Positions 1 through 64,000 of a DNA stretch of 64,000 nucleotides are shown piece after piece (within the stretch, counting starts at the first letter, position 1; every line of letters starts with the position of its first letter). The stretch covers positions 4,712,001 to 4,776,000 of the forward strand of contig OY751485.1 in assembly GCA_963565915.1 (NCBI GenBank), read 5' to 3'. The translations under genes were made by a program, and so were the position numbers. Source of the DNA: Entoloma clypeatum (taxonomy: Eukaryota > Basidiomycota > Agaricomycetes > Agaricales > Entolomataceae). The notes beneath the pieces were generated by a model. The model ran no database searches, was not told the origin of the DNA, and saw nothing but the letters and a program-made list of their open reading frames with translations.

Positions 1-2236
1 GGATATAGACCTTTCAAAAGATGTCAGCAGAAGTTGGTGACTAGTTGAAGTCACTTACGACAGTGCCATTGCCAACGACGCCCAGACGGGACTAAGGCGA
101 GTGTGGTTGAGGGGATACAAGACGCCCGCAGCGATTGGCACAGCTATGATGTTGTACACGATCGCCCAAGCCTGCTAGAAACTGAGTGCCAAGTGGAAAT
201 CATAGAAAACAACGTTATCTTACGAAGTTGAGTTGGACTCTCTTGATTATCCGTCGAGATAGATCGCGCTAGACTTCGGAGTTCGGATGATAACAACACG
301 AAATTCGCACTGGAAACATCACCTTCGAAAATGTCAATAAGTGATGTTGAATTGAAGATGTTTGGTTTTTCACTCACTGCCGGATCCAATTGCAATGCCA
401 ACATCGGCTGTTGCCAATGCCTTTCGGAAAAAATTGTAAGATTCGTTGCATTGTTGGTCAACTGCTACAAAAAACGCACCGGAGCGTCATTGATTCCGTC
501 CCCTACCATTGCTACTATTATGCGACGAGGCGGGTTCCTGGACGGCGCCCAGGACAGTTTTGAATCAACGGATCTCTTTTGCCCATCGTTTTGGAGATTG
601 TGTATGCACTGAGCCTACCAGAGCTCATGTAAGTGCGAGTATCTTTGGGAGACCGAGGCTTACCTTCTCGTGCGGAAGGACTCCAGCTATCACGTTGGTT
701 GTCGGGATGCCAACAGAGGCTGCGACTGCGGCGGCGGCTGTAGTACAGTTATCTCCAGACAAGAGCCACGTGTGAATCCCGTGCTGATGAAGACCAGATA
801 CCACGGCTGATGCTTCAGGTCGCACAGAATCGGTGATGGCAAAAGCAGTTGTCAGGGGAAAAGCATCCTCATCATCCCTTTGAACGGCCATAAGCACAAT
901 GCTTTTTCCGTCCGACTTCCAATGTTCAAGTTGCCTGCGATGATTGCTGCTAAGAAGAACACCATGTTCCTCCATCCAACGTTCGTTTCCCATGATGGTT
1001 GTGCAGCGCAAATTCGGGAAGGCCGCTTTCACGCCCTTGCCATGGGCTTCCTCAAAATTCAAACCGGTTTCCTGGACGGAGTCCTTGCAGAAGTCTCGGA
1101 TAGCGATCGCAAGTGGGTGCGTTGAAACGGACTCTAATTCACTGGCCATTCCGAGCATATATGACCGCGGCCATTATGTAGAGAGGGTCTCGAAATCGGT
1201 GACCCGCGATTCGGTCAGAGTTCCCGTTTTATCGAAGACAACAAGATCGAGAATGCCGAACTTGGCCGCAAGTCCAGAACCAACGAGCAAGGCTGTCGGT
1301 GCGGCCAAACCAATGCCACAAGGGCAAGCGACGACAAATACGGCAATCGCGAATTGTAAAGACCACACAGCTACAACAAGCTTCAAAGTCAAAGGACGAT
1401 TACAATGTGAAGCCAGAGTGAAACGTACGCCAGCCTCCAACATCGAGATCAAGATAATCTGGAGGCAGTGAGCCGCTCAGACCAAAGTCCAACCAGATAA
1501 CCCAGGTGATAATCGCTAATAATGTGATGACGGCACGAAATAACCCGTTATTTGGTCTGCGACTCTGCGCTCAATAGGAGATTTATGACTTTGCGCTTCT
1601 CTGACCACTTGAACGATTTGATCTAGCCTGTGCCGGATAAAAAAATCAGTTACGGGCAAAAAAAGAGGAAGCAACAACCTACATCGTCTTTTTGCCACGC
1701 TCGCGTGCAGAACTGGGCCCTTATTGATGGTCCCAACGAAGATTAGATTACTTGGTAATTTTTTGATAATGCGCGATTCTCCAGTCAGAGAACTTTCGTC
1801 GAAGAGGCCCTCTTGACCAGGCAATATGATTCCGTCCGCAGGAGGACTGGAGCCGGTTGGTCATCTCCAACTTCAAGATGGTCAACCGGAACCTTTGTGA
1901 TACCCCGGCCGAAGGAAGTTGGCAAGGACTTGACATCAGAGATGATTCCTATTTTCTCTAGCTCTCTGGATGCGTCCAGTCCATATACAGCAGGTGATAC
2001 TAGAAGAAGGGCACCATTTGGACGAAGAGAATTCAAGGCCATAATTGCATCGGAAGTACGTGACCTGCAATAAGCCTGTAAATATTTACCTTGATGTTCA
2101 GGAGAATTCAGGTATCTTGTAGAGCTGATATCATCTATGGTGTTCACCCGCAAGCAAAAACACTGCCAAGAAGACGACAGTATCAAAATAGTTCATGGTG
2201 TTTCCTGTCGTGGCTGGGTGTCTTGATGCGCGTAGA
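1..2236 (-). pseudogene. Degenerate, 5'-truncated copper P-type ATPase copy
   Basis: Read on the minus strand this is a paralogue of the intact Cu-ATPase at 21522-24878. Matching blocks in order are a membrane segment with YFDTVVFLAVFLLAG (about 2170), the actuator block with SLTGES (about 1780), [13 protein letters not shown] (about 1310), DKTGTLTE (about 1230), SGDN (about 755), GDGINDAP (about 500) and the last membrane pair (about 60-175). The ORF is broken: 13 residues between the CPC segment and the DKTG loop are deleted, residues are lost before the exon junction near 1690, and a frameshift follows FVP near 1535, ending in an early stop. Both HMA metal-binding domains and the first membrane helices are missing at the 5' end. 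The last exon lies beyond the left edge. I infer a dead duplicate. Confidence 0.88.
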
Positions 2237-2244
2237 CTGGCCGG

Positions 2245-2268
2245 GGTTCGGTTCGGTTCGGGTTCGGG
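2245..2268. repeat. TTCGG micro-repeat at the pseudogene break
   Basis: About five imperfect copies of a GTTCGG/GGTTCG unit lie within about 10 bp of the point where homology to the intact Cu-ATPase stops. Such a repeat could mark the rearrangement breakpoint; that link is inference. Confidence 0.6.
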
Positions 2269-2269
2269 G

Positions 2270-2961
2270 GTCATTGGCCTGAACCCAAAGACTCGAGCGC
2301 CACGTCTGAGAGGCAATGTAGAGTTGGAATATTGTTAAGTCAGGACGGCAGAAATCTAGTGGGTGTGAGCTACCCTTTGACGACATAGCATTGGCCACCC
2401 GCCTTGCGTGATCGGATCGTGCTAGGATCGTGTATAGGCAAACATTGCTCTTGTTCGGTTTACTTCCTGGTTACGCACTAATGAAATACGGAATCAAACG
2501 CCCGAAGATGCGGCTGGTGGTGGTCAACTGTGAGTATGCCGGAGCCCCTTACGTGTCCAAAGATCGGTGAGAAACTCAGCGGTCTCGATATACCATGGAT
2601 GTAGAGAGGGTTGGCATATCCTCCGTTTACCCTAAAAAGTCTCGATCGAAGACGTTTCTTAATGAAAGTTCGAGATCCTTGTAAAGCGCTGGAGTCAAAA
2701 TTGATTTACCTCAAGAGAGGGCTAATGGTCTGAGGAGCAGAGTGGAGAGGCGTTGGGTGGAGCCACATAGCAGGGTTTTGAACTGCAATTGGCCCTCACT
2801 CGATCATCACCAAGACCCCACGCTGCCCAGCCCAGATGTATACCTGCTCACTGAACTCTGACCGCATATAATTTCGTGTCCTGACCGATACATTAGTACA
2901 TATTCTCGCTGGAACAGTTCAGAAAAGTAAAAAGTACGGGATGAAATGACCTCAATTTGGT
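2270..2961. other. Intergenic stretch, no gene seen
   Basis: About 690 bp between the Cu-ATPase remnant and the 3' end of the Yippee gene. Reading frames are short and stop-rich on both strands. I see no RNA gene and no recognisable 5' part of the ATPase here. Confidence 0.6.
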
Positions 2962-3614
2962 TTAACAATCATCCAACTTCCAGCAATTATCCTTAATTAG
3001 TCTCTCTCGTTCCAGCAAAAACTTCCCTGGTCAACAGGGTGACATTACAACGGGGCGAAATCCGCAACGTTCAGAGAACTCACCCTCCTTATACTTCTGT
3101 GAGGGATCCGTTGCCTTGTGATAGAACCAGCCCAACCGGTCATTGCACCCAAGGCAGAATACATCAGCCACAGTATGCACACCTGTCCTAATGGGACACG
3201 TATTGAGACTTTGCTGTGTCGACACGGGAGACAAAGACGCACAAGAGCGGACGATCTTCCTTCCGGCCTAGTTTGATATTCTCCGCCGAATTCATCAAAC
3301 TGAGCAGGTAAGGATGTTGAAAGGAGTGGAGAAATCGACATACTATCCTCGACCATCTCGACCAGAGAACGCTTTACTGATCAGTTCGTCTTGGAGAGCC
3401 TAACGAACAGTGAGGATGTCTGCACAAGTAATGCGATAAAGAGATAATAACATACAATCGTGGCAGAGCATACCGAGCACGAAAACGAGGGATGGCCCTC
3501 GTATGTTTGAATGACCTGCAAATCGGTGTCGGATGTTGTGGAGGTCGTCATGATGGGAGCATTGAAGGTGAGGTTGCCATTTGGGGGTGTTTGGCTACCC
3601 ATGTCCTTGAACAT
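2962..3614 (-). CDS. Yippee/Moh1-family zinc-binding protein
   Basis: Five short exons splice into a compact zinc protein of about 130 residues. Conserved blocks in order are FSCSVC (first Cys pair), [31 protein letters not shown] (the family signature), a second Cys pair in [18 protein letters not shown] and a C-terminal [10 protein letters not shown]. This is the Yippee (beta-tent) order with two CxxC pairs. Introns fall after SATI, after GRG, after RPLL and after KYKEG, all GT-AG; the stop is at 2962-2964. The start is ambiguous: ATG at 3614, or in-frame ATGs at 3602 and 3551; 3614 gives an N-terminal tail of about 40 residues. Yippee proteins are small conserved eukaryotic proteins; Moh1 in yeast is linked to stationary-phase survival. 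It is divergent with VPS53. Confidence 0.85.
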
Positions 3615-3628
3615 AACCAACGACCCCC

Positions 3629-6600
3629 ATGCAAAATGACCATGAGGACTCTCAGACTGAACTCCCGCACGAGGTGATCCTTGCTATCCAGAGCGTCCTC
3701 AACTGCAACGACGGCCAGGAGGAGAATCTGGACGCGCTATATGCGACCTTCAGTTCAGTTGATGTCATCAACCGCCTCTTCCCCGATGGTTGGTCGTTAA
3801 GTCATGACTTTGTTTGACATCGCTCACGTCTGTGAATTTCACAGAGGCGTCCCTTGTTCATCTCGAGGCTGTCCACACTCGATTGACGGAATCACAGCAG
3901 GAACTCCAGAGAGAAGTTGATTCCTTGCAATCCGAGCTGAAACGCAACCAAGATCCAGAAAGGATGCAGCTGATACAAGAAATGATCTCGGTATGTTCTT
4001 CCAGTTATCCTTCTCCATCCAAAGAAAGTGTAATAGATGGAATGAAATGCATCTTCTAAGGACCTCCTTGGACAAATTTCTATCATCCGAGAGAAAGCGA
4101 CTGAATCCGAAGCTGTTGTCCGCAATATCACCAAAGATATTCAGGTTCTCGATACCGCGAAAAAGAATTTAATATTGAGTATGACAACCCTGAAGCGGTT
4201 GCAGATGCTCGGTATGGAGTCAGCCTTTCTGACGGGGGAAGTCAAGAATCTCATCTGGAATTACTCATGTCAGTCAATGCGCTTTTGCAGCTGGAGGACA
4301 TGATCAAAGAGAAGAGGTATACGGAGGTTGCACAAACTCTTACCGTAAGCCTACATCTCTGAATGTCAGCGCTGTGGTATCCTTAGCAGTATCTGTAGGC
4401 TGTAAAGGAAATCTCGGCAACTTTCCAGTCTTACGCCGCCATCCAACATGTCGCCCAAGTTTCGAAGCGCATTCAAGGAGTCCAGGGCAATCTCAGGGCC
4501 CAAATCGATGTAGATTTTGACGCGTTGTAAGTGTCGCATTTATTGCTACGCCTGAAGAGGATGTCAAATGCCACGACTTCCAAAAGCTATCTCCAAGATG
4601 CCTCAAAACAACCTAAACCTTCCCTCATATCCGAAGCCTGCCTCGTCGTCGATGTCATTGGTCCAGACTTTCGTTCTCACCTGGTGGACCGATATGTCGC
4701 TCTGGAGCTTAAGGAGTACCGGCGGATATTCCGCAGCACTGACGAGGCAGGACAGCTGGATAATATCTCTCGACGGTTTGCGTGGTTTAGGAGGTTATTG
4801 CATACGCATGAGATCGAGCAAGGAAGAGTCTTTCCGGCGGAATGGAGAGTTGGGTGGTTTTTGTTGGCCAAGTTTGTCGAGATCACCCGGTATGTACTTT
4901 CTTTGTTTTTCTTCCAACTCTATGTAATCAGTATTATGGCATCAAACAGAGACGATATGGCGATGTTGCTCGTGAAAGCTGGACCATCGCTTACTGTGAA
5001 AGCACTTTTAGAGAACTTGCAGATCACACTCGAGTTTGAATCAGCGATGGCGAAGAAGTGGGCGACGGGTGTAAGTAAGGAGGACCTTGTATATCTCTTC
5101 CGCATATTGATCTCCGTCTTCAGTTCGACGCGATTCTCAATGCTACAGCAGGACCCCATGCTCAGCCGGTTAAGTCCATATCCTCCGCATTTGAACCACA
5201 CATGAGCATCTTTGTTGATGCGCAAGATAAGTAAGCAGCTTTTGCTGTGCCTGTGTGTTCCTATAGCATTGATGACTGCTTCAGAGTACTGGCAGACATG
5301 CTTGCTCCACATCGAAAGTCCAAGTCTGGGCGGCCACAGCCGCGACAATCTCTCGAAACTTCCGGCAACGCGGGTGACGAACAGGAGGCGCCTATTTTGG
5401 TGCTGCCCTCCTCGACCGACCTGTTCTATTTCTACGCCCAGAGTCTAGAACAATGTGCGAAACTTTCAACAGGCCAGGCGTTGTTTGACCTGTGTTCTTT
5501 GCACAAGAAGTGGCTGAGGATTTATGCCGGTGAGAGTTCCCTTTTAATGTCTCGATTGACCGAAGTTGATGTTTTCAATTATAGAGGATGTACTGATTGC
5601 TAGTCTGAAGCGGTATCTACTTTCTGCAAGTTGATCTCTATGGGATATTGATCCATCATTCAAGAAGTCCGTCACAACCCCATTCACGCAAATCAACCGA
5701 GACACGGTTTGATCACAAAGAGTTGAAGCAAGCGTGTTTGTTGATCAACACAGCCGACTATTGTCAAACTACTGCCGTCGAGGTAAAGTCAAGCAGCAGT
5801 TTACATTGATGCCCCATAACCTGATCGATTGATTAGCTAGAAGAGAAGATAAGGGAAAAGATTAACGAAGAATACAAGGAAAAAGTCAGCTTGCAAAACG
5901 AACAGGATATGTTCGTCAGGTCAGTCAATCTATCGCTCAGTTTATCACACATTCTGAATCGACAGTCCATTTTCTCATCCACATCTTGCCTGACTAGTGT
6001 CATCTCAGCAGCTATCGTCATCCTACTTCGCGAACTTGAATCTGCGTGTGATGCAGCTTTTTCAACAATGGCCCGCACATCTTGGACCACAGGTAGAAAC
6101 CAGGTTAGCGGTGAATCAGCATATGCGGGGGATCTCGTGAAGGCAATAGAACAAGTCGTTGAGGCCATAAAGCCCCTTATAGAACAGAAGAAGTACCTTC
6201 GGAATTTCTTCGATAAAGCTTGCAGGTGCATGCTACTTTCATCTGACGTCTTGATGAATACTGAATTTCGGGTCCAGCCTCATAATCACCAAGTTTACGA
6301 ACGCTATCGTGAAGACCAGGCCTCTGAAGGAGATTGGGGCTGAACAGGCATGTGTACATTCCCTTTTTTCCATAGTGCAGTTAAAGAAGTCGATCTTTAG
6401 CTGCTTATAGATCTTCACACAGTGAAAACATACCTACTGCGAATGCCTGGAGAAGCGTTGCAAAGTCAAAGGTAACTATCAATTTATCGGGATTTGCTCT
6501 TGTTCTTCATCGTGATGAACAGTTATACCCGTGGATTGACGAAGAGCACTTCACGGCTTGAAGCCTTGCTCAAAGTTATCGTCACACCCGTGGTGGGTTC

Positions 6601-7156
6601 ATTTTTTGCATCAGGCTTTGACCACTCCTCTGATGATGTCTCCTGGATAGGACCCTGCGGAAGGTTTCATCTTGAGTTATACCCTACTCATCGGGGATGC
6701 CTCCTTTTCCAATTTTCAAAAGGTGAAGAAAAACGCTAGTCACACGTCTTACAACTGACGACTCCTCGCGGTCTTCTGCGCTAGATCCTCGATCTGAAAG
6801 GCGCACCAAAACCCCAACAAAACGCCCTGCTGGATTCGTTCCTCACTATAACGAGCACCAAACCAGAGCTCGAGAGCACATCCTTCCTCTCGTCTTTAGA
6901 TATGGATCCTCCGGGACCTGGACAACTCGGTGGGAGTCTCGTCAGTCCTGGAGGCAGCCGAGTCTCTTTGCCCCTCGCCATCAATGGAGGGAACAGTGGA
7001 GACAGCATTTTCGCAGCCATGACGTCTCCTCTGCCAAATGGTCCCCCAACGGGTTCAATCATGGCGCCAGAGAGGGGTGGAGGCGAGCGAGTTTTCTCTG
7101 ACTTCAGACGGTTTGTGAGCTTCGGGTTAAGGAAGGACCCCGCAGCACCTTCCTAA
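3629..7156 (+). CDS. VPS53: Vps53, GARP tethering complex subunit
   Basis: Vps53 is a subunit of the GARP complex, which tethers endosome-derived vesicles at the trans-Golgi. The gene has many exons (first 3629-3788, then 3845-3990, then from 4061). The spliced protein starts MQNDHEDSQTELPHEV, followed by the N-terminal Vps53 domain with the coiled-coil block EAVHTRLTESQQELQREV and the family blocks DIQVLDTAKKNL and RLQMLVNALLQLEDM. It continues through QITLEFE and the C-terminal RFDHKELKQACLLINTADYC and SRLEALLKVI. The tail is Gly/Pro/Ser-rich, ending at 7156, as in basidiomycete orthologues. Introns are about 50-70 nt and phases agree wherever I checked. The start ATG lies 14 bp from the ATG of the divergent Yippee gene. 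Confidence 0.9.
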
Positions 7157-7517
7157 GACCCCTCGTTTCGAAGTTGTGTGAACGGATAGGGTTGCACTGT
7201 GTTCCCGAACGCCCGACTGGTCGTACGTGTTTGAAATATTTGATTCCTTGTTGCATATCTCTACAAGTAATACCCTGACTATGATAAGTTACAACCAGAT
7301 ACAGCACACATGTGAAAGCAAAAAAAATTAAGACATGTACTTATGAGCAGGGGGTATATCGAAGACTGTCCATGTGTTCGAGATTGGCCAACAAGGGATA
7401 GAAGAGAACGGAAGGAGAAATAGATGCTACAGTACAGTACATACTTCTGACCTAAACTGGGAAAAAAAACACACACACACACCGTCATGAAACGAGGGAA
7501 GCCCTCCAAGAAGCCCC
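7157..7517. other. Convergent intergenic region with short CA repeat
   Basis: This 360-bp stretch lies between the converging 3' ends of VPS53 and the membrane-protein gene. It holds a short CA run near 7470-7483 and an A-rich tract, compatible with 3' UTR and polyadenylation sequence. No ORF here looks coding. Confidence 0.6.
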
Positions 7518-10500
7518 TCAGGGGTATCGTGTTTTGCCTGGCGGCGTTGGACTGAGTGTACTGCCCGATCCCGCAGTTCTCCCAAGAACATGCTTCACAA
7601 TGAAGCTCGAAGGCACGGGCGAATGCCCGGGCGTGCTCGACCCTCCCCGTTCGCGGCTTCCCGTGGACGAAGATGGCAAACCGCGATGGGGTGGTAGAAT
7701 GGAGCTAGCGTGTGAACGCGTTTCATCCATCGAGTCGCCGCGGCGGAATCTGATCTCTGTAACGGACACAGGGACGCTCTCGGTTGGGGAAGGGAACATG
7801 GAGATGGGGTGGACGTGTGGTCGGGCACTGACGGTGTCGTTGTCAGCTGGTGGGATTGTGAGCCCGTCTGGAGGGATGAGGCGAGGCAGGGCCCTTTGGG
7901 CCGGTCTCACGGAAGGAGTGGCGTGGCCTAGGGGACGATGGGGTGATGGAGAGGGTGACGTGGGGTAAGGGAGGGGAGGGGGTAGGGGTGACGTTGGTGA
8001 GATTTCGTCGGAAGTGGAAGTGCTGTGTACTGTGGGCATGCTCGGTCTTGCCAGCGGCTGTCGCGATGGTCCGGCCCGATGATGGTCGTGTCCTGAGCTT
8101 GAGTATTCGGTTGGGGCGATGGAGTGGGTACGGTAGGATACGTCGGAAGAGGTGTTAAAGTCGATGAATGAGACTGATTCCTTGGGAGGTGCTGCAGGAG
8201 ACGGTGGAAGGCTAGGAGGCGTAATCCGGAGTATTGTACGGAGCTTTCGGCTTGTTTTTTCTGGCGTATGCAGAGCTTCACTGGCCTTTGCTTGCTCGTT
8301 TGCGACAGCAGCCTCTGTTTGACCATGAACCCGCTCTTGTAGACTGGTCCTGCCGAAATCCACATGGAAAGGACTAGGAGGCGCCTGTGCATCAAGGAAA
8401 AACCCACCAACCCCTGCTTGTTGGCTCGATGACCCCGGTTCTGGATGATGTTGATCAACTGGAGAAGGAACTTCGGCGAACGACGAACGGGTTACTCCTA
8501 CTGGCGATGAGATCCTCAGAGCTTCGCGCTCACTGAGAACGTGGTCGTGATGATTCCGCAAATCTTCAGGAAACTCGCTGATCCGAGGGCTCAGACTACG
8601 TATGGCCAAGGAATCTATCGCAGTCCCGATGTCACTTGTAGCATCTTCTGAGCTATATCTATCATCTCTCCGCGTTGCCAGAGATGGTGGGTGGCGATCT
8701 TGATCGGGAGGTAGTGCCAGCGAAGCCGGGGTTGGCGCGTAGTCGCCTGCCAACCGCACCTCAGGCGTACCGATGCTGGGTTCCCCATCGTCTAGCAATA
8801 CAGCATTGCTACCGCTGCGGTCATGGCGACTTCTGGGCCAAGGATCAGGAAGAGAAACTGAGCGGGGGACGGATTGAGGTTTTGCACAGTTTGGGTAGGA
8901 CGGAGGGAGCTTAGGGATAGGAGGGGCCGCGGATACGTACGAGAGGGATGGCAGTTCGGATGCCATTGAAGGAGGGTGATCCAGCAAGACGGAATCGTTG
9001 ATGATATCATGGTCTTGTTTGCTTCCATAGCCTTCTACGGGCCTGACTGGCAGTTCCAACACAAAGCTAGGCGACCACGAACTTCTGTTGGCGCGTTTTG
9101 CTTTCTTTCCTTTGCTATATTTCGAGATCGAAGAGGCCAAAGACTTGACACTCGGGGGACCGTTTTGTCCGCCTACGTTACCGCCGGGTTCGGAATGCCT
9201 GAAGACGATCCCAATGGTACGAGTGTTGTACCCACCCTCAACCTCGCGCTTCCATCGAGTAAATCCCGATTTCTTGCTGGAATGGGGACTGCTCGCCTCA
9301 ACGTCTCCACGTGATTGGGGGGCAATGTCTAGAATCCTTTCGATAACATTCTCGACTGGGTTCTTCTTCCTTGTTCCCGGGGGCCGTGCCATTTGTCTGG
9401 CACGTTTCCGACATGGTCGTACGACAAACCAAAAATAGAGAGAGCCAGAAAGGAGAAGGAAACTAAGGAGGCCTGCGAGGACCAGGGCAGCAATGGTGCC
9501 TTTTGTTATGGTACCATGACCCATCCCGAGGCTTCCGGCTGGCGGCGAAGTCGGGGAACTTGGCCATGAAAGTCAGCACTTTTTACATAGGTGGTATATG
9601 AAACAGTAGCGACAAACATTGGTGGTTGAGCCGAGTATACCTTGAATCCATCAGTGTTCAGGGACAGCTCGCCTCCGTCTTCGTTGATAACCCTTAATTC
9701 GTGCGATGTACCTGGGTCGAGCCCAGTAGCGAAGAAGAGTAAACTGTCTTGCTGTGTCAATGAAGATTGTGCCGAGAAGGTGGCCGCGACATCGTCAAGG
9801 ACAACGGAGTATTTGCCTGACGCGGGAGACGTTATGCCACTCAATTGGAATGATACGCCTTGATATCTGATCAGTTATTAGACCTTGGGGAGGCAAGAAC
9901 TCAAGATTGACACACCAGTGAACTGTGTCTGTGCGATGTCACCCTTGGTGTTGGAACGGTGGATAGGATTGTTGGAAATGTTCATGAAAGACCATTGGCC
10001 TATGTAGGATATGGCCTGCTGGTCGATGGATCGTTCAATGAACAAAGTGCTACACGGAGAAATCGATACTCAGGTCCAGAGATGTGTTGTTCAGTCTACT
10101 CACTCGTTTGGAACGTTAGCAACGGAAATTACCAAAGCCTTGTCGAAAAAGACAACCGATTTTGGCGGGGTATTGATGGCCGGTATGTTTGAAACCAAAG
10201 AGACTGTATGAACATCATTCGTCAAATTTTGAAAGGCAGCCAAAATGTTGTTGTTCAAATCCGGGTTCACAGAGGATTGAGGAGTTCCATCCAAAAGAAT
10301 GTCATAGCTGGAATGGTTCGTATAACCGAAAAGCTGTATTCCAGTTCCTGCATCAAGAAATAGAGGAGTTTATCAGTGTGATTTTTGCAAAAGAATTTGT
10401 TATGACTACCTTTCCATTGCAAAGATAGAGATGCGTTGTTGAACGAAGTCGCATGGTAACTATTGCCAATGCCTACATCGCCCATGGCACTTGGAAAGCC

Positions 10501-10623
10501 GGAACCATCGAAGTAGGGATTCCAGCCGGCAAGGAGGTCTGGAATGGAGAGCGTATCGCGGAAGGGAGAGTAGGAGACTGTAGGCGATGTGTCGTCGACA
10601 AAGAACTGGATGTTTTGCGCCAT
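7518..10623 (-). CDS. Single-pass membrane protein, Ser/Pro-rich cytoplasmic tail
   Basis: The N-terminal part reads as a beta-sandwich ectodomain of a kind common in Agaricomycetes: NIQFFVDDTSPTVSYSP, GNSYHATSFNNASLSLQW, GTGIQLFGYTNHSSYDILL and, after further introns, PGTSHELRVINEDGGELSL. A hydrophobic helix AALVLAGLLSFLLLSGSLYF (about 9450) is followed by a basic stop-transfer stretch and a long low-complexity Ser/Pro tail in one large exon (7518 to about 9524). Several N-glycosylation sequons sit before the helix. The first in-frame ATG is at 10623. It gives no clear signal peptide, although the preceding in-frame codons (no ATG) read hydrophobic, so the true 5' end may be in an upstream exon. 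Function unknown; a cell-surface or sensor role is inference. Confidence 0.72.
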
Positions 10624-10832
10624 AAAACCATGAGCACAATCGATCAAGAGTGTTCGATATTTGGCATGAGCTTGAGCGACGAGGACGGACGTGTTCAGCT
10701 GTCGGGACAAGTTTGCAGCCAACTTGGAGGGAGGAGCGTACCTAGCAGCAGTTGTAAGGGATTCTGCAGGCCGAGCGAGATGTCTGTCGTGGTCGCTGTC
10801 CAAGCCGTCCTTGGCGGAGGATGGTAGGTATA

Positions 10833-10842
10833 TATTTTTATA
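10833..10842 (-). promoter_or_regulatory. Possible TATA box
   Basis: On the minus strand TATAAAAATA lies about 210 bp upstream of the first usable ATG of the membrane-protein gene. A short upstream ORF beginning near 10666 (MPNIEHS then stop) lies between. The assignment rests on sequence match and position only. Confidence 0.35.
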
Positions 10843-11125
10843 TCGGCAGTAGTACTAGCTGACATCCCCATGAGAGGTCCCATACAAATCCCATTTACGT
10901 AATACTGTGATACCACTCCGCTGCCGCCATCGAACGTTGCACTTGTCCCTTTGACTATTTCATGTTTCCGTTCTTCGCATTGCATGCCTGTCACTGACTG
11001 TAGGCCCCAAGTAGCTGCACCTTTGACGTTACTCGGCAGAGTAGAGAGAGAGAGTCCTTTCAATTAAAGCGTCCGCCTTTTGTCCCCTTCTTTTTTTCGT
11101 CTCTGATGCTCCATAACACTCACAG

Positions 11126-12990
11126 ATGCACCAAATTGAAACCGTAGAAGAGCTAGTCCCACTCCTTGGCTCCCCTTCATTCATCCCTGCTCTCCATGCG
11201 TATCTCCGAGGTTCTCCCTCAGGGAACTTGCCCTTGGATCCCGCCATATTCCATGCCATTCTTACCAGCATCGTAGCAGGTGACAAAAACCTCATCTTAC
11301 ATACCCCAGAGGAGGACGTTGGCCTTGTGGTTAGGCTTGCCTTTTGGGTAGGTCTTCCACTGTCTCTGCTATTTCGATAGTTGTCACTGTTCCACATCAC
11401 TTGATTGAAGGAAGAGATCAGGCCATGAGAAAGTGTCAACTGACAATCTGTCCAGACGTTATCGACGATATTTGACCTCCCGACACACAGGCTGAAGATC
11501 AAGCCGCCATCAGCACCAACGGCACGATCTCGCGATTCGGGCCCTCCAGCCGATCCTTCCCCGTTTTTGCGGTCTTTGTTCCTTCAGCCACGAAATGAAT
11601 CATCCGATTCAAGTCGGCCTCCCTCCAGGAATCGCTCCGGAAAATTCAAACGTGCAGAACATCTGCGTTCACCCTCATCTCCCAGACTTGGTCATGCGGA
11701 ACTCCTCGTAGATCCAAATTCCCATCGTGCTCCCGCTTCTTCTCCTCACATTGTTACAGAACATGACAAAGGAATACCAAGGCAGCTCGAGCTCCCCCAT
11801 GTGCTTATCTTATCCGGCCTGGAAGATGCAAGCGCTATCGAACAACGAGCACTTACCACTGTTTTCATGGAAAAGAAAGTCGTGATTCAACCTCCCCGCC
11901 CCGAGGAACATGGTTTCACCCAACCAAAGTTCACAATAGGGTCACGAAGTCAAGATGTTCTTCAAAGCATGGATGCGGCAGACACCTATGGGACCTGGAA
12001 TCTACCCGAGGGTTTCATGACTATCTACGTCTGCCCTTGGGATCCCCGAGAGAGACCTAGAATACACAAGTCATTGGTACGTCTTGCCCTGTCTTCTCTT
12101 TGGTTCCTTTGGTAATAGCACTTCCAAACCAGTTGGACTACTTCGCCATGAGTTCAACTATCGTGGTGAAGCAAAACACACGGCAAGCATTCAAGGCTCT
12201 TCAATTTTTGAGTGCACACCACCGTACCCGTTTACATTCCCTGACACATTCCAACCCACCGACGCCCATCATAACGACACTTCCCTTACCATCCTATACG
12301 CCTCCAATCGCCCCTCGCCCGCTCCAACCGCCGCCACCTGCACCAACGGTCCCAAAACAGGTCTTACCTCGTGCATTCCTTCTCTTGCTCCAATCAGTTG
12401 CACGAAATACCTACTTCTCACCCGGCCTTTCGCTGTATATGGCGGATCTATTTTCCGCCGCACGTCATTATCCCCAGCTGGATGGGATGCTTCTTACAGC
12501 ACGAGCAATGGACGACGCCGCGGCGCTTGCCTGTGCGTGGAGAGTTCTAGGTACCGATCCTACAGGCGCGGAGCTTTTGCGTCCGCAGGATGTGTACTTT
12601 TTTGACGAAGGCGACGACGACGAGGGTGGATATAGACACCAAGACGATGATGAGCATAATGAGACCGCCGGCGGGGGTATCAGTATGATAGTCGACACCC
12701 CGATGCCTTGCGCATCGGCAGAGAATGGTGAGGGAGATTCACGTTCGAAGCATGGACCGCCAACGCCTCCGGCGTTGTATGTGTCTGAGGCAGACGTAGC
12801 GCGTGTTGTGCCAAGGGCCATCACGCATCGCGTGCGTGTGAGAGATGGGCCCGCGGATGAGGTTTTGGCGAGTGCAGTTTTGGGGGCGACGTCTATGCCG
12901 AGGAGCGTGGGTGTTGGTGTGGATAGCGAAGGCGAGGATGCTAGGAGCACGATTAAAGAAATTTTGGTCGAGATATTGGCTGAAGTTTAG
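11126..12990 (+). CDS. AAA/Mg-chelatase-like fungal protein, tentative
   Basis: Three exons (11126-11348, 11456-12076, 12133-12990) join in frame at ..LAFW/TLSTIF.. and ..HKSL/LDYFAM... The central block LPHVLILSGLEDASAIEQRA resembles the Walker B/sensor region of Mg-chelatase-type AAA proteins. It is followed by FMEKKVVI, WNLPEGFMTIYVCPWDPRER and LLDYFAMSST, resembling the lid entry. I see no Walker A P-loop, so ATPase activity is doubtful. The C-terminal part contains LPRAFLLLLQSVARNTYFSP and TARAMDDAAALACAWRVLG, then an acidic DDDEGG stretch. The family looks conserved in fungi, but its role is unknown to me and the name rests on partial motif resemblance. Confidence 0.75.
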
Positions 12991-13117
12991 ACTTTGGTTT
13001 CGTGCCTTGATATGTTTACTAATAACACAGGTTACAAATAGAGACAAATTCCGTTATTTAACTCACGTGCCGTCGCCACTGTAGTCAGTTACAAAGGGGA
13101 CTCGAGCAAGCTCCCCA

Positions 13118-16100
13118 TTGAATCAGCCATTGCCGACGATGCTCGAGGCACCAGCTACCAAAGGTGACAACGTCCCCCATGTCCCATCCGCATCCACCTT
13201 TTCCTTCAAAGCACCTCTCCCAACTTCATCCTCAGCGACAGCACCCAAGCAAAGGCGTGTATCCCTCGCCCTTCCTTCATCGACACGCGTTGCTTGGAAC
13301 TTTCGCGACGATACCGGGATAGACTCTCATGTGCCAGAGACCGGCACTTCAGACCTCGTGCCCGAGAAGCGGGGGAAGATGAGAAGGATTGCGCCTGTGG
13401 CGGATACCGAGATCTTTCACGAGAAGAAGCAGCGGAAGAAATGGTCGGATGAGGAGACGCAGATGCTCGTGACGGGGTGTAACATCGTGGGTGCCTTCTG
13501 AGGCTTTATATACCGTACTTCAATCTGACCGCGATCTCAGCACGGCGTTGGCAACTGGAAGACCATACTCAGTGATCCCAACCTCAAGTTTGACAATCGT
13601 TCGCCAGTCGATCTCAAAGACAGGTGTGTTCAGTGAATTGTGGATGCTCATTCAATTTACAATGCTCGCAGGTTCCGCACATACTTTCCCGACGCGTACA
13701 AAGAACACTATCCGAATGCCCGCACCCATCTTTCCAGCAAAGTCCGGTCGACCCTCCCAGACGGCTCCTCTCTCTTTGAAAAGACACGGAGCAAGAAACG
13801 TCGCCCCTTCACGGAGGAAGAAGACAGGGCTCTCAAGGCGGGCTACGAAAAGCACGGCACGGTGTGGGCCGCCATCGTCAAGGACCCGATATTCAAGGAG
13901 CAAGGACGTCGGTCGACGGATCTGAGGGATAGGTTCAGGAACGCGTTCCCCGAGCTCTACCAGGCTGCTGGGTACAAACCCCGCAACGCTGCAAAGAAGA
14001 AGCTCGCGGTCGACGGAACGTTGCTACCCGTCCGGGCAGCGACGGACGATCAGCTGTCCATGTCGACCACAGGGCCTGTCAGGAGTCGACGACGTTCTCA
14101 TACTGACCAAGGGTTGCTTCGTGGCGGGACAAAGAGTGTCCCACAGAGCACAGCGGTCTCCGAAGACGAGGACAGCTCTGGAGGCGAAGACGAACCATCG
14201 GTGTTCAAGACCCCGCACACACCCGTCCTCGTCCCCAACGTCCCAACCACCCTAACACGCTCGCGCAAGTCCGGTGTCTTTGATGACGAAGAGATGGACA
14301 TGGTCACGCTGGGGCACTCTTCTGAACCCCTTTCCATCCCGGACTTTTTATCATCCTCACAGAGCAGCGTGTTCTCCCACCTTGGCCCCGACCTCGACAG
14401 CCAATCACAGATGTGGTCCTCCGGAATCAACACGCCGACACACTCCACAAATGCGTGGTCCACGGCTGCAGCGTCCCCCACCTCGTCACATATTTCTGCA
14501 GACTACCTCGCCGCCAGCACGACACACTCGCCCTCTTTCCACCGTCGAGGCACGGACGCCCTCAGCAACTTTGGGATGATTGGCAAATCTGCGTGGGGCA
14601 CGCACGACTGGTTCTCTGCCAACCCCCGGCTCGACACCACCATGTCCTCGTCATCCTTCCAGTCCAACCCCGACAGCACCAACCTCCCCGACGACCTCTT
14701 CTCCGCCTCGCCCTCCTCGCCGTTTTCCTTCTCTCCTTCTCCATCCATCCACTCACATGCGCACCCGCTCAACCTTACGCACCTTGCGCACCACATCCAG
14801 CACAGCCACGGCGTGCTGGACCGGTACGACCTGCAACCCTCGCTGTCGTCGTCCTCGGCGCTCTTCCCGCACGACTTTGCGTCCGAGGTGGGCGACACGC
14901 ACTCGTCGACGTTCTCGGATGACATGTTCCCGCCGCCGAGCGGGTTCAGGGGGTTCACGCATCATTCGAACTATGCGGGCGATCTAATTTTTGGGGCGCG
15001 GACTGTTGGGGGAGGGGGTGGTGGTGGTGGTGGACATCCACATGCGGGTGGGTTTGGGTTTGGTGCTGGTCATGGCGGGGTTGGTGGTGGTGGTGGGGTT
15101 GGTTTGGGCCTGTCGGCAGGGACGGGTATACATCCGATGGCACTGTCTTTGCCTGGGATCGACGAGATTGAGCTCACGGGAATTACGCTGGACGACGACG
15201 GGCATAATTCGCGGACCGCCCACCAAAGACAACAAGACGGCGAAGGGGGTGGTAGGATGGTCGATATAGATGACTCGGGGATCGGCATCATGGTTGGCGA
15301 TCTCGACCTCATCCAGCGCAAGGAGGACCGCGTTTCGTCACATTCATCGTCTCAGCCAGAAACGCAGCGGGGACGAAGGCAGGGGCCGTCTGTCTCGCCG
15401 CCGTCGCCGTCTAGAGGGGAGGAAGTCGTTATGATGTCCGCCTCGCCCGGTTCCGTTTCTGAGCTCCACCGCCATGAGCATGAGGGTGGCCGAGGCACCC
15501 GGGACGGCGAACCGCGGTTCTGTCTGGACGACCTCGTTCACCTCCCGGCGCACGAGCAGGATGAAGAAGCAGGGATCGATCTGGAGCTGCACGCGACGCC
15601 GCCTGGGACGCCACTTCTCTCTCAGTCCCATTCGTCGCGGTCGTTGATGCGGGGGACAGGGACAGGGATGGGGGGGTACCAGGGGCGGTCGATCTCGGTG
15701 CCGCCGCGCGCTGATGGCGAGGTGGATGGGATGATGTCCGGGAGGACGAGGAGACGGATGGTATTTGGGGAGAGGGAGGGGGAGGATAAGGAGAAGGAGC
15801 AGACGCACGATGCGATGGCGCTGGATCTTGCGACGACCAGGGCTATGATGGGGATTCAGGAACGAGGGAGAGGACAAGCACAGGCGCAGCAGCGACCACA
15901 AGCACAAGCACAAGCACCGCCGCCAGCGCCACCAGCCACAGCATCGACGGGACCACTCTTCTCCCCGCAGATGCTCCTGCCAGCTTCGCCACCGCCACAC
16001 GACCAAGCGGCGGCGTTATCGTCTGTTTATCCGTTCCGTCCCGGCCCAGGCACGGGAGCGGTCCCGACGAGTCTGATCCCGGGTGACGTCGCGAACCTCA

Positions 16101-16588
16101 ACCTGTCTTTCCTTGATCTGCACTATTACACCCAGGCTGTCGGCGCTGCTATGACCGTGGACGGGTTCCACGGTATGCCTGGGGATGTGCAGAGCTTGTT
16201 GAGGCAGGGGCAGGCGTTGGACCTCGCTTCGTCGACCTCGAATGCGGGGTTGGGTTTGAGTGGGCATGTGCATGGAAACTTGCTTTCGCTGAAGGCGCTG
16301 GGGATCCCGGAATCGTTGAGGCAGCACATGCTGCAGCTTGATGGTGGTGTGCAGCAGGGGGTAGGCGCTGGTGCTGGTGGTGGTGGTGGTGGTAGACGTG
16401 TTGTGAAGGGTGGCAACTTGAATCCTGGGAGGACGCCGAGAGCGCATTCGAGCCATGCGCAGGTGCATTCGCCTTATCAGTCGAATGGTCATCAGCGGAG
16501 GCAGAGCGCGGTGTGTCCGCAGGATTTGATGCTGAGGAATGGGGATAATAAAAGGAAGAGGGCGAGTTGGGACGGGGCGCATGCCTGA
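13118..16588 (+). CDS. Two-Myb telobox DNA-binding protein, Tay1/Teb1-like
   Basis: Two Myb/SANT repeats lie at the N terminus. The first reads RKKWSDEETQMLVTGCNIHG, then VGNWKTIL, then the telobox-type third helix SPVDLKDRFRTYFP. The second reads RRPFTEEEDRALKAGYEKHG, then VWAAI, then STDLRDRFRNAFP. Introns at 13487-13540 and 13624-13671 interrupt repeat 1, and reading through them restores both helices. The VDLKDRFR helix is the signature of proteins binding telomere-like repeats (Taz1/TRF, Tay1, Teb1). The remaining roughly 900 residues in one exon are low-complexity: Gly-rich, His-rich, Ser-rich and Gln/Ala runs. Likely nuclear; whether it binds telomeres or promoters with telobox motifs cannot be told from sequence. 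The start may be 13118 or the next Met at 13139. Confidence 0.87.
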
Positions 16589-17813
16589 TTTTACTCGTTC
16601 ACTGGCGCGGGGGGGTACACGAAAGGGATGTTGGATTGGATAGATGGGTGGTGGTGGCGGTGCATTGTAGGTTCCTCTAATGATTTTTCCTCGCTCTTTT
16701 TCTTTCTATCACGTCATGAATGATCATCAAGTTTTCTCTGCAATCCATCGGCATTTATCTGTTTTCTTCCAACTCTCTGCATTATGCATAGTTCAGTCCA
16801 GATAAACGTTGTTCATTGCTATCATAAGTAGTGAGTTGATACATCACAACGTTCTTCTGTTTGAAATATCTGAGTAGGGAAAACGGAAGATGGCGTGGCC
16901 ATTTGCAAAGACGGGGGCATGTAACTCCAGTGAAAAAAAGTCAAGAAGTCGGCTTGAAGGGTTGGTTGGTTGATGTGAGAGAAAGGGGCGCTTCGTGATC
17001 TTGAGCTGGTAGCACTGAGCAGAGATAAACGACCTCGAGTGCAGGAATGCCAGTGAGGACAAACATAAGGCGAACCGCCGAAATACGAGAGGCGGGTGAG
17101 GGTTCAGATATTTCGAAGAATGATGAGGGGGTGGAGGAGCGTTGGCTCAGGCTGCCACAACTATGAAGTCCAAGATGACGCAAAGACCGATAAGATATCC
17201 TCCTCCTGAATTTCAATGTAGTCAGAACAGGAGCAGCAGCACTGAGATCATCAATCGCTTCTTGGCAGAATTCGATCCCTAGTTTTCCGTGATGGAGAAT
17301 TCTTGAATGCAGTGCAAGGTCTCCCTACGTAGATACGACATTCGCCGCAGGACTGTTGAAGTAGACGGAAAACGTTGATGGTGCCAGTTTCGAGCGCGTC
17401 AACATCCTCATTTCCCAACGAAGACGTTGGGGTCGTATAAGTATTGCTCCAGCCTGAGAGGACAGTTCCACCGTGACACGTCGCCAGTCGAGTTTTGCTA
17501 TGCCAGAGTAGCTGTGGCCTGCGCTTTTGTTGACGACGCGTGTGTCCCACTTCTCTAACCGTCAAAGGACTGAATGCTGATGTGCCAATATCTATGTGGT
17601 GCACGGTGACATACTTTTCGTCATCATGAGCCTGTCTGGCGCGTCACTGACCACTGAAAATTCCTAAAGATTCCTTGAATAAGGCAAACCATAGGTGTGC
17701 TGTGCTATGGTGGAACGGTCAATACGTCGGTGCCTTGATCGTGATTGATAACCAACTAGGCCTGGTCACGGCCGCTCACAGTGAGACGCGTCCAAACTTG
17801 CCACCGCACCAAG
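16589..17813. other. Intergenic region, no gene supported
   Basis: A 1.2-kb gap. The longest minus-strand frames (17251-17604 and 16941-17216) have no recognisable motif and cannot be joined convincingly by splice sites. It probably includes the 3' UTR of the Myb gene and the promoter of the Zn2Cys6 gene. Confidence 0.5.
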
Positions 17814-20800
17814 ATGTCTAGTCCGTCCCCACCCGGCAGTAATGGATCCAGTGGATCCAACTTGAAAGTGCCGAACGCATCGAAGAAGAAAAGGAGACCC
17901 GGCGCGTGCGATAGCTGCAAAAAGAAGAAGTGTGTGTATCGAGTTTGAGGACAATCGTTTCTCTGACATGCCACTCCTAACTCCCCAGCTTCATTTAGTT
18001 CGCTGCAAGTGTTCTTTTGCTCTATTGCTAGTGCTGACGGCTGATGACATGACAATGTTATAGGCGATAGTGCTGAGATGCTTGGTAATCGATGCACCAA
18101 CTGCATTCAGTTCTCGTTGGATTGTACGCATAGAGAGGTTTCGAAGGTACTCGCCTTGTTGAATTTATATATCTCCGCTTATACATAGTTTCAAATATCG
18201 CCTTAGACTCTTGGATCTGCGAAGGGGTAAAGTGTGGCCTCGCCATCTTGAAGTCACCCCGTTAACATGGTTTTTAGATATGTCGAAAGCCTCGAAATTC
18301 GTTTAGAGAAAATGGAGAGACTGTTATACAAGGTACAGCATTGCGTTCCCCGTTGCCCTGCGGACCGTAACCTGAAAAACAACAAAGTTGAATCCTGGAG
18401 CTGACCTAAATCACGAATTGGATAATCTGGAGGGCGGCGAGACGCCTGCAGAGGTCTCCGAACTACCTCGAAACGACGATGATGTTCAAGAAGGGGACCT
18501 TGTTGGGCGGATTAAGAAGTTGAATGTCGATCCTCCGCAAGGGCGCGAGTACTTCGGCAAATCAAGGTACATGTCATTTCTTTCGCCATGTTCTTTCGGA
18601 TTCATAAAGATTTAGTGGGTATCAGCTTCTGCAGACAGCCATCGACATCAAGATGGATTATGTCGGTGGTAATTATTCATTAAGCGAGCAAACGGCCATC
18701 TTTCAAGGATGTAAACGGCCTGAGTTTTGGATCAGCTCTCCCGCAAGTCAAGATGTCGGTCCTGGCGTGAACAATACAGCTCACTTCATGTTATAATTTA
18801 GTGGCTCGCAAGCTTGAACGATATCGGAACCTCTGGGAGCTATACGTTTCCTCCTGATGATCTAATGCCACATCTCATCGATGCGTATTTTACACGGATC
18901 AACTGCTTCCTGCCCCTTTTGCATCGGCCAACATTCGAGAAGTCTCTCATCGAAGGGCTGCATCATCGCGACCACGCCTTCGGGGGTACCTTGTTGTTCG
19001 TGTGCGCCTTGGGGTCCAAGTATTCGGAGGATCCGCGAACTTTCTATCCAGGCTCGGATTCCCCCCGTTCCGCCGGTTGGAGGTGGGCCGAACAAGTGAA
19101 AGTCCAAAGGTCGTTCGTCTCTGCAACATCTTTGACAGAGCTGCAGAACTATGCGGTACACAACCCATGCATTATCTACTGCAACATTGCTGATATAAAC
19201 CCCAGCTCTACATTATGGTTATGCAGTCTACTTCTTCATCACATGTATGTTGGGTGCTTCTGGGGATAGCACTACGACGAGCACAAGAAGTTGGTGCTCA
19301 TCGACGACGGCCGTTAAAGTTCCCTACTACTGAGGATGAACTTTGGAAACGCGCTTTTTGGTATATCACCCATGCGCTTCGTTGCTATCTGTCTCATTGT
19401 CTTATCAGGGTATTGATGTGTCTTGATCAACTGCTAAGCTCATGGAGCGGTCGTCAATGTCTGATTCAGGAAGAAGGGTCAGTCGTGTTGTCGCTTTACT
19501 CTGTTGCAACGTTCATTGCTTTTGGGACAGCTACGATGTGGAACTACCCATCGAATGTGACGATGAATACTGGGATCACCCTGATCCAGCATCTAGGTTG
19601 AAACAACCGGAAGGAACTCCGTCGACCATCACCTTTTTCAACTGTTATATCAAGTTGATGGGTATCCTTTCTTACGCGATGCGTGTAGTCGTCAGTCGTC
19701 CATTCTACTCTTAAGCAAATGAATTTGCTGAGAAACCTCGACAGTATTCCGTCCGGAAGCCTCAAGGCATCGTAGAGAAAGAAACGCGTAGTTCTGGCCA
19801 ACAAATCATAATGGAACTTGATTCTACGATGAATAATTGGATGGATTCCGTTCCAGATCATCGTACGTCAATGAATTTTGCATACCGTCCCAGAGTGTTT
19901 AACAATCTAACAGTTCGATGGGATCCCAACTGCGCGAACAAACTGTTCCACAACCAATCTGCAATCCTTTATGCCATATATTATTATGTACAGATATTCA
20001 TCCACCGCCCATTTATCCCCTCTTTCCGGAATCCATCTCCGACCGCTTTTCCTTCGTTGGCGATTTGCACAAACGCCGCGCGGTCGTGTTGTCATGTCCT
20101 CTCCAGCCAGAGCATAGGCAACGAAATACCTCTTTCAAGCGTAAAAGTAGGCTTCCCGCACACTATCGGCGCAACATCGAAAGGACCGCTGATAATGTAC
20201 TTCACAGATGGCGATATTCACTTCTGCGGTTGTGTTGCTCGTCAACATCTGGAGCGGGAAGAGGTCGGGGCATGCACCGCATCCCCAACGAGAGATGGCA
20301 GACGTTCAAAAGTGCATGGATCTGTTCAGGACTCGTGAACTGAGGTAAAGGTTGCTGATGCCGAGCTTGACTTGAATTCACTTTTGCCTTCCTTTAGGTG
20401 GACTACTGCCGGTCGCTTTTGGTGGGATCGGCTGTTTTATTTTCTTCTGTGCATCTACTGATTGAGTCAATGATAGTGACGTCCTTATGGGATTGGCTTC
20501 TGCGGGAAACCTTCCTTTCCCTGCAGACCCTACCTCAAGCGTGCAACAACCCAGAGATGCGGGATCCTGGTCTACTGGACAGTCGAACAGTGGGCAAGCC
20601 TCTGTGACTACAGGACCCCTTTCCAAAGACCAGTTCTCTGGCAACGTCCCATTGTCAGAGCCCATTCAGTTCGCGCTCCCGATGTACGGCAACGAACTGG
20701 GAAAGCTGCCCGTTTACGGACAAATCAACTTCTTAGAGGAATCGCTGAAAAGACCTCGACGCGAGTCAGATTCGACTCCTGTGGACAATTCCCACCTGCG

Positions 20801-21077
20801 CCCTGGGGCTGATCCGACGAATAGTGGTTTTGGAACGACAGTCAACAATTCCACCCCGGACTTTATGGACACGGCAGGGTCATATATGTCCAATGCCAGT
20901 TCTTCGCTCCGACAGATGCCAGATTGGGACACGCAGGGAAACCTTGGAGGGGGTATACATAATGCGACACTCGCGGACCTGCTTAATGGCTCCAATGAGA
21001 TGCCCAACTTCCCCGAATCCTGGCTGATGGATCAAGATATATTGGCGATGTGGACTGCTCCGGGTGGCTTTGAGTGA
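17814..21077 (+). CDS. Zn2Cys6 fungal transcription factor
   Basis: A binuclear zinc cluster (C-x2-C-x6-C-x9-C-x2-C-x6-C) is rebuilt from exon 17814-17931, a 6-nt exon 17999-18004 and exon 18064-18146: CDSCKKKKFRC then DSAEMLGNRCTNC and CIQFSLDC. A 20-nt exon (18207-18226) links this to the dimerisation coil YVESLEIRLEKMERLLYK starting at 18278. The middle part is the fungal-specific regulatory domain: YTFPPDDLMPHLIDAYFTRI, LPLLHRPTFE, ALGSKYSEDPR, GIALRRAQEVGAHRR, ELPIECDDEYW and IFIHRPFIPS. The C terminus is Ser/Asn-rich and ends ILAMWTAPGGFE. The introns at 18005-18063 and 18743-18801 use GC donors (GCAAGT); without removal of the second the frame hits a stop. Targets unknown. Confidence 0.9.
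17999..18004 (+). other. Six-nucleotide micro-exon in the zinc cluster
   Basis: TTCGCT is flanked by acceptor TTTAG and GC donor GCAAGT. Including it turns KKKK/C into KKKKFRC and gives the six-residue spacing that all Zn2Cys6 clusters need between the second and third Cys. Leaving it out gives a four-residue spacing. The support is structural; no transcript was seen. Confidence 0.65.
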
Positions 21078-21521
21078 GTGCTTACGTTCTCGGCCCCCTC
21101 GAGTGATTTTACACAGATTAACAGGTTGAACGAGTGGGGAACATATATATAGACCGACGTCAATCAGATGACACAGCGTCCTCCGTGTTGGTTATAGGAT
21201 ATCCAACATCACAGGTTATGTGTGTGAGATTGTGTCAGGATCTGCCCTTTCTCTTAACATTCTGATCTTCAATTTGTGCCTAGCTATTCCTTCATGGTTG
21301 TTATTGAATCAACGTGAGCATAATAATCGCAAGTGACGAATGTGGTGTTCTAGATCGTAAATCTTCCACGTGCCTGGTGACGTCATCTGAGGCATTTTTT
21401 GGATGAGGCATTTTCTGGATACCAATGATCTCCGAGTCTTACACATCCCATTACCTGCAGGGTTCATATAAATGTTCAGACGCTCGAACACCCAACCCAT
21501 CCACTCTCACCTTCCCATCTC

Positions 21522-24500
21522 ATGTCGACACAATCCGACGAAGAAATCGGCCCATTCGTCGTGACAGTCTCAGTGGGTGGCATGACATGTTCATCCTGCG
21601 TGAACGCCGTTACGGCTAATTTATCACGCTTGTCTGGCGTTTTGGATGTTAATGTCAACCTTTTGCAAAACTCTGCTGCTATTGTCGTGGCTTCGAGAAA
21701 TTTGGCAGACGTTATTCGCGACACTATAGACGATTCCGGTTTTGAGGCTTCAATCATCGAGGTTCAGAACGTTCACCCAAAAGAGAAGGACTCAGATGCA
21801 GCACGCACTGTGTCTTTTCGTGTTGATGGAATGTTCTGCCAGTAAGTCTTCTTTTAGATCAGCGCTTGTCCATTTTCGCTGAGGAGGTTTAGAAATTGTC
21901 CGCCCAAAATCATGGCCGCAATAATCGGGTTCGGTGCGAGTGTCACAGTCAAGAAGCCCCTCGCAAATATCGCAGACCCCATACTAACTCTTTCATATTC
22001 CCCCGCCCCTCCCGCACTTTCCATCCGCGCGATAATGGCCACTATCGCTACGGCCAGCTCTCCACCTTTCAAAGTCGCAGTCCACCATCCTCCGACTGTT
22101 GAGGAACTTGGTCGACAAGCCCAGCGTCGTGAAGAACTTCGCCTGCGCTACCGCTTGCTTTTCGCCGTTATAGCTGCGATCCCAACCTTCATCCTAGGCG
22201 TGGTATATGCAACGCTTGTGAAGGATGGAAATCCCACCAAAACCTATCTTTTCGAACCTATGTGGGTTGGGGACGTTTCGAGGGTGGAATGGGCACTTCT
22301 GATCATTGCGACGCCAGTGATGTTTTACGCCTGCAGCACCTTCCACCGGAGAAGTGTACAAAGGGTAGTCGCCTTATGGCGGCCAGGCTCCTCTGCCTCT
22401 TATTTCGACCGTTTCTTACGCTTTGGAAGCATGAACTTGCTGGTATCTCTCGGAGTCTCTGTGGCTTATTTCTCTTCAATTGGCGTCTTGGCACTCCGCG
22501 CATCAAGGCCCTCAGACATGATGGAGAAATCCATGACTTACTTCGATACCGTCGTCTTCTTGGCAATGTTCCTGCTCATAGGTCAGCTTATAATGGTTCA
22601 GCAAGTTTACAATATACCTGACAGTTTCTGTGCATCAAGGTAAATATTTGCAGGCTTATTGTAAATCGCGTACCTCGGATGCAGTTACGGCCTTGAACTC
22701 TCTTCGTCCAAATGATGCCCTTCTTCTAACATCGCCTGTTGTATCTGGACTGAATCTTCCCAGAGAGCTAGAGAAAACAGAAATCGATGGCGATGTCGAG
22801 CCTTCGCCACTCATTGCCAGTCGGAGTACAGCAAAGATTCCAGTTGACCAACTTGAAGTAGGAGATATTGTCCGAATACCAATAGGCTCCACTCCGCCTG
22901 CAGATGGAATCATAATGCCTGGTCAAGAGGGCCTCTTCGACGAAAGCTCCCTGACTGGGGAATCACGCATCGTCAAGAAATCGTCGGGCGACCTGGTCTT
23001 CGTCGGAACTATTAATAAGGGGCCAGTTCTGCATGTGAGGGTGACGAAGATTGGAAAAAAGACGATGTAAGTCGTTACTTCCTATGGGCCGCATCTGAAT
23101 TTTCTTTCCTTTACTTTAGGCTTGATCAAATTGTTCAAGTCGTCAGAGAAGGGCAGGCTCATAGAGCTCCTATCGAGCGCATTGCAGACCAGGTCACCGG
23201 TTATTTCGTACCAATCATCACTTTGTTAGCGATTATCACCTGGGCTATCTGGTTGGGCTTCGGTTTGAGCGGCTCGCTCCCTCCAAATTATCTTGATCTT
23301 GATATTGGAGGTTGGCGTAAGTTTCACTCACTCCGACTTGACATATCGGATCATCCACTAACTCTGACGCTACAGCGGTGTGGTCGTTACAGTTCGCAAT
23401 TGCTGTCTTCGTCGTGGCCTGTCCTTGTGGCATTGGTTTGGCTGCACCAACAGCTTTGCTTGTCGGCTCTGGACTTGCGGCCAAGTTCGGCATTCTCGCG
23501 CGTGGCGGAGGAGAATCCTTCCAAGAAATGTCACAACTCGATCTTGTTGTCTTCGATAAGACGGGCACTCTTACCGAATGTGGACCGCGGGTCACCGATG
23601 TCGAAACCCTCTCCTCCACGTTCTGGCCGCGGCCATCTATACTCGGAATAGCCAGTGAATTAGAGTCCATTTCAACGCATCCGCTTGCTATTGCCATTCG
23701 AGACTTTTGCAAGGACTCTGCACAAGAGTCCGGTTCGAATTTCGAAGAAACTCCTGGCCGAGGTGTAAAAGCAGCCTTCCCGAATTTGCGATGTACGGCC
23801 ATCATGGGAAACGAACGTTGGATGGAGGAACATGATGTTCTTCTGAGCAGCGATTTTCACAAGAAACTTGAAGATTGGAAGTCGGATGGGAAAAGCGTTG
23901 TGCTTATGGCCGTTCACAGGGACGATGAGAATGCCTTTTCGCTGACGGCCGCTTTTGCCATCACCGACTCTGTGCGATCCGAAGCATCAGCCGTGATATC
24001 TGGTCTCCATCAGCAGGGAATCCATACGTGGCTTCTGTCTGGAGATAACTATACTACAGCCGCCGCAGTCGCAGCCTCTGTCGGGATCCCAGCCACCAAC
24101 GTGATAGCTGGAGTCCTTCCGCACGAGAAGGTGAGCCTCGGTCTCCCCTTGGAAAAAAGAGACTCGCACTTACATGAGCTCTGGTAGGCTCAGTGCATAC
24201 AAAATCTCCAGAAAGATGGGCCAAAGAGATCCGTTGACTCAAAATTGTCATGGGCGCCGTCTAGGAACTCGCGTCGTCGCACGATAGTCGCAATGGTCGG
24301 AGACGGAATCAACGACGCTCCAGTGAGTTATTTTCGGCAATTGGCTGAGAATGCAACCATGCTTATACCTTCTTCTCAAAGGCATTGGCGTCGGCTGACG
24401 TTGGGATTGCGATTGGATCTGGCAGTGAGTGAACACCAATTCGGAACATTCATTCGGAAATAAATTACTGACATTTGCAAAGGTGATGTCGCCCTCTCCA

Positions 24501-24878
24501 GTGCGAGTTTCATTCTGTTATCATCCGACCTCCGAAGTCTCTTAATCCTACGAGACCTATCTCGGCGGATAATCAATCGAATCAAATTCAACTTTGTAAG
24601 ACGAAATTTATCTACTAATGCTATCCAATGCTCACTTCCTGTTTGCCGCAAGTTTTGGGCAATCATATACAACATGATAGCTGTACCGATCGCTGCGGGC
24701 GTCCTCTATCCTGTGAAACATACTCGCCTCGGTCCCGTATGGGCATCGCTGGCGATGCCGTTGTCGTAAGTAAACATATTTAGCTCGAAAAATTCCGTGC
24801 TTTGATATCATTTATAGGTCTGTTTCCGTCATCTGCAGCTCGCTTCTTCTTAAAGTCTACAGGAAACCCGAATGTTGA
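21522..24878 (+). CDS. Copper-transporting P1B-type ATPase, CCC2/ATP7-like
   Basis: Intact copper pump, expected in the Golgi/secretory membrane, where this family supplies copper to multicopper oxidases. In order: HMA domain 1 with GGMTCSSC; HMA domain 2 with VDGMFCQNC, whose Gln codon is split by intron 21842-21892; membrane helices; actuator loop with SLTGES; helix with the ion-binding [11 protein letters not shown] phosphorylation site (Asp acceptor); STHPLA (the HP site); SGDN; GDGINDAP; ALASADVGIAIGSG; and last helices ending KVYRKPEC. About nine GT-AG introns all keep phase. Two CxxC domains, CPC and GDGIND place it in the P1B-1 (Cu+) group. Its broken paralogue lies at 1-2236 in opposite orientation, so this is probably the working copy. 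The stop is TGA at 24876-24878. Confidence 0.93.
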
Positions 24879-25514
24879 GAGAATGCTGACTTGACTTGAT
24901 ATGGGGAGAGACTAATTTATGGTGTAATGTTACTTTTGCTTGTTTGTACTTATATGGGTCCGCAATTCTTGGTTGCGACAATAGTGTTATTACAGAACGC
25001 AGGTGCCCCGTCTAATACTTCAGCCCGTTACACTAACTTCACCCTTGGTTTTTTTATTTTTTTATTTATTTAAAAAACCTCAATTTATATACCGGCGCCC
25101 GATCGCAGTCCAGTCTGTACTAGGTACAAGGGGTAACCACTACTGCTAAGCAGGGACTGTGGTATGAGTAGCATGGTAGAGTAAGGCCCTCTGGGGATGG
25201 CCTATGTGCATATCCTATAAGTAAAGGATAGAGATGGACACTGAAACATCTGTGAAAGGATATTGAGACAGCGTGTTGTAGGTGATGTGTTGTATATAGA
25301 AAAGTAGGACAAAATGAAAACCAGAAAGAGAGACGGAAGGGGACGAGAACGTTTGCCACGTAATTGTTGGGATCCCATCGGCGGCCCATCAGATCAGCGG
25401 GAGCGTGACCTTGGACAGGCCGGACGAGCGGGAAAAATCGCAGCCGGTATTGTTCGAGGCGTCGGCAAGGGCCAGATATAGGTTGTTCTCTCATTCTCAG
25501 AAATACTTGACAAC
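24879..25514. other. Intergenic region with AT-rich tract
   Basis: About 635 bp between the Cu-ATPase and tRNA-Asp. It contains a T-rich/A-rich block at about 25050-25075, plausibly transcript-end sequence. No coding frame with recognisable content. Confidence 0.55.
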
Positions 25515-25611
25515 TCCCTGTTAGTATATCGGTTCAGTACACGCGCCTGTCATTCCACTGTTTGTATCGAGAACGCCGCGCGAGAGCGGGGTTCGACTCC
25601 CCGACAGGGAG
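25515..25611 (+). tRNA. tRNA-Asp (GUC) with a 24-nt intron
   Basis: The cloverleaf folds completely. The acceptor stem is TCCCTGT/ACAGGGA with discriminator G. The anticodon stem is CGCGC/GCGCG around CTGTCAC, giving anticodon GTC at 25549-25551. The T arm is CGGGG-TTCGACT-CCCCG. A 24-nt intron at 25553-25576 sits after position 37, the canonical tRNA intron site, leaving a 73-nt mature tRNA. The B box GGTTCGACTCC is present and a T5 run follows at 25631. Confidence 0.92.
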
Positions 25612-25630
25612 TGACGCTGTTCTTAAAGAC

Positions 25631-25635
25631 TTTTT
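25631..25635 (+). terminator. RNA polymerase III terminator (T5)
   Basis: A run of five T on the coding strand lies 20 nt after the 3' end of tRNA-Asp, the usual signal for Pol III release. Confidence 0.65.
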
Positions 25636-25936
25636 CCAAGGTGAGCATCAAGGGCCCGGGGCATCGTCCCCAACCTCTCGGCGAGTGTGAAGCCCTCCTG
25701 TGGATCGTCTCAGCGGGTAGGGGAAATTTGTGAAAGTGCTGGGTATAGTATGTGTAAACTCCTTTGAGCAATGTGAGTCGATGGAGGTCTCAATCTTTAC
25801 CCTTTTGCATAGGGAAGGGCAAGCAAAACCGAGACACTCTTGTCCCCTTTACCATACCATATAATATTCCGCTCCTCATTATCACAAACTGGACACTACA
25901 AGACGACTCATTACCAAGGAAATACCAAACACCATC

Positions 25937-27607
25937 ATGATGAAGTGTAAAGGAGTCAAAATCACCGACACAGATCCTTCCACGTCCAGCGAAGCCATAA
26001 GAACACGTATCGAACAAGAAATCTCTGAATTGCAGGCTGCACTGATTGCATGCCATTCTCGATATAATTCTTTGAGTCCCATCTCGCGCCTGCCTCCCGA
26101 GATCCTATCAGGAATCTTCAAGGTCTTTGCGAAGAACGACCTTGAAGTTCCGACTCGGATATTTTGGATTGGCATAACTCACGTCTGTTCGGACTGGCGT
26201 CGTATCGCCATGGAATGTCCAAGCCTTTGGGGTTTGAACATCCCCTTGCATCGTCCCCGCTGGACAACGGAGATGCTGAAGCGCTCAAATTCGGCTCCCC
26301 TAACGGTGAAAGCATTGTTCGATCCATATCATGATTCTCGACGCACAAATATCACCACATGGGGGGAAATCTTGGAGTCCCTGCCTCGGGTCCAGAAGCT
26401 CTGCATCGATGTCTATCCCCGTTCCGACCCTCTCTACCCAAGTGCTGTCGATGATCTGACAGGTGCTGCCCCTATTCTCGAGGATCTTACCGTCAGCTCC
26501 ATCAACAGTGATCGTACCAGAGCCATTTCCCTTCCTGAGGACATCTTTTCAGGAGCTGAAGGTGCCCCCCGTTTACGCCGTCTAAAGCTGAGATGGTGCA
26601 ACTTTTCATGGCAGCCAGTGCTCCTCTGTAGACTCACCGATCTGTCGATTCGGGAACTCTCGCCTGTGTATCGTATATCAATCAGTCACCTTATTTCAGT
26701 GCTGGCCGATATCCCAAATCTCAAGGATGTTCATCTTGTCTCGGTGCTGTGTCCATTTACAGCTGTGTCCACCGCTTCTACTTCTACTCAGACCACTCTT
26801 CCTCGGATCACTCACCTTCAATTCGAGGATACTCTGCCGAACTGCACTGGTTTCTTCTCCGGCATCACATTTCCTGAGACCGTCACTGTCAATATCCGTT
26901 GTTCTCTCCCAGAGACCGAGGATTCACCTTCCGTACTGGCAGTTCCGTTGTTACTGCAAGACCTGCTCATATCCTTATCCCAATACTGTCTGCCAATTCA
27001 TACTCTTGTCCCCAGAACCAATTCATTCGAGGCATTCAATATACCATGCACCCACCGACAAAAATCCCACAACATCAATAATCACTGCGACCACCACTCA
27101 CCCCTGGTCAAGATTCTCCATGGCCCCGCAATCGGCTCAATGACAGACATGAGACTTCTCCCGGTGCAACACCTCCGCGCCCTCCGCGCAAATTTCATCG
27201 AGATGTCTAGCTCGTATTGGATCAAGACATATGGGCGGCTCAAACTGCTCAAATACATCAAGTCTACAGATTGCAATGCACCCAGTTTCATCGAAGCGCT
27301 GTTCAATGGGGTCGTAGTACTAGGCTGTCCGAATGTGTCCTTCACTCAGAGGAAGAACACCGCAGGGAGGCTGAAGTTCCGCAGCTTGGAGCTGTTGGCG
27401 ATTTGGCAAGTGGATCTTGACATTGAATGTGGGGGGCAGCGGTTGGTGGACGCCTTGAAGACGTGCTTGAAGGAGAGGCGCAGGCGCGGGCTGGCACTGC
27501 CAAAGTTGGAACTTCGCTGGTGCGAGAATCTCCGAAAGCAGGATGTGGAAGACCTGAAACCGCTGGTAAAGAGACTTTGCACCCGTTCGCCACACACGAT
27601 AATGTGA
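25937..27607 (+). CDS. F-box protein with leucine-rich C-terminal region
   Basis: Single-exon 556-residue protein. An N-terminal coil (IRTRIEQEISELQAALIACH) precedes an F-box-like motif ISRLPPEILSGIFKVFA and ITHVCSDWRRIAMECPSLWG, the usual order in the large Agaricomycete F-box family. The rest is an irregular leucine-rich region. F-box proteins normally recruit substrates to SCF ubiquitin ligases through Skp1; the substrate is unknown. A close paralogue lies inverted at 38618-40234. The gene sits between tRNA-Asp (25515-25611) and a truncated tRNA-Asp copy (27708-27783). Confidence 0.85.
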   Translation: MMKCKGVKITDTDPSTSSEAIRTRIEQEISELQAALIACHSRYNSLSPISRLPPEILSGIFKVFAKNDLEVPTRIFWIGITHVCSDWRRIAMECPSLWGLNIPLHRPRWTTEMLKRSNSAPLTVKALFDPYHDSRRTNITTWGEILESLPRVQKLCIDVYPRSDPLYPSAVDDLTGAAPILEDLTVSSINSDRTRAISLPEDIFSGAEGAPRLRRLKLRWCNFSWQPVLLCRLTDLSIRELSPVYRISISHLISVLADIPNLKDVHLVSVLCPFTAVSTASTSTQTTLPRITHLQFEDTLPNCTGFFSGITFPETVTVNIRCSLPETEDSPSVLAVPLLLQDLLISLSQYCLPIHTLVPRTNSFEAFNIPCTHRQKSHNINNHCDHHSPLVKILHGPAIGSMTDMRLLPVQHLRALRANFIEMSSSYWIKTYGRLKLLKYIKSTDCNAPSFIEALFNGVVVLGCPNVSFTQRKNTAGRLKFRSLELLAIWQVDLDIECGGQRLVDALKTCLKERRRRGLALPKLELRWCENLRKQDVEDLKPLVKRLCTRSPHTIM

Positions 27608-27707
27608 TGTTGTACTCAGCAGAGCATTGCTTTATGATCAACCCTATTTTTTGAGATGTGAGGTAAAAATTGAGAACATGAAGGCAAACCCCGGACTTGG
27701 AAACATC

Positions 27708-27783
27708 TCCCTGTTAGTGTATCCCTTGAGTACACGGGCCTGTCATGGCAGTAGAACTTGTGCAAACGCGCGAGAGCGGGGTC
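27708..27783 (+). pseudogene. Truncated tRNA-Asp copy
   Basis: The 5' half matches tRNA-Asp at 25515 closely (acceptor strand TCCCTGT, D arm, GCCTGTCA anticodon loop, intron-like insert, GCGCGAGAGCGGGGT). It then jumps to the flank CAGTCTTAAAGA. The T-loop, 3' T-stem and 3' acceptor strand are deleted, so the B box is lost and the RNA cannot fold. Confidence 0.85.
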
Positions 27784-28777
27784 AGTCTTAAAGAACTTTT
27801 TTTGTTTTTTGAGTCTCTCTTCTGAGGTTGTCCAAACAAAATCGTCACAGGCAAAAACAGGCGGATGTAACCATTCATAACGATACCAGATCAACGAAAA
27901 AAGAACTACCAAAGAATATATCCAAAGAAGAGCGAGTGTCCTCTCACTTCTACCCAAGCTGCTTTTCCCCACACATAAGGAAAAAAAAAAAAAAAAACCC
28001 AGCGAACAAGAAAGAGCCCCAAGACCCCCTCCCCCCGGAAAAGCTATAGCGCAAAAACAAGTGCCCTCTACTCAGACCCCGAAGGGGAGCAGAGAATTCA
28101 CTGGATGCGCTGTTGCCCACACGGGGGTAGTTTTCTTTGAGGAAAATCCTAATCCATCGGTTTTTCGGTTTCCGAGAGAAAGAAAGTGTGTGGTGGTGGT
28201 CGTCGGATGGGTGTGATGGTGAAGTGGAGAAGGCAAGGAGGGATTGGCGGGAGATGGTCCCGCCGATGCCTAAGGAGCCAGGCGTTGAGGATGTCTGGCT
28301 CGGGGGACGGATGTGTAGTAGTCGTAGTCGTAGGGAGGGGAAAGGTATCGTAAGAAAAAGCTCATCCAGAGTGATTTTGCCTGTGTTCGAAAAAAAAGGA
28401 GCCCCTAGAGGATCGGAGGGAGAAACTGATTCGATAGATAGGAAAATACTGAATAGATAGGTGAGTACACTAGGATGCGAGACCAGGACAATGGGAATGG
28501 GGAGATATAAATAATGCCTTTTTGAGATGCGAGTTAACGAGATTTTTTTGTACGGGTGGGGGCTGGTTTTGAGGTTGAGCCGGGTACTAGTGTTACACGT
28601 GGGCCGCGGTGGCGGGGCGGACGAGGGCGCAAGATAAAATATAAGACCAGGTTGCTGGCGGTAAACGTCCCAGCGGTGTCGTCCGTCGCCATAAACTGAG
28701 GATGGGCCATGTATACCCACATCACTGGGATCCAGCTGGGGAGGGGAACAGACCGAAGAAAAAAAGTCGAGGAGCCC
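27784..28777. other. Probable long 3' UTR of the bZIP gene, with A17 tract
   Basis: Low-complexity sequence with an A17 run at 27981-27997 and T/C-rich minus-strand sequence. A 256-codon minus-strand frame (27950-28720) is open but compositionally biased and motif-free, so I do not call it a gene. Confidence 0.45.
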
Positions 28778-30024
28778 TCAGAAAACAGCGACTCCCATAC
28801 CCTCAGCACCCTCACCGTCGGAAAACTCCCACCCCATCCCAAGCTCCAATTCCAGCTCGGATGGGCCTCGGCCCTGCGGCTCATACTCGCCCGCCACGCC
28901 GAGCGACGCCAAAATCTTCTGCATCTCCAAGTCATGCTCCCATTCCTGTCCGAGCCCCATATCCAAAGTGGCCGTGCTCTCTATTCCCATTCCGAAATCC
29001 ATCACCTCAATGCCGCCCAGACCTGTCCCTGTCACCGTCCCCGTCCCGCTCCCCACGACGTCCGTGACGCCTACTTCCTCCTCGGCGGACGGGTCCGCGG
29101 CCGTTTGCGCGAGCGACTGGGGTACAGTCGTTGCTGCAGCAGGACCGGGGACGGAATCCGCAGACGAAGGCAGAGGCGAGGCAAGGATTTCCATGAAGAG
29201 GGTCTCCATGGTTGCGTCGTCAGGTTCCGTGGGAATGATCGTGGTCGTAAGAGGAGGCGGGGTGTGTTTGGGGACCTGAGTGATTTGATGGGAGGACGAG
29301 GTCGGGGTGAATAGGAGACCGAGGTCGAGACCAAGGGTGAGGCCACCCGCTGCAGGGACATCGCCGGAGGCTGTGTGGCCGCCGGGATGGTCGCCACCCG
29401 TGCTAGGTGGCGAGTGGGCTCATGCTTAGTGTCGGATTCGGGGGTCTCCTGTTGTTCGAGTTGGGGCAGAGGTGAAGAAGTAAGGGCGGGAGAGAAGTCG
29501 AGAGATGTGTGAGAAGGGGCGGGAGAGATGGGGTATGAGGGAGCCGGGGCGACTGTTGACGTCGGTGCTGGTGGAGGGGCGACAGGAAGACCCTGGGCGG
29601 CGAGGGCTTTGAGAACGGCGTCCCAGCCGCGTTCAAGGGTCTTGATGCGATCCTTGAGCTCTTCATTCTCACGTTCATGTTGATGAGCTTGCTGTCGGCG
29701 GTGCTCCTCCTCCGCTTGAAGAGCGGATGTCGAGGCGATGGGGAGAAGGGGAATACCCCTGGCAACGCGGAGCACCCTGTTCTCCTCCTCGAGCTCTGCT
29801 ACTCTGCGCTCGAGGTAGGCGAACTGGGCTTTTCTGCGGTCGCGGGAGTTCTGGGCGGCGATGCGGTTACGGTGTGCACGGGCCTCCTTGCGGTCCTCTG
29901 AGGTGGTTTCGGAGCGGGGACGTTTCCGGGAGGTAGTGAATTCTAGAGAGGGGGCAGGAGAGGAGGGTGTGGATGAAGATTCTGGTGCTGGGGAGAGTGA
30001 GGAAGAGAGCATGAAATTATCCAT
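28778..30024 (-). CDS. HAC1/XBP1/Cib1-type bZIP factor of the unfolded protein response
   Basis: The start is an ATG at 30024. The bZIP domain starts near residue 45 with ARAHRNRIAAQNSRDRRKAQ then FAYLERRVAELEEENRVLR; the NRIAAQNSRDRRKAQ basic region matches the XBP1/Hac1 class. A second leucine-heptad coil follows. The unspliced frame gives 317 residues, stopping at 29071 with a basic tail. A second frame (stop at 28778) encodes an acidic C terminus with METLFMEILASPLPSSADS and a Glu-rich end. Removing 50 nt at 29353-29402 joins the frames to give 398 residues, and the remaining 1197 nt is an exact multiple of three. In this family IRE1 splices such an intron under ER stress, switching to the active form. 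The assignment is by family motif and frame geometry. Confidence 0.85.
29353..29402 (-). other. Predicted IRE1-type unconventional intron, 50 nt
   Basis: On the minus strand an 8-bp perfect stem (29406-29413 with 29391-29398) carries a 7-nt loop TAGCACG cut after G29403. The 3' site is a CTGCAGC loop cut after G29353, matching the CNG/CNGN rule known for HAC1/XBP1 on a weaker, wobble-containing stem. There are no GT-AG ends. Excision joins ..TRHLA to AGGLTLGLDLGLLF in the acidic C-terminal frame. The 5' loop departs from CNG/CNGN at two positions, so its exact cut is less certain. Confidence 0.72.
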
Positions 30025-33000
30025 AGTAGTGGTAACTTAGGGGACGTCGAAGGACTGTCGTGGTTGTCTTGAGGGGGAGAGGATACTGCGGAGGGCAGGA
30101 CGAGAACGTGAGGGTATACGTGGCAAGACGTGGCGTTATATCCCCTCCGTTCCAAACACTTCAAAACATTTCTCAACGGTCACCAACGCCGTCGAATAAA
30201 TCTACCGACCGCGGCTCGCTCACCAGGTAGACGACCTCGTGAGACACATGCCCGCGTCTTCTCTTCAAAAGTGCATAAACTCTCAGCCAAGAACGAATCC
30301 CACTTCTGTGTTGTCAAGACGCCCGCGTTGAATGAGGTCCTTCAACCCTCACCGTTCAAAATCAAAGAGGTGACCATTTGCAGGTGAGAACGAATCCCCC
30401 TTATGTTCGTCTTGGAGATCGAGCTCATGTTTCGCAGATTATCTTTCCCTGTCATCATCCCTGGACTTAAAAGTCTTTCGCGTCGGGCACAGTTCGCAAA
30501 ATCCGTGGCGTCATACCTCTTTCGTATGCAAGACACCGAGAAGCGGGAGCCACGTGGAGAATATATTTGCCGAGTGAATCTGCTGAGAAAATTGTGGTGC
30601 ATCCAAACGACGACCGCGTCCACACCGACTCGAAATTCCACTGGTTCTAATTAATACAATGACCAAAAAGATGTCACGCTCTGGCACCTTTCCGAGATTT
30701 CCAGGACAATCTACTCTTCACTCTTCTTCAAGCATCTCAAGGTCTACACTCCTTGGATACCCACGGCCCCGAAGATGCTCTCCGTGGAACCCGTCACCAC
30801 CCACCAAACCGAACCCATCACTGGAACTCCCAGACCACTTACTCATGGGCACAGAGAAGTCACTCGTATCGTTTCGATTCCCAGTAGCTCCACCCTGTTG
30901 CCTCTCAGCAACGTATGTAGTTCTCATTCGAAAACTACCCTATGCAGTTGGTGCGACGAAATATCTCCAGAGAGATGAAGGTTCCCATGTGAAGTCCCGG
31001 GCCTCTCGTCCCCAACGCGAAGGGCCGCTTCGAATTTGCGCGCGGAAAGCACAAGGGCTTCGAAACGCTCGTGAGTCGTGAGGGTTTTCTTGTCTCCTTT
31101 GGAGAACGAGAGGAAGGAAGGGTTCAACGATGGCTGGGAAACTTGTTCCCAGCCGGCCGGCGCTACGATGTCAATGCTCTATGTGTCATCCCCCATGCAC
31201 GCCGGCGCCCTTTTCCTGAGAATCGACGTCAGCTCCACTGCAGTTCGTAAAAAATATGACCGCTTTCAGAATCGTAATACTAAGCTGGAGCGTGCAGGCG
31301 AGCGGTGCAGAAGAAAGGCGAAATCAATCGCTCAAAAGCTACAAAGACGATCAGAGAACAAGCACGACCAGTTCAAAACAAGAACTGTGGCCTTGCGATT
31401 TGAATATTGTAGCTTGAGGCTTGGAGGTCGGAGGTTGGCTGTCACCGCGTTTGCGGTCGCGACAGATCAGGACAGATCTGAAGACGTAGTAGGCTGACGT
31501 AGGATCAGAAAACGCCTGCGGAAACGAGGATCGGCGATGACATTGACGATGACAGCCCGAATGTTAATGATCTTCAGGGCGCCGATATTAATTGCTCGTG
31601 TCATTCCACCTACGTCGGAAGTTACGCAGCCGCAGTGCAGCCGCTCAGTCGGTTGGAAGAGACTTGAGATGGAAGAGTCGGAGATAAATGAATCTTTCTG
31701 AGCGTCGTCAATTAACTACTATGCGTCGACGTCGGGGGATTTCAATCAAGTTATGATGCATGAGAAGCGGATACCATCGAAAGACAAGGCCGCAGTCAAA
31801 GGCGAGCCCGAATGAGGGGTGGCTGATTGGCTTGCGTGATCGGCATGAATTTTTCATCTGGTGGATATACATATCACACAACGAAGATCACAGATTTAGG
31901 GTGGAGGGACCACAAGCGTCGGATTTGAAAGGAGTCCAGACGCGCTCCACGGCGCAAAGCACACATGAGGAATACCCCTATTGAAGGTCCTCGACGTGTT
32001 CAAAACGAATGGGAGTAAGCGACACCGACAGCAGACCATGTCGCGCAGTTTTTTTCCGCCGACCGTGACTTTGCTTTTTGGATGGGTGGTCCGTGGATCG
32101 TGATGGTAGAGGTACACGGGATTTTTGTCTCTCCGGTCTTGTACATATCTGGCCATAAGGGACCGAAATGCTATACGTAGCAGGCACGCATCGCCGACGT
32201 CGACGGAGGGGAAGCATCACTGGTTTGTCCATCAAAGGGACTTTTTTCCAACATACCCGAAAATGTCTGTAAGTTGAAGGGGGGGGGGGGGGGGGGGGTC
32301 AAACGTGCCGTCGCGGACCGTCGTTGCGCACTGTACACGGGTCCTCAGAGCGTCCCCTTCCATAGGGGTTTCTTTTTTCATGGTAATTGAAGAGTATTTC
32401 ACTTTAACTGGAGCCCTGGCGTGAAATTTATCCCCTGATTGATATTAATTTTTTTTTCCCATCATTTCGAGCCGTTCAAGAGTCGGAAAGAGCACGTCGC
32501 CGAGGGGTGCCACTTCTGTGGAACTGAAGGAGCGCCCGATATCTGCCACAGCACCTTGGCGGGGGCGAACGCGCAAGCAATGAACTAGTATGATGGAACA
32601 GTTCTTCACGTTTTCCAAGTTCGCGCATCCCAAGTCGCCGGTAATAACGGCCGTTGTTATTCTGTATGAAGGATCAGTAACTGTCACCGAGAAAAGCCGT
32701 CATAGGCACCCGCCTGAGTTGTCCGAATGCATGTGCAGGATATAAACAAACGAAGCAGATTTATGGCTTGCGTGCGACCGAACTCTGGGGTAAGTAACTT
32801 GGACGTCGTACACGGTCGTCTGATCATGATGTCCGTGAGGATCGAATACTTATCGTGCTTGCGTCCGCGCCTTCGCCGGTTTGGTCTGCAAGTATGGTAC
32901 ATTGGAGGACAATTCAGAGGTAAGTACTTGGGGTCGCTGTCCAGTCGGCAGGCAGAAATAATTCAGGTACTTACTTATTAGTGGCGTGAGCAAACTTTTG

Positions 33001-33780
33001 AGAAATGAGTCACTGGATGACTTTCCGTAACGTTTAGAGACCTAGAAAAGCCCTTGATGGGAGCATAGCCAAATGCAGTAGAATTGTGACTGGTTTGTGA
33101 CTGATTTGGCAAATCATCCACTGTTGAACTGGCGGGTGCTGCCCTGCATTAATTAGTTCTTAACCCGGTTAGTAGTTTTTCTACTATCTTCTGAGTCATC
33201 TTCAGCTCGACGAGACCAACGGGTCCTGAAACTAGAGAATTCGGTGGACACGGCGGCGGTGCTCATGCAATGAGACCACCTGTGGGATGCAGATAACCCC
33301 CGAAAAGAGGTGATTACTTCGGACAAGGGCAGGGTAGGTGGGGCATGTAGGTAATTTATGTACATAGTTAGATTTCAGATGAATTTGCTCGCCCTCGTTC
33401 ACACAGAATTACGGTAGGACTTACGGTGGATAGGGTCAGCATGACTCCACCTTTCGGTCCCTCATGGAGCATGGGGCTTTTTTTGCGGAAACAGAAGGGC
33501 GAGAGCAGATCCGATCCATTACATTGAGTCGTGATTAATCGAGTAATAACGACCCCATGGGCAGGGACGATCCAGAGGGGGGTACATAGCAGGCACAGGA
33601 GCGAGGTAAAAAAAAAGAGAATAGGCGAGTGTTGTCGAAGCGTGGCCGTACAGCTGAGCAAAGGCGGTAGTCGGAGGTCAAACACTTTTGGAGCAGGCGT
33701 TGAGGGCAAAGGGCCTTTACTGTCGAGATAACGTTTTGAGTTGTAGATGAGGGGGGGAATACAAAGCGTCTTTTTTGGAC
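30025..33780. other. Gene-poor region of 3.7 kb
   Basis: No intact gene can be supported. Plus-strand stretches at about 30400-31130 read with some coding character in shifting frames (for example HPNDDRVHTDSKFHW and GRFEFARGKHKGFETLV) but are split by stops without splice sites. They may be remnants of a decayed gene. From 31500 to 33700 stops are frequent in all frames. Confidence 0.4.
32279..32298. repeat. G20 homopolymer
   Basis: Twenty consecutive G on the plus strand within the gene-poor region. It may be a real hypermutable tract or a sequencing/assembly length artefact. Confidence 0.9.
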
Positions 33781-34254
33781 CTAATCCTTCATCTCTACAT
33801 CGTCATCATCTTCATCATCTTTTTCGTCATTTGCAAGGCCGGCGCGTTCGAGAGCCTCTTTGGAGGTGTAGTCGACCTTTACGCCGCGAGTCCGTCTACC
33901 GGTTGATAGAATCGCGGATGGGTCGATCTCTTCGTAGTCTTCCTGTAATCGGAAGGGTATGAGTCGCGTATTCACTGAATCGAAAGAGAGAGAGAAAGGG
34001 ACGAACGTCTTCGTCTTCGTCCTCGTCCTCTTCTACCTCCTCTTCCTCTTCCTCGTCTTCTTCTTCTCCGTCCTCCTCCATACTCTTGTCAGCAGTGGCT
34101 TTGCCCTTGCCCTTGGCCTTGCCTGAGGGGGACGACGCGCCGCCTTGGGGGGCTGATTGGGAGTTGCTCGAGTTTTGTCTTGCAATGTTGTGAGATGAAT
34201 TAGTGTTGTGATGAGGGAGAGGACGTACTTTGGGTCTGTTGATGAGGAGGACAT
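33781..34254 (-). CDS. CHZ1: Histone H2A.Z chaperone Chz1
   Basis: Three exons. The first starts MSSSSTDPK (ATG at 34254; an in-frame ATG at 34278 is also possible). The second carries Ser/Gly and Lys/Gly runs then a long acidic EEEDEEEEEEVEEDEDEDED stretch. The third holds the CHZ motif YEEIDPSAIL, GRRTRGVKVDYTS and a C-terminal KDDEDDDDVEMKD. Chz1 binds H2A.Z-H2B dimers and delivers them to the SWR1 complex in the nucleus. Small size, acidic run and CHZ motif fit the family. Donor and acceptor phases match at both introns. It is divergent from the DUF6593-like gene with about 150 bp between starts. Confidence 0.88.
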
Positions 34255-34405
34255 GGTGATGGTTCGAGTTGAAGCCAAAAAAGGGTAAATCGAGATTGAA
34301 CCACATGGAGGATAAGATGATTATGTCAGCAAGCCGGAATATTCGGTTTGTTCCTTGAGCCTTGGTCGGTTTTGTGTGGTTGATGCTCCTTCCCTATTCC
34401 CGTCA

Positions 34406-36578
34406 ATGGTCAAGGGTAAGAGTACCGTGGGTCCTCCTCCCTCTGCACGTCCTCTTCGTGTCCGACACTCTTCATCATCCCCCATGCTGCGCACACACGC
34501 CAGCTCCCCCGCAGCCCGCTCCTCCGTCTTCTCCTCCTTCTTGCGTCGTCACGATCACCACGCCGCCCCAGAACACGAAAAGTTCCCCCTACTCACCTTG
34601 AGGCTTTCGTCTCCCTCGTTCCTTGATGCATTGGTCTATGACGACGTCACAGAGCGCCCCCTCTACACCATCAAGACCACCGCTTCCTTTACCACCATAT
34701 ACAGAGCAGATCCATGGGATGGCGCCACCAAGACCGCAGAGATACAATGGCCCAGGAACCCCCACGACAAGACCAAGTGCGGCTCAGATGATGTTGCCAT
34801 CCAGCTGAGAGGCGTTCGCTGGATCGGAAGCGAAACTTTTCTGCGGCGCGGTTCTATACGGAGGTGCGTTTATGACCCATTACTCACATCAACTGCTTTA
34901 CAAAGTCCATCACAGTTCTCGAAAATTCAACATCCCAAACTACCCCCATAGCCTCAAGTGGCGACAGGTTGCAGGCCTGTACTGGGTTCGTCCTGCTTTC
35001 TACGTTCACATGCTCACCCCGGTTACTCATTCTCCTCCGCAGTGCGAAACTACCTCTGTCAAAGGACCCATCGCAATTTTCGATCCGTCGGACGACTCAT
35101 TCTGTCCAAGACTCACCATTTACGAAACATTTCACGACAAATATGACGCCCGCCCAATCTTGATACATCACGGGGTCTCCCTCCTCCTCATCGACTACCT
35201 CATCGTTACCGCCTTGTTCCTCGTCACAGACCCCCAGGATTGGAGTCTGCCCGAGAATTTCACCCATGTGGATGTCAACATCACATCCGAAGAATCGCAA
35301 GCATCGCCTAGCCTACAGTCACCAACTTCTTCTCTGGGAAAATCAACCACAGACCTACAATGGCGGAAGATCATGTATGGCGAACCCCTCTTCCCCAAGC
35401 AGTCACGCTCCTCGCTATCCTCGACCTCGACCTCATCGGACGGTGTCCCACAGATGCGGATTACAGCCGATCAGATGGCAAAGCTGGCCTATGGTCATCC
35501 ATTGTATCCCAAACTCAGGACATCTACGCCCGATCTAAGACTCTCGGATTCAGAAGAGGAGGAAGACGACCAGCAACTGTATTTCTCGCCCATCCGAACC
35601 CGACCGCCAAGTCCTGCCCCTGAATCTGTCTTTGACCCTCGGTCCGTCGCAGGGGCTCCTTCACACAACTACCTCGACCCTTCCTTTTACAACAAAAGTA
35701 CCGTTCCTCCCGTTCCCCCAATTCCCATCCAGTACACCAAGTCATCCGGATCAACTTCCCGAGTCTTTGTCTCGGGATCCCCATCAATCTCCAGGTCATC
35801 AGTTATGAATTCACCTTCCAGCCCTCATGGCCGCTCCAACTCCAGCTCACGACCAACTTCCTCGTACTCACCTTCCAGCCCTCATCCGCCACAGGAGCTT
35901 CCCGAACTCCCACCTGTTCTACCTCTCATCCCGCGGCCACGGTCTACACCTCCCCGTCCCATGACATCTCCGACGACCCCAACGAGGACGACCAGCCAAG
36001 CACCGCCACAGACACCTTCGGACACCTCGGCTACCCTGTTCCCTCCGCAACATCCACCTACTGGGTTGCAGCCAAGGCGACCGTCGCGGCAGCTACCACA
36101 GCCACCTGTCGCTGCCAGCGTTCCCGTGACTTCTTCTATGCGTTCGCCTGCAACCGCCGTACCACCGTTACTGACACCGACTGGTCCGCCACCGCCGCAT
36201 CGCTCCCGATCACGGAGCTATTCCCTGCACCAGCAGGCCGATAAGTGGTCGAACCCGCAGCAGCGCCAGCGTACGCTGCCCTCTCCGCCGACCGCGATGG
36301 CGAACAGCTCGCGAAGTCATGGTGGCGCTCTTCAGGAGTTGGATCAGGGCCCGTATCCGCATCATAGCGGCCGGGCGCTGAAGGACTGTGGGGGCGGCGG
36401 TGATGATGTGCCGTGGGTGGTTACGGGGGCGGCTGTGTGTGGATCTTATGGAGCTGGTACTGTGGGGGGCAGAGGGTATGATTTGCCGCCGCCGGCGTAT
36501 AATTCGATTAATTTTTCGACGTTGCCGGGGGCGGGGGCGGGGGCGGCGCAGGGGCCGGTCCCCGACGTCGAGGGGTGA
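34406..36578 (+). CDS. DUF6593/tubby-like protein with Ser/Pro-rich tail
   Basis: Exon 1 starts MVKGKST (34406). A folded N-terminal domain spans three exons: PLYTIKTTASFTTIYRADPW, TKTAEIQWPRNP, GSETFLRRGSIRR, KFNIPNYPHSLKWRQ, VAGLYW, VKGPIAIFDPS. It then has a hydrophobic HHGVSLLLIDYLIVTALFLV segment. This resembles the tubby-like DUF6593 family of Agaricomycetes. The C-terminal 400 residues are Ser/Pro-rich and end near LPPPAYNS, a PPxY-type motif that could bind WW domains such as those of Rsp5 (inference). Function unknown. The first in-frame codon at 34355 is TTG, so I take 34406 as the start. Confidence 0.72.
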
Positions 36579-37295
36579 TATCTTCGCCCCCCCCCCCTCC
36601 CCGCACCCCTGCTCTTGTTGCTGTATCGCAATGTGTTTGCTGTGTCCATTCTCTTGGAACAATCCTGTTCTCGCTCATCTTGCCAATGTTTCAGTTTCAG
36701 TTCCCCCTCCATTCTTTGGCGAGAATTGTTCCCGACAGGACCATTATGCGAATGAATCCCCCACCGCTTTTTCCTTCCATCAATCAACCCCACCCATTTT
36801 CCACCTTTTGTTTCTTGTTTCATCGTCATCAACCATCATCATCATCGCCACACACTTTCCTTTTATTTCTTCGCTCCAATCTTGTATGTTTTTCCATACA
36901 TATATCTCTTTTGGTATATACACCTCAATGTTTGACGTTTTATCATATCATACATTGCTTTTTTTACTTTATGTTTCAACATCTTTTCTATTCTGATTGG
37001 ATGAATGCTTTTTCATCAATCTTAATGCGTTTTGTGGGTGCTTTCTACCTTTTTCTATTTACCTTGGGGTGCACATAGCGGAGGAGATGACTGCGGATTT
37101 AGACCCGATGTTCGTCGTCGGTGGTAATATCTTCTCTCTTGTCGATTTGGGTTAATGCGCATAGCATGATAAGATGTTAGGAACCAAGAAAAGCTAAATA
37201 ATTAAATAATTTAAAGATCTTCCCCTCCCTTCTCATTTTAACTTAGTACACAACCCCGCTGCAATTTCGTTTTCTCCTGCGTGATACCCCTTACT
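36579..37295. other. Intergenic, T/C-rich
   Basis: Pyrimidine-rich stretch after the DUF6593-like gene and before the CHY gene; likely 3' UTR plus promoter. No coding frame carries recognisable motifs. Confidence 0.5.
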
Positions 37296-37975
37296 ATGTG
37301 GTCAGTATCCCATCCCGTCTCTTTGATCCGACTCCTCCAACGGTCTTCGATCCAAATCTTCCCCCCGCCCCGCCCCGCCCCCACGAACACACAGTAAACA
37401 CATCCTAAACGCGCAAGTCGCTATCCGCGCGCCGTGCTGCAAGCAGTGGTTCGACTGTGCCGAGTGTCACGCGGACGCGCAGACGCACCGGCTGGCGAAG
37501 ACGACGGAGATGGTGTTCATGTGCAAGAAATGCCGGAAGGCGTTTAGGAAGGATATGGATGTGTATGATGAGAGCGATGAGTATTGTCCGCATTGTGATA
37601 ATCATTATGTGCGTTCGGTTTTCTCTTTTTTTTTTTCCCCCGGGATTGGAGGGGTGGGGGGGGGGAGTTGTTTCTTTCCTTTTTTTAAAAATTGTTTTTT
37701 TTTTGGATGAGAGTGCTGATGCTAATGTGGTGGGGGGACGCGATTTAGGTGCTGGATGCGAAGACGCCGCAGGCGATTGTGGGTGTTGAGGGAGAGGATG
37801 CGAGGGTGGATAATCGGTTTGTGTCCCTTCTCTTTTTTCTGTTTTGGGTGGACTCTTGCTGATGATGATGGTCATCTCAATCTCCCCCCTTAGGATGTTG
37901 AAGGACGATCGCGTCAAAACGGTGCATGATCGATCCATCTTTGCCGACGACGACTTTGACGATCGGTTGGGATGA
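37296..37975 (+). CDS. CHY-type zinc finger protein (Hot13-like)
   Basis: Small zinc protein of about 120 residues. The CHY signature reads CKH, then APCCKQWFDCAECH, MVFMCKKCRKAF and DEYCPHCDNHY, followed by VLDAKTPQAIVGVE and an acidic end DDDFDDRLG. The first Cys codon is split: coding exon 1 is only ATGTG (37296-37300), joined across a GT-AG intron to TAAACACATC, giving MCKHIL. Later introns remove a T-rich segment after DNHY and one after VDNR. Hot13, the yeast member, helps keep small Tim proteins of the mitochondrial intermembrane space reduced; other CHY proteins are cytosolic. The exact role here is not set by sequence. The stop is TGA at 37973-37975. Confidence 0.82.
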
Positions 37976-38617
37976 TAGGCTGGCTTTTTCCTCTTCGTTC
38001 CGCCCTGTCCTTTTTTTTTTTACGCTTTCGGAATGCTATCGGTTTTTTTTCCAAAGTGAGCTGGTCATGAGACGGATCGACGTCGTCGCTCTGTCCCTGA
38101 TCAATGATAGCAGGGGTAGTCCTTGGGTGATCTACGCGATGGACCTCTGACGCTTTTGCCACATGGGTTCCCCTGGAGCCCGTCATCAATCTACCAAGTC
38201 CCCATCGGAGAGGAATATTCTAATGTACGTCCGAAATCTGGTCATGCACTTGTCTCCCGCCGACTCACCGAGAACCACACAAGGTGGAACGTGCCACAAA
38301 GCACTATCCGCGAGAGTATAGTCAGAAAGAAATCTTTCTGGACGAGCAGAAGGCAGTAATGAACGACAAGTGTGACTTGTCGGACACCCAAGTTAGTGCC
38401 CGAATTACGGCTGTTGAGCGATGAATATGAATAAGAGCGACTACTGAGCATATCTGAAGCACCGGGCGAGAGCCAGAGGACACTTTAACCAGGGCTGGTC
38501 TCACACGGAATGCCTAGGGAAGGTCGCGCTCTGGACCAAGCTACAAATATTGCTCTGCTCTGTTGCATGGATGTAGCTAACATATGGGTAGGCAGAGTTG
38601 CAATGTTGAGTACAACT

Positions 38618-40234
38618 TCACCACCTTCCTGTCCTATATCCTCGATGCCCCACGGTTCTCTTCACCAAAGGTTTCAGGTCTTCCAGATCTTGCTCTCGGA
38701 GATTCTCACACCAGAGGAATTCTAACTTTGGCAGTGCCAGCCCGCGCCTGCGCCTCTCCTTCAAGCACGTTTTCAAGGCGTCCACCAACCGCTGCCCCCC
38801 ACAATCAATGTCAAGATCCACTTGACAAATCGCCAACAGCTCCAAGCTGCGGAATTTCAGCCTCCCTGCGGTGTTTCCCTGAGCGAAAGACATATTCGGA
38901 CAGCCTACAACCCCACTGAACAGCGCTTCGATGAAACCGGGTACATTGCATCCTGAAGACTTGATGTATTTGAGCAGTTTGAGCCGCCCATATGTCTTGA
39001 TCCAATATGAGCTAGACATCTCGATGAAATTTACGCGGAGGGCTCGGAGGTGTTGCACCGGGAGAAATCTCATGTCTGTCATTGAGCCGATTGCGGGCCC
39101 ATGGATAACCTTGACCAAGGGCAGGTGGTGGTCAGAGTGATTATTGATGTTGTGGGATTTTCGTCGGTGTATATTGAATGCCTCGGTTGAATTGATCCCG
39201 AGGACAAGAGCATGAAATGGCATACAATATTGGGACAAGGACATGAGCAGGTCCTGCAGTAACAACGGAGCTGCCAAACCAGAAGCTGAAGCCTCATTTT
39301 CTGGGAGAGAACAATGGACATTGACAGCAACGGTTTCAGGAAATGTGATACCAGAGAAGAAACCAGTGCAATTCAACAGAGTATCCTCGAATTGAAGGCG
39401 AGTGATTTGAGGAAGAGTGGTCTGAGGAGAAATAGAAACGGTGGAATCAGCTGTAAATGGATGCAGCACCGAGACAAGATGAACATTCTTGAGGTTAGGG
39501 CTATCGGCCAGCACTGAAATAAGGTGACTGATTGATATACGATGCGCAGGCGAGAGATACCAAATTGTCAGATCGGTGAGTCTACAGAGGAGCCATGGTT
39601 GCCACGAAAAGTGGCAGTACCCTAACTCTAAACGGCGTAGACGGGGTGCGCCACCAGCTCTTGAGAAGATGTTCTCGGGAAGGGGCACATCCGTAGTAAC
39701 ACCGAAGACCCTCAGAACCTCGAGAATAGGGGCAGCACCTGTCAGATTAGCAATGGCATTTCGGAAGAGAGCATGGTCGTCCGAGTGGTCAAAGCGGGAA
39801 TAGATAATGCGAAGGTTTTGTATGCGAGGCAAGGACTCCAAGATTTCCAGGAATGTGGTGATCTTTGTGCCTTCAGGGAAGCATGCGGACACCGTTAGAG
39901 GTGCTGATTTTGAACGCTTCAGCATCTCCATCGTCCAGCGGGAACAACGCAAGGGGATGCTCAAACCCCAGAGGCTTGGACATTCCATCGCGACATGGCG
40001 CCAGTGCGAGCAGACGTGAGTTACACACTGAACCCAAAGCGTGCAATCAGTGTCGTCCTCCACAAGGACCTTGAAGATTCCTGATAGGATCTCGGGAGGC
40101 AGGCGTGAGATGGAACTCAAAGAATTATATCGAGACTGGCATGCAGCCAATGCATTCTTCAATTCATAGATTTCTTGTTCGATACGTGTTTTTATGGCTT
40201 CTGTGCCGCTGAACGCATCAGGATCTGTGTATCC
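38618..40234 (-). CDS. F-box paralogue without an in-frame start, possibly inactive
   Basis: Close inverted paralogue of the F-box gene at 25937. Shared blocks include EAIKTRIEQEIYELKNAL, ISRLPPEILSGIFKVLV, VTHVCSHWRHVAMECPSLWG and a leucine-rich body, ending KPLVKRTVGHRGYRTGRW. The frame is open for more than 500 codons. However, no ATG lies in frame before the F-box; the nearest is inside it. An upstream ATG with MNCK, resembling MKCK of the other copy, sits in a different frame and stops after 20 codons. A simple intron does not repair the frame. Either the start was lost by a small indel or an upstream exon is missed. Confidence 0.65.
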   Translation of the reverse strand, partial: GYTDPDAFSGTEAIKTRIEQEIYELKNALAACQSRYNSLSSISRLPPEILSGIFKVLVEDDTDCTLWVQCVTHVCSHWRHVAMECPSLWGLSIPLRCSRWTMEMLKRSKSAPLTVSACFPEGTKITTFLEILESLPRIQNLRIIYSRFDHSDDHALFRNAIANLTGAAPILEVLRVFGVTTDVPLPENIFSRAGGAPRLRRLELGYCHFSWQPWLLCRLTDLTIWYLSPAHRISISHLISVLADSPNLKNVHLVSVLHPFTADSTVSISPQTTLPQITRLQFEDTLLNCTGFFSGITFPETVAVNVHCSLPENEASASGLAAPLLLQDLLMSLSQYCMPFHALVLGINSTEAFNIHRRKSHNINNHSDHHLPLVKVIHGPAIGSMTDMRFLPVQHLRALRVNFIEMSSSYWIKTYGRLKLLKYIKSSGCNVPGFIEALFSGVVGCPNMSFAQGNTAGRLKFRSLELLAICQVDLDIDCGGQRLVDALKTCLKERRRRGLALPKLEFLWCENLREQDLEDLKPLVKRTVGHRGYRTGRW

Positions 40235-40502
40235 TTTTAGTGCGTGAGAGGGGGCGAAAAGGCAAAAGAAAACTTGCAGTTCATGGTTCTGAGCGACATT
40301 TTGGCCTGCAGTCTGATCAACCGGACATTATAAGCATGGTACAATAAAGGGGCAGTAGACGGTTTCACTTTTGATTTCACTGAAAGTTGCATTTCCCGGC
40401 CCGCCATCGACCCAAACATATCGGTCCGGTGGTCCATCCTCGGACCGATTTTGGCCAAACATAAAATCCTCAACCAAAGCCACGAGCAGGAAAAAAAGAG
40501 CC

Positions 40503-41186
40503 ATGTCGAATCAAGACACCAATATAACCCAGCACAACCCAATATTCATCGTCGTCATGGTCAGTCACTCAGCCAATGTCGCTCCGTCCAAATCTCATTC
40601 ATGAAACTGTGCCGTCCGCCAGGGCGTTTCGGGAACCGGCAAATCAACTCTCGGAGCCGCGCTCGGCGACAAGCTCGGAATACCCTTTGTAGACGGGGAC
40701 GATCTGCACCCACGGTCGAACGTGGAGAAGATGGCGAGGGGCCAGCCGCTGACGGACGAGGACAGGGAGCCGTGGCTCCGGGTGATACGGGGGACGGCTG
40801 AGCGGGTGGGGATGGAGGAGAAGGGGGAGGGGAGGAGGGGGCTGAGGGGCGTCGTCATTGGTTGTTCGGCGTTGAAGAGGTACTATCGTGAGATTTTGAG
40901 GGGAAGTCATTATAAATCGGAGGTTGGAAGGGGAGAGGCAGAGGTATTGTCGGAGCCTCTCCCAACGTATTTTGTGTTCATCAATGGGCCGAGGGAGGTG
41001 CTTATGGACAGGATGGAGAAGAGAGCCGGGCATTTTATGAAGGCGTCGATGTTGGACAGTCAGTTGGCGACGCTGGAGAGTCCGGTGGGTGAGGAAGGGG
41101 TGGTGGTTGTCTCGCTGACGGATACTATGGAAGAGCAGGTGAGGATCGCTGTAGATGGATTGTATAAATTTATTTCAAAAGAATGA
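40503..41186 (+). CDS. Gluconokinase
   Basis: Phosphorylates D-gluconate with ATP to 6-phosphogluconate, feeding the oxidative pentose phosphate pathway. Two exons: 40503-40559, ending IFIVVM, and 40623-41186, starting GVSGTGKSTLGAALG. The Walker A GVSGTGKS is split exactly before its first Gly. Downstream blocks are PFVDGDDLHP, KMARGQPLTDEDREPWL, VVIGCSALKRYYREIL, FVFINGPREVLMDRM and GHFMKASMLDSQLATLE, the gluconate-kinase order. Length (about 206 residues) is normal. The intron starts at 40560 with GTCAGT. PRE9 starts only 73 bp downstream on the same strand. Confidence 0.92.
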
Positions 41187-41259
41187 GGATTCGGGGATAG
41201 CCGACGCGTACGCCATCGAGGACGCGTCAGTCACTCGGTCATCTCTTCCAGTGTCCACC

Positions 41260-42458
41260 ATGGTACGTACCACCCATAAACACATCCCATCCACAAATTC
41301 ACGTCGATCCATGCCAGGCAAGACGTTATGACAGTGAGCTCAAGTCCTCAATACATCTTGATCGTCTCTGACCCCAACGATCAGGTCGTACAACCATCTT
41401 TTCACCAGAAGGTGCGTCTTCCTCCCAGCCATCCACAAAGCTGACAATCGAAACCCTTCACAGGCCGGTTATATCAAAGTCAGTCGCCGCCCTCAAATCA
41501 ATACCATCAGTCCCGTACAACCCAAACTGACCTCGCCTGTTCCAACAGTCGAATATGCCATGGAAGCCATCTCCCACGCCGGCACCGTTCTCGGCGTCCT
41601 AGCCCAAGACGGCGTCGTCCTCGCCGCAGAGAAGAAAGTCACCGGAAAGCTCCTCGATCTCTCCGCCACAAAGGGAGGAGGCTACGGCGGAAGCGGCGAG
41701 AAGCTCTACATGCTCAACTCGTACGTTCTCCCCCTCCTTTCCCACCCGACTCGCTAGCTTACACGACAGGATCTACCGCACACAGGAACGTGATAGGAGG
41801 CGTCGCAGGCCTCACGGCAGACGCCAACTCGCTCATCAACTACGCACGCACGGCGGCGCAGCAGCATCTCCTGCAGTACAACGAGGACATCCCCGTCGAG
41901 CTCCTGGCGCAGCGGCTCTGCGATATGAAGCAGGGGTACACTCAATTTGGCGGTACGTCCTCCCCCGTCCTCACCCCCCAAAATCTCACTTGCATCTCGA
42001 ACAGGTCTGCGGCCCTTCGGCGTATCCATCCTCTACGCCGGCTACGACCCGCACTACCGCTTCCAGCTCTACCACTCCGACCCGTCCGGGAACTACTCGG
42101 GCTGGAAGGCGACTTGCATCGGCGCGAATAATGGCACGGCGCAGAGCCTGTTGAAGCAGGAATACAAGGACGATATCAAGCTCAAAGACGCGATAGGGCT
42201 CGTGCTGAGGACGATGAGCAAGACGATGGACAGCACGACGTTGGGGAGCGAGAAGCGTGAGTGGACCTTTTCTTTTGGTGCATTGATGCTGATTCGGATG
42301 GTGATAATGGATATACAGTCGAGTTTGCGGTGATCACGCTGGATCCGACGACGAAGCAGCCGAAAGCAAGGATATTCAAGCCGGCAGAGATCGATGCTCT
42401 GTTGGTTTCGGAGGGGCTTACAAAGAAGGATGAAGATGCTGAGATGAAGGGTGTATGA
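41260..42458 (+). CDS. PRE9: 20S proteasome subunit alpha-3 (Pre9/PSMA4)
   Basis: Alpha-ring subunit of the 20S core. The N terminus [30 protein letters not shown] is spread over five exons: 41260-41262 (ATG alone), 41318-41333, 41385-41411, 41464-41478 and from 41549. Later exons are 41786-41952, 42005-42256 and 42319-42458. All phases agree. Family blocks include [67 protein letters not shown] and [10 protein letters not shown], which match alpha-3 rather than other alpha subunits. The C terminus is acidic with [13 protein letters not shown]. The repeated very short exons are the odd feature. Confidence 0.93.
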
Positions 42459-42602
42459 TTTTGTGTAATGTTAGGAATTCCAATCTTACTGAAATTGCGA
42501 GAGAGAGAGAGGGTTATAATTGCAAAACACCAGCATAAAATATAGTGAATGACCCAAAGCCATCTAACTCGATCAAGATGTATACGTGTTCCAGCACCGA
42601 AT

Positions 42603-43381
42603 TTAGTGGCAAGCCATCGATCTGGGTCCCGCGGCATCGTTCAGCACCGCATCGACATTCATCGCCGCTCCAAAGATGTAGTGGCCCAGTCCTGCCCCAA
42701 CGACGACGGCGGCAATGAGATACGCCTGTCAGAAGCAAATGAGTCGTAAAGGAAAGCAACGGGGGACCACATCACATACGTTGTACGTCATGAAGACCAG
42801 CATGAGGAAGAACGACAGCGCGATGGTGCTGGCGTACAGCGATGCGCGGATGACGCGGAACACGAACGGCACGGGAATCCTATAGAACACAAAGCAAGCA
42901 GCCAGTCAAAAACAAAAAACAAAAAAAAACCCAAGGATAAGACCGGAACTTCAACTCACCCAGCACCCCGCCCTGCAATCGCCCTCCGCCCGCTCAACAG
43001 CCCCACCGAGACCGCCTCCATCTCCGGCGTGCTTACCCCGCTCCCGGCCCTCCCGTCCCGGCCCTTCGCACCCAGAACCACGGCCACGCGGCGGTCGTAC
43101 GCCCGCTGCACCTCGCGGAGGTACTCGTACAGCACGCCGAGGCCGACGATGACGAGGCACGAGAAGACGAAGGACGCGGTGGAGGAGATGTGCCACCAGG
43201 GGAAGACGATGCAGGTGTTGGGTATTTGAGTATTCCTGTGTGTGTTATTGTGTGTGAATGGGATTGCGATTGTGAATGTGGGGGGGGGGGAGTTTGGGAG
43301 GACGTACCAGAGCATGTGCATGGAGCATCTAGGCATGGGCATAGAGTCGTGCCCGGCGTGTGCGTGGGCGCTGTGGTCCAT
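42603..43381 (-). CDS. Ctr-family copper transporter
   Basis: Small copper importer of the Ctr family. The N terminus is His/Met-rich (MDHSAHAHAGHDSMPMP, then CSMHMLW), consistent with copper capture. Segment 1 is TCIVFPWWHISSTASFVFSC and FSCLVIVGLGVLYEYLRE. The central loop includes GRDGRAGSGVSTPEME. The second segment has FFLMLVFMTYN with the MxxxM motif, and the third has VVGAGLGHYIFG with GxxxG; both motifs define the pore and trimer packing of Ctr proteins. Four exons join in phase (LW/NTQ, AG/IPV, TYN/AYL). The tail ends RSMACH, and a C-terminal Cys-His is common in Ctr proteins. It may be plasma-membrane or vacuolar. Confidence 0.92.
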
Positions 43382-43488
43382 GGTATATTGGCTGGTTGTA
43401 GTTGAGTGAGTGGTGTATGGCTGGCTACGTGTTCTTGAGAACGGGGTCAAGGCGGGATAGGCTCTGTCATGTGATGACAAGTATGTAG

Positions 43489-45142
43489 CTAAGGCCTCCC
43501 TAGATCCTGCATCGCCTGCTGCACCTCCAACTTCTCCAACACCGCCCTATGCAAGCTCGATGTCATTTTCGTCTTCATCTTCGCCCCGCTCCCGCCAGCA
43601 GGCGTACCACTACCACTACCGTTCTGCCCACTCGTTCTAGCACCACCTTCATCAAACGACGGCTTAGCCGAGGGGGGTATACGCATCTGCGGCGGGACGA
43701 TGATGGGCGTCAGCCTCGGAGGGGGCGGCCACTGTGAAAGAAGGGCGGAGGTCAACGCGTCAGAATGTATTAGATAGATAGGACAACTCACCCCGCGGTT
43801 CGGTTGGCTGAAGTGCAGAGCGGCCCAGGGCGGGTAGTCCTTTTCGAGTCGGATGATATGCTCTTCTAGACATTTGAGTCTGTCAAGGAGCCTTGTCGGA
43901 GGCGAAGGAACTAGGCAAGCAAGGACAGGAATTCACCAGACTGGGCTAGGTAAGAGGACTATAAAACGCACCGTATCGGACTGCGAGATGTGCCTCTATG
44001 TTGTTCAACCTTTCGTCCAGTCCTGGATGGTTTTCCGCTGTCACAGGTCGCGCATTCACGCCCGCGCCTGCAGCATCTTCCATCGCTTTCGCTTTCGCCT
44101 TCCCCTTCACATCCACTACCTGCACGGCAACCACAGTCCTTCTCAACGGGCCCTCCTCGTTCCTCGCAATGTCGTACTTCATCTGCACGTCCCTGTCTAC
44201 CGGCTTCGAGTCCACGCGTGCACACGACGGCTCGTACTCAGTCTCAGTCTCAATCTGTTTTCCTTTTCCTTTTCCTTCTCCATCCGCAGAAGCGCCGTTC
44301 TGTTCCTGGAGGAGCTGCCGTCTCTGCCGCTGCTTCTCGGCGAGGGAATACACGAACTCGGCCCGGTTCGACGCGTCGTTCCGTGCGCGTTTGCGCGCGA
44401 GGAAGAGGGATATTTCCTTGTTTATCTGCAGTTTGAATGAAACTAGTATCATTATTGGAAGGGCGGTTGGTGTTGGGGGAACAGAAAACGTACGGAGGTT
44501 TGGGTTTTGGGCTCGGCGGGGGCCGAGGGGGAGAGGTGGACGTAGCTGAGTTTGCGCTCGTCTAGTGGGGTGTTTACTTGGCGCTCTGGCGCTTTTGGTA
44601 AAGGTGGTGGTACACCTGCGGTCGGAGGGTCTTCGTTCATCGCGTCGTCCTGGTCTTTACCGAGTAACTGGGGGCACTTGCTCAGGAGTCAGGTTCACGA
44701 TGCGGGTATACCGACGTACGGAGATGTTCTTGACGAGGTCCTTCAGCGCCCCTGGCACCTTTTTCTGCTCCCACTCTGCGTTGAGGACTAGCATATCCGC
44801 CTCAAACCCAGCTGCGGCCTGGGTGAGTCCCACGTCGCGGAGGAAGGAGACGAGGACCTCGTCCCAGTGCTTGTATGTCGAAGGTGGTGGTGGGGGCGAG
44901 GGCGGTGGCGAGGGCGGTTTTGGAGGGGCGGCTGGGATGGGAGCGGGAGCACGCTGGGTGAGGGGGGGTCGCGGTTGGAGGGTGAATTGGGACGCGGGGT
45001 AGTAGGGCTGGTAGTTGCCCGGATACCAGTTGTTGTTCTGCCATGGGTAGCTGTAGTACGGAGTGTATGGTTGGGACGAAGGCCCCGAAGCGACGGAGGT
45101 TTGTGGGAGGATGTAAGGATTTGTTGGGCTGTCCGATGTCAT
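43489..45142 (-). CDS. Conserved hypothetical Pro-rich protein
   Basis: The start is MTSDSPTNPY at 45142. The N terminus is Tyr/Pro-rich (SYPWQNNNWYPGNYQPYYPA) followed by a polyproline run. A folded-looking block reads KHWDEVLVSFLRDVGLTQAA, then FEADMLVLNAEWEQKKVPGA and LKDLVKNI. Downstream exons contain a charged helix NKEISLFLARKRARND and FVYSLAEKQRQRRQLLQEQ, low-complexity Lys/Gly, ERLNNIEAHLAVRYG, and a Pro-rich exon (RGWPPPPRLTPIIVPPQMRI) ending LEKLEVQQAMQDLGRP. Exon structure is inferred from matching phases. I do not recognise the family; the pattern of short conserved helices joined by disordered linkers is typical of a nuclear or scaffold protein, but no function is claimed. Confidence 0.7.
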
Positions 45143-45390
45143 GACATGATAAGATGGGTTGATCGTCGTCGTGACCAACGAACAGGACGTTCTCACCGTT
45201 TCAAAGACCGTCTCTTCCCCCAAAAGGCGCAGTTCTGCAAGGTACAAATGCAACCCGCCTCATCTTGCGACACGTACTTACTGACACGACATCACAGGCA
45301 CATGTACACATAGGTGAACATAGCCTCAGTCCACATGGATATATAAAGGGATCGACCACCATACAGCTCGATTCTCCAAACTAAACGACC

Positions 45391-46681
45391 ATGTCGGACA
45401 TCATCCGTCGTTTCATGAATCGGTTCTTTCCTCATCACAGCCCTTACACTATCACCATCTTCGGGCCTCCAGGAACTGGAAAGACCACTCTCTTGTATCA
45501 CCTCCAGCGAGGGGAGGTCGTAACGACGTGGCCGACGACGGGAATCAATATCGAGACGGTTGAGGCGCCGACATCCAGTGGACAGCGACTCAAGTTCACC
45601 GGCTGGGATTTTGGATTGGGCTGTGCGGGCGCATGGACGATGGTCAGGCTTTATTCGACCTATGCCAGCAACGGCCATGCCGTCATCTGGGTAATAGATG
45701 CTGATGAAGGAAGCAATCTCGAGGAGAGCGTGCCAGGGTTGAACTACCTGCTTGACAAAATAGACGACGCTCTTGGGACTGCGGAGCGCCGAAAAAGGTT
45801 TCCTATCTTGATGTACGTTATCCACGCCCTGGTATCGTCAAATCTGACCACGTACGTTTCTTGTCAGACTGGGAAACAAGCGCGGGAAGTCGAAAGCCAT
45901 GCCTATCGACAGTATTCGCAGAGCTTTCGCTAAGCTGTTGTCCGGCCGTACAGCGCATATCGCAGTGACGTCTTTCATACAACCTCTCAACGAAGGCGGC
46001 CTCCCGGACGCATTCGGGTGGTTGCAATTCGCGCTGGAGAATGGCCCCGATCCGAAATCGAACCCTGCTCCTGAGAGTACTACCGCTCTGGATAAGCCAG
46101 GTACCACCACGAACCCAACGGACAAGCTTGAGTCTTGGTTGACGCGCGCGGAAACGGGCATAAGCCCACAAGAGTTCATAGCTCAGTTCAATTCTTTCAG
46201 TCTTCCCGCGTGGGACCACTATACGCACATCCGGATCGCCTATATTCTTCTGACGACGCATGGTCGGAAAGAAGGTAAGAAAGATACATCTCATCGTTGG
46301 GATATAATGATGAGGTTTTCTTCAGGGAAGGACATGATCTTCGATGGTATTGAGAAATATATCGCGCAGAGTTCACAAGCACGAGGGCGCGCTTTCCACC
46401 TCACCATGACGTACTTTTGGATACAGATCGTCCATCTTGGAATCCAGAGTGTGTCGCTATCAACGTCTGAAAAGATATCAGATTCGACGTCGGTGTCCGA
46501 GTCTCCTCTCGATCCGTTCACGCGCTTCATTCTCCTCAATCCATACGTTTCGGATGCCAATTTGTGGACGGATTATTATTCGATGGAGGTGATGATGAGC
46601 CCGGGCGCCAAATCTGCGCTTGTGCTTCCTGACAAGAAACCGCTGCCCAACCTTGTGGTACGGGACGCCATTGCAACCTGA
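45391..46681 (+). CDS. Arf-like GTPase domain fused to a helical C-terminal domain
   Basis: The N-terminal third is Arf-like: P-loop FGPPGTGKTTLLYHLQ, switch-1-like PTTGINIETVEA, G3-like GWDFGLGCAG, IWVIDADEGSNLEE, and G4 LGNKRG rebuilt across intron 45813-45867. The usual WDxGGQ is WDFGLG (catalytic Gln lost), NKxD is NKRG (Asp lost), and no Gly2 for myristoylation is present, so nucleotide use may be altered. The C-terminal half carries SLPAWDHYTHIRIAYILLTT, KDMIFDGIEKYIAQS, FHLTMTYFWIQIVHLGI, FTRFILLNPYVSDANLW and SALVLPDKKPLPNLV, a conserved helical module I cannot name. A second intron is 46275-46325. The stop is 88 bp before REX1. Confidence 0.82.
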
Positions 46682-46769
46682 CAGGATGGTGGTTGAATAG
46701 TAATTTTGTAATGGACTTGCCAAACATCTGTACATACTACTTCATCTTACCAACTTCATTGGTGTTGCA

Positions 46770-49111
46770 ATGAAGAGGCCGCAAGAGTCAGCAGACGACC
46801 CGCCGATGCTTAAGAAACACAAGAACAGTGACTCGGAAATAGCTGATACCGATGGCTGGACAAAAGTCGAAAAGCGCAAGCAGAAGAAGTTGAAGAAGGC
46901 AGAAGTCAAGCTGGATGTGTGTGTGTTCTTGCCATCCTTCCCTGGCAATTTATGACCCTGCTCATATCTACTGTTTCCTTTAGACCACTCAACCTCGCTT
47001 CATGTATAACAATTCGGACATTATCAAAAGGCATCATGCTATCGGCATTGAAGTAGGTGGTTAATGAGAACAACGCCCATCGAGAAAGCTGAATCAAATG
47101 TTCTTAGGACATCCGGGACGTCGTATTGCATATCATTGCCGACGCGCCTCCACCGAATTGGCTGCGTATCGATGTAAGTTCAGCGACAGTTAAGCATATT
47201 ACTGTCTGAATCTGATCAAGAGTCGAAGAACACGCAACTCATCCAGAGAGCCGTCGCCATTTTGATTCCAGGCCTTACTTCAGACTTGCTCGCCTTGCCA
47301 CCCATTCCTACGTCGCCAAACGTGAACCCTAACATCCCCCTGTCGATACCACTACTCCCTCGCATTCCAGGGGCGCCTCAGCCAAACGTCCCATTCATCG
47401 CTGCTACCTTCAGTCACGCATGCCCAACTCGGGCTCCCGGTGATGCGACAAGGATGCATAGCGTACTGAGCGCATTCTTCCATGGGCCTGTGAGTGGAGA
47501 GGAGAAAAAGAGAAGGCTGATGCAACAAGTTCTGTGTATGTTCAACGTCTCCCTGCGTCTTTTTTCTTTGCGCTTCTTTCTTTTCTCATCGAAGTTACGC
47601 AGCAGAAAACGTCAAGGTCAAGGATCCGTCACAATATCTTCTCACCCTTGAGCAGATGGTTGAGAATCAGTATCCGGTCCCTTCGTATATGGCCGAAGTT
47701 TTTGAAAAACCTGCCGGTTGGGTCGAAACGCCAGAACCGCATGCGGCAAGCAGGCTAGAAGCTCAACAAGCTGTCGGGAAATTTGGAGATGCGCAGAAAC
47801 AGAAGGTTTATGCAATTGATTGTGAAATGGTAAGGTTCTCCAGATCGTCACTAGACACTTACAACCTTTGGTATGTTAGTGTCTCACCGAAGTTGGCAAA
47901 GAACTGACAAGGGTTTGCCTCATCGATTTTCCTACCGGCCTCGTTGTGTATGACCAGTTAGTAAAGCCATCTACACCTGTGATTGACTACTTGACGCGGT
48001 ACGTTCCTCACATCTCGATTCCAAGGGTACACATGGCTTACGGTCCGAAAGATGGTCGGGTATAACACCCGCGGCGCTCGCCCCCGTCACCACTACTCAT
48101 GCAGACGTCCAAAAGCATATCATGCGTTTACTGTCCCCTCCTCCCATCAATCCTTTCGCCTCCTCGCCTCCTCCACCTCCTCCACCAACACCGATCCTCC
48201 TCGGTCACTCCCTCGAATCTGATCTCAACGCACTCAAGATCTGCCACCCATTTTGCATCGACACGGCCCTCATATACCACCACCCTCGTGGACGCCCCCT
48301 CAAGCCTGGTCTCGCATGGCTCACGAAGAAATGGTGCGGTCGGGAAATCCAAACCCGCGGAGAAGGCGGCCATGATCCCGAAGAGGATGCGCGGGCGTGC
48401 TTGGACTTGCTGATAAAGAAGATGGAAGGTGGTCCCGGCTTCGGCGAGTTCAAGACAGACATGGAGTCGATCTTTGAGCGGATGGCGAGGTCGTCGCGCC
48501 GGGCCGGCGGTGGTCCTGGCAGCATAAGGTCCGCGGTCGTCGACCATGGAAACCCGGCGGCGATGCATGGGAGTAAGGCCAATACTGCTGTTGGGTGTAC
48601 GAGTGACGAGGAAGTTCTGCAGGGGTTGTTGGGCGCTGTACCTTCCCACGAGTTTACGTTCGGGAGGTTTATGGCATTGGCGGATACGCTTGGCTGTATG
48701 TTCTGTTTGTTGTTTTTAATGTTTTATTTCTGGTGCTTACATGTCTTTTTTTTTGCTTGTCCAGGGACCACACCTAAAGCGACGTCAGATGCGCCTCCTC
48801 CTCCGCCTATCCCGCCACCCACGTTTGAAGTGTTATCCGCTGTCATGGAGGGCTTGAATAACCATCTGAAAACTTTGCATTCGTCATTGCCGCCGCGCAC
48901 GGCTCTCATCGTCTTCACAGGCCACTCTGACCCCCGCCGTATGGCGGCGCTGAATGCTAGGAAGAATGCGTTTGAGAGTGCGCTCAGGAGCGGCAAGACG
49001 CCGGAGGACCTTGGGCCCGATTCGCGGTGGACTGCCGCTGATGCAAGGGAGCTGGAGACGGCTGTTGAGTTGGCGAAGAGAGGGCTTTTGTTTTTGGGTA
49101 TTAAGCAGTAG
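46770..49111 (+). CDS. REX1: Rex1/Rnh70-type 3'-5' RNA exonuclease
   Basis: DEDDh-class RNase that trims 5S rRNA, tRNA and other RNA 3' ends in the nucleus. The N terminus is Lys-rich (KKHKNSD, KVEKRKQKKLKKAEVK), compatible with nuclear entry. It continues through HHAIGIE, AVAILIPGLTSDLLALPP, QYLLTLEQMVENQYPVPSYM, then the exonuclease core: YAIDCEM (Exo I, Asp and Glu), CLIDFPTGLVVYDQLVKP, GHSLESDLNALKI (Exo II, Asp) and GGHDPEEDARA (Exo III, His and Asp). The C-terminal half is less conserved and ends RGLLFLGIKQ. Short introns lie after KLD, GIE and the first CEM codon region. All five catalytic residues are present. Confidence 0.9.
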
Positions 49112-49704
49112 GTTAGGGGTTGGGTTTTTGGCCTGGGGCTGTTGGAGGGCGAAATTTTCTTAAAAGACAGCATGAATCCATGAGAGCCTTCAGGCGACTC
49201 TATATTGAGTCATTGAGACTCTTCCTTTCTTTTGGTTCACTTGTTACGAGTACGGGTACCGAAGCCAGCGAACGCTGGTCGTTATCGACCCGTTGGTGGA
49301 TCATTCTGTTGTTCACATTAACATATCTCTGTACAGACCAGTCTCCATTCTTGGGGATGGTACCGCCACATTGCACAAAGGAGATGAGTATTTCTCTACT
49401 AACACTGGGTGAGTTCTTTCAGAATTACGCGAAGCGGTCTACTTATTCCTGGCTATTCAAAACTGTAGTGGCACCTAGTGAACGTGTCCTTGTTCGACAA
49501 CGGGTCAGAGTGCATTCCTAATCCACCATTGGCAGTCCCTTTTTTCCTGATTTGAATGCGCCGCGTTTGGCAAAAAGAATAATGAACCACAGGAGAAATC
49601 CGAGGGGCCCGACATTGACAGGTGTAGGGCTGATCAGTCGGGGATTCAGTTTTCGAAAAAAAAAAAATCCACACTGACCAGTGAGAGTACTATATACAAC
49701 GTAA
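49112..49704. other. Intergenic between REX1 and the APH kinase
   Basis: About 590 bp between two converging genes. The longest frame (49120-49521, plus) has no motif and no splice partner. A T-rich/A-rich block is near 49655-49675. Confidence 0.5.
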
Positions 49705-50713
49705 TCAAAACCAACCATAAGCTTGCATATAGGTAGCATATGCCATAAACACGTCGTCTGGCACATATCCGGTGATTCCAGGCAGTCTCTCCATCTGATC
49801 GCTGATTTCCTCCGCCTTCTGGAACATCATCCAACACTTTGCTTTCGAGTACTCCAAGAAGCTCGGCATCCATCCCGCTTGTTCCCAGTCAATGATTGCG
49901 AGGACACGTGGGCGCTCGTCGGCGCCGCGAGGGGTGATTAGAATATTGGTGAACTGCAGGTCGGAGTGCGTGAAAACGATGGGGGAGTCGTAAGGGAGGC
50001 GGGGAAGACCGATCTCGTAGGCCTTCTCACGTTCTGAAGCAGGTCTGCGCATGAAAAATTCATAGAAGGCCTCGGAGTTGGGGAAGGGATCGGACACCCG
50101 CCCGAAGCAGAGTAAATCCATGGGTGGTTGTCCGCCTATCGCTCCTAGATGTATCCACTTGGTCATGTATGTTATTACATTTTTCACGAGAGATTTTCCG
50201 CACCGATGAATTCATCTTCAGGCGGCGCAATGCACTCACCATGGACCCCAGCTCAGAACAGATGTGTGTCTTCTCTTGGTCCGTGAGGTCGTTCCAGCGA
50301 TTATGCAATGTCTCTCCCTCGATCAACTCCATGAACAGGAACAGCTCGTCGCCATCGCGCCGCCAGCCATACACCTCTGGAACGCGGACTTCGGGCACGA
50401 ACTGGCGCAATGCCCGTAGGGTCTGACCCTCTGCAGCCGATGCGCGATGCCGCGACGTGATGGAGACACGCTTTACTGCGAGGGAAAGCGATGGGAAGAC
50501 GGAAACATAACGAGCATAACCGGGTAGAGCGGCGGCATAGATTTCATCAACAGTAGGAAGATCAGAAGTGGTGTGGTTTTTGAAGAAAGAGGAGTGTTGG
50601 AAGAAAACCGTTTCCTCGACAGGGAGCATCGAAGGAGATATAAAGACAGCCTGAGGGAAGGAGGCGGCGCTCTGAGATCTGGGAGCAGCAGTTGAGTTCA
50701 GGGGTGCAGCCAT
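49705..50713 (-). CDS. Aminoglycoside phosphotransferase-like (APH) kinase
   Basis: The start is MAAPLNSTAAP at 50713. The N-lobe has PSLSLAVKRVS (putative ATP-Lys), AAEGQTLRALRQFVPEVRVP and ELFLFMELIEGETLHNRW. The C-lobe has VFTHSDLQFTNIL, corresponding to the HxDxxxxN catalytic loop with Ser in place of the usual Gly, and VLAIIDWEQAGWMPSFLEY, containing the metal-binding Asp. These are the APH/choline-kinase-like motifs; Agaricomycetes hold many such genes, and antibiotic resistance should not be inferred from the name. An intron lies after MNSS, joining to IHLGAIGGQPPMDLL. A segment of the first exon is copied at 53249-53384. Confidence 0.88.
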
Positions 50714-51169
50714 GAATCTGAGACTGGGGCTAGACTCTAGTTAGTCGACGGCGAGTGACATATGTGAGGGCCACCTCGCTGTTCAGTGGCGACTCGAACG
50801 GGACGGACCGGCAGTTCTTCCTGAGTCTCGCAATCTGGCTAACTTCATGGGACTCGCCTGGTGATGACAGTCAATTGTCGACATACAGTGTGACCCCTCC
50901 GCGGCGACTCGGGCCTACCTCTCATCCTCGGCATATATTATCAACGGAATGTACTCCGTCATATATAATACTAGGTCAAAATCCGAAAGTGATTGGTGGA
51001 GCGATACCTGAGATATTTGGCCAAGTGGTGGACGCGACCGCGTAGGCCATTGGAACCCTTGAATCCGACGCTCGTAGCGTTTCGGTGAACTATTTCTGCG
51101 ACCGGGAAAGGTGTCCACAATGTACGGCGACGCCATGGCGAGTCCCACAGCAGCCATCGCGGGGGTTTC
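50714..51169. other. Intergenic upstream of the APH kinase
   Basis: Promoter-side sequence of the APH gene. A minus-strand frame overlaps (50915-51345) but shows no motif. Nothing else supported. Confidence 0.4.
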
Positions 51170-51655
51170 TTGCCCTTCCATGGTGCCCATGTGGAAAATG
51201 AATCACCAAACCACAATCCAGATTCCACACAGGACCCGTCTGATCCTTCATACCCTAGGTTCTTCCGTCGCACCCCCATTGTTCCATCCACTAGAAGCCG
51301 CAACCCTCCTCCCTCACCGGCCCCCGTTCCTGTGCGTCCCTTCAACCACTACCCCCCACTCCCACCGCGAAAGCGCCTTCTACCACAAGACTCGGAGGCA
51401 CTGCGAGATCGGGTGGAGAGGGATGCCCCGCCGACGACGTATGAGGATGCTTTGCCCCCGTGGGTGAAGTCGAAAGCGCTTGTTCCTACCCCGTCGCCAG
51501 GGGGGTTCAAACCTCCCCAATCCAGACGCCGGCCAGGCTCCTTTCGCCGCCTTCAGACATCAGCCCCTTCGGAGCATGCTCATCCTAGATTCTGGGTCCT
51601 ATCGCTGTTCACGGACTTTCTGGCGTACGAACCCCAATCATGTTATCATGTCTAA
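51170..51655 (+). CDS. Possible small Pro-rich protein, weak
   Basis: An open frame of about 160 codons reads NHYPPLPPRKRLLPQDSEAL, VERDAPPTTYEDALPPWVKS and PSPGGFKPPQSRRRPGSF, with coding-like codon use around 51350-51520. The in-frame first codon is TTG, so a real start would need an upstream exon I cannot place. It could be a genuine short basidiomycete gene, or a remnant. No function. Confidence 0.3.
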   Translation: MPFHGAHVENESPNHNPDSTQDPSDPSYPRFFRRTPIVPSTRSRNPPPSPAPVPVRPFNHYPPLPPRKRLLPQDSEALRDRVERDAPPTTYEDALPPWVKSKALVPTPSPGGFKPPQSRRRPGSFRRLQTSAPSEHAHPRFWVLSLFTDFLAYEPQSCYHV

Positions 51656-51946
51656 TCAAATCTCTCATTATTCAGGATGGCTTACAGGGCAAGGATTCAA
51701 CACCGACTCATCGCGTCGTTTGGCCGATTTCACAGCAAGAACTGAATGTTTCAACCGCTCTGGACGTGTTGCCATATTCTCGACATTCCGTCATAGGCTT
51801 CGGAATCCCACGATTACCTGGCGTCCCACAAGGAATAGGTAGCACGATGGCTTGTTCATGTAACAGCAAATCTCTCCCGTTTTTTGTATAAGTAGCGAGG
51901 CACCGTTCGACCAATCCCTATCCCTCGACCGCGAAATAGATTCAAC

Positions 51947-53180
51947 ATGTTGGCTTTCCTCGCCCTTGCTCTTCTATTTGGTGCTTCATCGGTGTTCACC
52001 CGAAAGTCCGTGCTCGAATCCTCTCAGACCATTGTAACCCAAGACGAACTTACCATATCTTCTAGGACGTGTGGCACCGTCTACATTAAGAACAAGCTCG
52101 CAGAGCCTCGAGCCCCAACCGTTCCTGTGAATATGACTCTTCGTGTGTTGCGTGTCTACTGGCATGTCGTCTCCGAGAACTTGACCTTGGCTGGAGGTAA
52201 TATTCCGTACGTGTCGTCCTGCAAGAGAACCCGATTCCACTCACTGGATGCTTCAGAGACAAGCAAATCACTGATTCGATGAGAGTCCTAGTCGACGACT
52301 ACCAGTACACCGGAATCTCTTGGATCTTGGCTAACATCACTCGCACCGCCAACTGGTTCAATAATGTGGATTATAAGAATTCCCAATCTACTGCCATGCA
52401 ACGTGCACTCCGCCAGGGCGGTGCCGCGGACCTCAACGTTTACACGGTCGGGTGCGCATCCATGCATCAGTCATACATCATGCATACTGACCTGCCTACT
52501 CTAGGTTCAAATCTCACATTGGTCTAGTGGGTTATGCCAGCTGGCCATTTGAGTATGCCAAGAGCCCCAAGGAAGATGGTATCGTGATAAACTTTGCTTG
52601 CGTCCCTGGCGGGACCTACGCACCATATAACTTGGGCAAAGTGGGTGCTACAATGTCTTTGCCTTGGCCCGAGAGCCCCCCGGTAATGATCATACTACCA
52701 ACTCAGGCTGTCACTCACGAAGTAGGCCATTGGTGTGGCTTGTTGCACACATTCGCAGGTGGATGTACCGGGGATGGTGACCTGGTAAGCGACATTCCCC
52801 CTGAGGCGTATGAGTCAGCCGGTTGCCCGGTGGGTCGCAATACCTGTCGAGGTGGCGGCGTAGATCTATCCGTATGTCTCCGTTACACCTAACCGAGTCT
52901 CTCGTTCTTAATCGCATTATCAGACAACTTCATGGATTACAGCGATGATTCCTGCGAGAATGAATTTACCCCCGGTCAGGTAACTCGCCTGAGGCAGAGG
53001 CTCGGCCCTCTGATGACTTTCTCCCGTCGAACAAATACCCAATGTGGAAGTAGAAGTTTCAGTGTTCGTGATAAGCCAAATAGACAGAAATTTCGCCATC
53101 TTCGTCCGATGCGTTACTCAGTGTCCCTTCAATGTGCACCATTCACTGAAGCTCGCCAGGGGTGCAGGACCAGAATTTAA
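51947..53180 (+). CDS. Secreted M43 (pappalysin-type) metalloprotease
   Basis: Extracellular zinc protease. A signal peptide is visible (MLAFLALALLFGASSVFT). The mature part reads LRVLRVYWHVVS, GGNIPDKQITDSMRVL, YTGISWIL, GGAADLNVYTVG, GLVGYASWP and GIVINFACVPGG. The catalytic motif is HEVGHWCGLLHTF (HExxHxxGxxH with catalytic Glu), followed by GDLVSDIPPE and the Met-turn NFMDYSDDSC. This order defines the M43B cytophagalysin-like proteases common in fungi. Introns occur after NIP, after YTVG, after NLGK and before NFMDY, the last needing a GTCTCC donor at 52876. The C terminus after GQVTRLRQRLGPLMTF runs into an unusual basic tail, so the end (53180) is uncertain. About 70 bp further lies an APH fragment. 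Confidence 0.85.
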
Positions 53181-53248
53181 AAATGGCTCGGTCCGGTGTT
53201 CGACCCCTTTGGCGCCAGGGACCCTAAGTTTGGGTTCGCCAGGTCCAA

Positions 53249-53384
53249 GGACGAGCTATTCCTGTTCATGGAGTTCATCGAGGGAGAGACGTTGCATAAT
53301 CGCTGGAACGACCTTACGGACCAAGAGAAGACGCACATCTATTCTGAGCTGGGGTCCATGGTGGGTGCATTGCGCCGCCTGAAG
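53249..53384 (+). pseudogene. Fragment of the APH kinase gene
   Basis: About 135 bp match the APH gene (50217-50356, minus) at roughly 95 percent by eye (seven substitutions), encoding DELFLFMEFIEGETLHNRW and KTHIYSELGSMVGALRRLK. No kinase C-lobe follows, so this is not a working gene. Downstream, 53470-53650 reads DLRAGKDVYLC, LVANVSSIDLAIKGYAPLQL and FPKNFDELGPLEN to a stop, the 3' end of something I do not recognise. Confidence 0.85.
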
Positions 53385-53649
53385 CGCTTAGTACGCACTG
53401 GTCAGGTTTCAGGATATTTTTCAGGTTGTCTGGCTTCCACGCTGTTTACTATCTCCTGTTCCTTCACAGGACCTTCGCGCGGGAAAGGATGTATATCTAT
53501 GCCCTCAAAGAAGCTTGGTCGCAAACGTGTCAAGTATTGACCTTGCAATTAAAGGCTATGCACCTCTCCAGCTTGGGCATCTTGCCAATGTGCCAGGCAT
53601 CAGCGTGTTCCCCAAAAACTTTGATGAATTGGGCCCATTAGAGAATTGA

Positions 53650-53991
53650 AATTTGAAACACCGAGAAATCTACTTGTACTTGTACTTGTCGCCGTCACCG
53701 TTGACGAATCAAGAGCAAATACATGTAGGAAAGCTGCCAGAATAAGGGCGAAAACATTGAAATGATCCAAGGGAACTCAAAAGCCCACTGTCCATAATGG
53801 ACGGCGAGGTCTAGGCAAACAACACTGGTGGGGAGCTGGAATTGCGCTCCTTACACGATTGATTGAGGATGTAAGTTTGTTTGAGGGGAGAAATGATAAA
53901 ATGCATCACGCTTAATTCATTTGTTGTACAGAGATTTCACCGAATAACCAAGTAAAAGATCCGTCCATGATCGAAAGAATGCCATCAAAAA
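53650..53991. other. Intergenic, nothing seen
   Basis: About 340 bp before the 3' end of the DUF5648 gene, probably its 3' UTR. No coding frame of interest. Confidence 0.5.
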
Positions 53992-54629
53992 TCAGTACAA
54001 CTTGTTGGTGTGCAAGACCCATGCTCCGACGCCTTCATTCACGTAGCCAGTCCTCTGAGCAGTGTTGCGCTCGGTAGCCGAAATAGTGAAAAAATGGTCC
54101 GTCGCGGCAGCATTGTACATGCGGAAGAGAGGAATGGCGCTACACATCGACCTCGCATAAACGAACCCAGCGATGCCCTCATTTTGGTAGCCGAGCTCCC
54201 TGATGGCGCGGTTCCTCTCGTTGATGTCGATCGTGTAGAAGTGGTCGGTGACAGAGGGGTTCCACAAGCGGAACAGGGGGACGGTGTCGCGCTCCTGGGA
54301 GGGGAAGATGAAGCCCTCAACACCCTCGTTCTTGTAGCCGAGGTTTTGAACGGCATTCATGAACTCGTTGGCGTTGGTGGTGTAGAAGTGGTCCATGATG
54401 TCGGCGTTGTAGGCCCTGTAGAACGGAACGGCCCGCCGGAGGTCAGCGCAAGTCCTATCCTGTCGCGCGGGACCCGCGTCTGCCTGAAAAAAAAGGGGGT
54501 TAGGTTCAATGGTGACAGAGTAGGAGGGTTTCTAACAGCAGTGGTTTCTGCAACGTCACCCTCGACGGGCATGGCCAACGCAGATGCGATAGAGAGAAGA
54601 GCGGGGACGAAGAAGAGAGAAAACTTCAT
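53992..54629 (-). CDS. Secreted DUF5648 repeat protein
   Basis: Two exons joined at a phase-0 intron (donor GTTAGA near 54536, acceptor near 54488): signal peptide MKFSLFFVPALLSIASALA, then DAGPARQDRTC and three repeats of about 45 residues. Each repeat has the pattern VPLFR(L/M)(W/Y)N, TDHFYT, N/E-R, GY..EG(I/V).(G/A)(F/W)V. Examples are VPLFRLWNPSVTDHFYT, IPLFRMYNAAATDHFFT and YKNEGVEGFIF. This is the DUF5648 family, common in secreted proteins of basidiomycetes; some copies are joined to hydrolases, but this one is repeat-only (about 195 residues). Function unknown. The stop is TGA at 53992-53994. Confidence 0.88.
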
Positions 54630-55267
54630 TGTTGTTAGCGATAAAAGGTTCAGGTGGGGACTGGGCTGGGGGTGTGTTGGCTACTTTTATGCTGGTCGGA
54701 TGCTGTGACGAGACAGAGTGACGAGTGAGGGGGGGCTTAGCTGACCGTTGGGTTTCGGAGAGTTATGCAGGTAGAGTACCCCAGAACCGAGCGACATAGG
54801 AGTAAGTTGGTCTCGAAAATGGGGGCCTTCATGAACGAATTCCAAAGTTGTGGAGTCCAGGGCCGGTAGTTTGACTCGTCAGGCCTCCCTTGACCAGTGG
54901 TAATCTTCTAACGACGACCCAGATATTCAAAGGATGAATTGTTAAATGCTGGTTAAAACCACATTTCTTCATGCTGTTGTGTGGGGCTAAGACCAGCCTT
55001 GTTTCTCGGGGACCGCAATTTCTTTGAGCCAGGATCTAGAGCCGTTGCTGCGCAGAGTATTCCCGAGTTACATCAAACGAGACAAGATTCAATTTCGAGG
55101 GTGCCATGAAGGGTTCCAACGGAGGCTCCAGCCAAACAGAGTCAAACAGTCTTCTCTTGTCCTTGACGCAAGAGCATACACACACCTACTTGTCACCAGT
55201 ACGTCCATACCCTTTACATTTGACTTGAGCTCCTAATGAAATCGGTTAGAATTGAAGCGATTCACCC
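54630..55267. other. Intergenic between DUF5648 and mtTFB-like genes
   Basis: About 640 bp holding the divergent promoters of both genes. No supported ORF or RNA gene. Confidence 0.5.
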
Positions 55268-56845
55268 ATGTCCTCCAGACTATTTGCTGCCTCCCAGTGG
55301 CGCGTCGGTCTCACCCAGAGACTCATGTTCGCCCCTCGACGGTGTTATTCGCAGAACAACGCGTCATTTGACCCCACACCGGCGGAACCCTCCAAGACCG
55401 ACCTGCCGCCGATCGACCGGTGGCGCGAAACGTTCCCCATGGCGCTCCAAGTGGGTCACCGGGTCTCAGTGCGGAACCCAGACACCGCTGCCCAGTTGGC
55501 CGAAGCTTTTGTTCCAGAGGGATCGACGGGTAAAGTGATCATCGAAGCCTTCCCTGGTTCGTCACGTTATTCTCCAAAGTCTGGGACATGTCTTTATTCT
55601 CTTTATTCTTTCTGTGGGCTAGGCCCTGGTCAGCTCACACGCGCCCTGTTGCGGCTACCGAAAGAGAGGGTGAGGAGAATAATCGTCATGGAGGACTGGG
55701 AAAATTATCTTCAATACCTACGGGCGAGTGCTGCTGTCCCTTGTCTTCACGACTTAAGCGATGTATATCCAAGGATAGCCTTTGGAACTCCTCGATCCCC
55801 GTCTAAAAGTCATAAATCAAGACGGACACGCGTGGTCCACCTACCAGCTAGTCGAGGACATGGGCCTCCTGTCCGACGTTCCCTTGCATGGATGGGAGAA
55901 CGGTGGTCTGTATCCCATCTTTCCAATAAAACCATGACATGTCTTGAATTGACTCCAGTTCACCCCCAGCTCCAGTTCATCTCTCATTTTCCCTCCACCG
56001 TGATGGGTGAACAGCTCGTCGCCCAACTGTTCAGAGCCATCCCCGAACGGCATTGGCTCTTCAAATATGGCCGCGTTCCTCTGAACTTCATCCTTAGTGA
56101 TCATGTCTACCAGGTTCGTCCACCGCTGAACCTCCCACCAAGCCGCCTGAATCGAACACATCCCTTCACAGAGAGTAACAGCAACAACAAAACAAACAAA
56201 AATGCGGTGCAAAGTCAGTGTCGTAGCAGAAGCAGTGGCAAACTGCAATGAAGCGGTCCCTTTCGACGCTCTTCAACCTTACGAAGACAAGTTTCATCCA
56301 AGAAAGTCTGCAACACTGCTCGCAGAGTTAAAGAAGCGGAACAGTAGGTGGGTAGGGAACCCTTTTCGAGCGATGCACATCGTGCCTCTTGAACACCAGG
56401 TCTGGGATTCTCCTTGGGGCATCCCTATTCGAACTGACGCCGCCATAGATTATTGGAAAAGGCGGGATGGACGCTTGGGACTACTGCCTCCGTCGACTGT
56501 TCGTGCAGAAAGCGACGCCTCTAAAAACAGCTCTCCCGTATGTCACCTTTTCTTGGGATATCGAGGATATCATATTCACACATGTGGGTATAGGTCTCTT
56601 GCTCCAGGCGCGGGGACCCTGATCAAGATGGTGTCTGATCCCAACCTTCCTCCGTCAGAGCGCTTGGACGTAAAGAAGCAGATCAGGGCGATGACGGCCA
56701 AAGACTGGAGTATTCTCCTCAAAGCCTTCGATGAATGGCCGTTTGCACCCGAGGTAAGTCCCCTGCTCTCCTGCTTCCTGCATATCCATGAACACCACGC
56801 CCATAGGATCTTGGTATTGGCGAAACATTTCACGATAGATTGTAG
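55268..56845 (+). CDS. Mitochondrial KsgA/Dim1-type methyltransferase or mtTFB
   Basis: The N-terminal block (MSSRLFAASQWRVGL, LMFAPRRCYSQNN) is rich in Arg and Ser with few acidic residues, as in mitochondrial targeting peptides. Methyltransferase-like blocks follow: VIIEAFP joined by an intron to GPGQLTRALLRLP (SAM-binding loop of the rRNA-adenine dimethylase fold), RRIIVMEDW, LKVINQDGHAWSTYQLVED, FISHFPSTVMGEQLVAQLFR and DHVYQ. Late blocks are PFRAMHIVPLEHQVWDSPWG and KKQIRAMTAKDWSILLKAFDE. The fungal mitochondrial TFB/MTF1 group has this fold and often keeps only transcription-initiation function; whether methylation survives cannot be judged. The last exon encodes DLGIGETFHDRL with TAG at 56843-56845. 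Confidence 0.82.
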
Positions 56846-56918
56846 TGCATGGATATAATGATAAATTTGTGGGAGATAGCGCACAATAATTAGAAGCAAT
56901 ACCACTAAAAGCCGACAA

Positions 56919-59900
56919 TCATTCTACCACTTGCGTTTCCTGCTGATGGTGATCAGAAAGATGCATAACAATTGAAATAGATGCCCTACCTCTGAAGGTT
57001 CTGTTAACTGCGTCTCCTCCCAAGCGGAGTCTGGCTGTGTATCTTCCTGGGTATCGTTAACGATGTCTTGCGAATCACCCACGAGCGTCGGGGCGTCTGA
57101 CATAGGAACGTCCACAACTTGCGAGCTTTCCGGCACCTCATTCGTCACTGGAGGGGGTGACTTCGCCTCTGCTCCTTTCTTTGTACGGGGGCCTTTCTTG
57201 GCCTTCTCTTTCTCCTTCGGCGGGGGAGGTGGCATCCCGAACAACGTCGTTTGTCGCACCACGTTCTTTTCTTTATTACCCGGTTTTGCAGAAGGGCCTA
57301 AATCAAGCGTTGAAAAAAAAAACGAAAAAGAAAAAAAAAAAAAAAGACGAAGAACGTACGCTTAGAAGTCCCGTTCGCATTATCCTCCGCAGCTCCCACC
57401 TTGTCAAAGAAACTCTCGCTTTTGTAAATTGTTTTTCCATTGTTCGCCTCTGCCTTCCTCGCAAAAGGATTCTTTGGAGCTTCTTGACCGGCCCTTCGGG
57501 CGAACGGGTTAGTCTCTAGAATAATCAATGGGCTAAGCCAGCTACTCAAGTCGAAAGTCGTATGAAAATCTGCTTACTTTGTTTTGGGGGCGGAGGCAAG
57601 AAGACATCAGAGCCCTCTCCAAATTCATCATTGTCCATTCTTTTCCGCTTGCCTTCCACAGCCGATGGGTCCATGACAGGATCTAGAGACGATTCTCTCG
57701 AGTGACCCAAGGCGGCAGCAGCCTGGCCAAACTGTGCATGGGGCGCGACAGACGTGTACCTTGTCGTCTCAACAATCGGTACCGTCACACGTGCCATCCT
57801 TGGTCTCTCAATCGCCGGTGGCGGACGATCATCCCCCAGCAGGTCCACCCTCGACGATGAGCCACCGCTCACCTGAATTTCTCTCGGCGGAGGGTCGGGC
57901 TTGAGCCACCTTCGGCGTTTGTTTCGAGCCACAACGAGCCTGTCATCGTTCTCCTCCCGGTCCGCCTTAAGAATGCCGATCTTCTCCTTGAGTCCGACGA
58001 GGTGGTAGAAAGCGGCGATCTTGATCGCGCTGTCGAATGCGGCGGTCTGATGCAGAAGTTTACAGAGCTCGATGGCGCGAGCGGTGTTGTCGGTTTTGCA
58101 GGCAGCTTGGATGAGCAGGATGAACTCCTTGTCCATCACGCGTTCTCGGTTGACGATCTCGTCTGTTGTCAGCTCGTCCTCCAGGGCATCTAGGGCGTTT
58201 TGGACTAGAAGAAGTTCGCGTTCGATCCTGGACAAGTGGTTAGTTGGTGACCGGAAATGGGAGCTTTCTGATACGTACTGTTCTTCCCTGGGTTCGTCTT
58301 GTCGGAAGGGTATGCGCATGGGAAGTTCTTGCATGAGCGGACGTGGAAATCCGGGATGTTCCTGTCTTCCCTTGGTAAAAAAGCATTCAACACCTACACA
58401 GCAATAAGAACAGGGAGAGGAGTACCTTCAAGATGACACACATAAAGTTACTCTCATGAACACCAACGGGCCAGTATGATTCATCCTTTCCTTTCCTTCG
58501 TTCAAGCAATTTTGTATCCAATATACGTGCCCAGCAAGCATGATGAGGTATGCGAGATTTTGTAAGGATATGGACGTATCCGGTGCTATCATACATAGCT
58601 GGAGCCTATACGAAGGGATATGTTGGAACTACCACGATGAGAGGAAGAAGGTTGAAAAACTCACCCCTTGGTCAGTCAAACCTATCCATTTCAGTACATG
58701 TCCCTTGGGTATTGGCAGGACATCGCGCTGTCTTACACTAAAATCTTCGTAGTTGATGATTGTGTAATGCAAATTTTGAGACCCTAAACATCAGATCTGT
58801 CGGTGCTGCAATTTGCCGCCCGTAGTCAAGATGGCGTACCGTCAATAGTCGTCGACCCCGGACGGTGGACAACAAACACCCACTCAGGACCGGCTACCAT
58901 GGACACAAAATCCCCCCCTAAACCTACGATCCTCCTCTCCCTCCCAGTCCCACTCAAAAACGTCAGGTCGCCCTCCGTCGTGGCAACGATGACATTTCCA
59001 TACCCTTGTAAATCGCTGTCGGGGCTTGTCCGAAGGCGAGAAGACGGAGGTAGCCCACCCGCAGCCACGCCTAAGACGGCGGAGCCTGGGCGTTTGAGAA
59101 CGTACGTCCAATCACTATTGGTCGTCCATGTTGCGTATGGCTTGTATAGCACTTGTGCTGGATGGGAATTCTCGGGCGGGCAAGCGAAGACGGCACCACG
59201 TTCGCCTTGGGATGTAGATTGAAAACAGGTAATGGCTTATCGTAAATTTTACATACCCAGGTATCCAAGGTCATACTTGAAATGGTCCGTGAAGTGGTAT
59301 CCCTTCCTCGCGGATCGGTCGAAGAACTCGACATTCACGATGTGGTGTGTATCCTGGTCCGTCACTTCAATAACTCCCAGCATGTTATAGGCTGAAAAGT
59401 CGCAATGTAAGGTGTCGGGGTTTTGCGTTGATAGATGTTCATACACACCAAGGTATCTTTTCTTGTTCTCCGTTGGCGTTGACCCCGGCTGAAACGCTGG
59501 CTGAGCTTTTGTGATACTCACTGGATGGCATTAAGGTGAGTGTTCGCCGTCCCTAAGAAGCAGAGGCGTTATCTCACCCATCTCTTTCACAAAAGCATCC
59601 TTTCCCTTCTTAGACGCTGTAACCGGCGGGTCTTGCAATCCACCCCCGATATCATCGATAATCCAATCGTCATCTACGTCGCCAAACCCGGCATCCAAGT
59701 CTACATCATCGCCTTCTGGCTCTTTGGGAGCTGTGGATTCTTCATCTCCGAATAGATTCGGACCCGTCTTGAGGCGAGAGGGGACGGTGGCAGATGAGTT
59801 CGTCACGATTGATTTCTTCACGGGGTCTGGATAATTCTCTGAAACCGCTTTGTGCCAGCGACTGAAAACGCCCTCTGTGTCCGTCCATGCTACAAGGTTC

Positions 59901-61132
59901 TCTTTGGGAGAAAACGCCAGCCGGGTGATAATGGCCGTTGAATTAACAGGGTGACTAAAACAACATTGGTTTATCTCCTGTCGTTTGTGGCCAGAGAAAA
60001 CTTACCTGGCAATTACACGCCGTGTTTGCGTTGACCAAATGTAGACTTTTGAGTGGCAGGTTGAGGCGAGGTAGACTCCGTTAACCGATATTGTAAGTGC
60101 AGTTATCGGTCCAGAAACGTCCTTGTCGGAGAATGTTGAGGTTTTTGTCCAATCTGCACGTGAGATGGTGACAATCTCTGAGATGATGGTTGGGCAGGGA
60201 GGTCAATGAACTTGTTATGATGATGCGTACCATGACTCCGAGAGGCTGCAAAGAAATATTGCCCGGAAGGATGCCACACGACGGAACAATCGTATGAGAA
60301 TTCCGGAGATCTGAAAAGATGTTAGAAAGAATGATTGCTTCCTGCGCAGGAGCGTACTCGGTATCACGAACTGCGGGGATAATGCCCTCTATGGTCTTGT
60401 CAATTTTGGCTTCTTCGGCTGATACATCCCATACAATGATTTTGCCATCGGAACCACATGTCGTCTGGAAAAAATGTCGGTGTTCTGATGAGAGGGAAAG
60501 ATAAGTTATTGAACGACGTACTAATAGAGAGGAAGTGGGATGCCACGAAGCACTCCTCACAGGTCCAATATGACCTTTCAATACGGTGACATTGATAATA
60601 TCTTCCATATCCACCACTTTGACCTTATGGTCACTTATCATAACCTTTGTCAGTTGTGCCTTCTTATCTGAATGTTTCCAGACATACTCTGAAGTCACAG
60701 CAACCTTCTTGCCCCTTGGATCAATCGCAATACACCTCACTACCACTCCAGCCGTACTCGTCACCAGACCATTCATCTCGCTTCTATCCTTCTCATAACG
60801 CCTAACCTCGGCATCTTCGCTCCCAGACAGCCAGCAGTTCTCCTGCGCAAGGATCACTACTGACGTTCCTTCATAGTTGTCATTCACATACCGAAGCATC
60901 CACGCACGTAACAGCTTGATCCGCGTCCACTGCAGTTTCTGGTTCTTGCTCGGCACCCTCGTTCATCTTCCATATCCGAACTATGCAGTCTTGTCCGCCA
61001 GTGAAAGCGCGTCTGGGAATGGTTCAAACTTCGAGTAAGGCATACATTGTTGGAAACGTACGAGCCGTCTTTCGAAAACGCTAAACATGTAGGCCCATGT
61101 CCATGGGATGAAGTAGTAATGAGATTGGACAT
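56919..61132 (-). CDS. CTF4: Ctf4/AND-1/WDHD1 replisome adaptor
   Basis: Trimeric hub linking GINS/CMG helicase to DNA polymerase alpha. The start [13 protein letters not shown] (61132) is followed by WD40 repeats: [100 protein letters not shown] and [16 protein letters not shown]. An acidic linker follows, then the SepB-type second propeller (HYTILEVEF-type region at about 59250-59520, [20 protein letters not shown]). The C-terminal helical part has [20 protein letters not shown] and [21 protein letters not shown] disordered tail carries NPFARR repeats and Pro/Lys. The start and end codons are the weakest parts; an alternative end reads SRKRKW at 56924. Confidence 0.85.
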
Positions 61133-61262
61133 TCGTGGTCGTTCGACGCGTTCAAGTTGAGTCGATGACGATGGCACAGGCGAAAACACGCTTACTGTTG
61201 TTCACGTGGCCGCGAAATCGCTGCGCTTGGCACTGCTTTCCACACTCCAAGTTACTATAAGT

Positions 61263-62804
61263 ATGCTGACGTCGACATCACTGACTCGTATATCAGGACT
61301 TCGCATCGACAACAGTTCGCTGATCGACGTGCAAAGAGACTTCAACGTTTACAATGCCGAAAACATTTCGATTCATCGGTCAGAGGCAGGTCAGCTGCAG
61401 TTGAGCAACTCATCACCAATGTTACCAGGATTACTTGAACTGTACCGAGTATCCTCACTAGGTGCTGCTTTCGATTCCCAAGAACGTTACCCGCCGCCGA
61501 AATGTCATCCCGGAACACGAGAGGAAGTATTGAACCAAGTGGAATATTGGATTGATGCTAATGGGGAAGATGCGGAGAGAATTTCCTGGCTCCATGGCCC
61601 TGCCGGTGCTGGAAAATCGGCCATCGCGCAGACAATCTCGGAGATGTATGCCGCAAGGGGTCTCTTAGCTGGCAGCTTCTTCTTCTCAAGATCAGTGCCC
61701 TCACGCGACACTGCTCGAAACTTCTTCACGACGATGGCTTTCCAATTTGCTCAGTCGATGCCCTGCAAAAGGAAAGCCATTTCCAAAGTTGTTGAGAATG
61801 ATCCCTCCATTCTCCATAAGCAACATGCCGCACAGTTGAAGCAGTTGGTTATCCAACCACTCCTGTTATCCTCCGACTCAGACAGTGGGCCATTGCCTTT
61901 TCTTGTGATTGTGGACGGCTTGGATGAGTGCCAAGGTAACCGTGATCAGTCGCAGCTGTTGTCGCATATCTTCGAACTGGTAACGACACAAAATCTCCGT
62001 TTACGATTCCTCGTCATCAGCCGTCCTGAACCCCATATCCATCATTTCTTCAAGGACTCTGCAAATAAAATTAGCAGACAGATATCGCTTTATGGCGATC
62101 TTCAGGCTAGGAAAGACGTTTATTTGTTCCTTCAGACAAGCTTCGACGAGTTACATGACTCCGGGAAGCATGCTATCATCATGAAGTCTACCCCCAAGCC
62201 CTGGCCACATGACGACGTGATTCAGTTGCTCGCAGACCGTTCTGGCGGTTATTTCATCTATGCGTCAACCGTGGTAAAATATGTTGATGAAGAATATTTT
62301 TCACCCATTAGCCGCCTCCAAGAAGTCCTCGACATCTCGCGCCCCGGTACCACGGCCTTTGGAGAAATTGATAAACTGTATAGTCAGGTCTTGTCAACCC
62401 ACCCTAATACCGACCTTCTGTTGCGCATACTTGGGGGCCTTCTATTACCACCCTCACCACGCAGACGGCACCAATGCATTGAAACCGTTGAGGCCATTCT
62501 TAATCTACATCCTGGGGAGGTGATGTTAGCTTTACAGGGGTTACACTCCGTCTTGCACTTCTTGGACCCCAACAGCATACGGTCGCCCAAGGAGGATAAG
62601 TCGTCACAGGTTGTGGCATACCACGCTTCATTTCCAGAATTTCTCTTCGACGAAGAGCGTGCCGGAAAATATTACATTGATACTGGAAAAACTCACTTGA
62701 TCATGATCCATGGAACGGCGGATTTAATCCGAGACTACAATATCAGGCTCCCCTCCATCAAGTGGGCTATTGGCAATAGAAGTTGGTTGAGTTGCAAAAA
62801 CTGA
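61263..62804 (+). CDS. NACHT-domain NTPase (fungal NLR-like)
   Basis: The start ATG is at 61263. N-terminal part: DFNVYNAENISIHRSEAG. Linker: PPPKCHPGTREEVLNQVEYW. NACHT core: WLHGPAGAGKSAIAQTISEM (Walker A), GSFFFSRSVPSRDTARNFF, FLVIVDGLDECQGN (Walker B), LRFLVISRPEPHIHHFF, GGYFIYASTVVKYVDEEYFS and VAYHASFPEFLFDEERAG. This is the standard order in Agaricomycete NACHT proteins, which are NLR-like signalling ATPases. No N-terminal effector domain (HET or patatin) and no WD/TPR repeats are seen. The frame ends at 62804. A continuing frame (62821-63048: HQEEIFLNLTCRLDATVGSP, then EYIHESAKSWQPC) would need a very short intron or marks a frameshift. Confidence 0.85.
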   Translation: MLTSTSLTRISGLRIDNSSLIDVQRDFNVYNAENISIHRSEAGQLQLSNSSPMLPGLLELYRVSSLGAAFDSQERYPPPKCHPGTREEVLNQVEYWIDANGEDAERISWLHGPAGAGKSAIAQTISEMYAARGLLAGSFFFSRSVPSRDTARNFFTTMAFQFAQSMPCKRKAISKVVENDPSILHKQHAAQLKQLVIQPLLLSSDSDSGPLPFLVIVDGLDECQGNRDQSQLLSHIFELVTTQNLRLRFLVISRPEPHIHHFFKDSANKISRQISLYGDLQARKDVYLFLQTSFDELHDSGKHAIIMKSTPKPWPHDDVIQLLADRSGGYFIYASTVVKYVDEEYFSPISRLQEVLDISRPGTTAFGEIDKLYSQVLSTHPNTDLLLRILGGLLLPPSPRRRHQCIETVEAILNLHPGEVMLALQGLHSVLHFLDPNSIRSPKEDKSSQVVAYHASFPEFLFDEERAGKYYIDTGKTHLIMIHGTADLIRDYNIRLPSIKWAIGNRSWLSCKN

Positions 62805-63048
62805 CTTTTCTACTAGGAGCAGGCATCAGGAGGAGATCTTTCTCAACCTCACTTGCCGCCTTGATGCTACGGTGGGATCTCCTAGCCACAGGGCGCTCCT
62901 TGAATATATCCATGAAAGTGCCAAATCCTGGCAGCCTTGCATCCTGGCATCGAGTGGTTGGTTTTTTCTAACTCAGTTGGCGCTGGAACAAATGTTGAGC
63001 GCATGTAAAGTTCATCTGATTCTTCAGGTGACCACAACCTTTGATTGA

Positions 63049-63741
63049 TAATCAATATTCGTCGCTCACTCGGCATTGATGTTGCATTTTTATAGCAATC
63101 ATCCAAGGAATCCATTGCACTATTCAATGAACTCCTTTATCACTGTTATCCTCATGCATCCTAGTTCATATCGCCATTCGCGGATGGTAAGTTGCCGCCT
63201 AGGCCACACGGGCTGGAATTCGCGCGATGTCTTTCAAGGCGCCGTATAACAAAACTTTATGGCAGGAGAGCCTACTGCCATGCAACTGTACAATCTCTCC
63301 GGAAAGGGTTCCGTGAGACTCATTTTTGCTGGACATGATGTGTATATTAATCCAACAGAATCTCCTTTGTCGTGATAATTTGGACATATACTGGAGTCAA
63401 TGCCTGCGTAATTGCGCACTAGGCACGATGTCTCTAGCGGGTGCAATGCATTGGCGAAGCGGCGCTCGTAAATCTTCTGAGATCTAGCCTCTACGTCCGC
63501 GCTTCGTTGTTTCCGGGGAATCCCAGTGGCATGTCTATTCAGAAAGATGTACTTTCACCTACAAAACATGCCATTTCTCGAGATTCGCCTACTTTAATTC
63601 GGCACCCGATAAGTGATGCTAATAAAGTATCATATGGGCAATGGGGAGATAATAAAATTACATGCAATTGCAGTTCGGTCTGAAATGTTCGAGCGCTCAT
63701 GGATCTACTGTACATACTTATCGGGGGCACTTACTGTGAGC
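63049..63741. other. Gene-poor sequence right of the NACHT gene
   Basis: About 690 bp without a supported gene on either strand; frames are short and stop-rich. It is plausibly decayed NACHT downstream sequence and intergenic DNA. Confidence 0.4.
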
Positions 63742-64000
63742 CTATCTAACCCGTCCACTGGCAGCCTGCATTACGTTCTGCCACCACAGCCTCCGACTTA
63801 CAGGTCGCTCCTGAGTAGCCAAATCAAAATTGACGCGGGGCGGTTGAGCACCAACAGTAGGTACAATGTTTCCAACCTCCAAAGCTGGAAATCTCGAAGT
63901 CGGATGCGTTAGATTCCGCATACCACCGCCCACTTGATTGGCGTTGAACGGTCTTCCGGGCTGCAAAGTATCGTATCTTCGAATGCTTGTAGGAGGAGCT
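63742..64000 (-). CDS. Partial unknown reading frame at right edge
   Basis: Open on the minus strand to the window edge: SIRRYDTLQPGRPFNANQVG, GGMRNLTHPTSRFPALEVG, PRVNFDLATQERPVSRRLWW. The 5' end lies outside the window; the stop is at 63742. A GTAAGT donor within the frame after QERP means the true 3' end may differ. Amino-acid composition looks coding, but I do not recognise a family. Confidence 0.3.
   Translation of the reverse strand, partial: APPTSIRRYDTLQPGRPFNANQVGGGMRNLTHPTSRFPALEVGNIVPTVGAQPPRVNFDLATQERPVSRRLWWQNVMQAASGRVR

Follow-up and report, generated by a model that had tools for sequence, protein, structure and literature searches.

A predicted 50-nt Ire1-type intron that would switch the C-terminal tail of an XBP1/HAC1-class bZIP protein in Entoloma clypeatum

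The window analyzed here is a 64,000-nucleotide stretch of the Entoloma clypeatum genome, and on its minus strand lies a bZIP gene with its ATG at 30024 (Table 1). A Pfam scan located the bZIP domain with E values of 5e-9 (PF00170) and 3e-8 (PF07716), an NCBIfam scan returned no relevant family, and an Rfam scan of the gene gave two chance matches below threshold, neither a HAC1 nor an XBP1 family being recognized. A search of the genome turned up no further copy of the gene. Without splicing, the reading frame runs across the predicted intron into a basic tail and stops at 29071; this tail comprises 109 residues after the 5' site, with 25 K/R and 0 D/E. An acidic frame in another register stays open between a point slightly before the 5' site and its stop at 28778. 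Removal of 29402-29353 shifts the frame by +2 and exchanges the basic tail for the acidic one, yielding 398 codons plus a stop (1197 nt) and a tail after the 5' site of 190 residues with 3 K/R and 29 D/E. An initial annotation, made from the letters of the sequence and a list of its open frames, had described both the 317-codon bZIP frame with a basic tail and the excision of 50 nt that leaves 1197 nt and moves translation into the acidic frame, and our computation of the frames reproduced both.

Table 1. Features of the bZIP gene and its predicted intron (window coordinates).
Feature	Position	Strand	Basis or description
Unspliced reading frame	29071..30024	minus	317 aa, bZIP protein, basic C-terminal tail
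bZIP domain, residues 42-86	29767..29901	minus	Pfam matches PF00170 and PF07716, each passing the cut-off
Exon 1 coding part, 622 nt	29403..30024	minus	frame computation
Predicted Ire1 intron, 50 nt	29353..29402	minus	sequence, homologue patterns, decoding
Exon 2 coding part, 575 nt, acidic C-terminal frame, stop at 28778	28778..29352	minus	
5' hairpin, 8-bp stem, loop UAG↓CACG (off-consensus)	29391..29413	minus	hairpin search, decoding, Q/L change
3' hairpin with a weak stem, loop CUG↓CAGC matching the consensus	29346..29358	minus	sequence, constrained fold, decoding
Exon 1 arm of predicted exon-exon stem enclosing both hairpins	29414..29440	minus	MFE fold
Exon 2 arm of predicted exon-exon stem	29320..29346	minus	MFE fold

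The segment from 29402 to 29353 reads CACGGG...CCCTG, so its ends are not those of a GT-AG intron. At the 5' site we find UCGCCACC-UAG↓CACG-GGUGGCGA (the arrow marks the cut), a perfect 8-bp stem closing a 7-nt loop. The 3' loop, CUG↓CAGC, fits the sequence CNG↓(C/A)NGN that yeast Ire1 needs (PMC8104961), but its stem is weak, with two G-C pairs and one U-G pair. The 5' loop keeps the length of 7 nt, the G at -1 and the C at +1, and it misses two of the three fixed consensus positions, having U instead of C at -3 and C instead of G at +3. By sequence there are four equivalent placements of the cuts, as GCA is present at both sites, and we chose the G↓C point on the basis of known Ire1 chemistry. 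In the free fold the 3' stem is slipped by one base and the 5' loop is closed by a U-G pair; a fold in which both 7-nt loops are imposed is less stable by 2.6 kcal/mol (-53.6 versus -56.2). The 121-nt region is more stable than all 200 of 200 shuffles (z -4.1), and for the spliced 76 nt, where z is -3.6, one of 300 shuffles was as good. These results bear out the two stem-loops that had been proposed to flank the 50-nt segment, the 5' one on an 8-bp perfect stem recovered by our hairpin search and the 3' one with the CNG/CNGN match that had been claimed for that loop only, with the provisos that the 3' stem is weak and slips in the free fold and that the 5' loop departs from the consensus at -3 and +3.

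Perfect hairpins of 8 bp with a 7-nt loop occur at two places in the window (4 matches, both strands counted), and 20 Markov sequences gave a chance level of 2.6 such hairpins on average and of 0.15 with an NNG↓C loop. Because these hairpins are not rare in 64 kb, the hairpin alone is not decisive and the case rests on the comparison of homologues. Besides the 5' hairpin, the window contains one perfect 8-bp/7-nt hairpin, at 31132-31154.

Two protein searches returned 413 and 532 matches, from which the best 120 of each gave 178 distinct homologues; a third search with P0067 as query, from which we took the best 120 of 498 matches, brought the set to 229. The named homologues are presumably all Agaricomycetes. 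Many of those listed are called X-box-binding protein 1 in UniRef, where names are not curated, and the nearest of all those listed belong to Lyophyllaceae, for example Tricholomella, at 50% identity across the full length. The peptide [RC]H[LPSIVM]A[RA] that marks the 5' site is present in 147 of the 178 listed homologues, and 93 of the 178 carry both site peptides in the unspliced frame ([LQM]QR downstream), with implied introns of 29-56 nt. The others divide into 41 with the 5' peptide only, 13 with a joined reading, 23 whose switch to the acidic frame lies upstream of the 3' site and 8 with none of these patterns, three of which (P0040, P0053, P0067) carry the variant RQLARLA. This comparison, made on homologue proteins, bears on the earlier proposal that conservation of both loops be tested in orthologous genes.

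The pattern fixes the letters H, A, R and Q-R and leaves the other positions free. At these free positions the 93 homologues with both peptides have L in 92 cases, V in 87 (M in 6) and then A in 92, while among the 147 with the 5' peptide a T precedes it in 143 and one of S/P/T/A stands one position further out in 144. Between residues -3 and -9 before the motif the commonest residue reaches only 22-41%. The resulting T-R-H-L-A-R-V-A-T is symmetric about the loop, consistent with a hairpin requirement. The acidic frame is also conserved in the homologues, with a shared motif and a shared end. As for the basic tail, the end PPRRK of the window's unspliced frame (29071) recurs in 11 of the 178 listed homologues, and RRK in 34.

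Where one gene model in frame 0 and another in frame 2 read the same DNA, the codons are nearly fixed and the nucleotides can be decoded; as a control, the window's own sequence was returned exactly except for one base at the end. The decode pattern, which itself demands T first, is matched by 21 of 23 frame-2 proteins. With an assumed frame-0 peptide, 19 of these 21 gave GCA CGG GTG GCG, P0035 (Amanita muscaria) with P0115 as its partner gave GCA CGG ATG GTG, and P0120 gave no decode (1 of 21 tried). A real frame-0 partner consistent across the whole intron was available for 7 of the 21. The 5' arm could be decoded for Lentinula raphanica (P0057 with P0072, same species) and for Trametopsis cervina (P0173 with P0071 or P0073, neither of which is known to be of the same species). 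Both decodes read ACT CGC CAC CTA GCA CGG GTG GCG AC, so that the 23 nt of the window's 5' hairpin are matched base for base in the two species despite introns of 38 and 47 nt. The 3' site decodes as YTG CAG CGG GTG in all 10 of 10 consistent pairs.

For covariation in the 5' stem we applied a looser pattern, admitting other residues at the H and V places, to the 229 listed homologues. This gave 139 unspliced readings, in which the facing stem residues are H/V (130), H/M (6) and Q/L (3); the unpairable combinations H/L, Q/V and Q/M do not occur among the 139. The third base of the H codon pairs with the first base of the V codon in the stem, and with third bases inferred from the protein, H (CAY) facing V (GTN) can form C-G or U-G, H facing M (ATG) can form U-A, and Q (CAR) facing L (YTN) can form G-C, A-U or G-U. 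Judged from these codons, Q/L would be a double change that keeps the pairing, and hence compensatory. It was probably a single event, as the three proteins that show it (P0040, P0053 and P0067, all reading TRQLARLA) are close relatives. The Q type is also found in joined form, P0184 (jgi, 1557-nt contig) reading TRQLAAGG.

Joined readings appear in 14 of the 229 listed models: 10 read RHLAAGG, which is exactly the predicted junction, and the remainder RHLAAGV (1), RQLAAGG (1) and RHPAAGG (2). The last two, P0018 (Mycena vitilis) and P0023 (M. rosella), are three bases off the RHLAAGG junction. P0048, P0055, P0175, P0176 and P0184 come from contigs of 1.2-2.4 kb. P0055 and P0094, from lgn contigs of 1344 and 1381 nt, have 187 residues in common and diverge at the site; their C termini fit one DNA over 18 codons, with P0055 lacking 41 nt. 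Of 3219 pairs tested, only 10 gave such a one-DNA fit over 18 codons, and these included pairs from different species. We read P0055 as a spliced transcript, assuming that gene calling on the lgn and jgi contigs involved no intron models; models with the joined reading may be products of annotation pipelines.

A different origin of the frame change would be a spliceosomal GT-AG intron, for instance one that ends at the TAG before 29402 or one that starts from GTGAGA at 29672. The initial annotation had named such an intron as grounds for rejecting its proposal, and we looked for it by enumeration. Candidates exist: 34 GT-AG pairs of 35-200 nt join both frames (donors from 29724 on, none further upstream), as do 5 shorter ones (15-34 nt) and 72 longer ones (201-400 nt). 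Among the pairs of up to 200 nt, GTRWGT is matched by the donors at 2 of 4 positions at most, and the pair ending at 29403 uses the donor GTCAAC and is without CTRAY. The donor GTGAGA scores 3 of 4 and could join an AG at 29419, 29371 or 29350, but a CTRAY is missing from the final 60 nt of these pairs. Donor strength says little in this genome, since the Ire1 gene's own intron starts with GTGCTT. The models themselves lend the GT-AG reading some support: in 23 of the 178 listed the switch to the acidic frame lies upstream of the 3' site, and in 13 the join is a GT-AG-like one of 23 nt. These 13 belong to the 41 that have the 5' peptide without the 3' one; they fit a 23-nt cut ending at the CAG of the 3' site, read DAPPGG or similar (e.g. 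P0074, P0103, P0114, P0125) and are, by their names, presumably polypores. These joins are probably repairs of the frame shift made in gene modeling, and the public annotation is worth correcting. A length of 23 nt would seem to be below what a spliceosomal intron needs. The GT-AG reading also leaves unexplained the T-R-H-L-A-R-V-A-T symmetry, the Q/L change, the conserved LQRV at the far end and the RHLAAGG models, and we consider it very unlikely.

The genome holds candidates for the splicing machinery. Ire1 RNase exons lie at C10:2782574-2783026 together with a kinase domain, and an upstream exon of this gene begins with a hydrophobic, signal-like stretch as read by eye. A ligase domain at C14:2605919-2606804 is read across two stops, which are probably introns, and a CPD domain lies at C14:2607840-2608397; going by these two domains, the genome appears to encode a Trl1-type ligase in addition to Ire1. 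A search for RtcB gave no match in the genome at E 0.001, with 9 of 14 control genomes positive. When aligned to yeast 3fbv, the local Ire1 has N, D and K at yeast E988, K992 and Y1059 and keeps Y1043, N1057 and H1061 as read from the alignment, where some of the yeast residue numbers are those we take to apply. Its interface is thus of the S. pombe/human type that PMC8104961 links to relaxed specificity. The interface would permit relaxed cutting and does not prove it, given that most species have it, human Ire1 included (PMC8104961).

The departure of the 5' loop from the consensus is not peculiar to Entoloma. U must stand at -3 in 133 of the 139 unspliced readings because leucine codons always have T in the middle, the remaining 6 having S (5) or P (1) at that place, and G at +3 is impossible in all 139 because arginine codons start with C or A (R being fixed by the pattern). 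Beyond what the initial annotation contained, then, the 5' loop is off-consensus and, as far as codons can be read from proteins, the departure itself is conserved. We think it fairly probable that the Agaricomycete Ire1 substrate is asymmetric, its 3' loop CUG↓CAGC following the consensus and its 5' loop UAG↓CACG being conserved yet off-consensus, so that a strict yeast Ire1 should not cut the latter while a relaxed Ire1 of the S. pombe/human type reads it. If so, this class of substrate would reveal to what extent splicing can do without the twin-loop rule, and the difference between the two ends could impose an order of cutting.

The same loop could be explained by a real intron in which another nuclease makes the 5' cut and Ire1 cuts the consensus 3' site only, although we know of no other two-nuclease case in the HAC1/XBP1 gene class. 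The strict rule given for yeast Ire1 in PMC8104961 is indeed obeyed by the 3' loop only, the 5' loop failing at -3 and +3. Against this, a relaxed yeast Ire1 mutant needs less, requiring on one substrate little beyond the G and C at the cut (PMC8104961). Furthermore, the length of 7 nt, G at -1 and C at +1 are all retained in the 5' loop, and the interface of the local Ire1 is of the relaxed type (N/D/K at yeast 988/992/1059). We regard a second nuclease as highly improbable. That there is no intron at all, the acidic frame being a chance overlap or a decayed gene, is scarcely credible: fungal DNA rich in G+C often contains overlapping open frames, but this one is conserved with a shared motif and end, and some models join at the predicted point.

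Taken together, an Ire1-type intron is by far the best account of the locus, as both sites are conserved, the 5' stem has undergone what looks like a compensatory change and models exist with the exact joined reading. The proposal of the initial annotation is thereby supported with respect to gene class, borders, frame switch and machinery. We regard it as very probable that this is an agaric XBP1/HAC1-class gene whose 50-nt intron is cut by Ire1 and whose exons are ligated by a Trl1-type enzyme, with a swap of the tail. What speaks against this is that the 5' loop breaks the CNG↓(C/A)NGN rule, that the 3' stem is weak and not the free optimum, and that many other homologue models arrive in the acidic frame by a different join. 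We file the gene as a HAC1/XBP1 variant since gene, frame switch and machinery make it a member while the 5' loop deviates from the strict form.

We infer cutting by Ire1, the function of the two tails and stress control of splicing in E. clypeatum, and propose the following sequence of events. Upon ER stress, activated Ire1 would make two cuts in the mRNA, one following G29403 (UAG↓C) and the other following G29353 (CUG↓C), the 50-nt piece would leave, and a Trl1-type ligase would join the exons, whereupon the joined frame would replace the basic tail by an acidic, probably activating one. The predicted exon-exon stem would keep both ends together. Exon 1 may also trade its pairing with the intron (UCGCCACC with GGUGGCGA) for pairing with exon 2 (CCACUCGC with GCGGGUGG), and such a swap would help to eject the intron. 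In the predicted fold before cutting, UCGC lies within the intron hairpin; in the 76-nt spliced fold it is the exon 1 stretch CCACUCGC that pairs with GCGGGUGG of exon 2, and the decoded Lentinula ends fold likewise. A 30-nt fold of the window's joined ends prefers another exon-exon register than that of the proposed swap.

Metazoan XBP1 shares with this gene the twin hairpins and the frame switch to an activating tail, and exon-exon pairing, predicted here, is reportedly also a feature of XBP1, where Peschek is said to have described it in 2015 as an RNA zipper. That zipper resembles the pairing swap predicted for Entoloma. XBP1 differs in that both of its loops fit the consensus, in its 26-nt intron and in ligation by RtcB, which our search of the Entoloma genome did not find. 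Saccharomyces HAC1 is alike in its Ire1 and Trl1 chemistry and in the CNG↓(C/A)NGN sequence, present at the Entoloma 3' site, and unlike in its 252-nt intron that pairs with the 5' UTR; in Entoloma, pairing of the intron with a presumed UTR, the 201 nt that precede the ATG, was not above shuffles (169 of 300 as good). Ustilago maydis cib1 is likewise a basidiomycete UPR bZIP gene with an unconventional intron, which is 65 nt long. Cryptococcus neoformans HXL1 is also a basidiomycete bZIP gene, described with an Ire1-dependent unconventional intron downstream of the bZIP that switches the frame of the C terminus, and with homologues listed in Laccaria and Coprinopsis (PMC3154848). Compared by that description, the HXL1 intron has 56 nt against 50 nt in Entoloma and 29-56 nt implied in the listed homologues, and its borders are given as CAG at both ends as opposed to UAG and CUG in the Entoloma gene (PMC3154848). 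Among the open-licence literature matches listed we found no description of an Agaricomycete intron of this kind; the main survey (Hooks and Griffiths-Jones 2011) lies outside that scope.

Knowledge of the two sites would allow the annotation of mushroom genomes, whose models now disagree on the join, to be corrected, and would make RT-PCR a simple measure of ER stress in fungi grown for food or for enzymes. With a conserved off-consensus 5' loop, what Ire1 needs in a splicing substrate becomes directly testable. Trametes cinnabarina P0130 is one of the listed homologues with the 5' peptide, and we take this species to be the same as Pycnoporus cinnabarinus. For the genome of P. cinnabarinus, a polypore, the absence of a clear Hac1/Xbp1 orthologue was reported, though Ire1 and Trl1 are present (PMC4101180).

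Elsewhere in the window, two open frames at 25937-27607 (plus strand) and 38618-39988 (minus strand), clearly related, in opposite orientation and F-box/LRR-like as judged by eye, flank the bZIP region, and a further frame of this appearance lies beside the Ire1 gene on contig C10. A 513-aa frame at 61263-62804 (plus strand) contains the P-loop GPAGAGKSA and has, again by eye, the look of a NACHT-type ATPase.
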